From Schizochytrium sp. TIO01 (lineage: Eukaryota > Sar > Bigyra > Thraustochytrida > Thraustochytriidae), in assembly GCA_004764695.1 (NCBI GenBank), contig SMSO01000032.1, positions 6,096,668 through 6,160,667 on the forward strand: 64,000 nucleotides of DNA. The letters are read 5' to 3'. The position numbers and the translations under genes are program-made. Shown here one piece after another: positions 1 through 64,000 of the stretch. Below the pieces are notes generated by a model. That model searched no databases. It worked only from the letters and a program-made list of their open reading frames with translations, and was not told the origin of the DNA. Numbering within the stretch: the stretch's first letter is position 1; each line of letters starts with the position of its first letter.

Positions 1-429
1 ATCGCTGTTCACATAGTAGTCTCCTCTGCCATGGTTATCCTTTGGGTTGCCCAAAATTCTGCGCATGGTCTCCTCAATACTCACACCGCTCTCGCCATTA
101 TCCTCTGCTGCCGCTGCTGCTGCTCCTTCGTTGGCTTCAGCTTTGCTGCTCTCCTCGTTGGCAGCGTCTTTGGCCTTCTTGGGCTCCGGAGCCTTGGCGG
201 GTTTCTTTTTCTCAGCCTTCTTCTCACGCTTGCGGAGAGCCTTAGTGAGGACCTTCTCAAGAGCTCCGGGCGTGTCGTAGCCGAGCTTTGCGGCTTCCTC
301 CTTAAGGAAGGCGTCGCGACGAGCCTTGAGCTCCGCTGCTGCAGCAACCTCCTCATCCGTGGTAGGCTTGCTCGAGCCAGCCGTCAGCGCCGCGTACGCC
401 TCTACCAGTGCATCGTCCACGCCCGACAT
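1..429 (-). CDS. Unknown Lys/Ala-rich protein, N-terminal 143 codons (runs off window)
   Basis: An ATG at 429-427 opens a minus-strand frame that stays open to base 1 (143 codons), so the C-terminal part lies outside the window. The protein begins MSGVDDALVEAYAALTAG. It continues with a charged, probably helical segment (about residues 25-70, ending in RKREKKAEKKK), then an Ala/Lys/Glu-rich low-complexity stretch with a short poly-Ala run (about 95-110), then a more ordered segment, ETMRRILGNPKDNHGRGDYY. Codons are well behaved throughout, whereas the plus-strand frames opposite translate to Leu/Cys-rich nonsense, so I take the minus strand as real. I do not recognise the family. The ordered segment at the cut edge suggests that the conserved domain follows outside the window. 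Confidence 0.6.
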   Translation of the reverse strand, partial: MSGVDDALVEAYAALTAGSSKPTTDEEVAAAAELKARRDAFLKEEAAKLGYDTPGALEKVLTKALRKREKKAEKKKPAKAPEPKKAKDAANEESSKAEANEGAAAAAAEDNGESGVSIEETMRRILGNPKDNHGRGDYYVNSD

Positions 430-1498
430 TCTCAACCGAGAGTCTGACCAATCCGCTTAGAATACCCTGCCTCTCTGCCGCCTCAAGACCGCGAAGTCGC
501 TCGCTTCCTTCCGGATTTGCTTCGATTGGATTTGCTTTCTCAAATCTCATTTCAAACAAACAATCAATCAATCGATCGATCAATCGATCACTCAATCGAT
601 CTTCTTCTCATTATCATTCATTTCTTCTTCTTTCAACTTTCTCTTTTTCCACCATATAACTAAACTATTTTCAAATACTTCATTATCTGCAAAACATCAA
701 CAATAGAACAAATCGACAAATTAGTTAACTATCGATTTACTTTCTTTTTAACATCTTTTGCACACTATGTAAACAATACAAACAAAATCGCTCTCTGGAA
801 CAGTCGCCAACAGAAACTCGAGCCGAGCGAACGTCCGTCTGACAGGCCCGATTTCCCAGAGAATCATCACAGCCGAGACCCCATGCGTCAACTTCTATCT
901 TGGAGGCCATCTTCATCACCCCTTCGCGATGGCACATACAGAGAAAGAAACGAAACTCCATCGCGAACTTAACTTATTATTCGCAGACCTCCCTATAAGA
1001 GCGTTGCTAGCAGGCGCCTAGCCACTGCTACCGGCGCCCAAGAGCAGCCTTCGCCGCTTTGGCCTTCCCTGCGGCACAGTGAACTATCGGAATAGTCTAT
1101 AGTAAGCGGCCTCTATAACTCACTTGCAGGGCTCCCGCAAGTAGAGCTAACGGGCGCGCGCGAGCAGGCTGGCTTTACCTCGTGCACAGCAAGGCGTGAG
1201 ACAGCGCTGTTGTTTGCTTTCTTTCTGCGTGCAAATGCGGAACAGATCCGTCTCGATTTAAAGATCGGTCTAAACCTTGATCTCAATGTCAAATCCAATT
1301 GATTGTACCAAGCTCAAGCTGTTTCGCGGTCGTCGCATTGCCGCCAAGAACGACCCTTCGAAACGAACAGACCATCTTTAGTCAGCACGTGGACACCAAA
1401 GCGCCAACGGGTGACGTCGCACAGAACGTTCCCGTTTGGTTCTGCGTTGCGCAGATCGTAGAACGTTCCCTCAGGGTTCTGCGCAGTTGTCCACGTAG

Positions 1499-1526
1499 GA
1501 CAAACAAACAAACAAACAAACAAGCA
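1499..1526. repeat. (CAAA)n microsatellite
   Basis: About five uninterrupted CAAA units, then CAAG and CAAA. Simple-sequence repeat in intergenic DNA. Confidence 0.8.
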
Positions 1527-3138
1527 AAGCGCTGCGTGAGGTAGTTTGGGGCTCCATGGCATCTTATGCAGGTTACGCTTTGCCTACGCAGGTTTCAGGG
1601 GCGTAGAAAGGCATGTGGACGCTCGCTGGATGTGGCAGTGGAGGAGCTCCCTTCTCAGCGTATGGAGGATTGAAGAAAAAGCAAGGTAGTAGAATAACCA
1701 TGACTGGAGCGAATTATGGGCAGCTCACCCGCAGAAAATAGAAACGAAACAGAGGACAATGGAAGCGCACACGCTCGTTGTATGTGCCGATTAATATGTC
1801 GCATATAGTCACAGAGCTCCGATGGTAATCTCCATGAGCGGCACCAAATTGGAATGTGAGTGAGATTCTTATACCCGTACAATTTGATCCAGCTCAGGGT
1901 CTTTCAATCACAAATTTGCTCTGCAACTTGCGATATAGCATACTAAGAAGCCACATTGATTCACTCCCACGTATGCACCAGACCAGATAAGCTTACCTCA
2001 TTGTCTTTCGAACGAGTATCTTGCCATCACAACACAACACCGGGATCGAATTGTCTCATTGAAACTTTCTCGCGCACGTTAAGCTCATTGGACGTTCCTC
2101 AAGCAAGTTTTGTCCTTACTGCTTACTGCTTACGTCGAGCTTGAGCTTGCGAGCTCGCTCTGCTTGACGCTGCCGTAGCGGGCGTTTCAGCTAAGCTCTG
2201 CTTCTCAAGAAGGACCTTCGTACCAAAGTACCTCTGTATTACATGTGAAACGTGCAAGGCATCTCAGGAAGCGCACACCTTCCTTCCTCCAAAGGTGGGA
2301 TCGGAGTTCTCTCACCCCTCGATCCCCAAACCACTTGCTGGGCTGCGGGCTGCGAGTGAAGGTCTTGCGCAGACCAGGTCCAGAGAATGCGCGTGTCTCC
2401 CTTGATGGAGCAGGTTCGCGTTCAAGTCGGTCATGCCGCAGCTTCTCGCGTCTTGTTCCTGTTCTTCACGCCTTTAAAGGCAATCTCCTTCCTCGTCTCT
2501 GGAGGCAATCAATCAATGTGTGCTGACTTCGATGGAGTGACCCAGCGATGCATAACAGCAGCGGCCTCCAAGCTCGAATCGTGATCCTCACAGCCGCAGG
2601 CCATCGGAGCCTCTTCGCGCCATTCACGCGCACGAGTTGCTCTTGGCTCCTCCTCGATCGCATCTCAATGGCTTGGCTTTGTGAAAGTCCTCACGCTCAG
2701 GAGCTCTCTTTCCATAAACTAATGTAATTGACGCATAGACATTCAGTCTTACATACTGTACGACTCTGTGAATGAACGAATGAATGAGTTCACTCTGAAG
2801 TGAAAAGAAGCTTTAACTTAACTAAAATCTAATTTCGTTTTCCATTAAAAAGTACGTCAGCAAAGCAAAAGCACGAAGAACATCGAACGAAGAGCATCGA
2901 TCGAGGTGGCTCGAGGTGAGGACAGCGAAGCGAAAGGTGACAACGTCCGATGCAAATTGCATCTAGCGCGATAATGCCTTCGACTGCATGGAGGAGTCAG
3001 CGGGAAACAGCCGCTGGCGTTATTTCTTCTGAAAGAAAGTCTTCATGCTCTGCAAGGGAAACGAACGATTAAACAACGCTGACACTCTCTTTCTTTCTCT
3101 AGCTTGTTCCTATTGGGGTATTGGTACTAGTGTTTAGC

Positions 3139-3248
3139 GTAAGTAAGGTGCGCTGGAATAGAATATGTTTCCCTTTTGGTTGAACTAAAAAGTCTCCTAC
3201 TTCTACCTGCCTCCCTATCAACCTACCTACCTACCTCTTCTCTTGCAG
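3139..3248 (+). other. Candidate 5'-leader intron of the PI4K gene
   Basis: A strong donor (GC|GTAAGTAAGG, GT at 3139) is followed 110 nt later by a pyrimidine-rich tract of CCTA repeats and CTTCTCTTGCAG ending at 3248. Both sites face the PI4K start at 3617, with no other gene in between. Splicing is inferred from the sites alone. Confidence 0.4.
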
Positions 3249-3616
3249 GATGAGTAAAACTGCATTCCGGCAGTTCAGAGCTTAAACCCATCGAGCGCGG
3301 GCTCGCCACCCGAGGCTGTGGCGTGCGGGTCGCGGAGACTCTGTATCACCATTATTGCTACACGATTGCACATCACTCCTTCCCTCAGGTCTCCCTCGCT
3401 GGCACTCGAAGTGTTCTAAACAACCTGGCTCAAGACTTCGACATCCCCCATTCCATCTTCATCTCTGTTTCCAGCTGTCATACTCAACTCGACTTCAGAA
3501 CTTCTCAGTCGAAAGACCTCTTGGCGCACAATTACACGCGCTAAATCACACAAATAGAAAACAAACAAACCTACATACATACATAACTACATACGTATAA
3601 ACAAACAAAGTTCGAC

Positions 3617-6343
3617 ATGTCGCTGCTATGGCGCACATTGACATGTGGCTGCTGCTGCTGCTGCTGCTGTCATGGTTCTGCAGAAGTGACGGAGTATCAG
3701 GGCATGGACGAAGCACGATCTCGCACTGCGCAAGGCTCGAGGCCGCCTGCGGAAGCTCTTCGCGAGAAGTGGATCGGGTTCCTGGAGGCTATGACTCTTG
3801 GCAGGTCCAAGGGGTATGACATGGATACAACTGCATACGTGTTCCAACTCATGTTGCGGATGTATGCGCACAAAGTTGTCGTACACGAGCTAGAGGCACT
3901 CTACAGCTACAGACCAGAACGCTTCATCTTCTTTGTGCCACAGTTTGTGAACTTCGCTCTTCACGGAGCTCAAGATTCGAATGTGGAGGCGCTTGAGGAG
4001 TTTTTGCTGGATAAAAGCGCAAATTCTCTGCGATTTGCGCACCGCCTCTTCTGGTTTGTGAGATCATTCTCGCCATCAGATGTAAACGGAAAGCTCATGG
4101 AGAAGGCAGAAGCCCACGCTCTCATGGCCTGCGAAAGTCTTAGTCCTGTTGCGGGGCTTGCCACAGTCGATGGAGTCTTTGGCGAGAGCGCCGCAGGTCT
4201 CTTGGCCACTCTCGATGAGAAGGCAACTACAATCACGAGCCCGAATGGATCATTTCGTTTCGAGCTCGTTAAACCTTTGCCAAGACTAGCGCAGGGCCCG
4301 CCGCATGTTCTTGGTGTGAGTGAATTTCGATGGGCAGTGGCATTCTTCGATGAACTCACACATATGGGTGGTACCCTCTCGGCGGCCCCGGAGCCCACTC
4401 GCAATAGGCAGTTGCGAGCGACGTTGAATTCTCTGCAGTCAGATTTTTTGCCTTCTGATGTGATGTATCTTCCTATTGGCAAGCGACCCTCCCGTGTAGT
4501 TGGAGTTGTATCCAGTGAATCTTTCTGCTTTAAAACAAATACACGTGTGCCATACTTGGTGTGCCTCGAGGTTGTTGATGACCCAGGAAGCTACGATGAT
4601 GATATAGATGAGTACGAACACCTGAAGCAAAATAAAGACCTTTTGAGAAGAGACAGCAGTGATCTTGGTGGGCGAATCAAAGAAACGCTTGGTGAATGGA
4701 AAAATAAGTTGGCAAGGCATATCTCTACCTCGTCGCAGCACATGGGTTCAGGAGGTATCATGCTGAAAACATTTTCACGGGTCGAAAATGCTGATGACTA
4801 CCAACGTGCGGCGGATACTCCTGAAACGGCAGATGATATTGTCAACCCTATTCATGCTGAGGGAACCTCGCACTTTGAACAAATGGATGACATAAATGTT
4901 TCTGGCGAGCATTCGAAATTAGGTTCTGGAGCAGGACTTGAGGATGACGACGCCCTAGGCCAATGGACCCCGAAAGAAGTCCCTGCGGGGGATTTGCCAG
5001 GGGGTGGGCGAGGTGCTGGTTTCAGCCACTTTGTTCATCATCAAGACTATGATTTTGAGGACCAACGAGATTTCGCCCGCGAAAGGCTGGCGCAACAGCA
5101 CAGCAGAAGTCCGCGCGCGTCGCTTGGATCCTCTGTGGACGGATATTTTGTTGATGTTGATTTGCAATCAGATACAATGGGTAAAAAATACACTCCAGCC
5201 CGTTCAAGATCGTTCATGTCTGAGGATAGTTTTGCACGGGCAATCGACGAGTATCATGGCGGATCCCTCAAGGATGCTCCTGATGCAATTCTGCCAGACA
5301 CGGAGTCAGCTGCGGACGCCGATGCCAAGACTGTGGATGATATCAATGGAGATTTGACAGAGATCACTATCCAAGAAAATGGAATGAATAATGATTTGGT
5401 GAACGAGGCTGATGATGAGGATGATGAAGAAGATGAGGGCATAGCCCCAGCTCAAACTGTAATTTTCCGTGAGCGTTGGGCCGATAAAACAAAACGGATT
5501 GCTGCACAGAGTCGCTGGAGTCATCTCCCGAACTGGCGAATAGTACCTATTATTGTAAAGAGTGATGATGATCTGCGCCAAGAGCAGTTTGCAGCTCAGC
5601 TTATCGCACTCTTCGACTCAATTTTCCGAGAGGACCGTTTGCCGCTGCGCTTACATCCTTATGATGTTCTTGCAGTCTCTCCAGATAGTGGCCTTATTCA
5701 GGCCGTACCAGACACTATTTCTCTAGATTCCTTGAAGAAAAATGACACGGACTATACTACACTGCGCAACTTTTTCATTCGCTATTTTGGCCGACCTAAA
5801 TCTTCTTCCTTCAAACGTGCTCAATCAAACTTTTGTGAGTCCCTCGCTGCATACTGCATTGTGTGTTATTTGCTACAAATCAAAGACCGACACAATGGCA
5901 ACTTGCTCTTAAACGCAGAGGGGCACATTGTGCATATTGATTTCGGATTTCTGTTGACTTCGCAAGGCCCAGGTAACATGAATTTCGAGCGCGACGTACC
6001 TTTTAAGATCACTTCTGAATTTGTCCAACTCTTGGATGGACCAGACTCGGCTCTCTTTCGCAGATTCCGGACTTTATGTTGTAAAGCTTTTTTAGCAGCG
6101 CGTCAACGCCGCGAGCAATTCATATTGATGATCGAAATGATGCTCAGTAACGATGCTGACCTCGACTGTTTCCAGGCAGGTGGCGAAGAAACTATTCGCC
6201 AGCTCAATGAGCGTTTTCAAGTTGGTAAATCAACTGCTGCCTGTATTTCTTTTGTCAATGATTTGATTGATGTCTCAATTAACCACTACCGCACTTGGCT
6301 CTATGATGTGTACCAACGTCTTGCTGTTGGCATTAAGTATTAG
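3617..6343 (+). CDS. Phosphatidylinositol 4-kinase, type III beta-like
   Basis: Predicted lipid kinase that phosphorylates phosphatidylinositol at position 4, a Golgi/trans-Golgi role in the PI4K III-beta family (human PI4KB, yeast Pik1). It is 908 aa, close to family size. Order seen: an odd cysteine-rich N terminus (residues 10-18); a helical domain (about 45-170); a segment containing VPYLVCLEVV, as in PI4KB (about 315); a long acidic linker (about 325-615); and the PI3/PI4-kinase domain (about 620-900). In that domain, IVKSDDDLRQEQ carries the ATP-binding Lys near 647. The catalytic loop is DRHNGNLLL near 757, and the metal-binding motif HIDFGF has its Asp at 775. There is no internal intron. 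The ATG at 3617 is the first in frame, but Met30 (3704) is a possible alternative that would skip the cysteine run. Confidence 0.93.
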   Translation: MSLLWRTLTCGCCCCCCCHGSAEVTEYQGMDEARSRTAQGSRPPAEALREKWIGFLEAMTLGRSKGYDMDTTAYVFQLMLRMYAHKVVVHELEALYSYRPERFIFFVPQFVNFALHGAQDSNVEALEEFLLDKSANSLRFAHRLFWFVRSFSPSDVNGKLMEKAEAHALMACESLSPVAGLATVDGVFGESAAGLLATLDEKATTITSPNGSFRFELVKPLPRLAQGPPHVLGVSEFRWAVAFFDELTHMGGTLSAAPEPTRNRQLRATLNSLQSDFLPSDVMYLPIGKRPSRVVGVVSSESFCFKTNTRVPYLVCLEVVDDPGSYDDDIDEYEHLKQNKDLLRRDSSDLGGRIKETLGEWKNKLARHISTSSQHMGSGGIMLKTFSRVENADDYQRAADTPETADDIVNPIHAEGTSHFEQMDDINVSGEHSKLGSGAGLEDDDALGQWTPKEVPAGDLPGGGRGAGFSHFVHHQDYDFEDQRDFARERLAQQHSRSPRASLGSSVDGYFVDVDLQSDTMGKKYTPARSRSFMSEDSFARAIDEYHGGSLKDAPDAILPDTESAADADAKTVDDINGDLTEITIQENGMNNDLVNEADDEDDEEDEGIAPAQTVIFRERWADKTKRIAAQSRWSHLPNWRIVPIIVKSDDDLRQEQFAAQLIALFDSIFREDRLPLRLHPYDVLAVSPDSGLIQAVPDTISLDSLKKNDTDYTTLRNFFIRYFGRPKSSSFKRAQSNFCESLAAYCIVCYLLQIKDRHNGNLLLNAEGHIVHIDFGFLLTSQGPGNMNFERDVPFKITSEFVQLLDGPDSALFRRFRTLCCKAFLAARQRREQFILMIEMMLSNDADLDCFQAGGEETIRQLNERFQVGKSTAACISFVNDLIDVSINHYRTWLYDVYQRLAVGIKY

Positions 6344-6882
6344 AAGGTTCATTAAGCAACCTCTGAAGTAAAGAAAATAGTCATGAACTGACTTCAACCA
6401 TCTCAAGCCTCCCGGTGCATCTCTATGAAAAGACCAAACCGTCAGCTCGATTTTCAAATAGAGACTTGACAAGAAAATGATAAAATTTTAATCCTGTGAC
6501 TACTGTTGTTATATGTTGTCGTCCTGTGTTATTTATTCCTCTCGTCTTCACTGTCTTACTTATGTACTTAGTCGAGTATTATATATTTCACGGAAAATCC
6601 TTCTTTTCTGTGCTACTCGTGCACACTTACATTGATCATCTTGATATTCTTCCTACCGCATGCAAACAATATACGATGATCCCCTCCTTCCCCAAAACAA
6701 AAATCAGCTTTCTGGCAGACCCAGACATGGAATCCGATACCCCAGCCTACTCAAGTGTGTTCAAACTTTTACAGTATTTTGCTCGCTTTACTTGGCTATT
6801 AAAACTTTGTTGATGGGCAAGTTTATCGTCAACATAAATGTCATCAACTTGCTTGCAAAGTCAACAGTCAAGTAAATATGTT
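6344..6882. other. Intergenic, convergent 3' ends
   Basis: A 540-bp AT-rich gap between the 3' ends of the PI4K and BAG-like genes, which converge here. No gene seen; it should hold both 3' UTRs. Confidence 0.5.
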
Positions 6883-7341
6883 CTACTCATTTGTCTCGCT
6901 GCTGACCTCCCTCAACCTGTCAATGACACCCATGCAATTCCCATTGATCCACTTAACGGCATCCTTCCGGGCTTTGACGATGTCTTCATCTCCGCGCACT
7001 GCATCAAGCACATAAAAGACCTCCAGGAGCTTCGTTTCTGCACCATTCACACGCAGTTGGAATTCTTCTTGGTGCTTTACATCAGAATTTGCCTCAGTTT
7101 CATCAACCAGTGGCTGGAGATATTCCTGACGTAGTTCCTCAGCTCTCAATCTGAGTTGTACGATACGCTGCAAGTGTTCTGCCTTAGCACGCGCCCTTTT
7201 GCGACCTTCAAGATCGCCATCCCAGGCCATGCGACCAGCCCAGGCAAGCTGCTCCCGCGCTAGCCATGCCGTGCCCACCGCTACGAGGGCGACACTCACC
7301 CAAGTGAGGATCTGTGCCGCATTCAGGTCTGATGATGCCAT
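6883..7341 (-). CDS. Membrane-anchored BAG-domain protein (Snl1-like)
   Basis: 152 aa. A single hydrophobic segment near residues 10-27 is followed by a basic stretch (EGRKRARAKAEH) and then all-helical sequence. The C-terminal part carries a BAG-like pattern: KLLEVFYVLDAVRGDED, then ARKDAVKWIN and IDRL. This matches the family's L..LD, RK..V and I..LD spacing in the helix pair that binds the Hsp70 nucleotide-binding domain. BAG proteins trigger nucleotide exchange on Hsp70. Yeast Snl1 (about 159 aa) has the same plan of an N-terminal ER/nuclear-envelope anchor plus a BAG domain, and the length fits. The ATG at 7341 is the first Met and the gene ends with TAG. The BAG call rests on motif matching by eye, and another short coiled-coil membrane protein is the alternative. 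Confidence 0.62.
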   Translation of the reverse strand: MASSDLNAAQILTWVSVALVAVGTAWLAREQLAWAGRMAWDGDLEGRKRARAKAEHLQRIVQLRLRAEELRQEYLQPLVDETEANSDVKHQEEFQLRVNGAETKLLEVFYVLDAVRGDEDIVKARKDAVKWINGNCMGVIDRLREVSSETNE

Positions 7342-8350
7342 TGTTGCTGGTTCCTGGGGAGTTTTAAATTATGAGGTCGCGAGCGTGGTCAGATGGACGC
7401 GCAGGCGAATGTGTGAATGAAAATGAATGGAATATGGGCCTAATGGTATGTAGGGTAGTTTCTAAAAATTGGTCTAAAAAGGGATCCAGAATTGAGGAAG
7501 AGTAATCGTAGCTAGAATATACTGCATTTGAGCTGCGAACGTAAAATTTAATCCATATGTTTTTCTTATCTCTTTCATGGGTGGAATGCGCTAGCCTTTC
7601 TTGAATATCATGGTACCATGGTAGTGTGTCGCATGTTTGCAGCTTAGTCCATTTTCTTCATTTTACTTGTTCATCCGTCTGTACAAAGCTCACCATGCAA
7701 GATTAACACCGAGCGGTTCATTTGGTGCACACTACCCAAGAGAGCAACAGTAGTTGCACAGTCAGAAAGAGACTTAATACCGGACTTGAATAAGCATTTG
7801 ATTCTCTCTCGTACATGTCCGGTGCCAAGAATCTATATTGGCCAACTCCACTCCATAAACTATCATGACATCAGTGCTGGCTATTTTTGATGGAAAGACG
7901 AGAGCGCATGCACTAAATACTTTAATGTCAATGTGGATAGTAGAGTTGAGAGCACATGCCCTAAATACTTTACTACCAATGTGAATAGTAAAATTGAGAG
8001 CGCATGAACTAAATATCTTACTGTCAATGTGAATAGAAGAATTGAGAGCGTAGGAACTACATATTTTACTATTGTTGTAAAAAGTAGTAGGAGCTAAATA
8101 TTTTACTAGTATCAATATGAATAGGAACGATAGAATAATCATCAAAGAAAGAGGGGGAAAGGACATATTGACCAAAAACTTCAAGAGAACTACGAGTTTA
8201 CAATTTTCGCAAAGCAAACCCTCAACTCGAATCACCTGAGTAAACCTCAAGCAGTACTAGTTAGTATTAGTCCCACTGCAATCAGGGCGAATCACCTATT
8301 GATCGTTTCCTTTTAGCCTTCATTCAAGCAATAACTTCAAGTCCGTGGCA
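7342..8350. other. Intergenic, 1 kb, with 48-bp tandem array
   Basis: Divergent spacer between the BAG-like and membrane-protein genes. Its main content is the tandem array at 7900-8126. A minus-strand frame (8250-7774) runs through the array, but it opens with a hydrophobic, compositionally poor segment and I do not accept it as a gene. Confidence 0.5.
7900..8126. repeat. Tandem array of 48-bp units, about 4.7 copies
   Basis: Units start at about 7900, 7948, 7996 and 8044, with a last partial copy from about 8090. The first three are close copies sharing GAGAGC.CATG, CTAAATA and CAATGTG.ATAG; the fourth and fifth decay. The period is a multiple of three. A minus-strand frame therefore stays open and would give a 16-residue repeat (such as SKIFSSCALNFTIHIG), probably a by-product of the period. 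Confidence 0.85.
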
Positions 8351-9211
8351 ATGATTTTATACTCTCGTGATTTCGACTATGATCGCAACCTGCCTGTGCT
8401 GTTGGTGGAAATCGCCAGAGCTTACTGTCCATTTGTTGCTCCGTTTGTGGAGTTATTTGCTACGTGGGTGAATGAGAATATTTCAAACGAAACGGTGTTC
8501 TTTGGAACGGTGCTTTTCATTGTTATGCCCAATATGACGTCTCGTGACCCGAGGACACGTCTATTGGCTCCTATTCCCTTCTGTCTGTACGGCATGAACG
8601 CAATGTCTATGTTGCTGGATGCGAAAATAGTGCGGGGAGATGATCATGAGATTATTGAGACTGGCGACCAATATCTTGTTGTGGATGTGAATAATGGTCC
8701 CCTAGAGCTGGTGGTTTATTTCACTATTGTAGTAATGTTTTACATTGTCATGTATAAGTTGTTGTACCCTGGCGTCGAAGGTTGTGTAAGTACATCATAT
8801 ACTTATATCGCATCATTAATTTGGAATGCATTCTGGATGGTTGTTGCTCCCAAGTACAGGGGTGCTTACGCATTGTCCGAGTTTGGTATGCATAACTTCC
8901 TTACACTGATCAGTATCTGTTTTGGCATAGTGTACTTCTTTGCAAGTCTTGTCAATTTTTGTAAGAGATACTGTGACAAGACAGGACTTGCTCTTGTATG
9001 TGGTGGGATGATATATACATTTGCTCAGTTTCTACGTTCCATCGATGCTAATGAGGGTCTGTACTCATTATTTATCATCTCGACGGCGCTTTTGATGTTC
9101 AAGACCGATAAAATTAAGGAGAACTGCCATGAGTTTTTTTGGCCAGAGGAAGTGGCGGAAAGGGAAAGGGAACGGCGAGAATTTTACGGAATTACTAGAA
9201 TTAATAGATAA
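8351..9211 (+). CDS. Unknown polytopic membrane protein
   Basis: 286 aa from the ATG at 8351; an in-frame GTG lies two codons upstream. Six or seven strongly hydrophobic stretches are visible: roughly residues 15-38, 48-60, 72-86, 120-142 (VVYFTIVVMFYIVMYKLLYP), 150-166, 185-203 and 210-255. A charged tail follows, rich in Glu/Arg (AERERERREF). It has no signal-peptide cleavage motif and no family signature I recognise. It is codon-rich in aromatic residues like a genuine membrane protein and has one uninterrupted exon. It ends just before an AATC microsatellite. I infer only that it is an integral membrane protein of unknown compartment and function. Confidence 0.75.
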   Translation: MILYSRDFDYDRNLPVLLVEIARAYCPFVAPFVELFATWVNENISNETVFFGTVLFIVMPNMTSRDPRTRLLAPIPFCLYGMNAMSMLLDAKIVRGDDHEIIETGDQYLVVDVNNGPLELVVYFTIVVMFYIVMYKLLYPGVEGCVSTSYTYIASLIWNAFWMVVAPKYRGAYALSEFGMHNFLTLISICFGIVYFFASLVNFCKRYCDKTGLALVCGGMIYTFAQFLRSIDANEGLYSLFIISTALLMFKTDKIKENCHEFFWPEEVAERERERREFYGITRINR

Positions 9212-9580
9212 GAATCAATCAATCAATCAATCAATCAATCAGAATATATTTTTCATTGTTTTTTATAGAGGAATATCCCTTGAGTAGTATTGCTAGTAGT
9301 GTTACGTATGATAGTGCGAGAATGAACGCTGTTCCTATTGAAATATATGTTGGCGGAGAGCACTTCATCAACGTAGTAACGTAGTATGAGGGGGGGCGTT
9401 GGAAAAAGACGACAAAAACACAAGGACAAATGCTGTTTTGATTAATGTGTTGTTGGTTAAGAAAACGAACAGAGTCTTTGCTAGTTGCAAATTACATGTG
9501 TAGCGCTTGAGATAAGTATTTCGAATACTCGCTCCATGTTTCATCACCTATCAACTATTTTGATGAACTGTGAAAACTCT
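9212..9580. other. Intergenic, convergent 3' ends
   Basis: A 369-bp spacer with an (AATC)7 microsatellite at 9213-9240 and nothing else I can name. It holds the 3' UTRs of two converging genes. Confidence 0.5.
9213..9240. repeat. (AATC)7 microsatellite
   Basis: Seven perfect AATC units directly after the stop codon of the upstream membrane-protein gene, inside its probable 3' UTR. Confidence 0.85.
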
Positions 9581-12121
9581 TTAGAACCCACTAGCGCCGA
9601 GCTTGTCAAGCCACGCATCTTGAAGGTCATCTTCATTAAGGCTTCCAGAGAGCGATGAAACAAGGTCCAAATCCTGATCTGCAAGTAGGTCTTCAAATGT
9701 TTGGCGAGACTCGGCCACAAGATCTGCAGCCATTTTCGCTGCGATTCCTGAGCTAGTTTCCGAGTCTTCTCTGAAGACTCGGCCAGATGCTCGCTTTGCA
9801 CGCGAAGCCCCTGCTTCCTTGCGTCCACGATTGCTTGGGCTTGCTTGCCTCGCATGCCCCCTAGGATGATACGAGCCTGATCTTGGGGACGAAAGAGAAT
9901 CACTTGCTTTGTAACCCCGATTTTGCATTCCGTGTAGTCGCTCAGAAGGGTTTACTGCATGAATAGGTTCAGCAGTGGGAGGTAGAGATTCTCTCAGCGA
10001 AGGTTGTCGGACGGTTGTGTGATTTTGTTGGTGTGATTCTACATTCAAGGCATGGCTAGTTATAGCATACTCAGAAACTTCGTGGTTTTTGGAATCTCCA
10101 GTACGAGAGTTTCGTGATTTGGGTTTCGAAGTATGCAATTTTTTACTCCCTGACACATCGCGGCCCTCATTGTATCTCATAGTTAAAGGGCTGTCGGATG
10201 AATCATCTGGAGATTTCGCCAAGGCACTGTTTGCATGCCTTGGTGAAGGGTTTACAATAACGATTTTCTCTTGTATCTGACCCGAGCTTGAGTGATCCAG
10301 CTGTTTTAAAGCGTGGTGAGCACGTCCAATCACGCCTCTATTGGCAGACGTGTTAATCTTTGTACTTTGAGTAATAGCAATGGGCGAAGGAGCTCCATCA
10401 GATGATGAGTCAGATACATTGGACCTTGAGTGATCAGACTGCCCTGACGCAATAGAAGAGGCTGCTGATGATGAAGATGAAGAGGGCGAGGATGAAGACT
10501 TGGACGAAGAGGCTACAGACGACGAGGAAGAAGACGTAGATACGGATGCAGCACGCGAAGGCGCTACGGGCGGAGATGATGGTGATCGAGTTGCAATGAA
10601 TTCGCGAGCTTCATCGTTTGCAATTTCGGGAAGCATGTTTTGCAACGCTGTATTTTCTGTACTAATATATTTCGGCGTAGCAGCAGAAAGCAAGGCTCCC
10701 ACTGACGATGAAGCTACCGAAGATGAAGGTGACAACAGCTCATCAGCCGCCTCAGAATCCTCTGGAATTTGGTGTCCTGTCATGACTGATCGCGGGGATG
10801 AAGATTCAGGAAGCTCATGCGTATTCAACCAACGAGAAAACTTCGCGCTGAGGATGTCTTCTTTTGTTGAAGTGTTTAAGGAAGCTTTGTCACGGGCACG
10901 TGGTGATGCTGGGTGCGTATGGGTACGTTTATCATAAAACTCAGACTTTCGTTCGTACAACGCATGCGACTCTTCATCCTGCTGCTCTGGGCCACGTGAA
11001 AGTGTGCCTTGGCGAAAAACGGAATCCCAATTCACTTTGCCAGAGCCAGGTGGGGACCTTGGGGCAGAGATATCCATATCAGGTCCACAAGAACCGCGGT
11101 TTGGCCCAGTGTTAGGGCGAGAATGAGACGAACGAGGACGGCGTGTATCTGTTACTGCACCATCAACATAAGTTCCGCTCGCGTTACCTCCATTTCCTGG
11201 CCGAGACGATCCCATATGGGCGCGAGAGCTAGCAAGTCTATCTGGGCGATTCAGTTCACGGTTCAACTCAAGTAACTTAGCCTCAAGACGAGTAATATAG
11301 TTGTCTTTTTTGCGCGCGTCTTCCTGAAGGCGTTCGTTTTGTTCAAGTAGATAATGAACCCTTCGCACGGCTCCAAGAAGTTGTGTGTGTTTGGACGAAA
11401 TAAGTTGCTCGAAATCACGCATTTTGGCACTGTTATCTTTTCTTGACTTCAGCTTACTAGCTGTGAGTTTTTCCACGCGGGTTTGGAGTTTCTTAATATC
11501 AAGTTGAGCTTGTCGCAAGCGTGCCTTGGTTGTTTCAAGTTCTGTTGCGTGAGAAGCTTCCACTTTGTAGGCTTCAAAGTGTTTAGGTGGTTCACTGAGG
11601 CGTAGCATTTCGTTTTTGTCTCCAGGTGCAGCGTTATTGAGCCTATCATAAAATGACTGAGCACGGTTCATCCGGTATTTCGATTGTTCCGTCTCACGCA
11701 TGGTTTCAAGCATGAGCTCCCTCACACCTTGGGTGGACGTTTCTAGGTCCGCTGCTCGTTTCACTGCTGCATCTCGAGCAGCGTGGCTTTCCTCAAGCGC
11801 CTGTTCAAGAAAATCCGCGCGATCATTGGCCTCCGCAAGCCTCCTCGTGAGCTGCACAAACTCATTATTGTAGTCCTTATTAATACCCACCAAACTCAAC
11901 AACGCGCTGTCATCCTCGTTTTCCTTCACCTCAATCTGCGTGTTTGATGTTGCCAAAGAGTCATTCCTGTCATGTCTTTTGCTTTCTCCAGTCCTGCTTC
12001 TCGTGCTGCTCTTTGCGGATATTCTTGAAGCGCTCGCTTCGCTTTGTGCGTCAGAGAGAAGTTTCGCAAGCTCCTTTTGGGTGCTCTTTATGGCAGAAGC
12101 CGCTGTTGTCAGGCGCTGCAT
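9581..12121 (-). CDS. Unknown coiled-coil and serine-rich protein
   Basis: 846 aa from the ATG at 12121; the frame is open a further 15 codons upstream but without another ATG. Residues about 65-290 are heptad-like coiled coil, rich in Glu/Lys/Arg/Leu, with a Leu-rich end (NYITRLEAKLLELN-type). Then about 450 residues of Ser/Pro-rich, probably disordered sequence follow, including near-pure serine stretches around residue 560. The C terminus ends in an acidic helix containing DLDLVSSLSGSLNEDDL. I see no catalytic motif. The architecture of a coiled coil followed by a disordered tail suits a cytoskeletal, centrosomal or trafficking scaffold, but that is only inference. The arginine-rich residues upstream of the chosen ATG are not taken as a targeting signal. 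Confidence 0.72.
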   Translation of the reverse strand: MQRLTTAASAIKSTQKELAKLLSDAQSEASASRISAKSSTRSRTGESKRHDRNDSLATSNTQIEVKENEDDSALLSLVGINKDYNNEFVQLTRRLAEANDRADFLEQALEESHAARDAAVKRAADLETSTQGVRELMLETMRETEQSKYRMNRAQSFYDRLNNAAPGDKNEMLRLSEPPKHFEAYKVEASHATELETTKARLRQAQLDIKKLQTRVEKLTASKLKSRKDNSAKMRDFEQLISSKHTQLLGAVRRVHYLLEQNERLQEDARKKDNYITRLEAKLLELNRELNRPDRLASSRAHMGSSRPGNGGNASGTYVDGAVTDTRRPRSSHSRPNTGPNRGSCGPDMDISAPRSPPGSGKVNWDSVFRQGTLSRGPEQQDEESHALYERKSEFYDKRTHTHPASPRARDKASLNTSTKEDILSAKFSRWLNTHELPESSSPRSVMTGHQIPEDSEAADELLSPSSSVASSSVGALLSAATPKYISTENTALQNMLPEIANDEAREFIATRSPSSPPVAPSRAASVSTSSSSSSVASSSKSSSSPSSSSSSAASSIASGQSDHSRSNVSDSSSDGAPSPIAITQSTKINTSANRGVIGRAHHALKQLDHSSSGQIQEKIVIVNPSPRHANSALAKSPDDSSDSPLTMRYNEGRDVSGSKKLHTSKPKSRNSRTGDSKNHEVSEYAITSHALNVESHQQNHTTVRQPSLRESLPPTAEPIHAVNPSERLHGMQNRGYKASDSLSSPRSGSYHPRGHARQASPSNRGRKEAGASRAKRASGRVFREDSETSSGIAAKMAADLVAESRQTFEDLLADQDLDLVSSLSGSLNEDDLQDAWLDKLGASGF

Positions 12122-13887
12122 GGCCGTTGACGCCCTCGCCGTCGACCGCACAAACACCAGACGCACAGTTCAAGCCCGCAATAGCTGCCGGCCTTCTGAA
12201 ACGTCCTCGTCAGTGACAAGAGCTCCGTCGCCGCCACCGCGCACTGCTGTGCTGCGACGGAGTCCAACTTCGAGATGGTCTGTTATCCGCTATAAATTTA
12301 TAGAGTTCTTCAACTTCAATCAACATTAATCCTATTATATACAGATACTGTTATATACACCATATATGCTGTTTTAAAAACATTTTGAAACATTTATTTA
12401 AATTAAAAAATTAACAATGAATTATTTTAAATAGAAAGAAGAAAAACCAGAATGACACAAAGTTAAAAAAATAACCACCATTTCCAGGTCTGACTTATTC
12501 ACGATCAAGACTGCTCCAAATGAACTTAGAGCAGGGGGCGGAACGCGGTATTTTTAAGGAGTGTTCACCACCATAACAAGGCAACATCCACGCAATCCCC
12601 ATCGTATTCTTTTGGCTCAAGAAGAGGGAAACCGGAAGGACACAATGTGTGTGTCTCTCGGCTGGGTCACTATACCGTTTCATTTGGTCAGCCAAGATGG
12701 AGCTCCATTGTTGCTACTGCTGCCGCTGCTAACTTGTATTTCTAGGTTGTGAAACCTCGGTTTTCACGATTGAATAGGGAGAAAGGGGCCTCTGGGGTCG
12801 TGATGTATGTAGGTATTTTGCTAGAGTTGGAATCTGTGCTGGCGATAGAGGTCGAGGGAATGACAGTATATGCGACCGTTTGTACCAGGATTGATTGGAT
12901 TGTGATGATTTGATTAAACCTTTACGAGCAAGAAAAAATATCGTCGTTGGGGCAAAAGGGGGCTGTGACCAGAGTCACTAACAAAGGGTGAGATTCACAA
13001 TTATATGTACTCTAAATTAGCTTTCATCTACGAATCGAAGTTGCTGTTAAATTTTCTTCCTCGCGGACAATTGGCTTAAGGTGCATGAAGAGGACGACTG
13101 AAACAATTTTTGGGGTCGATCAGTGTTGTATGCTTGTCGTTGGTGCTGGTGTTGATTAAGAAGTCGCCGTCATCATTGTTAGCTTGGTGTGATTACTTGT
13201 TTGTGTATGTAATGTAGTATCTGTTTGTCTATCTGTCTGTCTGTTAAAGTCTGTACCTAATAATAGCCTTGTGTTCTAGAGCAAAGGATTTAGAGTCAGA
13301 AATAGCGTCAGAAAAGAAAAGAGATCGAAAAGAAAAGAGAAAAACTATATGGAAAGGAGTTCAAGATGGAAATGGACGGTGAGGAAGAGCGCGAGAAGGC
13401 AAGGGCATAAAGAGAATAAAGAAAGCTAAAAAGGGATCCGCAGGTCCTTCTCTCGACGGAAATCTGTAATATGCAAATACCCCTCTAAGCACGGTTGTCC
13501 GCAATTGGACCAAGTGTGCCACTAGGGACCTAGACCAGGCATTGACGGCCATTGTCATGCCAGGGCTAGGATGAAGCAATTTAGAAAGGGATACAACAAA
13601 GTAATGTTGCCGTTACTCGTATATCCCCCTTCAAGATTTCGGCTGATGAAGTTGTCGCTTTTATAACTTCCTCCCTAACTCCTCAATTCATGCACATACG
13701 ACACCCCGTCCCTCTCCCATACTGTTTCATACTCATTTGATGAGCCGCATCAATTTATACCTTTTTAAATGTTGACTTGAGGAGAGGGATGAGGGGTTGT
13801 TTTTATTGAAGAAGAATGCCCCTTTCAAAGTCCAAGCCCAATCCCAATGAAATTCAGCCCCTTCCACTCTTCCCAAAGAAGAAAAAA
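12122..13887. other. Intergenic, 1.77 kb
   Basis: AT-rich at 12300-12480 and GT-rich around 13130-13240. It contains GAAAA-rich low complexity near 13310-13345. No open frame here looks like a gene on either strand. Confidence 0.5.
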
Positions 13888-14766
13888 CTACTCGTGGTGC
13901 ACACGCTCTAGCCTACGGAATCCACGGGAGTAGTTCTGGTCATTAACCTGTTTGCGCCAGTAGTAGAGAGAAACTAAGAGACAGATGAAGTACAGCGCAG
14001 CGGCGCTAAAGGCATTGGTGGCAACAACAGATTTCTTTGAGGGGGCCCAAATTTCCGGAAAATAAGTCCAGTCCATGAGCGCGTAGGATCCCAGGCAAAC
14101 AAGATAGATCACACCAAGGCAGGAGAAGATGCTGCAGCAAACGGGAAAACAGTGCGGAGAGTTCTTGGTGACCTGAACACTACCTCCCCTCGAGAAAACG
14201 TATTCCCCACCGTGCTTGTCATCGTAGGCAGTCAAGTTCCCGGACGCAGACCCAGTGTCGGAGGTGAGCAAGGCATCAGTTTCACGAGGGTGAGAACCCA
14301 CGGAGCTTCCTCGGGAGTACATGGCACGATCGAGCTCGCTGGGTGGGAAAAGGCGGATACGCGCAGCAGCGTCACCTGTCAGAAGGCGACGGTTTAATGA
14401 CTCTTCAAGATCCCTGTGTGAAGGCGGTGTGTCACGACCGTCAATTTCGTCGTCAAAGTTGGCGTCTGTCAGCAAATCACCCGAGCTACCAGAGTTACGA
14501 TTCCGCAAGTTTGACAAATCAATTTCCAAGGGCTCAAAGCGCGATCCAGAGGTTGGTGGTTGAGGCGGATACGCAGTGGCGAACGAAGGGGGTACGGCAG
14601 TCACTGACGACCGGGCCGTCGCTGCAGAGGAGCTTTCAAGGCCAAGACCGAATGGGTCACTATTATGGCCAAACTCGTCTTCCCCACCGGTGCCCCCACC
14701 GATGCTTGAAGTATCGGTGTCACCAAATAGGCCTAGAGCGTCTTCTACGTCATCCACTGGCCTCAC
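13888..14766 (-). CDS. RNase kappa-like (V-ATPase subunit f-like) protein with long N-terminal extension; 5' end uncertain
   Basis: The C-terminal 90 residues resemble RNASEK. A cysteine-containing first membrane segment (near residues 206-230, CSIFSCLGVIYLVCLGSYAL) is followed by a short lumenal loop. A second membrane segment (near 252-272, AALYFICLLVSLYYWRK) ends in a basic tail, matching the GVI...LG and AAGLY...R.NKRK layout of RNASEK. RNASEK associates with the vacuolar H+-ATPase and is needed for endocytosis in animals. About 200 residues precede it, acidic and Ser/Gly-rich. They include an NSDPFG motif and a potential acidic dileucine (ETDALL), both typical of clathrin-adaptor ligands. 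The open frame reaches 14814 but has no ATG before 14322. Either translation starts at 14322 (144 aa) or an upstream exon is joined, for example at an acceptor near 14787. The listed start is the last point before which I cannot assign codons. Confidence 0.58.
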   Translation of the reverse strand: MRPVDDVEDALGLFGDTDTSSIGGGTGGEDEFGHNSDPFGLGLESSSAATARSSVTAVPPSFATAYPPQPPTSGSRFEPLEIDLSNLRNRNSGSSGDLLTDANFDDEIDGRDTPPSHRDLEESLNRRLLTGDAAARIRLFPPSELDRAMYSRGSSVGSHPRETDALLTSDTGSASGNLTAYDDKHGGEYVFSRGGSVQVTKNSPHCFPVCCSIFSCLGVIYLVCLGSYALMDWTYFPEIWAPSKKSVVATNAFSAAALYFICLLVSLYYWRKQVNDQNYSRGFRRLERVHHE

Positions 14767-15039
14767 CGACCCTCTTGCGGATGAGTGCTTATTAGAAAAG
14801 GAGGTGATTTTTCTTCAAATGGGGCCTCTGGCCCCGACTCGACCCTTGTTCAGGCCGAGTGTCACAACTTTGCCCGATGGCGCGCTTTCAAAAGAACCCT
14901 GTGTTTATGAGCATAGTTCAACCCAATTTCACATGACAAGCCCAAGGGGAATATGGTTTGATTTCATGAACACGGTGCAATCGCACGATGCAAACATAAA
15001 AGCAAACAAACATGTAGGTAACACACACCAAGTCACAAG

Positions 15040-15497
15040 TTAGTCTTTCCGTTCAGAGATTGATCCTTGAAAGCACGTTTCTACACTTATATCAATAACA
15101 TATTCCACGCCCAAAACCCTAGCAGGCAAGACCGGAGTCATCGCTTTCTGGAGCACTTCTTCTTCCACAGTCATCGAGATTTTCTTGTCCACTTGAAAGA
15201 AACCTCACAAGGTGCTATTATTTTCCCCTGAGGTTTCCCACACCACTTGGGGCATTCAGCTCCTCCGTAGGATACCCTTTCGTGGTGTCTCCGTTGGTCT
15301 TCTCCTCCTCAGCGTTGACATTCTCTTTGCTATTGGCAAAGCCAGCAGCTTGCGTGTGGTGGCTCCCCCCGTCCAAGACACCCCCATCTTTGTCATGGCC
15401 ACAAGACGAGCCGTAAATAGCCTATCCGAGCGAGTAAGAACGTACCTGAGTTCCACTTACCTCCCACGAGGCACCAGCTGTCGCGTCCGCCTTGCTT
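15040..15497 (-). CDS. Probable multi-exon gene, three 3' exons; unknown product
   Basis: Reading the minus strand, three open segments join in one phase. Exon 15497-15461 ends at donor GAG|GTAAGT. Exon 15421-15244 reads as a typical hydrophilic protein (AIYGSSCGHDKDGGVLDGG, then KENVNAEEEKTNGDTTKGYP). Exon 15203-15040 contains KKISMTVEEEVLQKAM and ends with TAA at 15042-15040. The introns would be 39 and 40 nt. The first has a strong donor and the acceptor CGGATAG; the second has a weaker GTGTGG donor and a TTGTGAG acceptor. I found no start codon, so at least one 5' exon is missing, perhaps in the open minus-strand frame 15945-15646 that begins with ATG. I recognise no family. The opposite-strand frame through here is less protein-like. 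Confidence 0.4.
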
Positions 15498-15645
15498 CTA
15501 GGAGCGAGGAGGCGAGCGAGGAAGCGGTTTTAGGCACGAGGGAGTCACAAAGGCAAAGGAGACGGAGACAAAGAGATTCTTTCTCTTTCTTTCTCTCTTT
15601 CGTCTCTTTCTCTCTTATTATTCCTAAAGAAAGAAAGAAATCAAA

Positions 15646-15945
15646 TCAACTCAATGAAGAAATCAAAGAAATCGAGGCGATGGATGCAATGGATGTTGAG
15701 TATCCGCCACCCGCTGCGACGGCTCCGCGGGCTCCGCAGGCCGAAGATACAACAAAGACACCCGAATTGGCGTCTCGGGGTCCACCGGTTCCTCCTTCCA
15801 CCCGGCCAAACAGCCACGCCACTTCGTCCTCAACTCGAGTCTGGCCAGCGTAGCCGAATGCTCGCAGAAACTGAGCGCCGATGCGGTGCTTTACACGCAC
15901 GAGAGGACCCTTCGACTCCTTTAAGGTGCTTATTACGGCCAACAT
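15646..15945. other. Patch that looks coding on both strands
   Basis: On the minus strand an ATG at 15945 starts a 99-codon frame (MLAVISTLKESKGPLVRVKH...) that ends beside a TTTCTTTCTTTCTTTAG acceptor-like tract, so it could be the 5' exon of the gene at 15040-15497. On the plus strand, 15700-15924 is an equally protein-like frame without its own ATG. It contains CSQKLSADAVLYTHERTLRL, which recalls BORC subunit 7, and stops at TAA. Only one of these is likely to be real, and I cannot decide which from sequence alone. Confidence 0.35.
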
Positions 15946-18900
15946 ACTGAGGCTACCTTCAGTTCGCCTATTCTCAGCTAATCTTTAATTAAGGTGGTTA
16001 TTTCCCCAGGTGCTGAGTTAAGGCTTATCTTGATATGTAATAGTGTGAGTGGCACTTCTGAATAACCCAGCTTACATGGGGCCCATTAAGGTGGGTAAGC
16101 TCAAGAATGGGCGAACGGGAAGGAGTTCTTATCTAGCCCCCACAGAATACAAATTTCTCCGCCACGCGCCTAAGGAAAGGAGGTACAGTTCTGTGGTTCA
16201 CGACACATGGACTGGCCGCCCCTCCTCTGGGTTCGGTCTCAGTGAACAGGGGGCCAGGCAGGGAGTCTGGTGGAGGAGGTATTTTTGCTGCCGAATTTGC
16301 AGCAAAGACGCCTCGGCATTGGCACGCTGCCCTCTGCACTCCACGCGCCACATTTGCACTGCGAGACTGTCTCCTAAAATGATGCTTGTGCTTTTCTTCC
16401 GCAGACCATAAACCGAGGCGGAGCCAGACTGCACCGTCTCGGACTCACAGAAAGGCTCTGTTCTCGAGTCGACGGCCTATCGCGAACCCTCTCGAACTTG
16501 AGTCCGCAAGCTTTGGTCAATTCGAGACGTCGAATTTAGAGCTTTGTCGATCTATCTACCTCCATAGGTATACCTCCATAGTACTAAATAATAAGAGTAA
16601 AAGAATCATCATTTCCTGCAAAGTTCTCAGTACTGTTAGATGAGTTAATTTCTTAATTAATTTTTAAAATTATTAATTAAGAATTATAAATTATAAAAAG
16701 AATTTGTTTTCAAGGGGCATGTGATTAAAAGAAATGTGACGCGTGCTCTTCTTCGTTGGGCTCAAGTCGACGAATCCCCAGATACATTATAGTTCTCAGG
16801 TCACTGGGTTAGCAAGTTAAGATGTGACGGATATGCCTCGACACAAGTGTTACCTCAGAATCCGACCCGTATTATGTGCTCACCGCCAGATTAGGGCGAC
16901 ATTGTGTGTGGCTCTTATCCTTATCAGAAATGGGCACGGGGTTCCGTTGCGAGTCGAGTCACTCTAAAAGTGAACCCATTTTCATAAACTGGGCCACCAT
17001 TCAATTGAATGCGTTGACCTCAAGCTCGGTAATCATCGCATTTTGATGATTCTCGATATGTAAAAAACGGCTTTCCAGATGGCACCGCCGACAGCAGCAT
17101 TCACTGTAAGTGGTGCCCCTCCTGCGCTGGCGTGGGGTAAAGAGTTGGTTAATGGAATGTGCTACGACAATTTTTGAAGATGAACCAGAAAGCAAGAGAA
17201 ATGCTTTGTAAGTGCCAGCAGTTGAGCTTCATGTGCTTCGAGACTCCATGCTTGCACTTATAGATTACTGGGTAAGCCATTTCCGCGTTCGATTGGTCTG
17301 TTGTTTTCCAAAGTTTCTACGGCGTGCTTGCTACTTCTCATTATGCTATTTCTATCGAATAAACCATTTCATGCTTATTCCAAGGTGCGCAGGTCATTAG
17401 TCATTGATAAAACCTAAACTATGCATGGCATTCATCTTCAAGCCAGATCATAGGTTTGCTTATGAAGCCAGGCCTCCGAAGTTCATTGTCCTGAGGCAAA
17501 GGACGATTTTGGACAGACACCTATCTGATTTTGTGATTTTATTATAACTCAATTTTTTACTTTGGTGAAATAATAAAATAGTTTCTTCAAATTAAAAAAA
17601 GATCAAATATAAGTAAATGTTTTTTGTTTTTGTTTTTTAAAATAAAATAAATAAAAGATTAAAAAACGTTTATTTATAATTTAAAAAAATAAAAATATTT
17701 TAAAACAATGTAAGCAAAAAAAAATGCACAAAGCAGAACAAAATACAAAACTACTTTTGAGGGGTCTTACATGCGTGTAAAAGTAGCTTGTTTGATTTGC
17801 TGCAGCGAGAGATAGGCATGATCGGCCAGAGTCAATTATAAACATGAAGGTAAGCTATGAATGCAACTCCCTGGTCAGAGACGCGATGTTACATTGAAAA
17901 GCCAGCACATAACTATTCAATCGATGATCAATCGAAACACACGATTTCCTGCAACTACTTAAGCTTCGCAAGTTTCTAAAGTATAAAGATCATCCAGTGC
18001 CGGGCATCTTTATTGTTTGCAACACCCTTTCGGCAGTCATCGCAGCAACCTAAATATATTTCAGAAGCAGATGATGTCAAAGCTGAAAGGATGTTCGACA
18101 AGGACGTTTGCAACCTCCAGCGAATCGAATCATAAACTATTGCAAATTGACCTAAATGTGTTCCTACGGTTGACTGGAATTGAGCCATACAGATCATGAC
18201 CCTGTCCATCTGCTTCTAAAAATTAGCTACCTTTTAACTCTGCGTCTTCAATCATACCGCAGCTCTGCAGTCTAACCGATTTGATGTGGTTGTCCCACAC
18301 TTGCGGGCAAAAAGTTAGAGATCCCCCCACGCAAAGACGCAAATTATGGCGCCAATCCAAAACTTGCCGTGAGCCTTGTGAGCGAGTGACTTTGGACGCA
18401 CCAGAACGTCGTTTAAGCCTAAAATTCGGCAAACATAAGGAATTTCTGTGTATTGTCACCAAATCAATATGTTTGCACTTAACCCCTGCTCAATGAATTT
18501 CATTATGACAGATGTTTTTGAAGCAGCCTTGAAATTGTGACGGTCGCAATCAAGATAAACAACGCAAGTTCGACTACAACCCCTAAACTTGTGGGACGAG
18601 TTCACAAGACATCTTCTTAGCAACACTGGATAACACGCTGACCCACGGGCGCATGGACTCTCACCAAATGAACTTATGTTGATGTTGTCCTCCAATAAAT
18701 TGAAGACTTTGTAATGCAACATTCTATACTTTGTAATGCCAGGGTCCACAGAAGGCAGAAAAATTATGATTGCACAGCGCAGTTGTAGAACGCACGTCGA
18801 GGGTACTGCAGGATGCCTTGTTTCCCGCTATTGGTGTGCTTCAGCTTCTTAAGCAAGGTGGGTACGCTCACATCTTCCTGCCATTCCCTCGTGGATTTCG

Positions 18901-21829
18901 AACTCCGCATTTGTCCGCGCACTTTCACAGGAATGCCATTCTCGGAGAGGGTGCCCTGGAACCATTCTTGAACCATTCTTGTAAGCATTGGGGTAATTGT
19001 CTTTGGTTTCAAGAGGGCATTTCCGACGGGCGCAAAGAAAGCAAGGAAAGCCACAGAAGGAGCAAAACCCTAACAGACAGACACACGGACCAGTTTTTTT
19101 TTCTTTTTCTTTTTAATAAATTTTAAAGTTATAGAAAAGATGCCGTTGACTGTTTAATACTGAAGTTGGATTAACACCACTTGGAAGATGGCACTATTGC
19201 AGTCCAATACAGTGCGTGTGTCGTGTCCTCTTCTTCCTGCAAGGCGGAATCAGTTTGTTGCATGCGTATTTATTCTGCGGTGTTGCAACGGGAGTGCCCA
19301 TTGGTCACCAGTCTCGAGGCACTAACACTCTTCAGACGGGCCGCCCTGGTGCTTTGGCAAAGATCACAAAGACTATTTCGATATTGTGTGATGCTTCATT
19401 ACGATTGCATTATAGAAGTTGACGAATAAATCTTCTCAAGCTTCTATTTCTTTTAATCGTGTCTTTTCCTATCATAGGTTAAAGGCACATATTTAAAAAA
19501 GGCAAAAAAAAAAGAAGCATAGTAATAACATAGTAATAGCCTAGAGTAATAATAACAAAAATAACTAATTATTAGTATTACCATCATCATCACAAAGTTT
19601 CTGGGTGAATAAACAAACCAATAAATATCGAACCAATAAACAACGAAATGGATAGCGCCGTGCTGACTCTTCCTTTGGAGTTTTGTCTTGAGCACCACAT
19701 CAGGAAGTGAGTGCTACGTTCCAACCTCGGCGACTTCGCTACAACTGCCGAGCTGAGAGCCCAAAAGCAAGCCTGCGAAAGAAGCAAGTCTTTCTCTGAC
19801 TCCCTCTCCATGGCTGCTTTTTTGGCCTGCTTAATTTCCAACTATGGTTTTCTTTTGTACCAATCGCTTTGCGCCTACCTAGAACTTTTATTCCTTCGAA
19901 GGAAATAAAACTTGAAGAGGGACGGCGTGTGTAACCAACATTTAATCTCGTGAAAGGGTCCAAAACTATCGAAACACTTCACGCAGATTTGCCATTCGAT
20001 CTCCAAGTTGCAAGCCGGAGTCCGAAGCTAATTGAGCGATCGACGTGCGAAGGTGAAAATGATCAAGCCTCCACCCAAGCGAAGTGCATCGAAGTCAACT
20101 GCGTCATCAGTCGATCTCAATCGCCAATTCTTGAAGAATCGATAGCTCATCAGGCGCTTTGGTCCTGCTTCCTCCAAGGAATAGGAAGCGGGACTGCTCT
20201 GTTTTAAAACAAAGGTCTCTTTAAGACTCACAAAACCTGAGCGAGACTCTAGACTTTCCCTCGTCCACGTGCCCTGTCACCCCGTGTATCCCCCATCGCA
20301 AAACCGATCAAACCAAGCTCCGCTGGGGCCTAGCTCTGCCGAGGCCAGTGGTGTCCCTTTGCATTTATTCAAGCTCTTCAATTTTAAGAATTCGTGATCA
20401 TCGCTCGGGTGGACGGAGCAAAACAGGCAAACATAGCTACCATGGTCTCCTTCATTGGGAGCACGTGCAAGAAGCTGGCGTTATTCGAAGGCCAGCGACG
20501 CAAACATGTACAAGCTAGGCATCTCTCCAGAGAGTAATTTGCGCAATGCGTCGATCAGTGGCCACCTGTTTGGGCTCCTGCAGGCGGCTGCGAGGGTGGG
20601 TTCCTGCCTTTGCAAGAGCGCGCACGAACTTGAAGTTATTTGGCTTGAAAGAGAACCACCGCGAAATCGACTTGAAAAAAAGGGGAGCGTGCCGTGTCAG
20701 GAAAGTTCGGACTTCGGGGGCTGCAAACATGCACTTTCTTTCTTCCACGCTTCAAGCAGCGCCGACGGACCTACGTGCTGCGTGCCCACCTCCACCCCAC
20801 CGCCTCTGCGCCTCTCTGCTGCTGATCTCCATAGGTTCCTATCGCGTCTTCTTCGCTCAGCACCAAATCCTGTCTTTTGTTGTTGTTTTCTTCAAAGTTG
20901 TTCTCAGTTTTTTTTGTTTTGTTTTTTGTTTTGTTTTGTTTAAATAGTAAATTAATAGCAAACTATGATCAATTAGTATCGATTATAAAATTATTGTATA
21001 CATCTTCAAAACATAAAATAACTAAATACAATAATAAAATACATGAAATGGCAAGATCGAACTAGACTAAGCACGAACTTCCTTCACGACTGCCGACTCA
21101 AGCATTCCCAACTCAAATATTTCCTCAACCTCGCAGGCAAACTGGCTCGCCGATCGCTTCTCAACTTCAGACAGCTTATCTACTTTATTTATCTATTTTA
21201 CATGTCTATTTATTTATCAATTTGTGTTTCTCCCTTGCGGTTCCTCCTGCTTTTGATTGCTTCCTGCTCCGCACTGTGCACTCGCTGTCTTTCACGCGTG
21301 TTTGTGCAACCAGTGAGCTCGACCAAGAGGCTACTACTGTACTGTAGACTATAGAAATACTTCACTTGCAGACCTAGGAATAACTCATTTTGATGGCAGC
21401 GCCTGCAAGTGGGCTATAAAGCCACCTGCCTGCAAGCGATGCACTCAATGTAAGAGGTTTCCAATTCAGCGCATGGCTTTCTACTTCTTTTCCTGTCCTG
21501 TTTTTCTTCAGTTGCAAATGAAGAAATGGTTCGTCTTTCAATTACACTGCTTTGAAGAAAGGGAATGAAAACGCAAATCAGAGTAAAACTCTGCTCTCTG
21601 GTTATAATTCTTGACAAGAATAAATATTTAAAAAGTTAACCCAAAAAATTGGAAAAGTAATTATCAAAATGGAAAGAGTTGAGGGAGGGAAAGAAGACCT
21701 TTCTGAAGTGGCCCACTACGCCAAGGTGATCGCGAAAAAGCAGCGTGGACACCAGTGTGGTACAGTGGGGTCCTCAGTATTTCCTCCCCCCACCCGCACA
21801 TCTAAGGGGGGAGATGTGAGGCAGTGGAG

Positions 21830-21863
21830 CCTAGGTAAGTTGTCAAAGTTTTTCTTACCTAGG
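21830..21863. repeat. 10-bp perfect inverted repeat overlapping splice-like sites
   Basis: CCTAGGTAAG at 21830-21839 and its exact reverse complement at 21854-21863, with a 14-nt loop. The arms create a GTAAG donor and a CCTAG acceptor in the same places on both strands, bounding a 28-nt candidate intron (21835-21862). Confidence 0.7.
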
Positions 21864-21931
21864 TGCGCCTTGTGTGGAAGAGCACCACAGTTAATCGGAC
21901 CCAACTGAGGGTATTTCCTGCCTCGGCCACC

Positions 21932-22416
21932 ATGGTTAAATGGAGTTTTGTGAGATGGATGTGGGAGAGAGAACGCGCAGGTAAGACTCACCCTTCCCCC
22001 TCCCTCACAGCTTTCCAGGAGGGCTGTGGTGAGCGGGGAACCCGTTTAGAGTCGCGGAGACAGCGCTCAGTTTCTCTGCTTTGCTTTTCTCTCCGTCTCT
22101 CTCTCTTTCAGGTTCTAAGCGCCTCGAGAGACCAGGATCTGCAAACCATCGCCTTGGAAACCCGCGCGAGTGGAGCCCCATTCTCGTCTTCCAGCCAGCC
22201 TCGCCGTGGGATCCTCGAGCGCAGAAGCAAAGCAAGCAGGTCCCGGAGGCTGGCTGTGCCAAGCACGAGCGAGAGGTCTTCTTCGCCTTGTTCTTCTCTC
22301 CATGTGCTTGAGTTCGCAAATACATGGAAACAGAAACGCAGAAACAGACGATTACACATCATACATTCTCATACGCACTGTTCAGGTTTAGAACAAACAA
22401 AGGAACGAAGGAACGA

Positions 22417-22476
<60 letters not shown>

Positions 22477-22504
22477 ACTTGAAAGAAAGAACATACAGGC
22501 ATAG
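21932..22504 (+). CDS. Candidate protein with KKER-repeat tail; weak
   Basis: A 190-codon frame opens at 21932 in the context GCCACCATGG. It reads MVKWSFVRWMWERERAGK, then arginine/serine-rich sequence, then a run of Lys/Glu/Arg repeats encoded by the (GAAA)n microsatellite, ending at 22504. A GTAAGA...CCCTCACAG pair inside it (21981-22010, 30 nt, divisible by three) could be a short intron that keeps the frame. A second acceptor-like CTCTCTTTCAG lies near 22111. There is no known domain. GC-rich DNA opens frames easily, so this may be chance; the start context and the splice sites are the only positive evidence. Confidence 0.25.
22415..22476. repeat. (GAAA)n microsatellite
   Basis: About 15 near-perfect GAAA units. 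Read on the plus strand it would encode a Lys-Lys-Glu-Arg repeat at the end of the weak ORF at 21932-22504. Confidence 0.9.
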
Positions 22505-22730
22505 ATAGATAGATCCCAAAACTCCTGAGCAATGAACGGGCTTCTTCAAGCCTCAGGCGGCTCGCTGCGCTGCGCTGCGCTAAGCCCAAGGCCAAGGCCA
22601 GGCTCCGCGCTTCCCTGCGAGGGAGGCAGTTGCAGCCGCTCTTCGTCCTGGCTGGCTAGCGACTGCCGCCACCGCCGCGGCGGAGCACAGTTCGAAAGCG
22701 CGGAAGACTTGGAAAGAAAGCACTTAGTTG

Positions 22731-22770
22731 AAGAACAGAAGAACAGAAGAACAGAACAGAAGAACAGAAA
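22731..22770. repeat. (AGAACAGA)-type short tandem repeat
   Basis: Overlapping GAACAGAA units, about five copies with small length variation, in GC-rich flanking DNA. Confidence 0.7.
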
Positions 22771-22894
22771 GGAGTCTTTCTTCGAGGAAAGAGGTACCAA
22801 CTGTGCTATGAACAGGTAGTACCTACGAAGATTGATTGACGAGGAGCGAGTTGTTCACTTGGACGCGCGGCGCTTCTTCGATCTGATCTCATGC

Positions 22895-22975
22895 ATGGTG
22901 GTGGGCTCTGATGGGTTCTGATGGATTCTCACGCAGTCCGATGGATTCTGATGCATTCTGGTGGACTGTGATCTG
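22895..22975. repeat. Degenerate TGATGGRTTC repeats
   Basis: Several imperfect copies of a TGATGG(A/G)TTC(T) motif in about 80 bp, spaced 10-30 bp apart. Confidence 0.55.
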
Positions 22976-23060
22976 AGCTTGGGCGCTTCTTGGAGAGACA
23001 GAGGTTCACGCGCTGCAAACAAACAAACAGACTTGAACAAATAATGAACAAACAAACTTG

Positions 23061-23095
23061 AACAAACAAACAAACAAACAAACAAACAAACAAAT
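23061..23095. repeat. (AAAC)n microsatellite
   Basis: About eight AACA/AAAC units, with shorter related runs just upstream from 23018. Confidence 0.85.
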
Positions 23096-23598
23096 AATAA
23101 ACAAAGTGGTTTCCCTTCCGTCAGGAATGCAGGCGATCGATGGAACTGGCAGCGGAGGATCTCTGGAGGAGGGGCCTGAGGCGCGACGAGGAAAAGCGCA
23201 AGTGGCGGCGGAAGAATGGCCTGAAGCGGCACTCGCTCTCACGAGCCTTCGCGCGAGTGATCTCGAGAAGGTACGAAGCAGCAGAAGATGGAAAACCTCA
23301 GAACTCGCAGTGAGAGAGAACTCACTCTTTCTTTCTTTCTTCTTTCTTTCTGCAAAAGTGAAAATAATTGTTTTATTTTATTTATTTATTTATTTATTAT
23401 AAAATATAGGTACAGGCTACATAGATAATGAATGAGCCCTGTGTCTCTAACTGTAAGTTAAATTTAAGATCAGGGGAGCTAGTCTAGAAGCCGTATAGCC
23501 GCCACTACTGTAGCATGCGACTAGGTCTACTTACGCTTTCAAACTTTAGACTCGCAAAGAGGAAGAGAAATCAACTACCAGCACTAACCCCTATATAT

Positions 23599-23788
23599 AA
23601 GTTCCTAGTACCGCTTATTAGTCCCACTACTAGAACTACCTTTTAAGTTCTCTTTTTCTTTTTGTATTTTAAAACAAATTAATTAAATTATGTAAGTTCC
23701 CAATACCGCTCATTAGTCCCACTACTAGAACACCTTTTAAGTTTTTTTTTTTAACAAATTAATTAACTTATAAAAGTTGCGAATACCA
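23599..23788. repeat. 95-bp tandem duplication plus partial third copy
   Basis: Copies start at 23599 and 23694. They share AAGTTCC, TACCGCT.ATTAGTCCCACT and ACTAGAAC, then CCTTTTAAGTT and ACAAATTAATTAA. A decayed third start (AAGTTGCGAATACC) is at 23774. The AT-rich middle varies in length. Confidence 0.8.
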
Positions 23789-24139
23789 TGGTGCGTAGGA
23801 ACTGAAGAATTTCTCTTTTCAAAAATTAATTCACCTTAGAGTTTGTAAGTAATTGTAATCTTGAATTGACGACAAAAACTCTTAGTTCACTAAATTCAAT
23901 TTGCAGTTTCATTTTAAATAATTAAAACACAACAATTCTGTGTTGCAATAGATTTCGGGAGCAGGGCTAGAGTTAGGGGTACACAGGGTACTAGCGGCGT
24001 AATTTCTTTTCCTCCTCTATGGCCTATAAATTAAAAGACGTGTACTTTATCTATCTGCCTGCTCCAAGTGATTTCACCTTTGATTCTCCCTTTCTTGGTC
24101 CCTTGTTTTCAAGTGTCTATGTTCGTTCTCCTGTTTAGT

Positions 24140-24166
24140 CTTTCTTTCTTTCTTTCTTTCTTTCTT
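24140..24166. repeat. (TTTC)n microsatellite
   Basis: Six to seven TTTC units in a pyrimidine-rich stretch. Confidence 0.8.
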
Positions 24167-24260
24167 TTCTTTTTTCAAAGTTCTTTCTTGAGTTTATTTG
24201 AATTTGAAAGCGAGCATACACAGTATTCAAACCGGCGCCTCTTCGCCGCCGCACGCGCCC

Positions 24261-24292
24261 GGTCGGTCGGTCGGTCGGTCGGTCGATCGGTC
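24261..24292. repeat. (GGTC)n microsatellite
   Basis: Eight GGTC units, one changed to GATC, in a GC-rich patch. Confidence 0.85.
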
Positions 24293-24872
24293 CTTGGCGC
24301 CAGGAAGGAAGTCGCGCAGACCGCAAGGCGCTCCTTCCCTCGGTGCCGCTCCGCTCCCGCGTTCGCAGCTCCGCGGCCGCCGCTGCAGGAGCGGGAAGAG
24401 GCCGCAGGCGAAAATCGGCATTTCAATTGGTGTATTTGAGCCCTGTCACTGAGTGAATTCGCGAGGCCGTTTGGAGTGACTTGCGCAGCGCAAGGCCCTG
24501 GCGAGGAGCCAAGGACTCTCAAGGTACTATCGAAGGACGAGGGAGAGCTGAGGAGAGGACGGTCTGCCCCCTCCATAAACCTCCTGAGGAACGGCACAGT
24601 TGACAGTGAAGAGGTAGCGAACCGCCTTGTTGTCCCTCTTTATATTTCTCGTTTTCTTCCTTTCTTTCTTTCTCTCTTCTCGTTGCTGTTTTCCGCATCA
24701 AGATCGCGCCACTTTGCTTTCCTCAGGTTAAACCTCTCCGCTCTACTCTTCGGTCTGCCGGACCTGTACGCCGTTGGTTGGGGTTCCTGGTCTCTTGCTC
24801 TCGTGCACAGCGCAACGCTTTGCGCTCCGTAACGAAGGAGGATCTGGGACATACATACATCCACCCGCTCAG

Positions 24873-24986
24873 GTACATACATACGTATATATATATATTT
24901 GCTTTGCCTTGCTTTGCTTTGCTTTGCTTTGCTTTGCTTTGCTTTGCTTTGCTTAGCCTCGGTAAACTCTGCTCTTACTTTTATAG
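24873..24986 (+). other. Candidate 5'-leader intron of the kinase gene
   Basis: A CAG|GTACAT donor at 24873 and a CTTACTTTTATAG acceptor at 24986 enclose an AT repeat and the (GCTTT)n repeat. The sites lie about 180 bp before the kinase ATG. Inferred from site sequence only. Confidence 0.25.
24901..24953. repeat. (GCTTT)n minisatellite
   Basis: Ten GCTTT units, the second changed to GCCTT, about 220 bp upstream of the kinase start. Confidence 0.85.
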
Positions 24987-25168
24987 ATTGTGAGAACTGA
25001 TAAACCTGCGGAAGACAGAACGCTTGAGGTGACGCTCCTGTACTTTTTATTATCTAACGCACGTGGAGCCAGGTATTTGAGAGGTTTTGCTATAAACCGC
25101 ATCAACCATCACATAAAAGGAGGTGCTGTAATCTGCTTTCACACACACAAGATAACTCTGCGAAGACA

Positions 25169-28105
25169 ATGGCCACAACTACGGCAAATCAGTCACAGCC
25201 ACGGCCACCCTCCGAGCCACGGAGGAGCTCCGCAAGTGCGCGGATTCGCTCAAGGCGAAGCAGTGCAGAGGTCCTCCCCTGTACCAACCTTGTCGACCTT
25301 GAGAATCAGGATTTGAGCAATACTAACTATTTGATGAACCGCTCAAATAACGGTCACCATTCATCTCATTACCAGCACCATCAGCAGCAGCAGGACGGGC
25401 TAAGGTTTTCGTGGTCCAAAGATGAAGGTAGAAATCAAAGTGACGCTAAATCAGGAGCAGACAAAAGTTTTGTGACCGATGAAAATAATCCTGAATTTTA
25501 CTCGCCTCGATACAATGATCGCGGACCAACATTATTGACCGTGAAAAGCTCATACGGTTCAAGTGATGCCATTTCTCTGCAACTTTCTCCTAAGTCATCT
25601 ATCGAAACACCTGTTGGTAGTGTTCCTAACAAGGCTCACCTTCGAATGAATTTGCGAACGAATTCTTCAAGCGAACTTTCCGCTTGTTCAGCAAAGGTGG
25701 ATGCTTCTGAAGACTACATCGCAGATACTCCGGCGCATAACGATGATAACGATAATGACGACGATTGCTCTGAGAGGTCCGAAGACGTGGTGGAAGCTTC
25801 TCCTCAGCCCATTTCCTCACAACGCATAGGTCGACTTAACTCCATGCATCCCGTTAGAATGTTGCGGCAAACTTCTGCACCAGATTGCATGAACCAAGGC
25901 CACATGGAACTGTCTCTAGATAGCCAAGGAGCCATCTCTCCACGATATCCTCAACCACCTGGTATGCCATTTGATCCAGTAAGCCTGAGATCCACTTTTG
26001 TCACATCTCCATCTCCAAGGAGCGGCGCTATACAGCGATCTCGTGTTTCTTCACAAAATTCCGTAAATCCGCGCTCAGACATGATGATTCGCCAACGAAC
26101 CCGATCCGGTGCCCTCCCTCATATGGATCGTACACAGAGCAGCTTGAATAGCGAGTCCTCCTTGGATGGCCTCTCAAGGTCCCCGAATTTCCCTGGTGCA
26201 TTTAACAACCTTCAGAGGATACGAAGCGAATCAATTGGTTCTCATGCTGACCAACAACTTCTCCCTACGTATCAGGCGGGGTCAACTGGGGCTTCGATGT
26301 CGCCATATTCCCCATTATCCAGAAGTCGCCCATCCTCTGGTCGTAGTGTCTCACAAAATCTGCCAGTTTTCTCTAAGGTATCTCCCGAAATGAATTATGA
26401 ACGCCATCCCGGAAGCCCAAACCCGTTCTCCAATAATGCCATGCAGCAGCAACAACAGAGCTTTGTGCGCCATCGCCGCAATAACTCTTCATCTAGCGCC
26501 TGGCAAAAAGACCGCCGCGGGAGTATCATGCATAGTCGCAGTCAAACGGTGACCAATCTTCCCCGTCCAAGCAACCTTGACGGGTTGGGTAGCGCCGACT
26601 CAAACTTGGGCAACAGGCAGCTTGGTCGTAGCTCAAGCTTCCGTTGCAACGGGGCAACTCCTTCCTCAGTGAATGGGATTTCAGCTGGATCACCAGATAC
26701 CATTATGTACTCATCTCGTGATAGCTCATCCTCGCAGGTATTTCGCAGCTCAACTCGACCTAGATTTCAATACGTGATGCAAAACTCGGACGAAACCGAA
26801 GCATCGACCGACTCTGACTTTGCTTACGACGCAGTGCCTCTAGAATTATCTCCTCGTAATGATGGGGCATCCAGGCGTCCAAGCAGGATTAATAACGACC
26901 CATTCGGACCAATGTCAAGATCACCAATGCGCGATTTTGACGAAGCTCTCCCTGGCGAAAATTTGTATATTAGAGCAGGTCCGAGGTCGCCTCGTGAAGG
27001 GGCGGCTCAACAAGATGCACCCGTCAGCCCTCGTCGTCCCTTGGAAGTTGCGCCTCCATCTCGGCAACGTTTGCGCAGATTCAACTCATCCAAAGAAATC
27101 CAACAAGTGAGTCAGGGTGCTGTGTCGGAGCAAAAGTACCTCGATGGACCTGACCAAAGTTCAGTAAACTCTGCACGTCCTAAAAGTGTGAGCTTTGCAG
27201 AGGCACATGATCCGAATGCCACAGCTGCTAGTAGCTCCTCTGCAGCAAACGACGCCCCGGCCGCACCATCAGCAGGTGATGACGGCTCAGATGAAAAAAC
27301 TTACAAGTTGGGTGCACTCCTTGGCTCTGGTACTTTTGGTGAAGTTTTTCGTGCACTTAACTTGGAAACTGGCTGCTACTTTGCTGTAAAAGTCATTTCT
27401 AAAATGAAAGACGCAAGTGAGGAAGAAGCCGCAAAGATTCATAGTGAAATTGCTGTCATGAAGGATCTACATCATCCAAATATTGTGGAGTATTTAGGAA
27501 GCCATATCAATGCAACAACAGGCGCATTGGAGATCTCTCTTGAACTTGTCACAGGTGGTTCGCTTCAGCAAATGTACAAAGAATTTGGCCCGATTCGTAT
27601 GAAACCACTGAAGCGTTATGCCCAAAATATGGTCAACGGCATTTCCTATTTACATTCCAAAGGCATTATCCATCGCGACATTAAGGCAGCGAATGTTTTG
27701 GTATCTGCTGAGGGCGTTGCTATGCTCGCAGATTTTGGTACATCTAAACAACTTGGTAATCTTACCTCTGACACTTTAAACAAATCCTTGGCTCAAGTGC
27801 GAGGCAGCGTGCCATGGATGAGCCCTGAAGTTGTTTGTCAGCGTGGAGCATCTTCCGCGTCCGACATTTGGTCTTTAGGATGCACAGTTCTTGAATGCTG
27901 TCAAGCTTGTGCTCCTTGGCATGGGATCATCAAGGATCAGGTGGCCGGTCTATGGACCATTGGTAATGCGAAGGAGCACCCTCCATTCCCTACCAATATT
28001 GAAAGTGAACTCAAATCCTTTTTAGAGAGCTGTCTTATGATTAATCCTGATGATCGCCTCTCAGCAAGTGAATTGCTAGAACACCCATTCTTAAAGAATG
28101 AGTGA
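25169..28105 (+). CDS. Protein kinase, MAPKKK (STE11/MEKK)-like, with long disordered N terminus
   Basis: 978 aa, one exon, ATG at 25169 in ACAATGG context. Residues 1-705 are Ser/Arg/Pro/Asn-rich, with many SP and RSxS sites, and are probably disordered and phosphorylated. The kinase domain fills about 711-975. The Gly loop is LLGSGTFGEVF; the ATP-binding Lys is about 741 in FAVKVIS. The catalytic HRDIKAANV has its Asp near 837, and the DFG Asp is near 855. The activation segment ends in GSVPWMSPEVV, and the C-lobe carries SDIWSLGCTVLE. The motifs HRDIKAANV, GS.PWMSPEV and DIWSLGCTV.E are those of MEKK/STE11 kinases, the top tier of MAP-kinase cascades. All catalytic residues are present, so activity is expected. 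The N terminus shows no recognisable regulatory domain (no SAM, RA or CRIB). Confidence 0.9.
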   Translation: MATTTANQSQPRPPSEPRRSSASARIRSRRSSAEVLPCTNLVDLENQDLSNTNYLMNRSNNGHHSSHYQHHQQQQDGLRFSWSKDEGRNQSDAKSGADKSFVTDENNPEFYSPRYNDRGPTLLTVKSSYGSSDAISLQLSPKSSIETPVGSVPNKAHLRMNLRTNSSSELSACSAKVDASEDYIADTPAHNDDNDNDDDCSERSEDVVEASPQPISSQRIGRLNSMHPVRMLRQTSAPDCMNQGHMELSLDSQGAISPRYPQPPGMPFDPVSLRSTFVTSPSPRSGAIQRSRVSSQNSVNPRSDMMIRQRTRSGALPHMDRTQSSLNSESSLDGLSRSPNFPGAFNNLQRIRSESIGSHADQQLLPTYQAGSTGASMSPYSPLSRSRPSSGRSVSQNLPVFSKVSPEMNYERHPGSPNPFSNNAMQQQQQSFVRHRRNNSSSSAWQKDRRGSIMHSRSQTVTNLPRPSNLDGLGSADSNLGNRQLGRSSSFRCNGATPSSVNGISAGSPDTIMYSSRDSSSSQVFRSSTRPRFQYVMQNSDETEASTDSDFAYDAVPLELSPRNDGASRRPSRINNDPFGPMSRSPMRDFDEALPGENLYIRAGPRSPREGAAQQDAPVSPRRPLEVAPPSRQRLRRFNSSKEIQQVSQGAVSEQKYLDGPDQSSVNSARPKSVSFAEAHDPNATAASSSSAANDAPAAPSAGDDGSDEKTYKLGALLGSGTFGEVFRALNLETGCYFAVKVISKMKDASEEEAAKIHSEIAVMKDLHHPNIVEYLGSHINATTGALEISLELVTGGSLQQMYKEFGPIRMKPLKRYAQNMVNGISYLHSKGIIHRDIKAANVLVSAEGVAMLADFGTSKQLGNLTSDTLNKSLAQVRGSVPWMSPEVVCQRGASSASDIWSLGCTVLECCQACAPWHGIIKDQVAGLWTIGNAKEHPPFPTNIESELKSFLESCLMINPDDRLSASELLEHPFLKNE

Positions 28106-29137
28106 TATATTGTACAATGTAAAACCAGTCTCTCTCCTACTTCTTTTTTTTCCTATTTTTTTTTAACAAACTAAATCCAAAATATGATGAAATATACGTT
28201 TATCACACTTGAACAATAACTCACTCCTGACTCTTGCACCGTAGCTGAACAGCCCACACGTGTTTTTGGATTACTTCTTATAACTTTTAAGAAAATCACG
28301 CGTATGAAGAAGCTTATTATAGTATAGATTTCGCTACCACTGGCAGGGGAAAGAGCTAGACGTTGTGAAAGGGCGCTTGCGACACATCACTCGAGCTGTG
28401 TTGCTACAGATTCGTCTTGTTTAAATTTGGTCTTGTTAACTTGTTGACCATCTGAGAGGTTTCGATTTTAGGCGAAATGTTAGCACGTTAGCTTTCACAG
28501 AGTCAAGTGCAAGCTTGCGGTTTGGTAGAAGTACTTTGCTGGCTTGTACAGTAGGCTTGCTGCACTTATATTGTTTGAGCTTAGTGAATCCTTGGACATT
28601 CCACTTTCTTACCTAACCTCCACTTCTTATAAAAAACCATTTATATGCCATACCATTTGGAGGTTATAGAAGTTCTAACGTTCGCAGAGTCTTCCCAAGT
28701 TTGGGTATCCCCGGGGAGTGTGTACCGTGAGAGAGGGGTCCCCGTCCAGAAGGTCTCTTCCCTTCCCCTTTCTGACTGTGAACCGTAGACGGACAATGTA
28801 GATTAAGACTATAGAGCTAATCATGTTAATACTATTCAGTCTTAGTTATACTCTACAGTACAAAGCTTCGAAAGTCTACTGTAACGATTGAGTGAAACCA
28901 GTAATAACTATTTTAATTTCCAAGATTTCATTTTGCAAAAGAAAAAAGACTCAGAGGTAAAAAAAATTGCTTAACAAACCAAGAGCAGCAACAGACCCTC
29001 TTTCTCTCTCTACGAGCTCACGAGCTGTACTCGCCAGCTCATACTTTCGTGTGCTTACTGGCATTGGCGTCGCTTGTGCGCCAGCCTTTACTTACATACA
29101 CCAACCCGCGACCACTTGCTCCACTCGTGCTATCAAA
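28106..29137. other. Intergenic, 1 kb
   Basis: Spacer between two genes on the same strand. No gene seen. The frame of the downstream gene is open back to 28967 but has no ATG there, so 28967-29137 is taken as leader. Confidence 0.5.
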
Positions 29138-31423
29138 ATGGCGGACTCTGCTTCTGTCGCTGCTGATGCAGCTCCCGTGACCGCTGATGCAGCTGCCCCG
29201 ACCCCATCGACGTCCACCACCGACAGCGTTGAGGAGCCTGACTTTGTGTGCGGTATTGATCTTGGTACTTTTGCTGCAACTGTTGCAAAGGTGTCCACAA
29301 AATCGCTTAAATCTGAATTGCTGCGCAACGAAATGAGCAACGAGCGAACCCCAATGACCATCACCTTTGCTGAGCGTGCTCGCTCATTCGGTGAGATGGC
29401 TGAGCAGCTCAAGGCGACTAAACGTGACCGCACCTTCACGAGCCTCATGAACCTCGTCGACGCTGCTCATGGTGGTTCTGATCTTGCATTCGGTCCTCTC
29501 GTGGGCCGTGTTGACGATGATTTCCGGCTCATTGTGAGCAGTTCCGAAGGTGAAGACCGCAAGCTTCGTCCCGAAGAGGTCCTTGGCATGCTTCTCCGTC
29601 GCCTTGCTCGCTACCGTGGTGTCAATGAGCCCGCCCCTGCAGATGGTCACACAGATCCTCATACGCCCACCCATCCTGTAGCAGTCTCAGTGCCTGACAG
29701 TTTCTCGTTGGCTCATCGTCAAGCTGTTCGAGATGCTGCAAAGATCGGTGGCGTTGATCTTCGTCGCATTGTTAACCACACCGATGCTGCAATTATGGAC
29801 TATGTCTCTAGGCGTAGTGCTGAGCAACTCAGCGAGGGCGTGAATGTGATTGTGGACGTGGGACACTCATACGCCTCGGCAGTGGTTTTCAAGTGCGATG
29901 GCAAGAAGGTCACCAAACTCGCCTCCAAGTGCATTGCAAATGCCGGAGGGTCTGTTGTGGATAATGCACTCTTTGATGCACTTAATGAGGACTGTAAAAC
30001 TCGCAAGGGCCAGGGTGTTACACGTAACAGTAAGGCCGGAATTCGCCTTATGACACAGGTGCGTAAACTCAAGGAGTCCTTGTCAGCGGCACCGGAGACT
30101 CGTATTAGCTGCGAGGCTCTTGTGAATGATGAGGATGTCAGCTTCACATTCTCACAAAGCCAACTGGAGGAAATTTCGGCACCGCTCAAAACTAAGATTG
30201 AGGATATGCTGCGTGAACTCTTGGATGAGATCGCGGATGAAGAGGACCGCAAGAAGATCACCACTGTTGAGCTCATTGGCGGTGGTATGCGAATGCCGCT
30301 CGTCAAGCAGGCCATCTCTGACACATTTGGAGAGGGCGTCAATCTTGCCTACACTATGGACTCTATGGCTTCCATTGTAAACGGTACTGCCTTGTGCTGT
30401 GCTCAAGACTTTGAGCCCAAGTCTGCGGGTGTATTGCGCCCTGCCTTTGACAACCTCGCTCGAGGAGTCCCCAGCGAAGAAGAACTTGCTCTCGAAAACG
30501 CAGCCGAGCGTGTTGTGGCTGATACTCTGATGTCCGAGGCAGAACTTGCTGAAGCTATTGCTTTCGAGCACGAACTTCTTCGTCTCGATGCTGCTGAGAT
30601 AGCATTGCACACTGCTCGCAACAAGCTCGAGTCCAAGATTTTTGAGACCCGCTCTTTGGCTGATGGTCTCAAGCCTCACGGAGAACTCGTTGACCGTGCT
30701 GCCTGTAACACTGTTCTGGACGATTTTGAAAACTGGCTTTGGGATGCTTCAGAGGACGCCACTGTTGAGAGCTACGAGGCCAAACTGAAGGAACTCGATG
30801 AGGCATTGGACCAGCCTATGGCTGCTTACTGGGCGAAGATCAAGGAGGAGCGTGAGCGTTCAGATCGTGAACTTCAGGAGCAGGAGACACTGGCTGCCGC
30901 AGAACTCGCTGCCAGTGGAGGAAAGGACGATCACGACCAGCGTAAACTCAAGAAACCTGAGCGTATGCGCAAGGTCAAGCTCAACAAGGACGAGGGTACA
31001 CAACTTTTCAAGGATGGAAACATTGATGCTGCAAAGTTGCGTTACATTCGTGCTCTTCAACATACTGAAAAGTTTTTTGATCTTGGGCCAGATGACGAGG
31101 AAGAGGTCAAGCAAATTAAGCTCTCCCTCCACCTTAACCTCGCACAGTGCTGCATTAAGCTTGAGGACTGGGCAGAGACCATCAAGGAGGCAAACAATGC
31201 TCTTGAGCTGGATGCGAACTCCACAAAGGCTCTTTTCCGTTTAGCCTTTGCTCAAGAAAAGACCAAGGAGTTCACCTCCGCTAAGAAAAACCTGACCCGT
31301 GCTATTAAGATTGCACCTGAGGCTGAGCAGAAGCCTTTGAATGCTCTTTTGAACCGGGTTAACGTGCAGATCCAGCGTGAAGATGCTAAGCGCGCGATGA
31401 TGGCGAAGCGCATGTTTGGCTAA
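29138..31423 (+). CDS. Hsp110/Hsp70-like nucleotide-binding domain and lid fused to a TPR domain; no substrate-binding beta-sandwich
   Basis: 761 aa from the ATG at 29138 (AAAATGGCG). Residues about 38-425 are an actin/Hsp70-fold ATPase domain: GIDLGTF at the start, VPDSFSLAHRQAVRDAA, IVDVGHSYASAVVF and LIGGGMRMPLVKQ. The DVGHS form and the divergent first loop resemble Hsp110 more than Hsp70. A spacer of only about 35 residues leads to helices like the Hsp110 lid (about 461-570: MSEAELAEAI, ARNKLESKIFETR, NWLWDASEDAT). The beta-sandwich of roughly 120 residues that should lie between them is absent. Residues about 613-740 form three TPRs (GTQLFKDGNIDAAKLRYIRA, LNLAQCC, KALFRLAFAQ). Four of the five carboxylate-clamp positions are kept (Lys, Asn, Lys, Arg), with Thr at the first Asn. 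Predicted cytosolic Hsp70/Hsp90 co-chaperone, possibly a nucleotide-exchange factor docking on the EEVD tail. There is no EEVD of its own. Confidence 0.85.
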   Translation: MADSASVAADAAPVTADAAAPTPSTSTTDSVEEPDFVCGIDLGTFAATVAKVSTKSLKSELLRNEMSNERTPMTITFAERARSFGEMAEQLKATKRDRTFTSLMNLVDAAHGGSDLAFGPLVGRVDDDFRLIVSSSEGEDRKLRPEEVLGMLLRRLARYRGVNEPAPADGHTDPHTPTHPVAVSVPDSFSLAHRQAVRDAAKIGGVDLRRIVNHTDAAIMDYVSRRSAEQLSEGVNVIVDVGHSYASAVVFKCDGKKVTKLASKCIANAGGSVVDNALFDALNEDCKTRKGQGVTRNSKAGIRLMTQVRKLKESLSAAPETRISCEALVNDEDVSFTFSQSQLEEISAPLKTKIEDMLRELLDEIADEEDRKKITTVELIGGGMRMPLVKQAISDTFGEGVNLAYTMDSMASIVNGTALCCAQDFEPKSAGVLRPAFDNLARGVPSEEELALENAAERVVADTLMSEAELAEAIAFEHELLRLDAAEIALHTARNKLESKIFETRSLADGLKPHGELVDRAACNTVLDDFENWLWDASEDATVESYEAKLKELDEALDQPMAAYWAKIKEERERSDRELQEQETLAAAELAASGGKDDHDQRKLKKPERMRKVKLNKDEGTQLFKDGNIDAAKLRYIRALQHTEKFFDLGPDDEEEVKQIKLSLHLNLAQCCIKLEDWAETIKEANNALELDANSTKALFRLAFAQEKTKEFTSAKKNLTRAIKIAPEAEQKPLNALLNRVNVQIQREDAKRAMMAKRMFG

Positions 31424-32134
31424 ATTAGAAAATAGTACATTGGGGGTCATTCGAATGCTCTGAGTCAGACATTAGCTAGTAGTATCTGTTCTGTGACGAG
31501 TATTTATGATATCTCGCTCTCCTTATTGAATCCTCTTTTTTGCACACAAAAAAACACATATATCACACACTCATTATAACCACTTACACTTTAAAATGTG
31601 CAACCATGTTGTTTGCTTTTCGAAACCACCCTTCCTCTTCTTTGTGTCTTGACAATATATAATGAAGGCTTTATGTGCATTGCTCCTATTTTATGTGAAA
31701 ATGCTCTCGAGTTTGAATTCTCGAGCATTTCAAACGGACAAACTTCAGTCAAACACCGGATTATAGAAATTCTGAGCAAGTTGTTGTATAATTGACAACT
31801 TTTTTTGTTACTTTTTTTTTTGGTAAAACTTGAATTTCCCAAATTATATGATTTTGTATTACGTTCTTAAAACAGGTAGGTAAGTTTTTAGTGGTTCAGG
31901 TGAGAGCAATGGCAAAGATGCTATGTTTGAACACAAGCTCAGCAAGCCTGGTTATCACTACGATCTTAACATAGTGTGGTACTTGAAAGTAAAGCTGGTA
32001 AAACGATCTTGTTCATTTTCTTTTTCTTTTTCTTTTTCTTGCAAAGAAAAAGCAATGATAAGAACAAACAATAACACCCCCTTCGGCCCGCACCTGATAA
32101 TGGCGTAATTATAGAGGGATTTATTCAAGAAGGT
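31424..32134. other. Intergenic, convergent 3' ends
   Basis: 711 bp, AT-rich, between the converging Hsp110-like and aminopeptidase genes. It contains a (TTTTTC)n run at 32013-32040 and no gene I can see. Confidence 0.5.
32013..32040. repeat. (TTTTTC)n short repeat
   Basis: About four TTTTTC units in the shared 3' spacer. Confidence 0.7.
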
Positions 32135-34402
32135 TTACTCCTCTAGCCCAAAATCCCGAGCAATCATCTTTTGCGCGATGGCATGGTACCGCGACCGGTT
32201 CTCCTTAAATGTATCGAGCGCAGTAGCTTTTCCTTTGGGTCCAGCCTGGAAAAGGGCGCGATACAGAGGGCGAACAAATTTCATGCGGCCCTGCTCCAGA
32301 AGGAAGCGCACCACCATCCCAAAGCGGCGTTCATCACGTGTCTTCAAACATAAAAGACACCAACGAAAGAGAACCTCGCTATTGCGCGTTGAGGAAAAAT
32401 TGTACCACTTGTCAACAGCATCAATGAGCTCGGTTGTAATGAGTTCATCATCTGCATCAAGAAGGAGTTGCACGAAAGCAATAAGCTGGTCTGCACTCCA
32501 CGAAGTCAAATGCTTGGACGACCAGCTCGGTGGACTACGCTTATCCAGCCAATGGGCCGCAGCTTGAGACACTGCATCAATGAGAGAAGTATCAAGGGGA
32601 GGTTCCCAGTCCGGCATACCAGGTGCATGAACCCATTTGTCCCAGTCAATAGTGTTTAATGTAGCTTCCGGAAGTTTCTTGTACTTTCCAAAGTATTCAA
32701 GAAAGAATGTCTTAAAATCAGTCCATGAAACCGTGCCATACTGGAATCGTAGGATATAGGCTTTGAGGAAGGCTTCAAAGAGCTCCGGGCCACCCACTAG
32801 GTCCTCCAAATACAACAAGAATGTTGCACCCTTTTCGTAGGGAACCATCGAAAAGGCATTGTCCGGGTCTTCGTCTTCCAAAGGGACATGCAGACGAGTA
32901 AAGTCATGATCTTTGCCAAAGAGTTCAACAGAATCCTTAAGCCTGTGCCAGCCCGCTTGTTGCTTCAGTGAGGCAATTCCTGATCCATAGATACGCTGAA
33001 TAATTCTTCGTTCAATAAAGACCGTAAAACCCTCATTAAGCCAAAAGTCCTGCCACGTTGCGTTAGTTACAAGATTACCAGACCAACTGTGAGCAATCTC
33101 ATGAGCGATAATGTTACCCAAAGACCGGTCGCCTGCCAGCAAGGTGGGTGTTACGAACGTGAGCGTCGGGTTTTCCATGCCGCCGTAAGGAAATGACGGC
33201 GGGAGCATAAGCAGATCATAGCGCCCCCACACGTAGGGACCACAAATGCTCTCGGCGGTCTTGAGAAACTTTTCAGTCTCAGCAAACTCGTAGGCACCAA
33301 GGTCAACAACTGAAGGCTCGGCCCATACACGCGTACGGGGACCAATATCGCGGGATTCAAGGTCCCCCACAGCTAATGCTACCAGGTATGCCGGGACAGG
33401 AACCTCTTGCTTGAAAGTATAGGACTTGCGATCCCCGCTTGACGATGTGGGTGCTCCATTGCTGCTCCCATCCGAAGTTGCGATAGCACCCATGAGGGCT
33501 ACAAGTGGATCTGGAACGGTAATCCGTGCGTCATATGTGCATTTAACAGCCGGGGCATCCTGGCAAGGGATCATGGAACGGCAGTGGATGGGCTGGTTCT
33601 GCGTGAAGAGATATGGATGGACACGACCAGCAGTCTGTTCAGGAGGTAACCATTGAACGGCTGAGCAAGCCTCCCCAGGAGCTGTCTCGTAGAGAATCTC
33701 TACCTGAACGTCAGTTCCTGCCTTACGCGGGCTACCCGGGAGGTTGATACGCAAAGCAGTGCCAAAGGCCTTGTGTTTATCACCGAAAGAGTACTCTGCA
33801 TTTTGAAAGCTACGAGCGCTGTTGAGAACTCGTACACCAGTTACTGTGAGTGATGAAGTGTCCAGGACAAGCTCTGAGGTGCCGTCGCGGCGGATAGCGG
33901 CGTGAACTACGACTGTTCCCTGGAGAACACGGCGTTGAAAGTCTACATCGAGGTCTAAAGACATATGGGTCACAGCACACGAGTCAAAATTCGCAAACGA
34001 GGTGGGTTCACGGATGTCTTTTGAGATGGGGACACGAACGGCGCGATGCACTGCTGTCAGGCAGCCTTCATGACTGCAAGATTTTTGCGAACCGGGCATG
34101 GTTGAGCCCTGTATTGAGCATCCTGATCCAGAAGTGCCAGCTCCTGGATCTGAAGGCGATGCCGTGCCACCAGAATTCATACCTGCAGCATCCCCATACC
34201 CAATAGAATTACGGTTTCCATGGGAACTGCCTGAGGAAGAGCTATCAGTGGAATGTTGCTGTGCAAGACGCTGAGATTTAAGGTTTTGCTGGCGACGCTG
34301 AATAGCCCAGAGAACACCAAGGGCTGCAGCTGATGTTACCAACACTGCGCCCAAAGTCACTGCCACTGTGGAAGACTTAATAGACATTGAAGACTTCGAC
34401 AT
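32135..34402 (-). CDS. M1-family zinc aminopeptidase, leukotriene A4 hydrolase-like, membrane-anchored
   Basis: 755 aa, ATG at 34402. Residues 14-34 form one hydrophobic helix followed by Arg/Gln-rich sequence, that is, a signal anchor. A Ser/Gly-rich linker runs to about residue 115. The M1 catalytic unit follows: substrate-binding GGMEN at 407-411, zinc motif HEIAH at 434-438 with the third ligand in NEGFT (Glu457), then an alpha-helical C-terminal domain as in the LTA4H/RNPEP branch. These enzymes trim N-terminal residues from peptides, and some also hydrolyse leukotriene A4. LTA4H itself is cytosolic and about 610 aa, so the extra 115-120 residues with an anchor are unusual and predict a membrane-bound enzyme. 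All metal-binding residues are present. Which epoxide-hydrolase residues are kept cannot be judged by eye. Confidence 0.9.
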   Translation of the reverse strand: MSKSSMSIKSSTVAVTLGAVLVTSAAALGVLWAIQRRQQNLKSQRLAQQHSTDSSSSGSSHGNRNSIGYGDAAGMNSGGTASPSDPGAGTSGSGCSIQGSTMPGSQKSCSHEGCLTAVHRAVRVPISKDIREPTSFANFDSCAVTHMSLDLDVDFQRRVLQGTVVVHAAIRRDGTSELVLDTSSLTVTGVRVLNSARSFQNAEYSFGDKHKAFGTALRINLPGSPRKAGTDVQVEILYETAPGEACSAVQWLPPEQTAGRVHPYLFTQNQPIHCRSMIPCQDAPAVKCTYDARITVPDPLVALMGAIATSDGSSNGAPTSSSGDRKSYTFKQEVPVPAYLVALAVGDLESRDIGPRTRVWAEPSVVDLGAYEFAETEKFLKTAESICGPYVWGRYDLLMLPPSFPYGGMENPTLTFVTPTLLAGDRSLGNIIAHEIAHSWSGNLVTNATWQDFWLNEGFTVFIERRIIQRIYGSGIASLKQQAGWHRLKDSVELFGKDHDFTRLHVPLEDEDPDNAFSMVPYEKGATFLLYLEDLVGGPELFEAFLKAYILRFQYGTVSWTDFKTFFLEYFGKYKKLPEATLNTIDWDKWVHAPGMPDWEPPLDTSLIDAVSQAAAHWLDKRSPPSWSSKHLTSWSADQLIAFVQLLLDADDELITTELIDAVDKWYNFSSTRNSEVLFRWCLLCLKTRDERRFGMVVRFLLEQGRMKFVRPLYRALFQAGPKGKATALDTFKENRSRYHAIAQKMIARDFGLEE

Positions 34403-36574
34403 GGATTCTAGGAATTAAGGATGAAGTGTATGTACACCTTTGTTTAAATTCCTCTCCCGTTAAAGTGATATATCGAGGTATTTTAGGATTGACCGAAATA
34501 GGGGCTGCTGTGATATCTTTACCAGTTTCGGAGCTTACAATGACTTTTCAGATTCCTGAGACCCCGAGGGCCAAGTCTTTTGTTGGCTAGATGAATAGAA
34601 GAATGCGTGAGTAGATGGACCGCCCGCCGGAAAAACGGCACGATCGAGGTCCGCCGACGGCTTTGCAGTGCCGTTCACCACTCGCTTTGCGGAAGGTAGT
34701 CCACGATCCAGACTCCTGCCGTGCTTTTCTTCACCCAGGACCGCTTCGCCGCTACACAAGCGTACCTGCGATCCAGATCTAGTGCTTTGATCGCGTCTTT
34801 TTGTCTCGATGACGTTCGTTCTCTTTTCCTCTTTTTCTAATCTTCTTTCCTTTTATACAAAATCAGCGTATTAAAACTAGCTAGGTAGTACTACCGACCT
34901 ACCTGAGTTCTTTTTCCTTTCACCATTTCGCCCTAGTGCTATTGATTACCATAACATGACCCTTAGGAGAAATTGCCATCGAAAGTTTCTTATTTTCTTT
35001 TGTTCCGGATGTTCTCCCTTGTTCCACACGTTCTAACTCTAAAACATGGTGCTTCGTATGCCTTACCAGGAGTGAGTGAGGGCTTTCGGCCCAAGCACTG
35101 CATAAGTCTCAGTTTCGCTAAGCTTGCTGCGCGTAAACCATGCATTTTGCTCGCGCCGCCTGGCTTTGTTGTGGCTGGAGGTATTGACTGGTCGGGTCGG
35201 GTTTGCGGCTTTGTTTTTGTGCTGGGTAGGCGGCAATTGGAAAGAATAGAATTGGGGTTGCGCAGCTATCAATCAACAGTATTAGTGCAGTAGGAGGTAG
35301 TACTTGTGGGGTGTGGCATTCAGGTTCATTTGTGACCACGTGCAAGGGCGAATCTATATAGCAGTATTTGGCTTTTTAACCTGCACTTGTTCAGATTGCC
35401 GAGCCTCCTTTATTTGATCGCTTGCAGATTGACTTTATACTTCTATACATATATCTCACAGGCCCATATTGTACATATACTCGTGCAACTAGAGGCATTC
35501 AGCATGTGATCACACGCAAGACACGACTTCATTGTGATGTTCTTGAGTGGAGCTGAGATAGCATATTTCTAACGCTATCTAGGTACCTAGGTGTCTTGCT
35601 ACCTAGTAGGTTGTAAAAATTCAATGGGAACTAGTACTGCAGGACTGAGTTTGACGTGTAAGCAGTTATAAGAAATTGTGAGCGTTACGAAAATATGGTT
35701 GGGCGCTCGCTACACTGTAGAGCGTCTCGCAATGAGGAGAATATTTCACATACGCTCCAGACATGCATGTATGATGGAGACCTCGTTTATTATGAATTAC
35801 TTTGGTGCAAAATTAAGCAAGGAAACCTAGAAATTGTGTTTGACTTTCTGGACACAGATTTCAAGGGAGTTCGCTAGCTATGCATTGTGCTGCGTGGCAA
35901 GACGAAGAGAAAAACCAGCGGTAGAAATAGCAAGTGTGTTTCAAAGATGATTAATTCCTACTAAAGACAAATGAAGGAGTATGAAAGGAGGAGATGAACG
36001 GCTGGCACCGGTTAAAGCAGACTTCAATATGAAAGGCGGCATCAAAATTCCATGAGCGTAGTAACTGAGATAAATCTTGGAGAAAGAGCCTATCTATAAT
36101 CTACTTCACGTGAGCGTATTAGGAGAGCGTATTTGATAACTAATCCATCACATTTGAAGAAGAAAATGGGTAGGAGGTAAAATGTTCATTCTAGGAAAAT
36201 GTTTCCTTCTTTGTCGTTGAGGATACAGGGTCAATTCTACATATAATGAGAGGAAGAATAGAAATGTATAGGGAAGAGATAGAAAAGCGGCGGTATAAAC
36301 AGGCGAGCAAGAATGTTATTCAAAACATCTGATTCGAAAGAATGGTTTTGTATGAAGGGGGGGGTCATTTCTCCTCCAATCATTCCTCACCATCTCGAAG
36401 CGCGCCGGGTGTGGAAAGGCTCATAGGAGCAACTCTATGGCGTCCAGAACGAGACCAATAGGGTGTATTATTGAGTTGTACAGCTGTCGTTAAAGCTGTC
36501 GAAGTTCCGTTTGTTGTCATTGTGGCTTGTGAGTTTGAATATTAGAGACTAGATATGGCATAAGGTTCGCCATT
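34403..36574. other. Intergenic, 2.2 kb
   Basis: Between the aminopeptidase start and the FAD synthase stop. It contains a CTAGGTACCTAG palindrome near 35579 and no frame I accept as a gene. A 46-codon minus-strand frame at 36520-36380 is protein-like and lies just after the FAD synthase stop. Confidence 0.45.
36380..36520 (-). other. 46-codon open frame after the FAD synthase stop
   Basis: Starts MTTNGTSTALTTAVQLNN and includes YWSRSGRHRVAP; ends TGA at 36382-36380. Composition is protein-like. It may be a chance frame in the 3' UTR, a tiny gene, or an alternative last exon joined to the GTAAGC near 36585. The phase of the visible acceptors does not fit the last option well. Confidence 0.2.
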
Positions 36575-37501
36575 TCATGAACGGCTTACCCGCTCAAACT
36601 TGTCTCCCTCATCAAGCTCGTATGCTGGTAGAGATGAATCCCCCCGAACGAGTTTGGGATTCTTCTGTGTTGTGTGAATTGACCCTAGTGAGGTGTAGCC
36701 CTCGTCGTACAACTTGCAGTACTCGAGCTCGCATCCTCGCAAAAATGCCCAAATTGTACGGTAAGACCAGTTGAGAATGGGATTAATTCGAACAATATCG
36801 GGCCACCCTGGCGAGCAGTGCTCAAAGTGGTTCAGGTTGACAGCATAAGGGTCGGTCCGACGCTGGCCCATCAGCACCGCCTTGATGCCAGACGACTCCA
36901 TCATGGCCAAACCTTCCTTGTAGGAACTCGGGTAGACGTCTACCGTAATTCCGTAAGTGGCTTTGATCTGGTCTACGAAGGCGTGCATCTCAGGGAACTC
37001 ATCGACCTTCTTAAAGTAGACAACCTTGAAGGCAGAGAGTCTGCGATCAGGCCTGCATCCAGGGAACTTCTCCTCAAGCACGACACGGAGAAGATGCAGA
37101 ACGACGGTGCAGTCTTTGCCTCCGTTGAAGGAAAGCGCAAGCTGGTTGAACTCGTACTTATTCAAGGCCTCGCGTAGCACATCGAGACTTTCATGAATCT
37201 CGTCTTTAACCTTACAGTCCACGCCCGCCAGCATGGATTCCAGCTTGGGTCCAAGCGGCGACGACTGCTGATCACACGTGGCAGATGAAGACGATTCCAA
37301 AGGAGCTGAGGGCGAGGGCGGGGAGGGTACGGACTCAGGCGCGTGGAGAGGCGTGGAGGGCATGGTCATGGTGGTCGTCATTGTGGGCTCTGAAGGCAGT
37401 GTCGATGCGGTGTTCGAGGCTCCCTGGGCTGCTTCCGAGGGCGTGCAAGAAAACGAGGACGCGTCGAGAGCTTCGCAAATGCTTTCCTCCGGCACGGGCA
37501 T
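36575..37501 (-). CDS. FAD synthase (FMN adenylyltransferase, PAPS-reductase fold)
   Basis: 308 aa from the ATG at 37501; the open frame extends upstream only to a TTG. It converts FMN and ATP to FAD, the last step of flavin cofactor synthesis, as yeast Fad1 and the C-terminal part of human FLAD1 do. The first 85 residues are Ser/Pro/Thr-rich and probably disordered. The catalytic domain follows. The PP-loop is LALSFNGGKDCTVVLHLL (about residue 125). Next come MGQRRTDPYA, INPILNWSYRTIWAFLRGC, and LYDEGYTSLGS, the signatures that bind FMN and ATP. There is no fused molybdopterin-binding domain, so it is the fungal-type single-domain form. The end, KFERVSRS, resembles the ER.SR ending of FLAD1, so I take the stop as real even though GTAAGC just inside it looks like a splice donor. 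Confidence 0.88.
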   Translation of the reverse strand: MPVPEESICEALDASSFSCTPSEAAQGASNTASTLPSEPTMTTTMTMPSTPLHAPESVPSPPSPSAPLESSSSATCDQQSSPLGPKLESMLAGVDCKVKDEIHESLDVLREALNKYEFNQLALSFNGGKDCTVVLHLLRVVLEEKFPGCRPDRRLSAFKVVYFKKVDEFPEMHAFVDQIKATYGITVDVYPSSYKEGLAMMESSGIKAVLMGQRRTDPYAVNLNHFEHCSPGWPDIVRINPILNWSYRTIWAFLRGCELEYCKLYDEGYTSLGSIHTTQKNPKLVRGDSSLPAYELDEGDKFERVSRS

Positions 37502-40500
37502 GCGGGCGTGTGCGGGGAAGGCGCTTTGGAGCGCTGGCCTGCGGCGCAAGGGTCTGAGTGATGATCTGTTATGTATTCCAATCTCCAATCCCTCTCTGTT
37601 TACATGTCTCCTCAATTATTACAATTGAGAAGTACTTTTCAATTTCCCTTCTTTGTTCTATATGTGAGTGCATTCATTTACAGGAATAGACTCTTTTTCT
37701 TTCTTTTTTTTCCTCAAAGACTGAAATTAAAAAATAGATAAAATAAAACTACGCAAAAATGAGGTTTACAATGAGGTTTTGATAAGCGCAGAATAATAAT
37801 AATTGTTTTGTTGTTGGGATTATTTGCTTGAATAGGGCGCCTAAAAGCTGCACGCAAATGCTCAGAAGTTCTGCCAAAAAAGGCGCCCACGTCTGTGGAA
37901 ACCCGTCAAAAGCCGAGGCAAATGCTGCTCGACTCAACGTGAGGCAGGCCTTCTGTCACTTTCTAGTCCGTGCATGCGTGACGCAGAGACACTTCAAAGT
38001 TCTTGCGCACAAAGACGCCACGCGAGGTCGAGAATGGGATTGTTTTGCTGCCGATTCTGCATCAAAAATGAAAAGTGACGCGGCCTTGTGAGCGAATCAC
38101 TAGTGGTCCCACTTAGCGTTAAAGCTAGCTAGCCGAGTTTTCTTTTTGGCTTTGTTTCTGTTTTCGAGGAGGCTCATTAAACAACTTCGACTGCCTAACA
38201 GTACCTTATCAGGCACATAGCCAACCCTAAGCGAATAAGAATACCAGCACCTATTTTAAAATTTAAAAAAAAAAAAATAAAAAAATATATATATAAAATT
38301 ATGGGAAAAAGGTACTATTCTTTTCAAGTTATTTCACCTATACTATTAAAATGGGTTGTTCAGTCGGAGGAGGAGTTCATTTCATTTCTCCGCACGCGAT
38401 TGAATGCGGGGGTCTCCGAGGAAGTGAGTTTAAGACGAGGTCATTGTCGCATAAATGAGCCCATGAACTGCGCAAATTAAGGGTCGAGTGCCACGATTTG
38501 CAGTTATCATCCTCGACTGCACTATCATTCGTCTCGATCCCTTTCGAAACCAGTGCCTGCAATTCTCCTTTTCTTTTCGCCTCTTTTCTTTTTTGTTTTG
38601 TTTTCTTTTGCTTTGTTTTCTTTCTTTTCTTTTCTTTCTATTGTGCTTTCCCTTCAGAAAAGAAAGAAAATGAGATAAGTTAAGTCATTTCACTCTTCTT
38701 TTGTCGTGGCCAAACAAACCTCTGCATCGAATAAATCGCGTGCTTTCTTGAACTCTCCCCACGAAAGCCGCGCATTTTCCAAACATGCGTGTCACCATCG
38801 TCCTCTCTGTAAGCTCCCATCAACTTCAACCTCGCATCAACGGGGAAAGAACGAAACGCAGTGTAAACACGGCACGGCACTGCTGCACTGTGCTTTTCTT
38901 TTTTATTCACTTTTCCGCTGCAGTCGCACACCACGCGGGCTACACGGTGTCCCTTAAGAGCCGCGCCCCCGCGCATCTCTTTCCTCCCTTCGCCTCCTCA
39001 TTCCTGTCCTTCACAAGATACAACACAGGCGGCGCCATGAAAACGGTGCAAAATACCGACGGGAGCGATCGATGTCGCGCATATTGGAGCTCCCTGAGCT
39101 ACGGCCTTTGGCCTTTAAATGCGGCTTTCTTGGAGTCTTTCTGGGCAACGTTCGATATCATAAGCCGTCGCACGGTTTTTAGGATTCCAGGTTTTACAAG
39201 TAAGTCTTAAATGGGCAGGACAAAGAAGAGTCTCAGAATTCCCGCGCGAACCCTATTAGGGGACTGGGGGGAGTGGGGCAAATACGGGACTGCGTGAAAC
39301 TCGCGCAAATCTGCTTGGAGAAAAGCCGTCTCTTTCGAAGTCACAGTTTATTGGTTTGATTGTAGATTGCGAGCGACACGAATTGTGGGACACCTGGTGC
39401 TGATTGCTTTACCTTCGAGGCGACCTTGGGTGTCTAGCGTGATCACGAAAACTTCAGGTCATGAGTTTCCAAATGCAATTTGGGCTGGCCTGCTCTCCGG
39501 GATAGTAGGACACGAAGTTGCGCAGGGTATTACTGTGCAGGGGCCGAATGGAATTTCTACAGGAGACAATTCTATGCAACATAAGATTCCCTGTGCGGTC
39601 TTTTCTTAAAGTAGTACATATTTTATGTTATAGACTAAAAGAAGAAGGAAGCCTTTTATACATTCAAAAAGATGTTAATGTAAATCGTTCCTGTACATAA
39701 TACTATTGTAAGGCGATCAAAGTTTATTGTTATTTTTCGTGTTTTGATCCATCATTGTAAACCAATGGAAAATATATTTGACCTTTTGCACCGGTCAGAA
39801 GAGCTTTGGATTTTTGCTAGTCTGTGATAGCGCTCGTCTGACTTATCCTTTTGGTCACAGTTACGTTAAAGCAGTGTTCCATGTTGCTAGATATTAGTGA
39901 ATCAATGAGGATTCATGCGAAGTCAGAAAAGACCACGAATTAAACTTATTTGCAATATGTTTCTTTTGCATAAACTACTTCGTCCTCCAGATGCGGCTTT
40001 TGAGCAATCCCGAATGCCCACATGCTTAATTATGTCATATCGCTTGCTATCCTAATAAATTGTAATTCTACTACAGGCTCCTATCGTTGCCCAAGTTCCC
40101 GTCAACTTGCAGTATAAAAGGAACAACTTCTGAATCCTTCCAAAATCTCAAACCAAGGCGGTGCCTAGAAAAAGTAAGATTTTGCCATCTGATACAGTGC
40201 GCATATTTGCCCGAGAGTCAATGTTAGTATAACAATATCTACCATAAACAATAGAAGTGCGCAAACATCCAAGAGTACTACACTCTCAATTGTCAGCGGC
40301 GTTTCTTGTTAGTCGCTATACGACGAAGCCTATTGTGACTTCAAGTTAGATTTGTGTATCCTCAGGCTGGCGGGTGCTGAGGAAGAGAACTGAGGAAGCG
40401 GGGATTGTTTAGTTTTGTTAACTTCACGCACAAAATTCTAAGACTTCGCAGAGGCCAAACATTCTCAGCTCCCCAACTTTTGTTCTGCCTTCTCATTAGT

Positions 40501-42240
40501 TTGTCGACTTGGGTTCCATCAATGTCGTGAAAGATGCTCTCTTCCAGGATATCATATAGAATATTTAAAAGACAAGACACAACATTTTGATAGTACCTGG
40601 ATGGGGACTCTCGACTTGAGAGTCAAGTTTATATCTACCTGACTTCTACATATTTCTTTAAAACTTTTCAACAGTATAGAGAACATAATATTACAATGCT
40701 CTCCTTTCGTAATTACAATTAATAATGTATAAAAAGAATAATATAGAGTTTGCAAGATTGTAATATTGCAATCTCTTCTTAATGGATTAAATGCACGATC
40801 TCAATCGGAGCACCACATATCAAGTAGTACCTCCGCTATATTCAGAAAATGAGTCAACGGTTTTAGGTAACGAGATTGACGAGGACAAATATTATGATGT
40901 CAACGATGGCATCAGAGTAGATTTTTGACGCAAGTGATTCCAGATTTGTCCCTACTATGCTGTGACCAGTTAAAGGTGACAATCGTATCTTCTCTTTTAT
41001 TTTTTAACCCTTGTCTTATTGCATTTACAAACGTATCTTGCACAATAATGGGTTTCGTCTGATAGTCTCCAGAAAGTGGCAGGCCTCAAAACTCGAACAT
41101 ATTGATCTGTTCACAGGTAACTTGCTAAGCTTAAACGTTCAAAAGTGCTCAGAGCATATGATCTCCTACGGGACCCTCCTCTTGAAGAAGGCGTGGGAAG
41201 TATTACAAGACATCCAGAATGTTTTTAGAAAACGTTACAACTCAAACAAAAGTTGGGTTTTTCTTATACTCCTCAACAACAGACATTTTGGCTTTTTGGT
41301 CCACCAATCTGCCACGGCCAATAAGTTATAAATACCGGGAGAGTTGAAAGATCGTCTGTGTCATAAAAACTCAGATCTTCATGTTACTAAATAGCACCTA
41401 GTACCTATGATTTGTGCTATCAGTGTGTAGCTCTCTCTATAGGTGCTCGTACCACCACTACCGAACCAGAGAACTTTTCTAAATGGGGATCGCAGCGGAA
41501 GGCAATCTCAGCCTGTAAAATCTGAATCTATATATCACCCCCCATCCGCGAAACGAGCATATCGGCTACGGCCCATGGGTATACAAAACCATCTTCAGCT
41601 CTTAGTAAGCGCGCACCTTTTATTCGCGGAGAATGGTTGCAGCGCCTAGCTAGTGTAATTATTCCCGCCTCCTAGGAAGCGACCACTGAACAATAATAAT
41701 GGGCCTAGGAAAAGAGACGTTGAAGAAGAATCACCACATTGTAAAAGCCGAGGCAATATTGTCAGAGCTATCTAGCTAGAGGCGCAAAAAGATCGAGCAT
41801 GCTTCGCTTGCTTGAGATCCATCAGTATATCTAGCTATAGGTGCTTTAAAACAACATCCTTCCCTCTTTGGGTGCCAGAATACCACTCTTGAGCAATCGT
41901 GAAGTAAACTACCCTCGCGACAACGAATCAATCAATCATTCCATCAATCAATTAAATTATTCATTCAATCTTCGGCCCACTGTTATGAGAAACAAAAACT
42001 ACCCTTCACATATTCCATAAACTTCACTTTCATTGAACGCCCCACAATCATATTCATCCCTTCACAGCTTTTCCTGTAAACGCGCCCTCGGTTCAATCAG
42101 ACACTGACATACCTTGCGTGTGCATGGCCTTCGACTTGATCAGCCATTCATTCGACCTGCGACTGCGGCGTTGAGGCGCAACTTTGCTCTGCACGGCGTG
42201 CGGATATTCTTCTCCTCGGCGCTTCTACTGGCTCGGAATC

Positions 42241-42285
42241 AAACAACTCTGAAGTTGATCATGAAACAACTTTGAAGTTGATCAC
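42241..42285. repeat. 23-bp tandem duplication
   Basis: AAACAACTCTGAAGTTGATC at 42241 is repeated from 42264 with one C-to-T change. Confidence 0.8.
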
Positions 42286-43732
42286 AATTATCACCTCCAC
42301 GATCATTATCGTTCTCTGCAACATTAAGTACCTACTTACAACTTCTGTGGGTGGTGCGTCTAATATCCAATCTCACCACAGCACATCATCATTGGCAGAG
42401 CAATCAACCTGTTGCTATCTAACGCAACGCAATACTTCTCAAGAATGATCGTTATCCAGGTTTTGCTAGCTGTATCTTCTTCGGAGTGGAATACGACATG
42501 GAGTTAAAGAGCTGCTTCTCTTTGTGCATCGCAGACAAGGCTGACGAGATCTGTTTGAGGACTTTTAAGCGTGGGATTCTCTGGCCTAAAGTTGCATAAA
42601 ACCCAACCCAATCGAGGTCCAGCTTGCTCAACCAAAGCGAATAACCAACCTCCTTGAAAGAATCTAAATCAAGATTGTAGTGGATAATTCTTCGTAGATC
42701 ACCTTCAAGAATTCTTGAGACGCAGCATTTTCATGAACAGGCCTTGGTAATAGCTATGAAACATACCCAACCTTGAGATTTGAGAAGAAATTTATATGTG
42801 GGGAATCGCAGCTTCTTCTCAAGTTTGGCATCATAGAAACAATAAAATCTGAAAGAACTTGGGTTTCGGCAAATCGAGGATAGCATTTACGATGGTAGAG
42901 TACTAATATGACAAGATTGAAGAATGTATCGAACTAGCCGTTCATGCCGTAGCAACTTGGATCGACAAGCGACTTCCAACCCATGGCAGGGTGTTGTTGT
43001 TGATGCTAATGCTTTTTCCTACTAGATCAGTAAAGACGTATATTTGCAGATTCAAGCAATTACTTATGATGGACCTGCGACAATGCTGCTGATTATGATG
43101 ATGGATGACCAAGTTGCCAAAATCGTAGCGAAAACTCGCCTACTCAGACACCCCTTCTGTCCCTTCGTTCCTGAGACACCCATGCAACAACCTGATTAGA
43201 TTGTGATACAGGGGGGTACATTACCTAGAATGCCGTGTCTTCTAATTTCGTGAAATAAAACACAGGTTGTCTGTCTTGTACAGCTTGAGAGAGTTCTTCC
43301 CATTGGCGCAAAATTGAGACAGAATATTGTTTCTCGAAGAAAGAAACACGGCCAGAGAATGACGCAGCACATGACTCGGAGGCAGCCAGCTGCAGGTTCT
43401 TCGGGCCAGCGTTGATGGAAATAGGTAAGAGAAGGCGAGTTCTTCTTGGAGTTCTTCGCGATGATAGCTGATGAGAATAAAAAAAGTAAAAAACAAAACA
43501 CTTCATCGATAGAAGAAAAAAGAAATCATAGGCACTAATCTGTGTGATCTTTTTCCACCTTTTCTTCTCCGCGAAGTCGCAGGCCAAGCAAGCCCCGTGC
43601 CAGCCATGGCTCAGCCTGAAGAGCGCTGTCGGTCTCTGCGCAAATAGTCCTTAGCCACGCTTATTTTCAGGAACCGATCGCTTGCTCAAGGCTTTGACCA
43701 GGTCGATCCGCAAATCAATCTATCCTCTTCGT

Positions 43733-43763
43733 CAAATTGCAAATTGCAAATTGCAAATTGCGT
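43733..43763. repeat. (CAAATTG)n short tandem repeat
   Basis: Four copies of CAAATTG in a row, ending TTGCGTG. Confidence 0.8.
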
Positions 43764-43812
43764 GAAAACTTTGCATTCTTCTTTTTTAAATACTTAATTA
43801 AAACACACTCCA

Positions 43813-43839
43813 TAGGTAAGAACATACTAGGCTTACCTA
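43813..43839. repeat. 8-bp inverted repeat TAGGTAAG/CTTACCTA
   Basis: Arms at 43813-43820 and 43832-43839 around an 11-nt loop. Same core as the hairpin at 21830-21863. Confidence 0.6.
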
Positions 43840-44915
43840 CCATAAAAGAAGGCCGTAAGAGCTTTGTTTGCTTTAATAAAACTTCAATAAATATATCACA
43901 ACTTTTTTCAACCTATTTTACAACTAAACCCTCTTTACGCTAAACAGTAACCCCTCCAACTTTAAAATAAATAGAAAGAAAGTTTCCCGCTCAGGCTGCG
44001 ACTTCAGTGGTGTTCCCCCCGTTCCCATATACTATTATAGTCAAGGATATCCTAGTTATCTCGTTGTTCCCGAAGGATGCCTCATTAAGCCCTCATAAAG
44101 AACCTGCCAGAACGTCAATATACGAGGATATCCTTGCTTAGCGCGGGTGGCCACGAGAACCGCGGAATCCCTGGCTCCGCCACAGTAGGAGTTACCTATT
44201 GTATACTTTAGCCCTCGCCTCTTAATCTGTTTCTTTTTTCTTGTCTTCTCGCTCTGTTTTCTTTTCTGTAATTCTCCCTTTATTTGTATGAGATGGTGTG
44301 ACGATTGATAGTTGACTTTGCAGGGTGGTTTCTCTACTTGCTGGGCATTTGTTCGACTATCTGCGTATTTGTTGCAGTATAGAGCGAATGTTTGTTCCAC
44401 TTGCTCCAAAAATATGTTTCACTTGGCTCCACTCGATCGATCGATTTTTGAATTTATCTATCGATCAACGGAGCGCACGCAGGGAGCGCAAGATCGACGA
44501 TCTACGCTCGTTTGACGTATTTCCCTCTGCCCTGCTAGTATTGGCGCCCTCAACGCCACCTGCAGTCCCTCCTGGCCTGCTCGACACGGCTCTCCAAGGT
44601 CTGCCTGGTCCCAGCCGCAGCGAAGCCCGTGAGGTCCGCAGAATCCATCTGTAATCGCTGGTAGAAAGAAATAGGCAAAAAGCAGAGAGGTCCTTCTCGC
44701 TACAAAACCAAAACCAAATCCAAATCCCAATCGCGCAGCCGACGTCTCATAGACGCCGCAGACAGCGCCAGCAGCACTAGCAGCACCAGCGGACTCCCGT
44801 TCTCCCGTCGGTGTCCTGAGCGTATAGAGAGTAGTAGACGCGAGTCTCGCTCTCCACCCAGACCCTGATCTTTTGATCCTTTGGTTTGAAACTTGAAATC
44901 ACCAAACCCAGCACC

Positions 44916-46703
44916 ATGTGGCCCTTCAGCAAGTCCTCCACCGAGGAGACCGAGCCCTCTGACGCCGCCAAGGCTGCTCTCAACGCCGCCGCTGCCGCTC
45001 CCGCCGCCGTCGCTGCCAAGTCTGCCGATGAGGCCGCTGGCAAGATCTTCGCCGACGACGCCAAGGATGAGGCTGCCAAGCCTGAGGCTGGCGCCATGCG
45101 CGGCTTCGACCCCGTTGCCCTCGAGCGTGCTGCTAAGGCTGCTCGTGAGCTCCAGGGCCTCGAGTATGCCGCTGAGGCCGTGAACATTGCTAAGATGAAG
45201 GAGGAGCGCCGTGCCAAGCAGGCAGAGGCTGAGGCTGAGTCCATGCGCGCCCGCCAGAAGGCCTTCGAGGTCGAGCAGGGCCGCGTGCAGGAGCAGGAGC
45301 GCCGTACCACTCTGCAGCAGGACCACAAGCTCAAGCAGGAGCAGGCCTACTATGCTGACCAGCTCAGCCGTAAGCGCCACCAGGACCAGATGGCTGCCCA
45401 GAGGCAGATGCAGGAGCAGCAGCTCAAGCGCGAGGAGGAGTTTCAGCTTCGCGTTGAGAGCATGAAGCGCCAGACCGCTGAGTACGAGAGCAAGCTCCGC
45501 AAGGAGACCGAGCGCGCTCGCGTTGAGGCCGAGATGGCCGGAAAGGCCGACCAGGAGCGTAAGAACTGGGACCTCCACATGCAGCGCAGCCAGATGCAGG
45601 CTCGTGAGATGCGCACTACCGTGCTCGAGTCTGTGCGCGAGTCTGGACGCATCATCGGCGATGGTGTCAACGGATTCCTCCACGACCGCGAGAAGCTCGG
45701 CACCACTGTCGGACTCTTTACTCTCCTTGCCGCCGGTATCTACGGTGCCCGCGTCTCCACGGGTGTTCTCGGACGCTACGTGGAGGCTCGCATGGGCAAG
45801 CCCCCTCTCATCCGCGAGACCTCCCGCCGCTCCCCGGTTGAGGCCATCACTAGCCCTATTGCCTCCCTCAAGCGCCTTGCTGGTGGCAGTGGCAATGCTC
45901 TCGACGGCGTCGTCGTTGAGCCCAAGCTCCAGGAGCGCCTCTCCAACCTCGCCCTGACCACCCGCAACACCAAGAAGAACGGTGCTCCCTACCGCCACGC
46001 CATGCTCCACGGTCCCCCTGGTACCGGTAAGACCCTCTTCGCAAAGCAGCTCGCCCAGGCCTCTGGTATGGACTACGCCATCCTCACTGGTGGTGATGTC
46101 GCTCCCCTCGGCCGCGACGCCACCACTGAGATGCACAAGCTCTTTGACTGGGCTAACACCTCCCGCCGCGGCGTCATCGTATTTATCGATGAGGCTGATG
46201 CCTTCCTCCGCAAGCGTACTGAGGGCAACATCTCTGAGGACCTCCGTAACGCCCTTAACGCCTTCCTTTACCGCACCGGTACCGAGAGCAAGAACTTCAT
46301 GGTTGTCTACGCTACCAACGAACCTGAGCAGCTTGACTGGGCTATTAACGATCGTACTGATGAGCTTATCCCCTTCAACCTCCCGGGTGCCGCTGAGCGT
46401 GAGCAGATGCTCAAGCTCTACTTCGACAAGCTCATCGTCAACAACACCAAGAGTGCTAACGCTGGTATGTTCGGAGGCCCCCAGCAGATCAACATCGATG
46501 GTGTCGACTCCGAGATGCTCTCTTCCATCGCCAAGAAGCTCGAGGGATACTCTGGCCGTGAGATCTCCAAGCTTGTTATCGGCTGGCAGGCTGCTGCTTA
46601 CGGCTCTCATGACTGCACCCTCAACAAGGCTCTCGTTGACCGCGTCTTGGACAACAGCCTTGAGCAGCACATGACCAAGATGAAGTGGGAGGAGCGCGCC
46701 TAA
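44916..46703 (+). CDS. ATAD3: ATAD3-like mitochondrial AAA+ ATPase
   Basis: 595 aa from the ATG at 44916 (AGCACCATGTGG); the frame is open ten codons further but only to a TTG. ATAD3 is an inner-mitochondrial-membrane ATPase linked to nucleoid and membrane organisation. Seen in order: an Ala-rich N terminus (about 15-60), a long charged coiled coil (about 85-240), a hydrophobic segment near 265-285 (TTVGLFTLLAAGIYGARV) followed by GRYVEARMGKPPLIRETSRR, and an AAA+ domain. Walker A, GPPGTGKT, is at 366-373 and Walker B, VIVFIDEADAF, has Asp425-Glu426. YATNEPEQLDWAINDR matches sensor 1 and the arginine-finger region. Length matches animal ATAD3A (about 590). Codons end in C or G far more than in neighbouring genes, which suggests high expression and also opens a long meaningless frame on the other strand. 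Confidence 0.94.
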   Translation: MWPFSKSSTEETEPSDAAKAALNAAAAAPAAVAAKSADEAAGKIFADDAKDEAAKPEAGAMRGFDPVALERAAKAARELQGLEYAAEAVNIAKMKEERRAKQAEAEAESMRARQKAFEVEQGRVQEQERRTTLQQDHKLKQEQAYYADQLSRKRHQDQMAAQRQMQEQQLKREEEFQLRVESMKRQTAEYESKLRKETERARVEAEMAGKADQERKNWDLHMQRSQMQAREMRTTVLESVRESGRIIGDGVNGFLHDREKLGTTVGLFTLLAAGIYGARVSTGVLGRYVEARMGKPPLIRETSRRSPVEAITSPIASLKRLAGGSGNALDGVVVEPKLQERLSNLALTTRNTKKNGAPYRHAMLHGPPGTGKTLFAKQLAQASGMDYAILTGGDVAPLGRDATTEMHKLFDWANTSRRGVIVFIDEADAFLRKRTEGNISEDLRNALNAFLYRTGTESKNFMVVYATNEPEQLDWAINDRTDELIPFNLPGAAEREQMLKLYFDKLIVNNTKSANAGMFGGPQQINIDGVDSEMLSSIAKKLEGYSGREISKLVIGWQAAAYGSHDCTLNKALVDRVLDNSLEQHMTKMKWEERA

Positions 46704-48038
46704 GCGCTATACGCTATGTAAGCTAGCTTTTAGCTAGTAAGCAAACCAAGTCTTCCATCATGGTGAGATTTTATATCTCACTTACTCTAACCCTTCCCCT
46801 TTATGGTGGCTAGACTTGTTTGTCTGTGTTATTTGACTCGCTCACTACACCGCCATCAACCGCCTTCGTCTTAACTTTTCCCTTTCCTACCCTATATTCC
46901 CAAGTTCCCATCTACTTACTTACTCATCCATGCTTCTACCAGTCTGTTCTATCATCCAAGCGCTTATGATGAAAATAGCTCGCGGGTATTATCTTTTCTT
47001 TACAGCGAAAAGATTTAGAGATGGAGCAACGGATGAGTCGATTGGCCAGGCTAGCTCGCTTCTCGTCACATCTTGTCTGTCACGTCTTTTACCAGCCTGC
47101 TTTCGTGTGCTCGAGTCTGCACACGCCTACACTCAAATTCATGCAAGGATAGTTTCTTTAGACGGCATACCTCATAATAACCTCTTATTGTAACACCACA
47201 CAAACCAGGAGGAAGATCATCAGAGAGCCTCATCCATCCTCCCAGACGCGGAGGATAAAATTCTCTCCTTCGCAAACGATTATCACTTTCATTCCACATT
47301 AAACCACAAATCGCACTGCATATACATTTTAAAGTTATAGCAACTCGCGCATCATACTGCAAAATTATTGGTTTTTTATTTCGTTGTCCACAACCTTTTC
47401 TGTCTTACAAAACCAGACTTGGCCATTTGCGATGGTCCATGTGACTGTCTTCTTAGAGTTATTTGATTTGGCTTTATATTGAAAAAAATTACAAAATTCA
47501 TTTGATCTTTTGTGCTGAAATAATTCTACAACGACTAGAAACTACTGTTTTGGACCTGATAGCTTCATGACTTTAAGAAAGAAAATATAAAACAAGCAAG
47601 ATTGCAACATATCAATTTTCATTCAGTTGTAAGGACTAAATAGCTAGAATTACGGCCCCGGAGGAATTTGAAGTATCCCCAAAAGTCACAAAACAAGACT
47701 GTACAATTGATGAAAGGTGCTTCAGTTGACTCAATCAAAACGGAACTTTGTATTAAACGTCATTTCTAGATTTGATTTTGCCTATTCAGGGATTATACTT
47801 TGCCAGAAACTGTGACCAACCAATTCTAATGTCTAGTGAGCAAGTATATTTTATTGATTTATCTTTAAATTATATTATTTGTTGCTATTTCTTCATGTTA
47901 ATCAGCAAAAATAGCACATGGCGATGTTAAATGTCATCTGATACGTCGTACCTCCTGCTGTCCCCATCTTTTTACATCTTCAAAAGTTGAGTTATAATCT
48001 TTCAAGCGAAGAAATCCGTTCCAAATTGAATACTCTTC
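46704..48038. other. Intergenic, convergent 3' ends
   Basis: 1.3 kb, increasingly AT-rich, between ATAD3 and the EF-hand gene. No gene seen. Confidence 0.5.
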
Positions 48039-51000
48039 TTACACCTGAGGCCACTTGGCAATAGACAGTAGTTCGAGCCAAGGAAGAACCTCATGTCCGC
48101 CACTTGTGTACCATGTGGCAATCTGCTCAAAAGTAATACCAGACGAGTCCTCGTCCAGGCCAACATCAGCAAAAACACGATCTGCAATCTCTGCAACAGC
48201 ATCATCAACAACCTTCCACACTTCACCAGCAGGCCTGCGGCATGCCTCGTCGTTTAATGCAAGCAAGAAAGTTAGAAAGCTCGCCAGATACCTACGAAAT
48301 ACCGGTACAGTTAGCTTGCCAGTCCTTGTGGGATCAAAACGGTCAAAGGCGTGCGCAAGCTTCTCACTCTTTGAGCCCTTTGAAAGGACCGTGAAACCAC
48401 ATGCAAAGTCTACTAAAGGTACCTGTTTGCTTGAAGTGCGGTCAAAGGCAGAAAAGATGCTGGAAAGGAGCACTGAGAACATACGTTTATCCTCGCCCGA
48501 TAGGCTCGAGCCAGGGATCAATTGGCGAATAACCTGATGGAATGCCAGTCGGCTAAGAACAAGTGGGTCGGAGTCCGATTCGGCCACACGCTCACCAGCA
48601 AATGCCAATGCTTTGTACAACTCACCAGGCAAACGCTGGTCCAAGTCAGAAATTGCAAGCAAGCGGTGTAACTGGGCCACATCATGACGATGAAACTCCA
48701 TCTCATCACCCTCACTTGTGAGAACAAAGCGGAATATGATATCTTCCTCATCATCTTGAATACTGACTTCTCCTAGTTCCCGTGCAATACGCTCCGCGCC
48801 ACTGTCAACACGACGGCCTCGGCCATCTCCACTTGGGGGGTAAGAAGATGTACTACTGCTCCGGCTCGCCCGGTTTACGTACTCGAGAGCATGCTGCCAC
48901 TTTCGCAAGTCAAGAAGCTCAAGCCATGCCATGTGCCGGTACCCACCCTCCGTGTACCACTCACAGAACTCCTCAAAGCTGATTGCTCCAGGGCATGAGC
49001 GACGTGACGATGTCTGTGTGAGAATAGCCCCTGCTAAAAGTACAGTGGCTTCTGAAAGTTGCTCGAAATCTGCGACATCCTCTTGTGATATAGGACCAGG
49101 GTGCTTACCGCTACAGGCTGGTAAAGCGCGAAGACCCATCAGAAAGGCCAATAGAAACCCATGCAGTTGAGCACGAGTCAAAGTGCCATCTTGATCTTCG
49201 TCAAAGCTAGAAAAAGCAAGGCTAAACTTATCGCTTTTGCGTCCTGCTGTGAAGAGCAGCAATCCACAAAAGATCGCATTCATGCGTACAACACCTCGCC
49301 CAATTGAAGCCTGGGTTTCAAAAAGACCAAATATTGTGACAAAGGTACGCATCAAACGTTGGCGCTGTCGACTAGATTGTTCGGGGGCACGGTCCAAAAG
49401 GTCGTTTATCATGGCCATGTAGCTCGACATATTTAGAACGGGCAGTCCTCCCTTTGTTACGGAGTATTGTAATAAATGCGCGTGAAGGCTTTCAGCAGTC
49501 ATCAGCCGAAGGCCAGACACGTCTGCCACCTCTCGAACAAAGTAGGCGTCACGACGCGAAATGCCTAATGATGTGTCTACGTCTCCGCCAACGTTAAAAC
49601 GCAGCAAGATTTCGTCAGAGAGACGCATCCACTCTTCATCCTCAGCGGCGGAACCTACTGTTGGGTGGTGCATAAACGATGATCCCCCAAGCGGCCATTT
49701 GGCCAGGTCATACAGCTCAACCCAGGGTATGCGCTCGCATCCACCTCCTTCAGCATACCATTGAGCAAAATCGTCAAAGGAAACTTTCACCCCGTGGCCC
49801 ACACGAGGCGGCTCTGCGGAACGAAGTTTGATGAAGCTGACAATACTCGCAACAGCTTCGCTCGCCGCTGCTGCTGAAATTGCCTGAACCTTGTTCATCG
49901 TTTCGCGTTTCGCCACCGCCGTCAAACCCTGGAGACCCAATAGGAGAGCTGTTAAGAAATGAGTCAGCTCAGTTGCTGAAAGAGTACCATCGCGGTCTCG
50001 ATCAAATAGTGCGAACCCTACCGCTAGTTTATCGCTCTTATTGCCCTGTGCTAAAAGGCTCAAGCCACAGGCGACCTGGTCTGTAGCGGCGCGGTCTGTT
50101 TCTTTAGTCTCATACAGCTTGAAAAACTGTCGGAGCCTCTTCTCTGCTTCATCAAAGTCAGGTGCGTCTTCATTTGGCGCATCTGAGGTGTCCCGAATCG
50201 AGCGGACAATTTCTCGAACGGCCACGAGAAAGGAGTTGCAATCAATGGTAATATCCGAGCCGCGTGATGCGCGAAGCAGGGCAGCATGAATCTCATCTGC
50301 ACCGGCGGAATCGAGTCGCGTGAAGCGCAAGATATCGTCCAAAGAGTCTACATCCGTCGTATTGAGCGCCAAGGAAGCCTTGGCCGCCTCGCCCGGAGAA
50401 TTACCTGCGCGCAAAGGCACAAGAAACACTAGCCGTTCCCCACTGCTACCAGTCTGGGAAGACCCACCAACAGCTTCGCCCTTATCGCTACCGTAGCTTC
50501 CCGGAGCTGCCTTATTAACAAGTGGCCACTTACTAAGATCCAGCAGCTCAAGCCAGGGCACAATGTCCAGGCCTACAAGGTTGTACCACTCGCCAAACTC
50601 CTCAAAGGTAACCTTGTCCTTGTCTGCCTTGCCAAAGTGCTGGTAGACTGCACGCGCGACCTCTACGCTGGTACGATCAATGGTTGAGTAGATCTCTTCG
50701 GCGTCAAGTTTGGGCGCATCCTTCTGGAGGGCAAACAGAAAAGTAAGGAAAGAGCGCAAGTACCGCACAAGCCCGATCGAGTCCACAGCACCTTCGCCGT
50801 CTGTGTCAAACAAGGAGAATGCTAAAGAGAGTTTTTGCGACTTGCTTCCACTAGCCAAGAGCATGAAGCCACTGAGGAACTCATCTGTCGGCACACGACC
50901 TTCACTCGCCCTATCAAAGGCGTAAAAGAAGGTGGAAAACGTGTATGATAAGTACCGCTGTTCCTGCTTCCCAAGGAGTTCACCTGGAACAAGCTCGCGA

Positions 51001-52697
51001 ATGCATTGATCGAAGTTATCTTTCGTCAGGTCAGGGCCATCTTGTGTTGCTACTGCATTCAAAAATAGACTATACATTTCCTCCGCGCCAGTGTCGGAGA
51101 TGCGCGTGGTAGAGATTATAAGGTCTACCAACTCAGCATCAATAGGCATCAAAACCAATTCACGATCCTCAAAAAGTTTGAAATGAAACAGAGGTTGGGG
51201 TTCAGCGCCATCTGCATCCTTTCCTGCTGTAACTTTATCAGCACCATTGCTGTCATCCTCCTCCTCGTCATCATCAGCGAGGTCCACGGCATCATTCTCG
51301 TCACCAGACTCATCATAGTCGTGTCCATCGCTCGCAAGCTGGTGTTCTTCGGCATCGTCGGAATCTGGCATATCAAAGCTGTGATTCAGGTTTTGTGAAG
51401 GCATCGTCCGTACAACGGCAGGTTTAGGGATGATCTTCACATGTCGCCGAGGCCGCCGGTGCAGCGGTGAAATCATTGCGCTTCCTTCACTCATGAGTGT
51501 CACGATCTCAGGCGGTGGCATGGAGGATGTTTCGCCGAAAGGAGCGAGCTTGGACACCCAGCGCAGCGCATCTGCTATATGAATGTCAGAGTTATACAAT
51601 TCGACCCATGGCATGAGGTTTTGGCCAACAGAGCAATACCATTGCCAGAATAACTGCAAAGTGATGTTTTCTTCACCGATGCCAGGCACAGTATACAATG
51701 CAGCCTCGCAGGTTTCGTCCACCAGGCCGTACACATATCTCGAAGGAAGGCGCGACATACCGTCATTGAACGAGAGCGCAAACGTGAGTAAAGACCTGAA
51801 GAGGTGCACGAGCTGGCTTGCACGAAGAGCACCGTCTTGGTCCGTATCAAAAAGCTGGAACATGTAGGCAAACTTAACATCCTCTTCACTCGAAGTCAGG
51901 AGGATGAGACCACAGAGTAGCTCGCGAACAGGAACGAGCTCCTCGCCGAAGACATCAAGCGCGTAGAAGGCCCTCAGCAAAAGCCCACGCATGTGCTGGC
52001 ATTGTGCAGCGCTTCCAACACCTGCAGGACAAATATGGTCTTCGACAACCTCCATGAAGAGATCCCGTGGCATGAGTTCCTGTCCCTCCAAAGAAAATAG
52101 ATCCATAAGGGCGGCGGCGTTGAGTGAAAGACTTGCAAGCGCTTGTCTAAGTAGCCTCACGGAGACGAGTTCTCGCTGGCTCACCAAAACAACTTGGCTG
52201 CCCACCAGAGCGTACCTGAGCGACCTCCGCTTTCCTGCACTTGGCGTCACCGCCCTGCTTCCAGGAACTCCTCTTTGAGTTCCATTCTTTGATTTGACTA
52301 AGTTCGAAGATCTTGATGAGGCCGGAAGCGCCGAAGATCCCGGCTTTGAAGAAGAAGGCAACTTCGATGACGATGACTCAGAAGAGGCAGACGCCTTTGC
52401 AGCAAGGTCTTCGCGGTATTTTTGAGCCTGAAGCATGTCATTATACTCCTCTTCGGCTGGAGAAAGCTTCACGAGGAGGTCAAGATGGCGTCCTCCAAAG
52501 GCAGTGGCGCCCATGAGGCCAACGAGGGTAATCGGGTAAATGGTTGCACCCATGGAGAAACCTACAACATTGCTTTCAGCTACACCGAAGGCAGCAGCAC
52601 AATGCTGCACGAGACGAGCAGGGTCCCCATGCAACGGGAGCGTAGCCTCTCGACCATCGAACCTGCACACGAGGTACCCCGACGCAAGGCCGGCCAT
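48039..52697 (-). CDS. Giant protein of five EF-hand modules
   Basis: 1552 aa, ATG at 52697, one exon. Residues 1-80 look like a small ubiquitin-like or PB1-like fold (VCRFDGREATLPLHG...), then a Ser-rich linker, then five copies of a module of about 270 residues. Each module has a calmodulin-like EF-hand loop: Phe at 283, 630, 898, 1165 and 1454, followed by DTDQDGALRASQ, DTDGEGAVDSIG, DRDRDGTLSATE, DEDQDGTLTRAQ and DPTRTGKLTVPV. About 70 residues later comes a WY...G..(I/L)PW.EL motif, mostly followed by KW. Only the third loop keeps the full ligand set including Glu at position 12; the fifth has lost most ligands. An acidic stretch lies near residues 440-490. The modules are diverged copies, so the duplication is old. 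I know no named family with this plan. A calcium-responsive scaffold is the natural inference, with mostly weak or lost calcium sites. Confidence 0.82.
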   Translation of the reverse strand: MAGLASGYLVCRFDGREATLPLHGDPARLVQHCAAAFGVAESNVVGFSMGATIYPITLVGLMGATAFGGRHLDLLVKLSPAEEEYNDMLQAQKYREDLAAKASASSESSSSKLPSSSKPGSSALPASSRSSNLVKSKNGTQRGVPGSRAVTPSAGKRRSLRYALVGSQVVLVSQRELVSVRLLRQALASLSLNAAALMDLFSLEGQELMPRDLFMEVVEDHICPAGVGSAAQCQHMRGLLLRAFYALDVFGEELVPVRELLCGLILLTSSEEDVKFAYMFQLFDTDQDGALRASQLVHLFRSLLTFALSFNDGMSRLPSRYVYGLVDETCEAALYTVPGIGEENITLQLFWQWYCSVGQNLMPWVELYNSDIHIADALRWVSKLAPFGETSSMPPPEIVTLMSEGSAMISPLHRRPRRHVKIIPKPAVVRTMPSQNLNHSFDMPDSDDAEEHQLASDGHDYDESGDENDAVDLADDDEEEDDSNGADKVTAGKDADGAEPQPLFHFKLFEDRELVLMPIDAELVDLIISTTRISDTGAEEMYSLFLNAVATQDGPDLTKDNFDQCIRELVPGELLGKQEQRYLSYTFSTFFYAFDRASEGRVPTDEFLSGFMLLASGSKSQKLSLAFSLFDTDGEGAVDSIGLVRYLRSFLTFLFALQKDAPKLDAEEIYSTIDRTSVEVARAVYQHFGKADKDKVTFEEFGEWYNLVGLDIVPWLELLDLSKWPLVNKAAPGSYGSDKGEAVGGSSQTGSSGERLVFLVPLRAGNSPGEAAKASLALNTTDVDSLDDILRFTRLDSAGADEIHAALLRASRGSDITIDCNSFLVAVREIVRSIRDTSDAPNEDAPDFDEAEKRLRQFFKLYETKETDRAATDQVACGLSLLAQGNKSDKLAVGFALFDRDRDGTLSATELTHFLTALLLGLQGLTAVAKRETMNKVQAISAAAASEAVASIVSFIKLRSAEPPRVGHGVKVSFDDFAQWYAEGGGCERIPWVELYDLAKWPLGGSSFMHHPTVGSAAEDEEWMRLSDEILLRFNVGGDVDTSLGISRRDAYFVREVADVSGLRLMTAESLHAHLLQYSVTKGGLPVLNMSSYMAMINDLLDRAPEQSSRQRQRLMRTFVTIFGLFETQASIGRGVVRMNAIFCGLLLFTAGRKSDKFSLAFSSFDEDQDGTLTRAQLHGFLLAFLMGLRALPACSGKHPGPISQEDVADFEQLSEATVLLAGAILTQTSSRRSCPGAISFEEFCEWYTEGGYRHMAWLELLDLRKWQHALEYVNRASRSSSTSSYPPSGDGRGRRVDSGAERIARELGEVSIQDDEEDIIFRFVLTSEGDEMEFHRHDVAQLHRLLAISDLDQRLPGELYKALAFAGERVAESDSDPLVLSRLAFHQVIRQLIPGSSLSGEDKRMFSVLLSSIFSAFDRTSSKQVPLVDFACGFTVLSKGSKSEKLAHAFDRFDPTRTGKLTVPVFRRYLASFLTFLLALNDEACRRPAGEVWKVVDDAVAEIADRVFADVGLDEDSSGITFEQIATWYTSGGHEVLPWLELLSIAKWPQV

Positions 52698-54688
52698 GAG
52701 ATGGACCTGTAAAGGAATATCAATCTATCAATCTGTGCACCTGACGAACCGGGTTCAAGCTCAAAGACGCGGCTGAGGCCCGCTGAGATTATCTCAATAT
52801 GCGGGGCCCACCCAATCACTCCTCTTCACGCGCAAGACCTTTTCGCTGTCCACAGAAGAAGCTTTAGGACGCGAGATAAATTGGAGAAGATGTGGAATGG
52901 ATATCCGCAGAAGAAGAAGAAACAGAAGAACTATCAATGTGCGCTCGTCCTCCAGAAGCCACCCCTGCAACGCTACCTAGCAGGCTACGGAGAGCGAGTA
53001 GGAGGATACGAAGAATGAGGAGCAAGGGACGCCCGTCTACCTCGAAGCAGCTCACGAGATCGGGATTTGGCGGCTGCAGGATTTGCATGAGCAATATGAA
53101 TTTATAGTAATATTAAAAAATAAATATGTCTGTTGTTGGATTATGTAATACTAAGAGCACCTAGTAAGTACCTAGAGTACTAACAGAGATGAAGCGTAAT
53201 CTCCTGTAATGGCTGTCACTCAAGGTTTGTAAAACTTGCCAGTGGCTTAGTTTTTCCATTTGTCTTGGTGATTTGTCAAGAGACTTAGAAGAATAATCAC
53301 TTTTATTAGGACTTCAATTGTATGGTATCTTTTTAACAAGGTTCATACTTGTATGATGTCCGCAGCCCACGTAATATTTTAGGGAGGTTCATAACTTGTA
53401 TGATGTTTTGCCACAAACACCACTATGTAGGACAAAAGAAGGTCCTGTAGGCTCCAAGGATATACCCTATCCAAAACCATCGGTGTAGCTGCACACGTGC
53501 AGTAGCCAAAACCTTAGTGCATATGCTTTCCAACTTGGGCTAATGAAGGAGTTGATATAGAGCTTTGGAATTGTCCGTATGCATCACAATTGCAGGTCTT
53601 CAAAGAAATATCCATGTAGCTTAGATTCAAGAATTACTTTTCAAATACTCCAAGAATAGTTTGTATCATTTGAGTATGGTTTCGGTAAAACAATAGCCAC
53701 AACCATTGTCTTTTATGAAGAAACTGTGCATCTAGCAAAATCTATCATTGTTGTGACTAGTGTCGAGGCATTGAAATATAATTATTATTAAAAAATTGTA
53801 GCAAAAATTCATTTTCCTATTCATATTTGAAGTTGCCCCAGCTGCGAGGGAGGAGCTACATATGGTTTTCTAATTTACAATCGCATATCTCTGCAGCTGT
53901 TCTTTTATCAGCGGTAGTCTTCTTCTAATTATTAAAATAGTACGTGCAATACCTATTCTCTACAACTTTACTTAGTATGTGGCACTCTAGTCGCTAAAGA
54001 AGCTCCTGTAGGGTTTTCATAGAGCAACCTTGATTAATATCCCGAGCGCTGACACCTCGAAATCAACGAGCATTCGCGCATACGCAGCATAAACACAGCA
54101 GCTGAACAAATAAAAAATGTTAACTTCTATACGTTACCCGAAAGAATCAAGTAAATCATGACGAAGAAGGACCTCAAAAGGCTAGTAAACGGAGATACTT
54201 AAGGTGTAGACCCTTAGCCATCGCATTCGGTCATTTTTGTTTTCCTCATTTCTCATGTAGTAGATGTGAGCAAAAACAAATCTAAATCGCCACATGAGAA
54301 GTTATTTCGTTCCCTCGACCTCATATGTCCATGTTCACATCTCCTACTCGCCGCTGCTTACATGAAGTACCTGGTCCCCATCAGAGGCGAGTTAATTCTT
54401 CTATACGAGAGACCGAACATTTCTACGACTCTGCCTCTTGAAGGGTTTAACTTATCGTGTGAACAATATATATCACTGATAAGCTATAGTAAGACATTTT
54501 ACCTTTTTTAGTAACTACTGTAGACTAGACAATGATACGAGCAATGGGCCTATTAAATAAAAGATATGATTGTTCATGGAAATGAAATTAGAGTGATAGA
54601 TTGAACAAAGAAAAGCAATGCGGTATCTCGTGCGTGCTCAGAGCGTGGCAGGCGGTCTTGCGAGGGCGGGGCGTCTGTTCTGCTCGGT
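52698..54688. other. Intergenic, 2 kb, divergent promoters
   Basis: Between the starts of the EF-hand and MIOS genes. It has CCTAG/GTACCTAG motifs near 53158-53180 and is otherwise AT-rich. No gene seen. Confidence 0.5.
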
Positions 54689-57600
54689 ATGTCGCGAGGG
54701 CGGCACACAATGGAGCGCACGCGACCGCTTGTGGAGTGGTCTCCACACGACTCGAGCCACTTTGTGCTAGCTTCCTCCGTGGATCTTAAGCTGTTCGATT
54801 CCGCTGCTCTCAACGTCAACGGAGACGCTGAAGCTTCTAGCGTCCTTCTTGCCAGCAGCTCCATCGGCCCCTCTATCTCATCATCATCTGCAGTACCTCG
54901 CCATGCACATAACTCTAGTTCCGGCAACTCTTCGACATCAGCATTTCACCTTTCGTCAAAACCAAGTGGCAATGGTGAATATTCAATCTCGAGCAGCGCA
55001 AACCATGCTGTGAATAACGTCACTACCAGTGCCTCTCAGAGTGGAGTATACAGCTCTGGTATGAGAACACAATTCGCCCCCGGTATGAACTCCAGCTCAA
55101 CCGGAATGGCGCAGTTGCACCTGGGTCCTGCAGCGAACTTGGAGCATTCCAGATCCAACGCAAGCCATTGGAAACGTAAAAACAACCTCATTGCTGTTAG
55201 GTCCATGTCCAGGCCCATTCGCTGCGTGAGCTGGTACCCTGGTGCAGACGACCCACTGCTCGTGGCTACCGGCGATAGCACAGGCCATGTGCGACTTGTG
55301 AGTTTTCAGGAGAATCGCAATCTAGAATCAAATGGCGTAGTCATGGAGTTCGGGAACAACCGGAATCTTAATGCTTTGTCCTGGAACCCTCAGCACACGA
55401 ACATCATTGCCGTTGGTATGGACTTTACACGCCTCGTAAACAGCATTGCGTTCTGGGATATCAACCGCATAGCCAAGACGAATGGAGGTAATAACTCCAA
55501 CAGGAACAGCCAGCAAAATGTGGAACAGCAACCGCCAGAGCAGCAGCAGCAACAACAACAGAAAGGCACTGGAAGTTCAGATGGTCAGAAAAGTGGAACT
55601 GAGGAAAATCCTAATCCGAATTTACCGCACCCAATCATGGAAACAGGACAAATGGAAGGAGCACTCGCGTTAGCATGGGCCCCAAACAACCCGAATTGCC
55701 TTGCAGTTGGCACTCAATTCAAGTGGATGCGGCTCTATGACATTCGTCTTGGCATGACAGAAGAACCCAATACAGCACATAGGAAGACACCACAGTCTGT
55801 GGTAGCCCACGCTAAAGCGGTCAAAGGTGTTGTCTTTGACCCTTGCAGGCCTCACTGTCTTGCAACTTTCTCGGACGACGGACTGATGAAAGCATGGGAC
55901 ACTCGCCGCTTAGACAACCCCGTGATTACTATCTACTCCCAATCAAAGAACACGAGTCAGATTTCATGGTCCCCTGTGCAGCCTGGCTTGTTAGCTAGCG
56001 TCAATATTGACGAGAAGTGTATTAGCCTCTATGATGTCCGTAGGGCCTACGATGTAGAGCACACTGTGAAGACTAGGTACACCGATGCTGAAATGGATTC
56101 TCCCCCTAGGAATGGACTCGGTGACAACCGTGAAGTCGATAGTGGAGGAGCCACTCCACGAGGAGATGTGAATGGACGTGCGGTAGTGAAAGAGGGCTCT
56201 TCTGATGACAGCGGGAATATAGCACGAGAGTTGAGTAACAGCTCAATGCCTGCTCAAACCACAATAGAGTTGCGAAAGCCAGACTTGCGCCGCTACACAA
56301 AGCATGCACCTGCAAGCTTTTGCTGGATCCCTGGTGCCAAGAACCAAAACTTCCGTCCGGAGGATTTGGTGCCAGGAGCCCAGGCCAAAGCTGGCCAGAC
56401 CTGCACTGATGAGTCCACCAACCGTGTCCTATTTGTTTCGTGGAGTGGCAACTACGTCGAGGATGTCTCCTTGCAGGACCCTCTTCCCCTGTCTGTATCT
56501 CCAACTTCCTCTGTGAGCTTCGGGAGCAGCCAAGGTATACGTAATCTCTCGTTCGCTGCGTATGATCCCTCTATGGTTCTGCGCAAGCGTGCCAAGCTCG
56601 GATACTCGATTGATGCAAATGCAAATGTCGCATTGCTTGATCAGACCGTGGCTGCTGCCAAACATCTTCTCCATGGACAATCACGTTCTGCAGTTGCTTC
56701 TGAAGAACATTTTGAGATGGTAGACCGTTTTGATACACGTGGATGCCTTGAAAACCTTTTGCGCTTGAGGGACATGTGGCGCTGGATTCTTCGAGCATCT
56801 AGTCTTATTGACCCTATGAGATCCAGAGGCCTTGTCGACTCAGGACTTCTTTTTGTCATTACTCAGCGCCCCGGCATTCAGGGAGATACACACATCGATG
56901 CGACTCTCAAACCTCCATTCTGTCTTTATCGTAGTAGCCAGCGAACCTTTGCGCTACATTTGTGCGGCTGGAGAGATTTTGGTGACGCAGATACAGAAAA
57001 CTCAAACAGCAAATCAGCTGCTCTGGAGGCCAACGAAGATGGCTCGCCTCTGAATCCTTTAGACTCTGATCGAGATTATCAACGCGCTGCAGCGTTGGCA
57101 GTGTTTGACTGCAACCTTCCACTCGCGGTTCACATCCTCCAAACAGAAGCCAGTTTGTTGCTCAAGGAAAAATCAGAGCGTCTTCGCTTTCTTCCGCGTA
57201 CAGATGGAACGGAGCAGGATGAAAATCTTATTGCAGATTTGCTGCAGCTTGTTGCAATGGCACTTGCTGGATACCCGAGCACAGAAAGCCAGACATCGAA
57301 ATTGTGGATTGATTCTTGTTGCGCACTGACCAAGAGACTTGGAAGATTTCCTATTCTCTGTGCAGCGCTTAAGTTTCTTATGGAAAACTTTGAGCGTCGC
57401 ATACTTAGGTCAAGCAATGCTGAAGCAACGTCTGACGGTAAGAAAACCATGTCATCAGGGTCAGACACCACAAGCACGTCTGTCGATAATGAAGCAAGCT
57501 CGAGCATTGACTCCATGAGTAGCGAGATAATTGATTTTCGGAGCAGCAGTGGGCCTGCTTTGGCAGGGATTCCAGAGAACGATCCTGTTGGTGAAACTGC

Positions 57601-58897
57601 TCCAAACAAAACACTAAATGCTGGAAGTCGTGCCAGTGCAGCTGGTGCTGGTGGAGATGACTATGATCCGTCAAAGCGTAGCTCAAATGAGACCGACAGT
57701 AAAGTGCCACATGAGGCCAAAGAAAAGGTGGCAGAACTCGAGTTTAGCTGTGTTTTGGGTGAACTCGCTATCCCTCTGACTGATAGAATCGCGTTTGCGT
57801 GTCGATTTTTACCGGACGCTTCATTGTACCCATTTCTTGAAGACAGTTGTTCCAATGCAATAGAGAACGGTCATCTTGATGGTATCATTCTTACTGGTTT
57901 GGGTTTTCTTGGCATGCGCCTCTTGGAGGCATACGTGAATCGCAGTGGTGATGTCCAATCTGCCGCCTTGGCCGTGTGCCACACCATTGCCTCAGAGCTC
58001 GGAAGCATTTCATTGCTCTCTGTACAACGTTGGATCACGTCTTACCGTGACTTGCTTAATGTATGGCGTCTCTGGCAAGAGCGGGCAAGATTTGACGTGC
58101 GATATGCTGCACGCGAGAGAAAACTGAAGCTCCATCGTGAGAAGGAGGTTGCCCCTGCAAGCCCAGCCTCTCCGCCTGCTCCTTCGGGTTCTAATCCACA
58201 CACCTATTCATTTGATTCTATCGAAGGTCGCATCTCTGAGCGAGTAAAGCATCCTCAACCGACCACAATTGCTGAAGACTCTGCCTACACCCCAGCAAGC
58301 ATGGTGAGACCGCGGGCTATTCAAGAATCTCAACTCTATGCTGTATGCACGAACTGTAAGGAATCCTTGCTACTCTCAAATATCCTTGGTGATCTACCGT
58401 CGCTGGGTGGATCATCCAGAGTAAATGATCGCAAACTTACCATTCCATGCTGCCCCCGCTGTAAGAAGCGCCTTTCATCATGCGCAGTTTGTGTGCTCCC
58501 GATGAGCTGCATTAACCCATACGCACAAATGGCAGGATCTTCGGCACGCGATCGTACTCGTGTTAGTCGAGTAATGGAAAAGGTTGCCAGACAATCCCAG
58601 CGAGCTGGTCAGCGTCGTCCCTTGAAGGGGGCTGATCCCAAGATGACTCGGCTCTTGCAAGCTGGGGGCGTTGATACAGAGTCGTCTCAGGGCTCGGTTA
58701 CAGACGCACCGCATTGTGTTACTGCTGGTGATCAACAGTTTCTTGCAGCAGGTACTTCACAGCCTTTTGGTCGATGGTTCTCCTGGTGCCTTCGCTGCCG
58801 CCATGGTGGACATGCTGCCTGTATGACCGAATGGTTCAAGTCACACGTGCGTTGTCCTGTGGCCGATTGCGATTGCCCGTGTACATCTTTACGCTAA
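54689..58897 (+). CDS. MIOS/Sea4-like GATOR2 subunit (WD40 plus C-terminal zinc module)
   Basis: 1402 aa, ATG at 54689. MIOS is part of GATOR2 (yeast SEACAT), which relays amino-acid sufficiency to TORC1 at the lysosome or vacuole. It starts TRPLVEWSPHDSSHFVLAS, the typical first strand of MIOS WD40. Further WD blades begin near residues 176 (IRCVSWYPGADDPLLVA), 226, 324, 377 and 424. A helical solenoid follows from about 640. The C terminus holds the RING-like zinc ribbon: C..C near 1219, CCPRCKKRLSSCAVC near 1253, and CLRCRHGGHAACMTEWFKSH to CPVADCDCPC at about 1364-1398. All of it keeps Cys/His spacing as in human MIOS. Human MIOS is 875 aa; the extra length is low-complexity insertion, at about 35-160 (Ser/Asn), 265-310 (Gln), 470-530 and 905-1010. 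Confidence 0.9.
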   Translation: MSRGRHTMERTRPLVEWSPHDSSHFVLASSVDLKLFDSAALNVNGDAEASSVLLASSSIGPSISSSSAVPRHAHNSSSGNSSTSAFHLSSKPSGNGEYSISSSANHAVNNVTTSASQSGVYSSGMRTQFAPGMNSSSTGMAQLHLGPAANLEHSRSNASHWKRKNNLIAVRSMSRPIRCVSWYPGADDPLLVATGDSTGHVRLVSFQENRNLESNGVVMEFGNNRNLNALSWNPQHTNIIAVGMDFTRLVNSIAFWDINRIAKTNGGNNSNRNSQQNVEQQPPEQQQQQQQKGTGSSDGQKSGTEENPNPNLPHPIMETGQMEGALALAWAPNNPNCLAVGTQFKWMRLYDIRLGMTEEPNTAHRKTPQSVVAHAKAVKGVVFDPCRPHCLATFSDDGLMKAWDTRRLDNPVITIYSQSKNTSQISWSPVQPGLLASVNIDEKCISLYDVRRAYDVEHTVKTRYTDAEMDSPPRNGLGDNREVDSGGATPRGDVNGRAVVKEGSSDDSGNIARELSNSSMPAQTTIELRKPDLRRYTKHAPASFCWIPGAKNQNFRPEDLVPGAQAKAGQTCTDESTNRVLFVSWSGNYVEDVSLQDPLPLSVSPTSSVSFGSSQGIRNLSFAAYDPSMVLRKRAKLGYSIDANANVALLDQTVAAAKHLLHGQSRSAVASEEHFEMVDRFDTRGCLENLLRLRDMWRWILRASSLIDPMRSRGLVDSGLLFVITQRPGIQGDTHIDATLKPPFCLYRSSQRTFALHLCGWRDFGDADTENSNSKSAALEANEDGSPLNPLDSDRDYQRAAALAVFDCNLPLAVHILQTEASLLLKEKSERLRFLPRTDGTEQDENLIADLLQLVAMALAGYPSTESQTSKLWIDSCCALTKRLGRFPILCAALKFLMENFERRILRSSNAEATSDGKKTMSSGSDTTSTSVDNEASSSIDSMSSEIIDFRSSSGPALAGIPENDPVGETAPNKTLNAGSRASAAGAGGDDYDPSKRSSNETDSKVPHEAKEKVAELEFSCVLGELAIPLTDRIAFACRFLPDASLYPFLEDSCSNAIENGHLDGIILTGLGFLGMRLLEAYVNRSGDVQSAALAVCHTIASELGSISLLSVQRWITSYRDLLNVWRLWQERARFDVRYAARERKLKLHREKEVAPASPASPPAPSGSNPHTYSFDSIEGRISERVKHPQPTTIAEDSAYTPASMVRPRAIQESQLYAVCTNCKESLLLSNILGDLPSLGGSSRVNDRKLTIPCCPRCKKRLSSCAVCVLPMSCINPYAQMAGSSARDRTRVSRVMEKVARQSQRAGQRRPLKGADPKMTRLLQAGGVDTESSQGSVTDAPHCVTAGDQQFLAAGTSQPFGRWFSWCLRCRHGGHAACMTEWFKSHVRCPVADCDCPCTSLR

Positions 58898-59555
58898 TTT
58901 CATCTTGTCTGAACAAGATCAAGCCAAAGGCCTCGCAGTGTGATTTTCTTTCAGTAAGCTCGAAGCAATTTTCAAAAGAAATAACAAAAGTACTGGTACT
59001 TCAATTTAATTTTCTAAATCATGTTCGGGCGATTCTCCTTTTCTCTAATATCTGGTATAATGTATGCATGGGAAACTCGTTTAAAGAATGAATCCCTGAC
59101 TCCGAATACAATCAAAGTTTCATTATAACAGAATAAGAAGTCTAACTAATTCTATTGTAATGAGGATGCATTGGAAGCTCCTAAGCTCCTCTTTTAGATT
59201 AATTTGTGGGGAAAAGAACAAAAGCAAGAAAAACTTGACTTTCCCATAGAAGAGTACATCAACCCCAAACAGAATATATATCTATATATATTAATTCGTT
59301 TAAGCTGAAGAATCAACATGCGGTGAACAAGCGAAATGAAGCAATCTTTATAACGTATCTCAAAAACATTAATCAGTTCACTGCTTCTCTCTTTCCTCTC
59401 TTGGGGACCGAGGATGACTAGCTAATATACTATCCAACTCGCCAGGGTACTTTCTCCCGTGCGTTCAATGGTGTCATCTTCTACATGATGATTCTCATAC
59501 AGGCGTGAAATGGGGAGAAGTGGAGACTTCGATAAACACCACAAACAAAACTAAA
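58898..59555. other. Intergenic, convergent 3' ends
   Basis: 658 bp, AT-rich with a TATA run near 59276-59295. No gene seen. Confidence 0.5.
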
Positions 59556-60968
59556 TCAATGAGCCCGGTAGGCCGGGGGTCGAGAATTGAGTTGTGGAAC
59601 CTGCCGTGTTTGCATTTGCATTTTTTGTTGATGTTCTTGGATTTTTTGTGCGAGGGCTTTTGCCATGAATTGTTTTCTAGCGAGTTTGCGGACCTCCTTC
59701 AAGAATGTGGTAAGATCAATAATGTCATTTGATAGGGCACGATCCAGATGATAAAGGGTGTCGTCAATCGCATTGATTTCCGCAACGCAGTCGAAAAGTT
59801 GCCGAGAGAGACCATCTGCCGGTACGATTGCTTCGTCAAGATTGATCTGGGCCATTGCACTCGCATGATCTGTATCCTCATTGTTCCCGTACTCTGCAAG
59901 CCAAGTTTGGAGCTGCGTTTCCTTCATATCAAGTTCTTCAATAGTTGCTTCGAGAGTCTTTTTCTGCTCTTCAAGTTTATGCATGCCCTCCTCGAGGGTT
60001 TTCTGACCTTCTTCAAGTTTGTTTTGTGTACGCATTTCTTCGCCAAGTTCTTTCTTCATGCGCTCACGAAACTTATTGAATTCGGACTGAAGCTTGATTT
60101 CCAGAGCTTGACGAGCAGACTTCAGAGCATTCTGGTTCCTCGTCTCTAAGCGCACTCGTTCCTCGTCACCGGTATTTTGTACGTTCGATGCTAAAGAGGG
60201 TCGCATAGAAATTGGAGAAGGGCTGCTATGGTTGCCAGTTAGGCCTGAAACTGGATAAGGTGGCGGAGGAGGGGTGTTGCTATTCCCTCTGGGGTAAGGG
60301 GTGGAGGACGATGAGTACGGTGATGGAGGTGGATACGGTGTTGAAGAAGGATATGGCATTGAAGGAGGGTAGAGTCCATTGGAACGAGGATAGGGGCTGG
60401 CCGAAAAGTTGCTGTATGGTGGCGGCGGGGGTGTTGACGAAGGTGATGAAATAGAAGGTGTAGAGGACGGAGCTCCACGTGCATGCACAGGAGTTATTTT
60501 ACCAAATTCATCTTTACACACAGAAATTACCTTGGAGAGATTGGTTCGTGACGAATGCCATTCATTCAATACAGGAAGAGAAACTTGGCCATCCCGACTG
60601 ACATTAGGATGCCCTGGGGTAATCTCCATTCCCGTAGTAGGTGTCACATATACAATTGGTGCTGAGTCTGGGTAGGCTTTGGACACCCAGAAGCACATGG
60701 GAATATTGTATTGTGTTCCATGGTAAAAGATTGGCACCGTGCCTTTGAGTTCAAGGAGCGTATTTGATTCCCCTGTGTTGCTGTAAAATACCTCCAGACT
60801 CGGCTTTAATGACGGACATTCCATACATGCATCGGACGCATCCTTTAATACCCGCGCCATGTACTCAGGCCTGTACGTATCGCAACCTGCTAGAAGGTGC
60901 TCCAAAGTCGATCGGACACCACCGGAGCCCGGGCCGCTCTGATGACTTGCATGCATTGATGGATACAT
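59556..60968 (-). CDS. TSG101/Vps23-like ESCRT-I subunit
   Basis: 470 aa from the ATG at 60968; the frame extends eight codons further to a TTG only. ESCRT-I sorts ubiquitinated cargo into multivesicular bodies. N-terminal UEV domain (about 30-150): LKGTVPIFYHGTQYNIPMCF, YPDSAPIVYVTPT and LPVLNEWHSS align with TSG101 and, like it, lack the E2 catalytic cysteine. Then comes a Pro/Ser/Tyr-rich linker with repeated STPYP (about 170-265), a coiled coil (about 280-370, KLEEGQKTLEEGMHKLEEQK), and the steadiness box (about 380-450, ADGLSRQLFDCVAEINAIDD, then LDRALSNDIIDLTTFLKEVR) that binds Vps28/Vps37. Three PPxY motifs are present, two in the linker (PPPPPY) and one at the very end (RPPAYRAH). Confidence 0.93.
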   Translation of the reverse strand: MYPSMHASHQSGPGSGGVRSTLEHLLAGCDTYRPEYMARVLKDASDACMECPSLKPSLEVFYSNTGESNTLLELKGTVPIFYHGTQYNIPMCFWVSKAYPDSAPIVYVTPTTGMEITPGHPNVSRDGQVSLPVLNEWHSSRTNLSKVISVCKDEFGKITPVHARGAPSSTPSISSPSSTPPPPPYSNFSASPYPRSNGLYPPSMPYPSSTPYPPPSPYSSSSTPYPRGNSNTPPPPPYPVSGLTGNHSSPSPISMRPSLASNVQNTGDEERVRLETRNQNALKSARQALEIKLQSEFNKFRERMKKELGEEMRTQNKLEEGQKTLEEGMHKLEEQKKTLEATIEELDMKETQLQTWLAEYGNNEDTDHASAMAQINLDEAIVPADGLSRQLFDCVAEINAIDDTLYHLDRALSNDIIDLTTFLKEVRKLARKQFMAKALAQKIQEHQQKMQMQTRQVPQLNSRPPAYRAH

Positions 60969-61214
60969 GGTGTCCACAGATAGAAGGATCAATTGGCGAG
61001 AAAATCAGAATTTAAAAATCAGCAAAGCAGCCTCCCTAGGAAAATCAATGTTTTCAATATGCTCTTCAATCGTCGCGGCTTCACTGTGTGCACAATTACA
61101 GATTGTTCTGCTCGGAAGGTTCTGCGCAGAGCAAGCAAGGTCTCTTTCTAATTGGAAATCTGAGAATAACTCCAAATTAATGCAATCTCTAGGAATCGAA
61201 GAGCGCAGCTGCAA

Positions 61215-61418
61215 ATGCCAAAGGTATGTCGCTCAAAGTGTGACTTTCAACACAAATCCTCAAAGATCCCGAGTGAGGCCGCCAACAAAGCCAGGAAGGA
61301 GCTGGCGAAGACGATAATGACGAAGAAGAATCTACAGAAACGGACGCCACTTCAACAGCTTAGCCACTGCAGAGAGTTCAAAAGCACTTATCACGCAAGC
61401 AAACTCCGGAGGCTTTGA
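61215..61418 (+). CDS. Small lysine-rich protein, 67 aa, candidate
   Basis: Starts MPKVCRSKC and continues with a basic helix-like stretch (KIPSEAANKARKELAKTIMT), ending KLRRL and TGA. Codons and composition look genuine, with no low complexity. It lies about 250 bp from the TSG101 start on the other strand, so both could share a promoter. A GTATGT donor directly after the third codon and an AAAG acceptor 43 nt on could be an intron, though the unspliced frame is open. Not recognised; it could be chance. Confidence 0.33.
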   Translation: MPKVCRSKCDFQHKSSKIPSEAANKARKELAKTIMTKKNLQKRTPLQQLSHCREFKSTYHASKLRRL

Positions 61419-64000
61419 CGCCTACCTACCGTGTCAAGCCCGCGCAATCGCGGGTCTCAGCGAGACAGGCAACGAAGGTGATCGTCAATTGCTCTTGTCA
61501 ATGAATCATTCTCTCGCTTCATTTTATCAATATCTAAGTAGGTGGTACCTCGTGTATCTAATTATTTATTTAGTAGGCCTATATCGTATACTTTATTCTA
61601 TTTGCAAAACTATCAAATTTCCACTATCTACTGGTAGAAACACCTAATTCTTCCTAATTATTTTCTAATTAATCAATCAATAACTACTACCTATGGTGAT
61701 ACATGAAAAAAGAAGAACGCATAGAACGACTCCATCATCTGAAGAACAAGAACATTTGGAACATGTGAAACCCATTCCTTTCAGATCTGTGATCATTTTT
61801 CGAAGCAAGGTGCGAAGGACTCGAATAAGGAAAGTACGATAGGAAGCTATTTGTAGCAGTTTGTATATACCAATGTGCTGACTCCGTAATACGTAAAATT
61901 TAATTTGAAATCCTCGTATGAATTAGATATTGGCTCAGTATTCAGGATAGGAGGACAGGAGTCTATAAAACATGCGAAAAAAACACGCACCACAAAGAAT
62001 CCGTCTATACGAGATTATAAATTCCATGGTTTTATAAATAAATAATTTGAGTGAGGTAAACACTCCAGTTCAGAAGAAGCCCGCCACAGCAAGCTATCTC
62101 ATGCTACAGTGATTTGCAATACTTAGGAATTTCTGTGCATTTCAACTGATAGCACACATTTCAATTTCAGCTCCATTTCTGACTGTGCAGTCTGGGCAGC
62201 TTGGGCAGCGTCAGCAACGATAATAGCATGAAGATTACATCTGATAAGCAAAGATTGTCCGCACGAATTCAGGCGTGCTCTTTGATCCAATGCTGTAAAT
62301 AAATATTGCATAGGAATTCTCATCAGAACATTTTAGATAGTTCCTCTCGAATTTATATCAATCATAGAGTTTAAATGGCGCACGATGTTTTAGTTACGCA
62401 GTTGATTGACCTGTATTGAATTTGGGGGTACATATTTTGTCATTTGAACCAGATCTAGTTATGAAATTAATTCATGCTTGAGCAGTTTTTTTGATGTTAA
62501 GGGACTAAACTATCACGAAACCACATCAAGGTTGTTGCATCAAGTTTATGGCTGTTCCTTGATCGTCTTTAAATTGAATAGTATTTTAAACCATTCCAAC
62601 TCAACTCCACTTCGTTTTGGTAGCCTAGTATACTCTTGTTAATTGGGCCAAAACAAGCGCCTTTAGTTAGCTCAACCTAAAATATAGAATGCGTCTGAGT
62701 GCCTGAGTCTTCTCGTAAATTTGATGGTGAACCTCGCTGTTGAAGTTTCTGATCGTTGGGTGAACGACTTTTTAATGGTTTAGTGTAGTGTAGTGCATAA
62801 TGCATAGATGTATTCGATGCACCCCCCCACCCCCCGCACATACAAGCAAAGCATAATTAACGTTTTATAATGTTATATGTTAGAACATATTGAGGAAGAA
62901 AGGGAAGCACAGGAACGGTCTTATTTCTAAAATGTCCTAATGTTTGGAGGTAACTTTTTAATAGCGTTTTATTGATAAGGGCTCCAAGCTCGGTCATAGC
63001 CATACTATCTACCTACTATACTACATATTGAAGAATAAAATTGGTTCTCAATTTTAAAACCTCGGTAAGGTGGACTTCAAAATACAATTGTTCTTAGAGT
63101 GAGAGAGGCCTAGCGGTGTACTGAGGACATGTGTGAAGGAAGTCAATATGCTGGTGACTTTGAACCTGGTGTTTTAGCTCCAATTAAAATCGCCAACACT
63201 TACAAATCGGTCACTAGGAATCATTCTAGCCTAGCACTGAAGATAAAGCTTCATTGTCAAATTGGTAAGTGCCCACGGCCCACAAGTAGGGTTTATATCG
63301 TTACGGGGAAACATTTTAAGATTGGAACCTTTCAAAGTGTGATTCGCAGAATTTCATTTAAAATAATAAAAAAATAGATATGCCTAGAGCTGTTGATCAA
63401 ATTCAATAGAGTAAACTGCATACATTATATTGCTTCTTTGCCAACGAAGCTGGATAAGGAAAATCGAAAATCAAAATAATAGGTATTTGTAACTCATGAA
63501 GTAGTTAGACTCAATTACTCAAACTCAAGAGATTCCGGGGTGACCGCGAATGTAACGCAAGAAGGACCACCAAGTCGAGCACCAATTTACCATCATAAAC
63601 AAGCCTGTGTTTCGCGAGTGTCACGACCCTCGAGAACATCAAGCTGGCTTCGCAGCAGAATTTTCCTTTTCTCGCATGCTTCAGAAGTGAATTCAACTTT
63701 ACAAACTTTAATTCTCCCTGCAATATTCTATTTTCACACAAAAGTAGACTATCGTCGTCGCGTTGTATTGCTTGCTTGATGTTTGGCCAAGCACGAACTT
63801 AAACCCTACTCACTGTGGCGTGCACGGTTAACGGCATTGGTGTTTCCCCTATTTATTTTAGTCTTGTCCTGTTTATTTTAGTCTTGTACAAACTAAAATT
63901 AAATTTAAGCTCCCCTCCGACGAATATTTCAAAGGTTGGATTGTTACAACTACTTAGATTTACTATAAAACATCAATTTGACTGAGTCATCGGAGTCTTT
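61419..64000. other. Region without a gene, 2.6 kb to window end
   Basis: AT-rich, with a C-rich run near 62820-62838 and many short frames of no quality. A plus-strand frame at 63129-63377 is open but resembles nothing. I see no RNA gene. Confidence 0.45.

Follow-up and report, generated by a model that had tools for sequence, protein, structure and literature searches.

A conserved stramenopile family of Hsp110-like proteins with a fused TPR domain and no beta-sandwich

Hsp110 chaperones possess a beta-sandwich between the ATPase domain (NBD) and the lid, and Sse1, the yeast Hsp110, requires bound ATP for Hsp70 binding. Truncated Hsp70s, in which the NBD is accompanied by a substrate-binding half with part of it missing, are exemplified by HSPA13/STCH. 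The plant T2 truncated Hsp70s share this feature with the 761-residue protein described here, but the T2 lineage retains the beta part and has no lid, which is the reverse case, and a TPR fusion is not seen there in the available text of the report (PMC10687569). In studies on Sse1 mutants, Sse1-2 (N572/E575) displays 20% Hsp70 binding and 5% exchange (PMC11479587), exchange is impaired in both Sse1-2 and Sse1-8 (E554, M557, L558; PMC4664246), and the hydrolysis-defective Sse1-K69M keeps in vivo disaggregation whereas Hsp70-contact mutants do not (PMC5440654). Eukaryotic exchange factors have been grouped into four categories, with a TPR clamp mentioned for none in the part of the review at hand (PMC9346034).

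TPR-clamp co-chaperones of Hsp70/Hsp90 include HOP/STI1 and CHIP. The Hsp90 tail in the FKBP51-Hsp90 peptide structure contacts Lys272, Asn322, Lys329, Lys352 and Arg356 (PMC5660230), and the FKBP8 TPR selects Hsp90 and does not bind intact Hsp70 (PMC5344419). The gene analyzed here combines features of these systems and belongs to a conserved stramenopile-wide family that is probably Hsp110-derived, TPR-fused and free of the beta-sandwich.

Gene structure and the place of the beta-sandwich

The gene lies at 29138..31423 on the plus strand of the window (the whole 64,000-nucleotide stretch of DNA that was analyzed), as do all of its features given below, and encodes 761 residues plus the stop codon. 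A sequence-only reading had proposed an Hsp110-like chaperone with the beta-sandwich missing and a TPR clamp at the C-terminus, acting as a tethered exchange factor that no longer holds substrate, and had suggested structure prediction with superposition on Sse1, a domain search, a search of related genomes and a look at transcripts for an exon restoring the sandwich. The protein from transcript collections (P0002) is equal in length and differs solely by S466A; as it is transcript-derived, no exon is missing from the gene and none is restored. That an ordinary Hsp110/Hsp70 gene was distorted by a mis-read exon, by chimaera formation or by faulty assembly is vanishingly improbable given the frame open over all 761 residues, the match to the transcript-derived protein and the short spacing found in all 103 aligned relatives (see below), and we consider such an artefact or missed exon ruled out.

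The NBD (residues 36-423; 29243..30406) was delimited by Pfam, the AlphaFold2 model and alignment columns. Pfam places HSP70 at residues 37-422, corresponding to profile positions 1-373 of 599, and the last NBD helix of the model runs from 412 to 423, in keeping with the end near 425 noted earlier. The place of the beta-sandwich (residues 424-466; 30407..30535), defined by the model and the profile match to Sse1, holds only two short helices (435-439 and 447-454); after the strand at 402-404 the model contains no strand of at least 3 residues and one lone bridge residue near 442. The lid helices (residues 467-592; 30536..30913), which also correspond to a second stretch of the profile match to Sse1 (53.3 bits), are packed in the model by the NBD as in Hsp110. 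As modelled, the interval between NBD and lid is thus ~43 residues and carries no beta-sandwich; the gap perceived in the sequence-only reading is real, but its figures (lid from ~461, ~35 residues) have to be revised.

The same deficit pertains to the family as a whole. The family profile has 9 positions where the Sse1 chain has 143 residues, and the spacing corresponding to G416-N495 is 24-117 residues in 103/103 members vs. 164-220 in the mtHsp70, BiP, Hsp70 and Hsp110 of the same genome. In a Pfam scan of 13 family proteins, including the two rows with the longest gap (the window protein, P0003-P0006, P0052, P0094, P0072, P0063, P0013, P0069, P0079 and P0014), the best HSP70 stretch never extended beyond position 377 of 599. 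A hidden beta-sandwich is ruled out by the model for the 761-residue protein, and none was found in the 13 scanned proteins. In contrast to Hsp110, the family has no beta-sandwich between NBD and lid as judged by model, profile and 103 members.

The flanking genes encode an M1 aminopeptidase of the leukotriene-A4-hydrolase type (32135-34402, minus strand) and a protein kinase whose N-terminal part is long (25169-28105, plus strand), and we saw no tie to chaperones in either. Elsewhere in the window are a MIOS-like protein that matches WD40, alpha-solenoid and zinc-ribbon domains (54689-58897, plus strand), a protein resembling TSG101/Vps23 that has both a UEV and a Vps23 core domain (59556-60992, minus strand) and a 1552-residue ORF with several EF-hand family matches (48039-52697, minus strand).

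Hsp110 kinship and distribution of the family

A profile of 56 members matched Sse1 at 335.9 bits, ahead of the Hsp105 NBD at 272.4 bits and of the top-scoring Hsp70 at 265.8 bits, the Sse1 match covering NBD and lid alone. Sse1 was also the top match to the 761-residue model in Foldseek and in VIA-align, where the superposition spans model residues 36-575 and the lead over Hsp70s is only ~1 Z unit. By NBD identity, 88/103 members were nearest to Sse1 or to the Hsp110 of the host genome and 15/103 to other rows, with medians of 24-27% to all compared rows. An NBD tree was built from 35 rows, 26 from the family and 9 others. The nine Hsp70/Hsp110 rows stood together on one side of a branch (100/99), and another split (98/94) separated Grp170, Hsp70, BiP, mtHsp70 and two DnaK from Hsp110 plus the family; with a midpoint root, long branches and two rows flagged as long, this tree would at most place the family on the Hsp110 side. 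In Sse1 and the host Hsp110 the second phosphate loop carries a GH signature, the His of which was found in 89/103 members. The likeness to Sse1 thus comprises NBD, lid, overall arrangement of the model, the GH signature and counterparts of N572, E575 and E554, whereas the family differs from it in lacking the beta-sandwich and the catalytic Lys and in carrying an added TPR domain.

The same architecture recurs widely among relatives: 137 members were collected and, after 34 shorter rows were dropped, 103 full-length ones were aligned. A search with residues 560-761 returned 70 proteins, all of which (70/70) carry a precomputed HSP70 domain; when the lid-TPR portion of the weighted consensus served as query, 225 proteins matched, and 118 of the 120 listed have that domain, the exceptions being P0080 and P0092 (397 and 468 residues). 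The closest named relative, at 73% identity, is from Hondaea fermentalgiana, a thraustochytrid (Labyrinthulomycetes), which points to a thraustochytrid host. Among the matches listed, the named sources were a thraustochytrid, oomycetes (including Phytophthora, Pythium, Peronospora, Bremia, Aphanomyces and Thraustotheca), Blastocystis, Ochromonadaceae, Chrysoparadoxa and diatoms. Hondaea, Chrysoparadoxa, Blastocystis, Thraustotheca and Seminavis are Stramenopiles in the NCBI taxonomy, and we take the other named sources to be so as well; no source outside this group occurred among the named matches (120 of 225 listed, many rows without a taxon). As Bigyra, oomycetes and ochrophytes all have the gene, it was probably already carried by the last common ancestor of stramenopiles. 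Members listed bear source names such as Hsp70-like, heat shock protein, TPR protein or hypothetical, and we found no named family with the NBD-lid-TPR architecture, in line with the earlier remark on this domain order; nor did titles or abstract openings reveal a paper on it in the literature covered, which was mostly outside subscription journals. A role in cilia, considered because central-pair Hsp70 chains were among the structure matches, was dropped given that Blastocystis and pennate diatoms, which have no normal flagella, carry the family.

TPR clamp, Hsp70-facing residues and nucleotide pocket

The TPR domain (residues 606-727; 30953..31318) was delimited by Pfam (TPRs at 664-728), PDB matches, the model and the FKBP52 alignment, confirming its C-terminal position; it is followed in the model by a C-terminal helix (residues 728-760; 31319..31417). 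The highest PDB score overall belonged to an engineered TPR repeat protein, and among natural proteins those matching best along its full length were FKBP52 (8e-16), Cyp40 (4e-14) and FKBP51 (5e-12), with SPAG1 (6e-13) over one part and CHIP (4e-5) and STI1 (6e-4) weaker. Judged from these alignments, the TPR domain is of the FKBP/Cyp40 type. The isolated domain predicted without alignment reached a pLDDT of only 63 and was left out. The likeness to the large immunophilins (FKBP51, FKBP52, Cyp40) includes the C-terminal helix and the five tail contacts, but the 761-residue protein has an Hsp110-like NBD and lid N-terminally and no Pfam match to an FKBP or cyclophilin isomerase domain (E up to 1). 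HOP/STI1 and CHIP, likewise TPR-clamp co-chaperones, have less similar TPRs, and the DP (STI1) and U-box domains had no Pfam match in the protein (15 families reported). Another TPR relative in the host genome, a 482-residue ORF (L014), appears by eye to comprise an FKBP domain, TPR and a cyclophilin domain.

The counterparts of the FKBP51 tail contacts, transferred via the FKBP52 alignment with FKBP52 numbers taken as two higher, are K617, N667, K674, K697 and R701, kept in 103, 103, 102, 103 and 102 of 103 members, respectively. As 18/122 TPR columns count as invariant (no more than one deviating member), the chance that all five would be among them is 4e-5 (1e-4 for polar columns only), values that are indicative since the contact set was chosen after the family alignment was known. 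The Lys, Asn, Lys and Arg named in the sequence-only reading are indeed kept beyond chance (K617, N667 and K697 in 103/103, R701 in 102/103); including T621, four of its five positions are invariant (P = 0.0016). Position 621 is Asn in 77, Thr in 25 and Ser in 1 of 103 members, and Thr at this first-Asn position is no defect, as FKBP52 has Thr there too. Preceding the TPR domain is the [DE]DHDxR[KR]L linker motif of the family alignment (residues 597-604; 30926..30949), with D598, D600, R602, L604 and R609 showing at most one exception in 103 members and low model confidence at 594-601 (pLDDT <50); it may serve for docking or may cap the TPR domain. The protein ends in KRMFG, not EEVD. The C-terminus is short and conserved (residues 753-761; 31394-31420), with KAFA in 48/137 and KMFG in 44/137 members, and is presumably similar to the way FKBP/Cyp40 TPR domains end; we found nothing in the literature on a 'charge-Y' motif.

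In the lid, N495 and E498 (30620..30631) align with Sse1 N572 and E575 (3c7n numbering offset by 2, derived by hand from the alignment) and are kept in 103/103 members. This pair is not specific to exchange factors, however, as the host Hsp70 and BiP equally have Asn and Glu there. E477, the counterpart of Sse1 E554, is more specific, being Glu in 99/103 members and in the host Hsp110 vs. Ala in the host Hsp70, BiP and mtHsp70. The M557 position is Met in 59/103 and the L558 position Leu in 6/103, and the Sse1-3 pair is not kept (A280 position, Ala 4/103; N281 position, Asn 0/103; columns 317 and 318).

The NBD has lost its catalytic residues. Positions 104 and 214, which we take to be Lys71 and Glu175 in Hsc70 numbering, are Met and His in the 761-residue protein; across the family the Hsc70 K71/Sse1 K69 position is Lys in 0/103 members and Arg in 2/103, and the E175 position is Glu in 0/103. 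Asp at position 410, present in all six compared Hsp70/Hsp110 rows, is also found in 0/103. Several phosphate-side and nucleotide-pocket residues are lost, with variable phosphate-loop positions (44-46 and 244-247), and GG.R at 381-385 and S316 are retained. With catalytic Lys, Glu and the position-410 Asp gone, the family would be a pseudo-ATPase in which ATP hydrolysis is very unlikely. Loss of the catalytic Lys may be tolerable, as Sse1-K69M is still active in disaggregation in vivo (PMC5440654).

Possible partners and function

The host genome (64.1 Mb) encodes an 820-residue Hsp110 with a full-length HSP70 match (L004), a cytosolic-type Hsp70 ending in VEEVD (L002), BiP, Grp170 and mtHsp70, and three Hsp90-family proteins. 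The only Hsp90 gene without an evident targeting sequence (L009) ends in MESVD, read from DNA, vs. the usual MEEVD, a change that may affect TPR co-chaperones. There is one BAG match, and DP-domain matches occur in two ORFs, one of 609 residues; Fes1/HspBP1 had no match in this genome or in any control genome. That the family substitutes for canonical Hsp110 or HOP was rejected, given the 820-residue Hsp110 and the DP-domain ORFs. With a canonical Hsp110 alongside, the 761-residue protein would be an added specialised factor, probably a cytosolic Hsp70 co-chaperone. As for the tail preferred by the clamp, the TPR type points to Hsp90 and the intact VEEVD to Hsp70.

The protein is, by its features, neither an Hsp110, as it has no beta-sandwich, nor an immunophilin, as it has no isomerase domain, but it may work like the former and dock like the latter. 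We put at only slightly better than even (about 0.52) the reading that it is an Hsp110-derived exchange factor whose NBD and lid open Hsp70 while the TPR clamp stays on a chaperone tail. NBD and lid would form a rigid Hsp110-type body embracing the NBD of the partner Hsp70, which would be opened so that ADP leaves; the factor would work without hydrolysing ATP and, having no beta-sandwich, would not hold unfolded substrate in the usual way. Its TPR domain would bind a free tail of the -EEVD type on either Hsp70 or Hsp90. Exchange would then be tied by avidity to that same Hsp70 or, as suggested by a TPR of FKBP/Cyp40 type, to Hsp90, with Hsp70 releasing its client beside the receiving Hsp90. 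The Sse1-nearest NBD and lid, the counterparts of N572, E575 and E554, the FKBP51 contacts and the VEEVD of the host Hsp70 fit this exchange factor, which would also fit what the sequence-only reading had proposed. The anatomy of that reading (Hsp110-like, no beta-sandwich, TPR clamp) stands; its functional part is weakened by the unspecific N/E pair, the lost Sse1-3 pair and the MESVD tail of Hsp90, to which are added the lost pocket residues, given the need of Sse1 for bound ATP, and the small VIA-align lead of Sse1.

The main rival, which we judge unlikely, is a non-exchanging scaffold in which the pseudo-ATPase NBD and the lid bind Hsp70 without opening it, either as an adaptor bridging Hsp70 and Hsp90 via the TPR clamp or to hold Hsp70 inactive. 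Loss of catalytic and several nucleotide-pocket residues across the family, the Sse1-3 contacts not retained and the higher mean share of the commonest residue in linker and TPR (0.82 and 0.73) than in NBD and lid (0.60 and 0.58; 56 rows) would favor such a scaffold, but an entire NBD-lid unit retained together with the N/E pair would be superfluous for a mere docking piece. It is quite doubtful that the protein is instead an immunophilin-type Hsp90 co-chaperone without an Hsp70 role, its NBD-lid unit replacing the isomerase domains and binding a client or another partner: its TPR is nearest to FKBP52, Cyp40 and FKBP51 among natural PDB proteins and the FKBP8 TPR selects Hsp90, having failed to bind intact Hsp70 (PMC5344419), yet the host Hsp90 tail is MESVD and the NBD-lid unit is nearest to Sse1, a known Hsp70 partner.

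Returning to the exchange factor, we also entertain, as a rather unlikely extension, a stramenopile-ancestral form sitting on Hsp90 via its immunophilin-type TPR and coupling release of ADP and client to Hsp90 loading. If this Hsp90-docked form is true, it would add another type to the Hsp70 exchange factors of eukaryotes, an Hsp110 core cut down to its exchange clamp, and an exchange factor with a built-in chaperone-tail clamp would be, to our knowledge, the first known. The family constitutes a natural experiment on the purpose of Hsp110, with the beta-sandwich and the hydrolysis residues gone and the NBD-lid unit kept across stramenopiles, among them crop-damaging oomycetes and diatoms, and it makes the need of Hsp110 for substrate binding and an ATP cycle directly testable.
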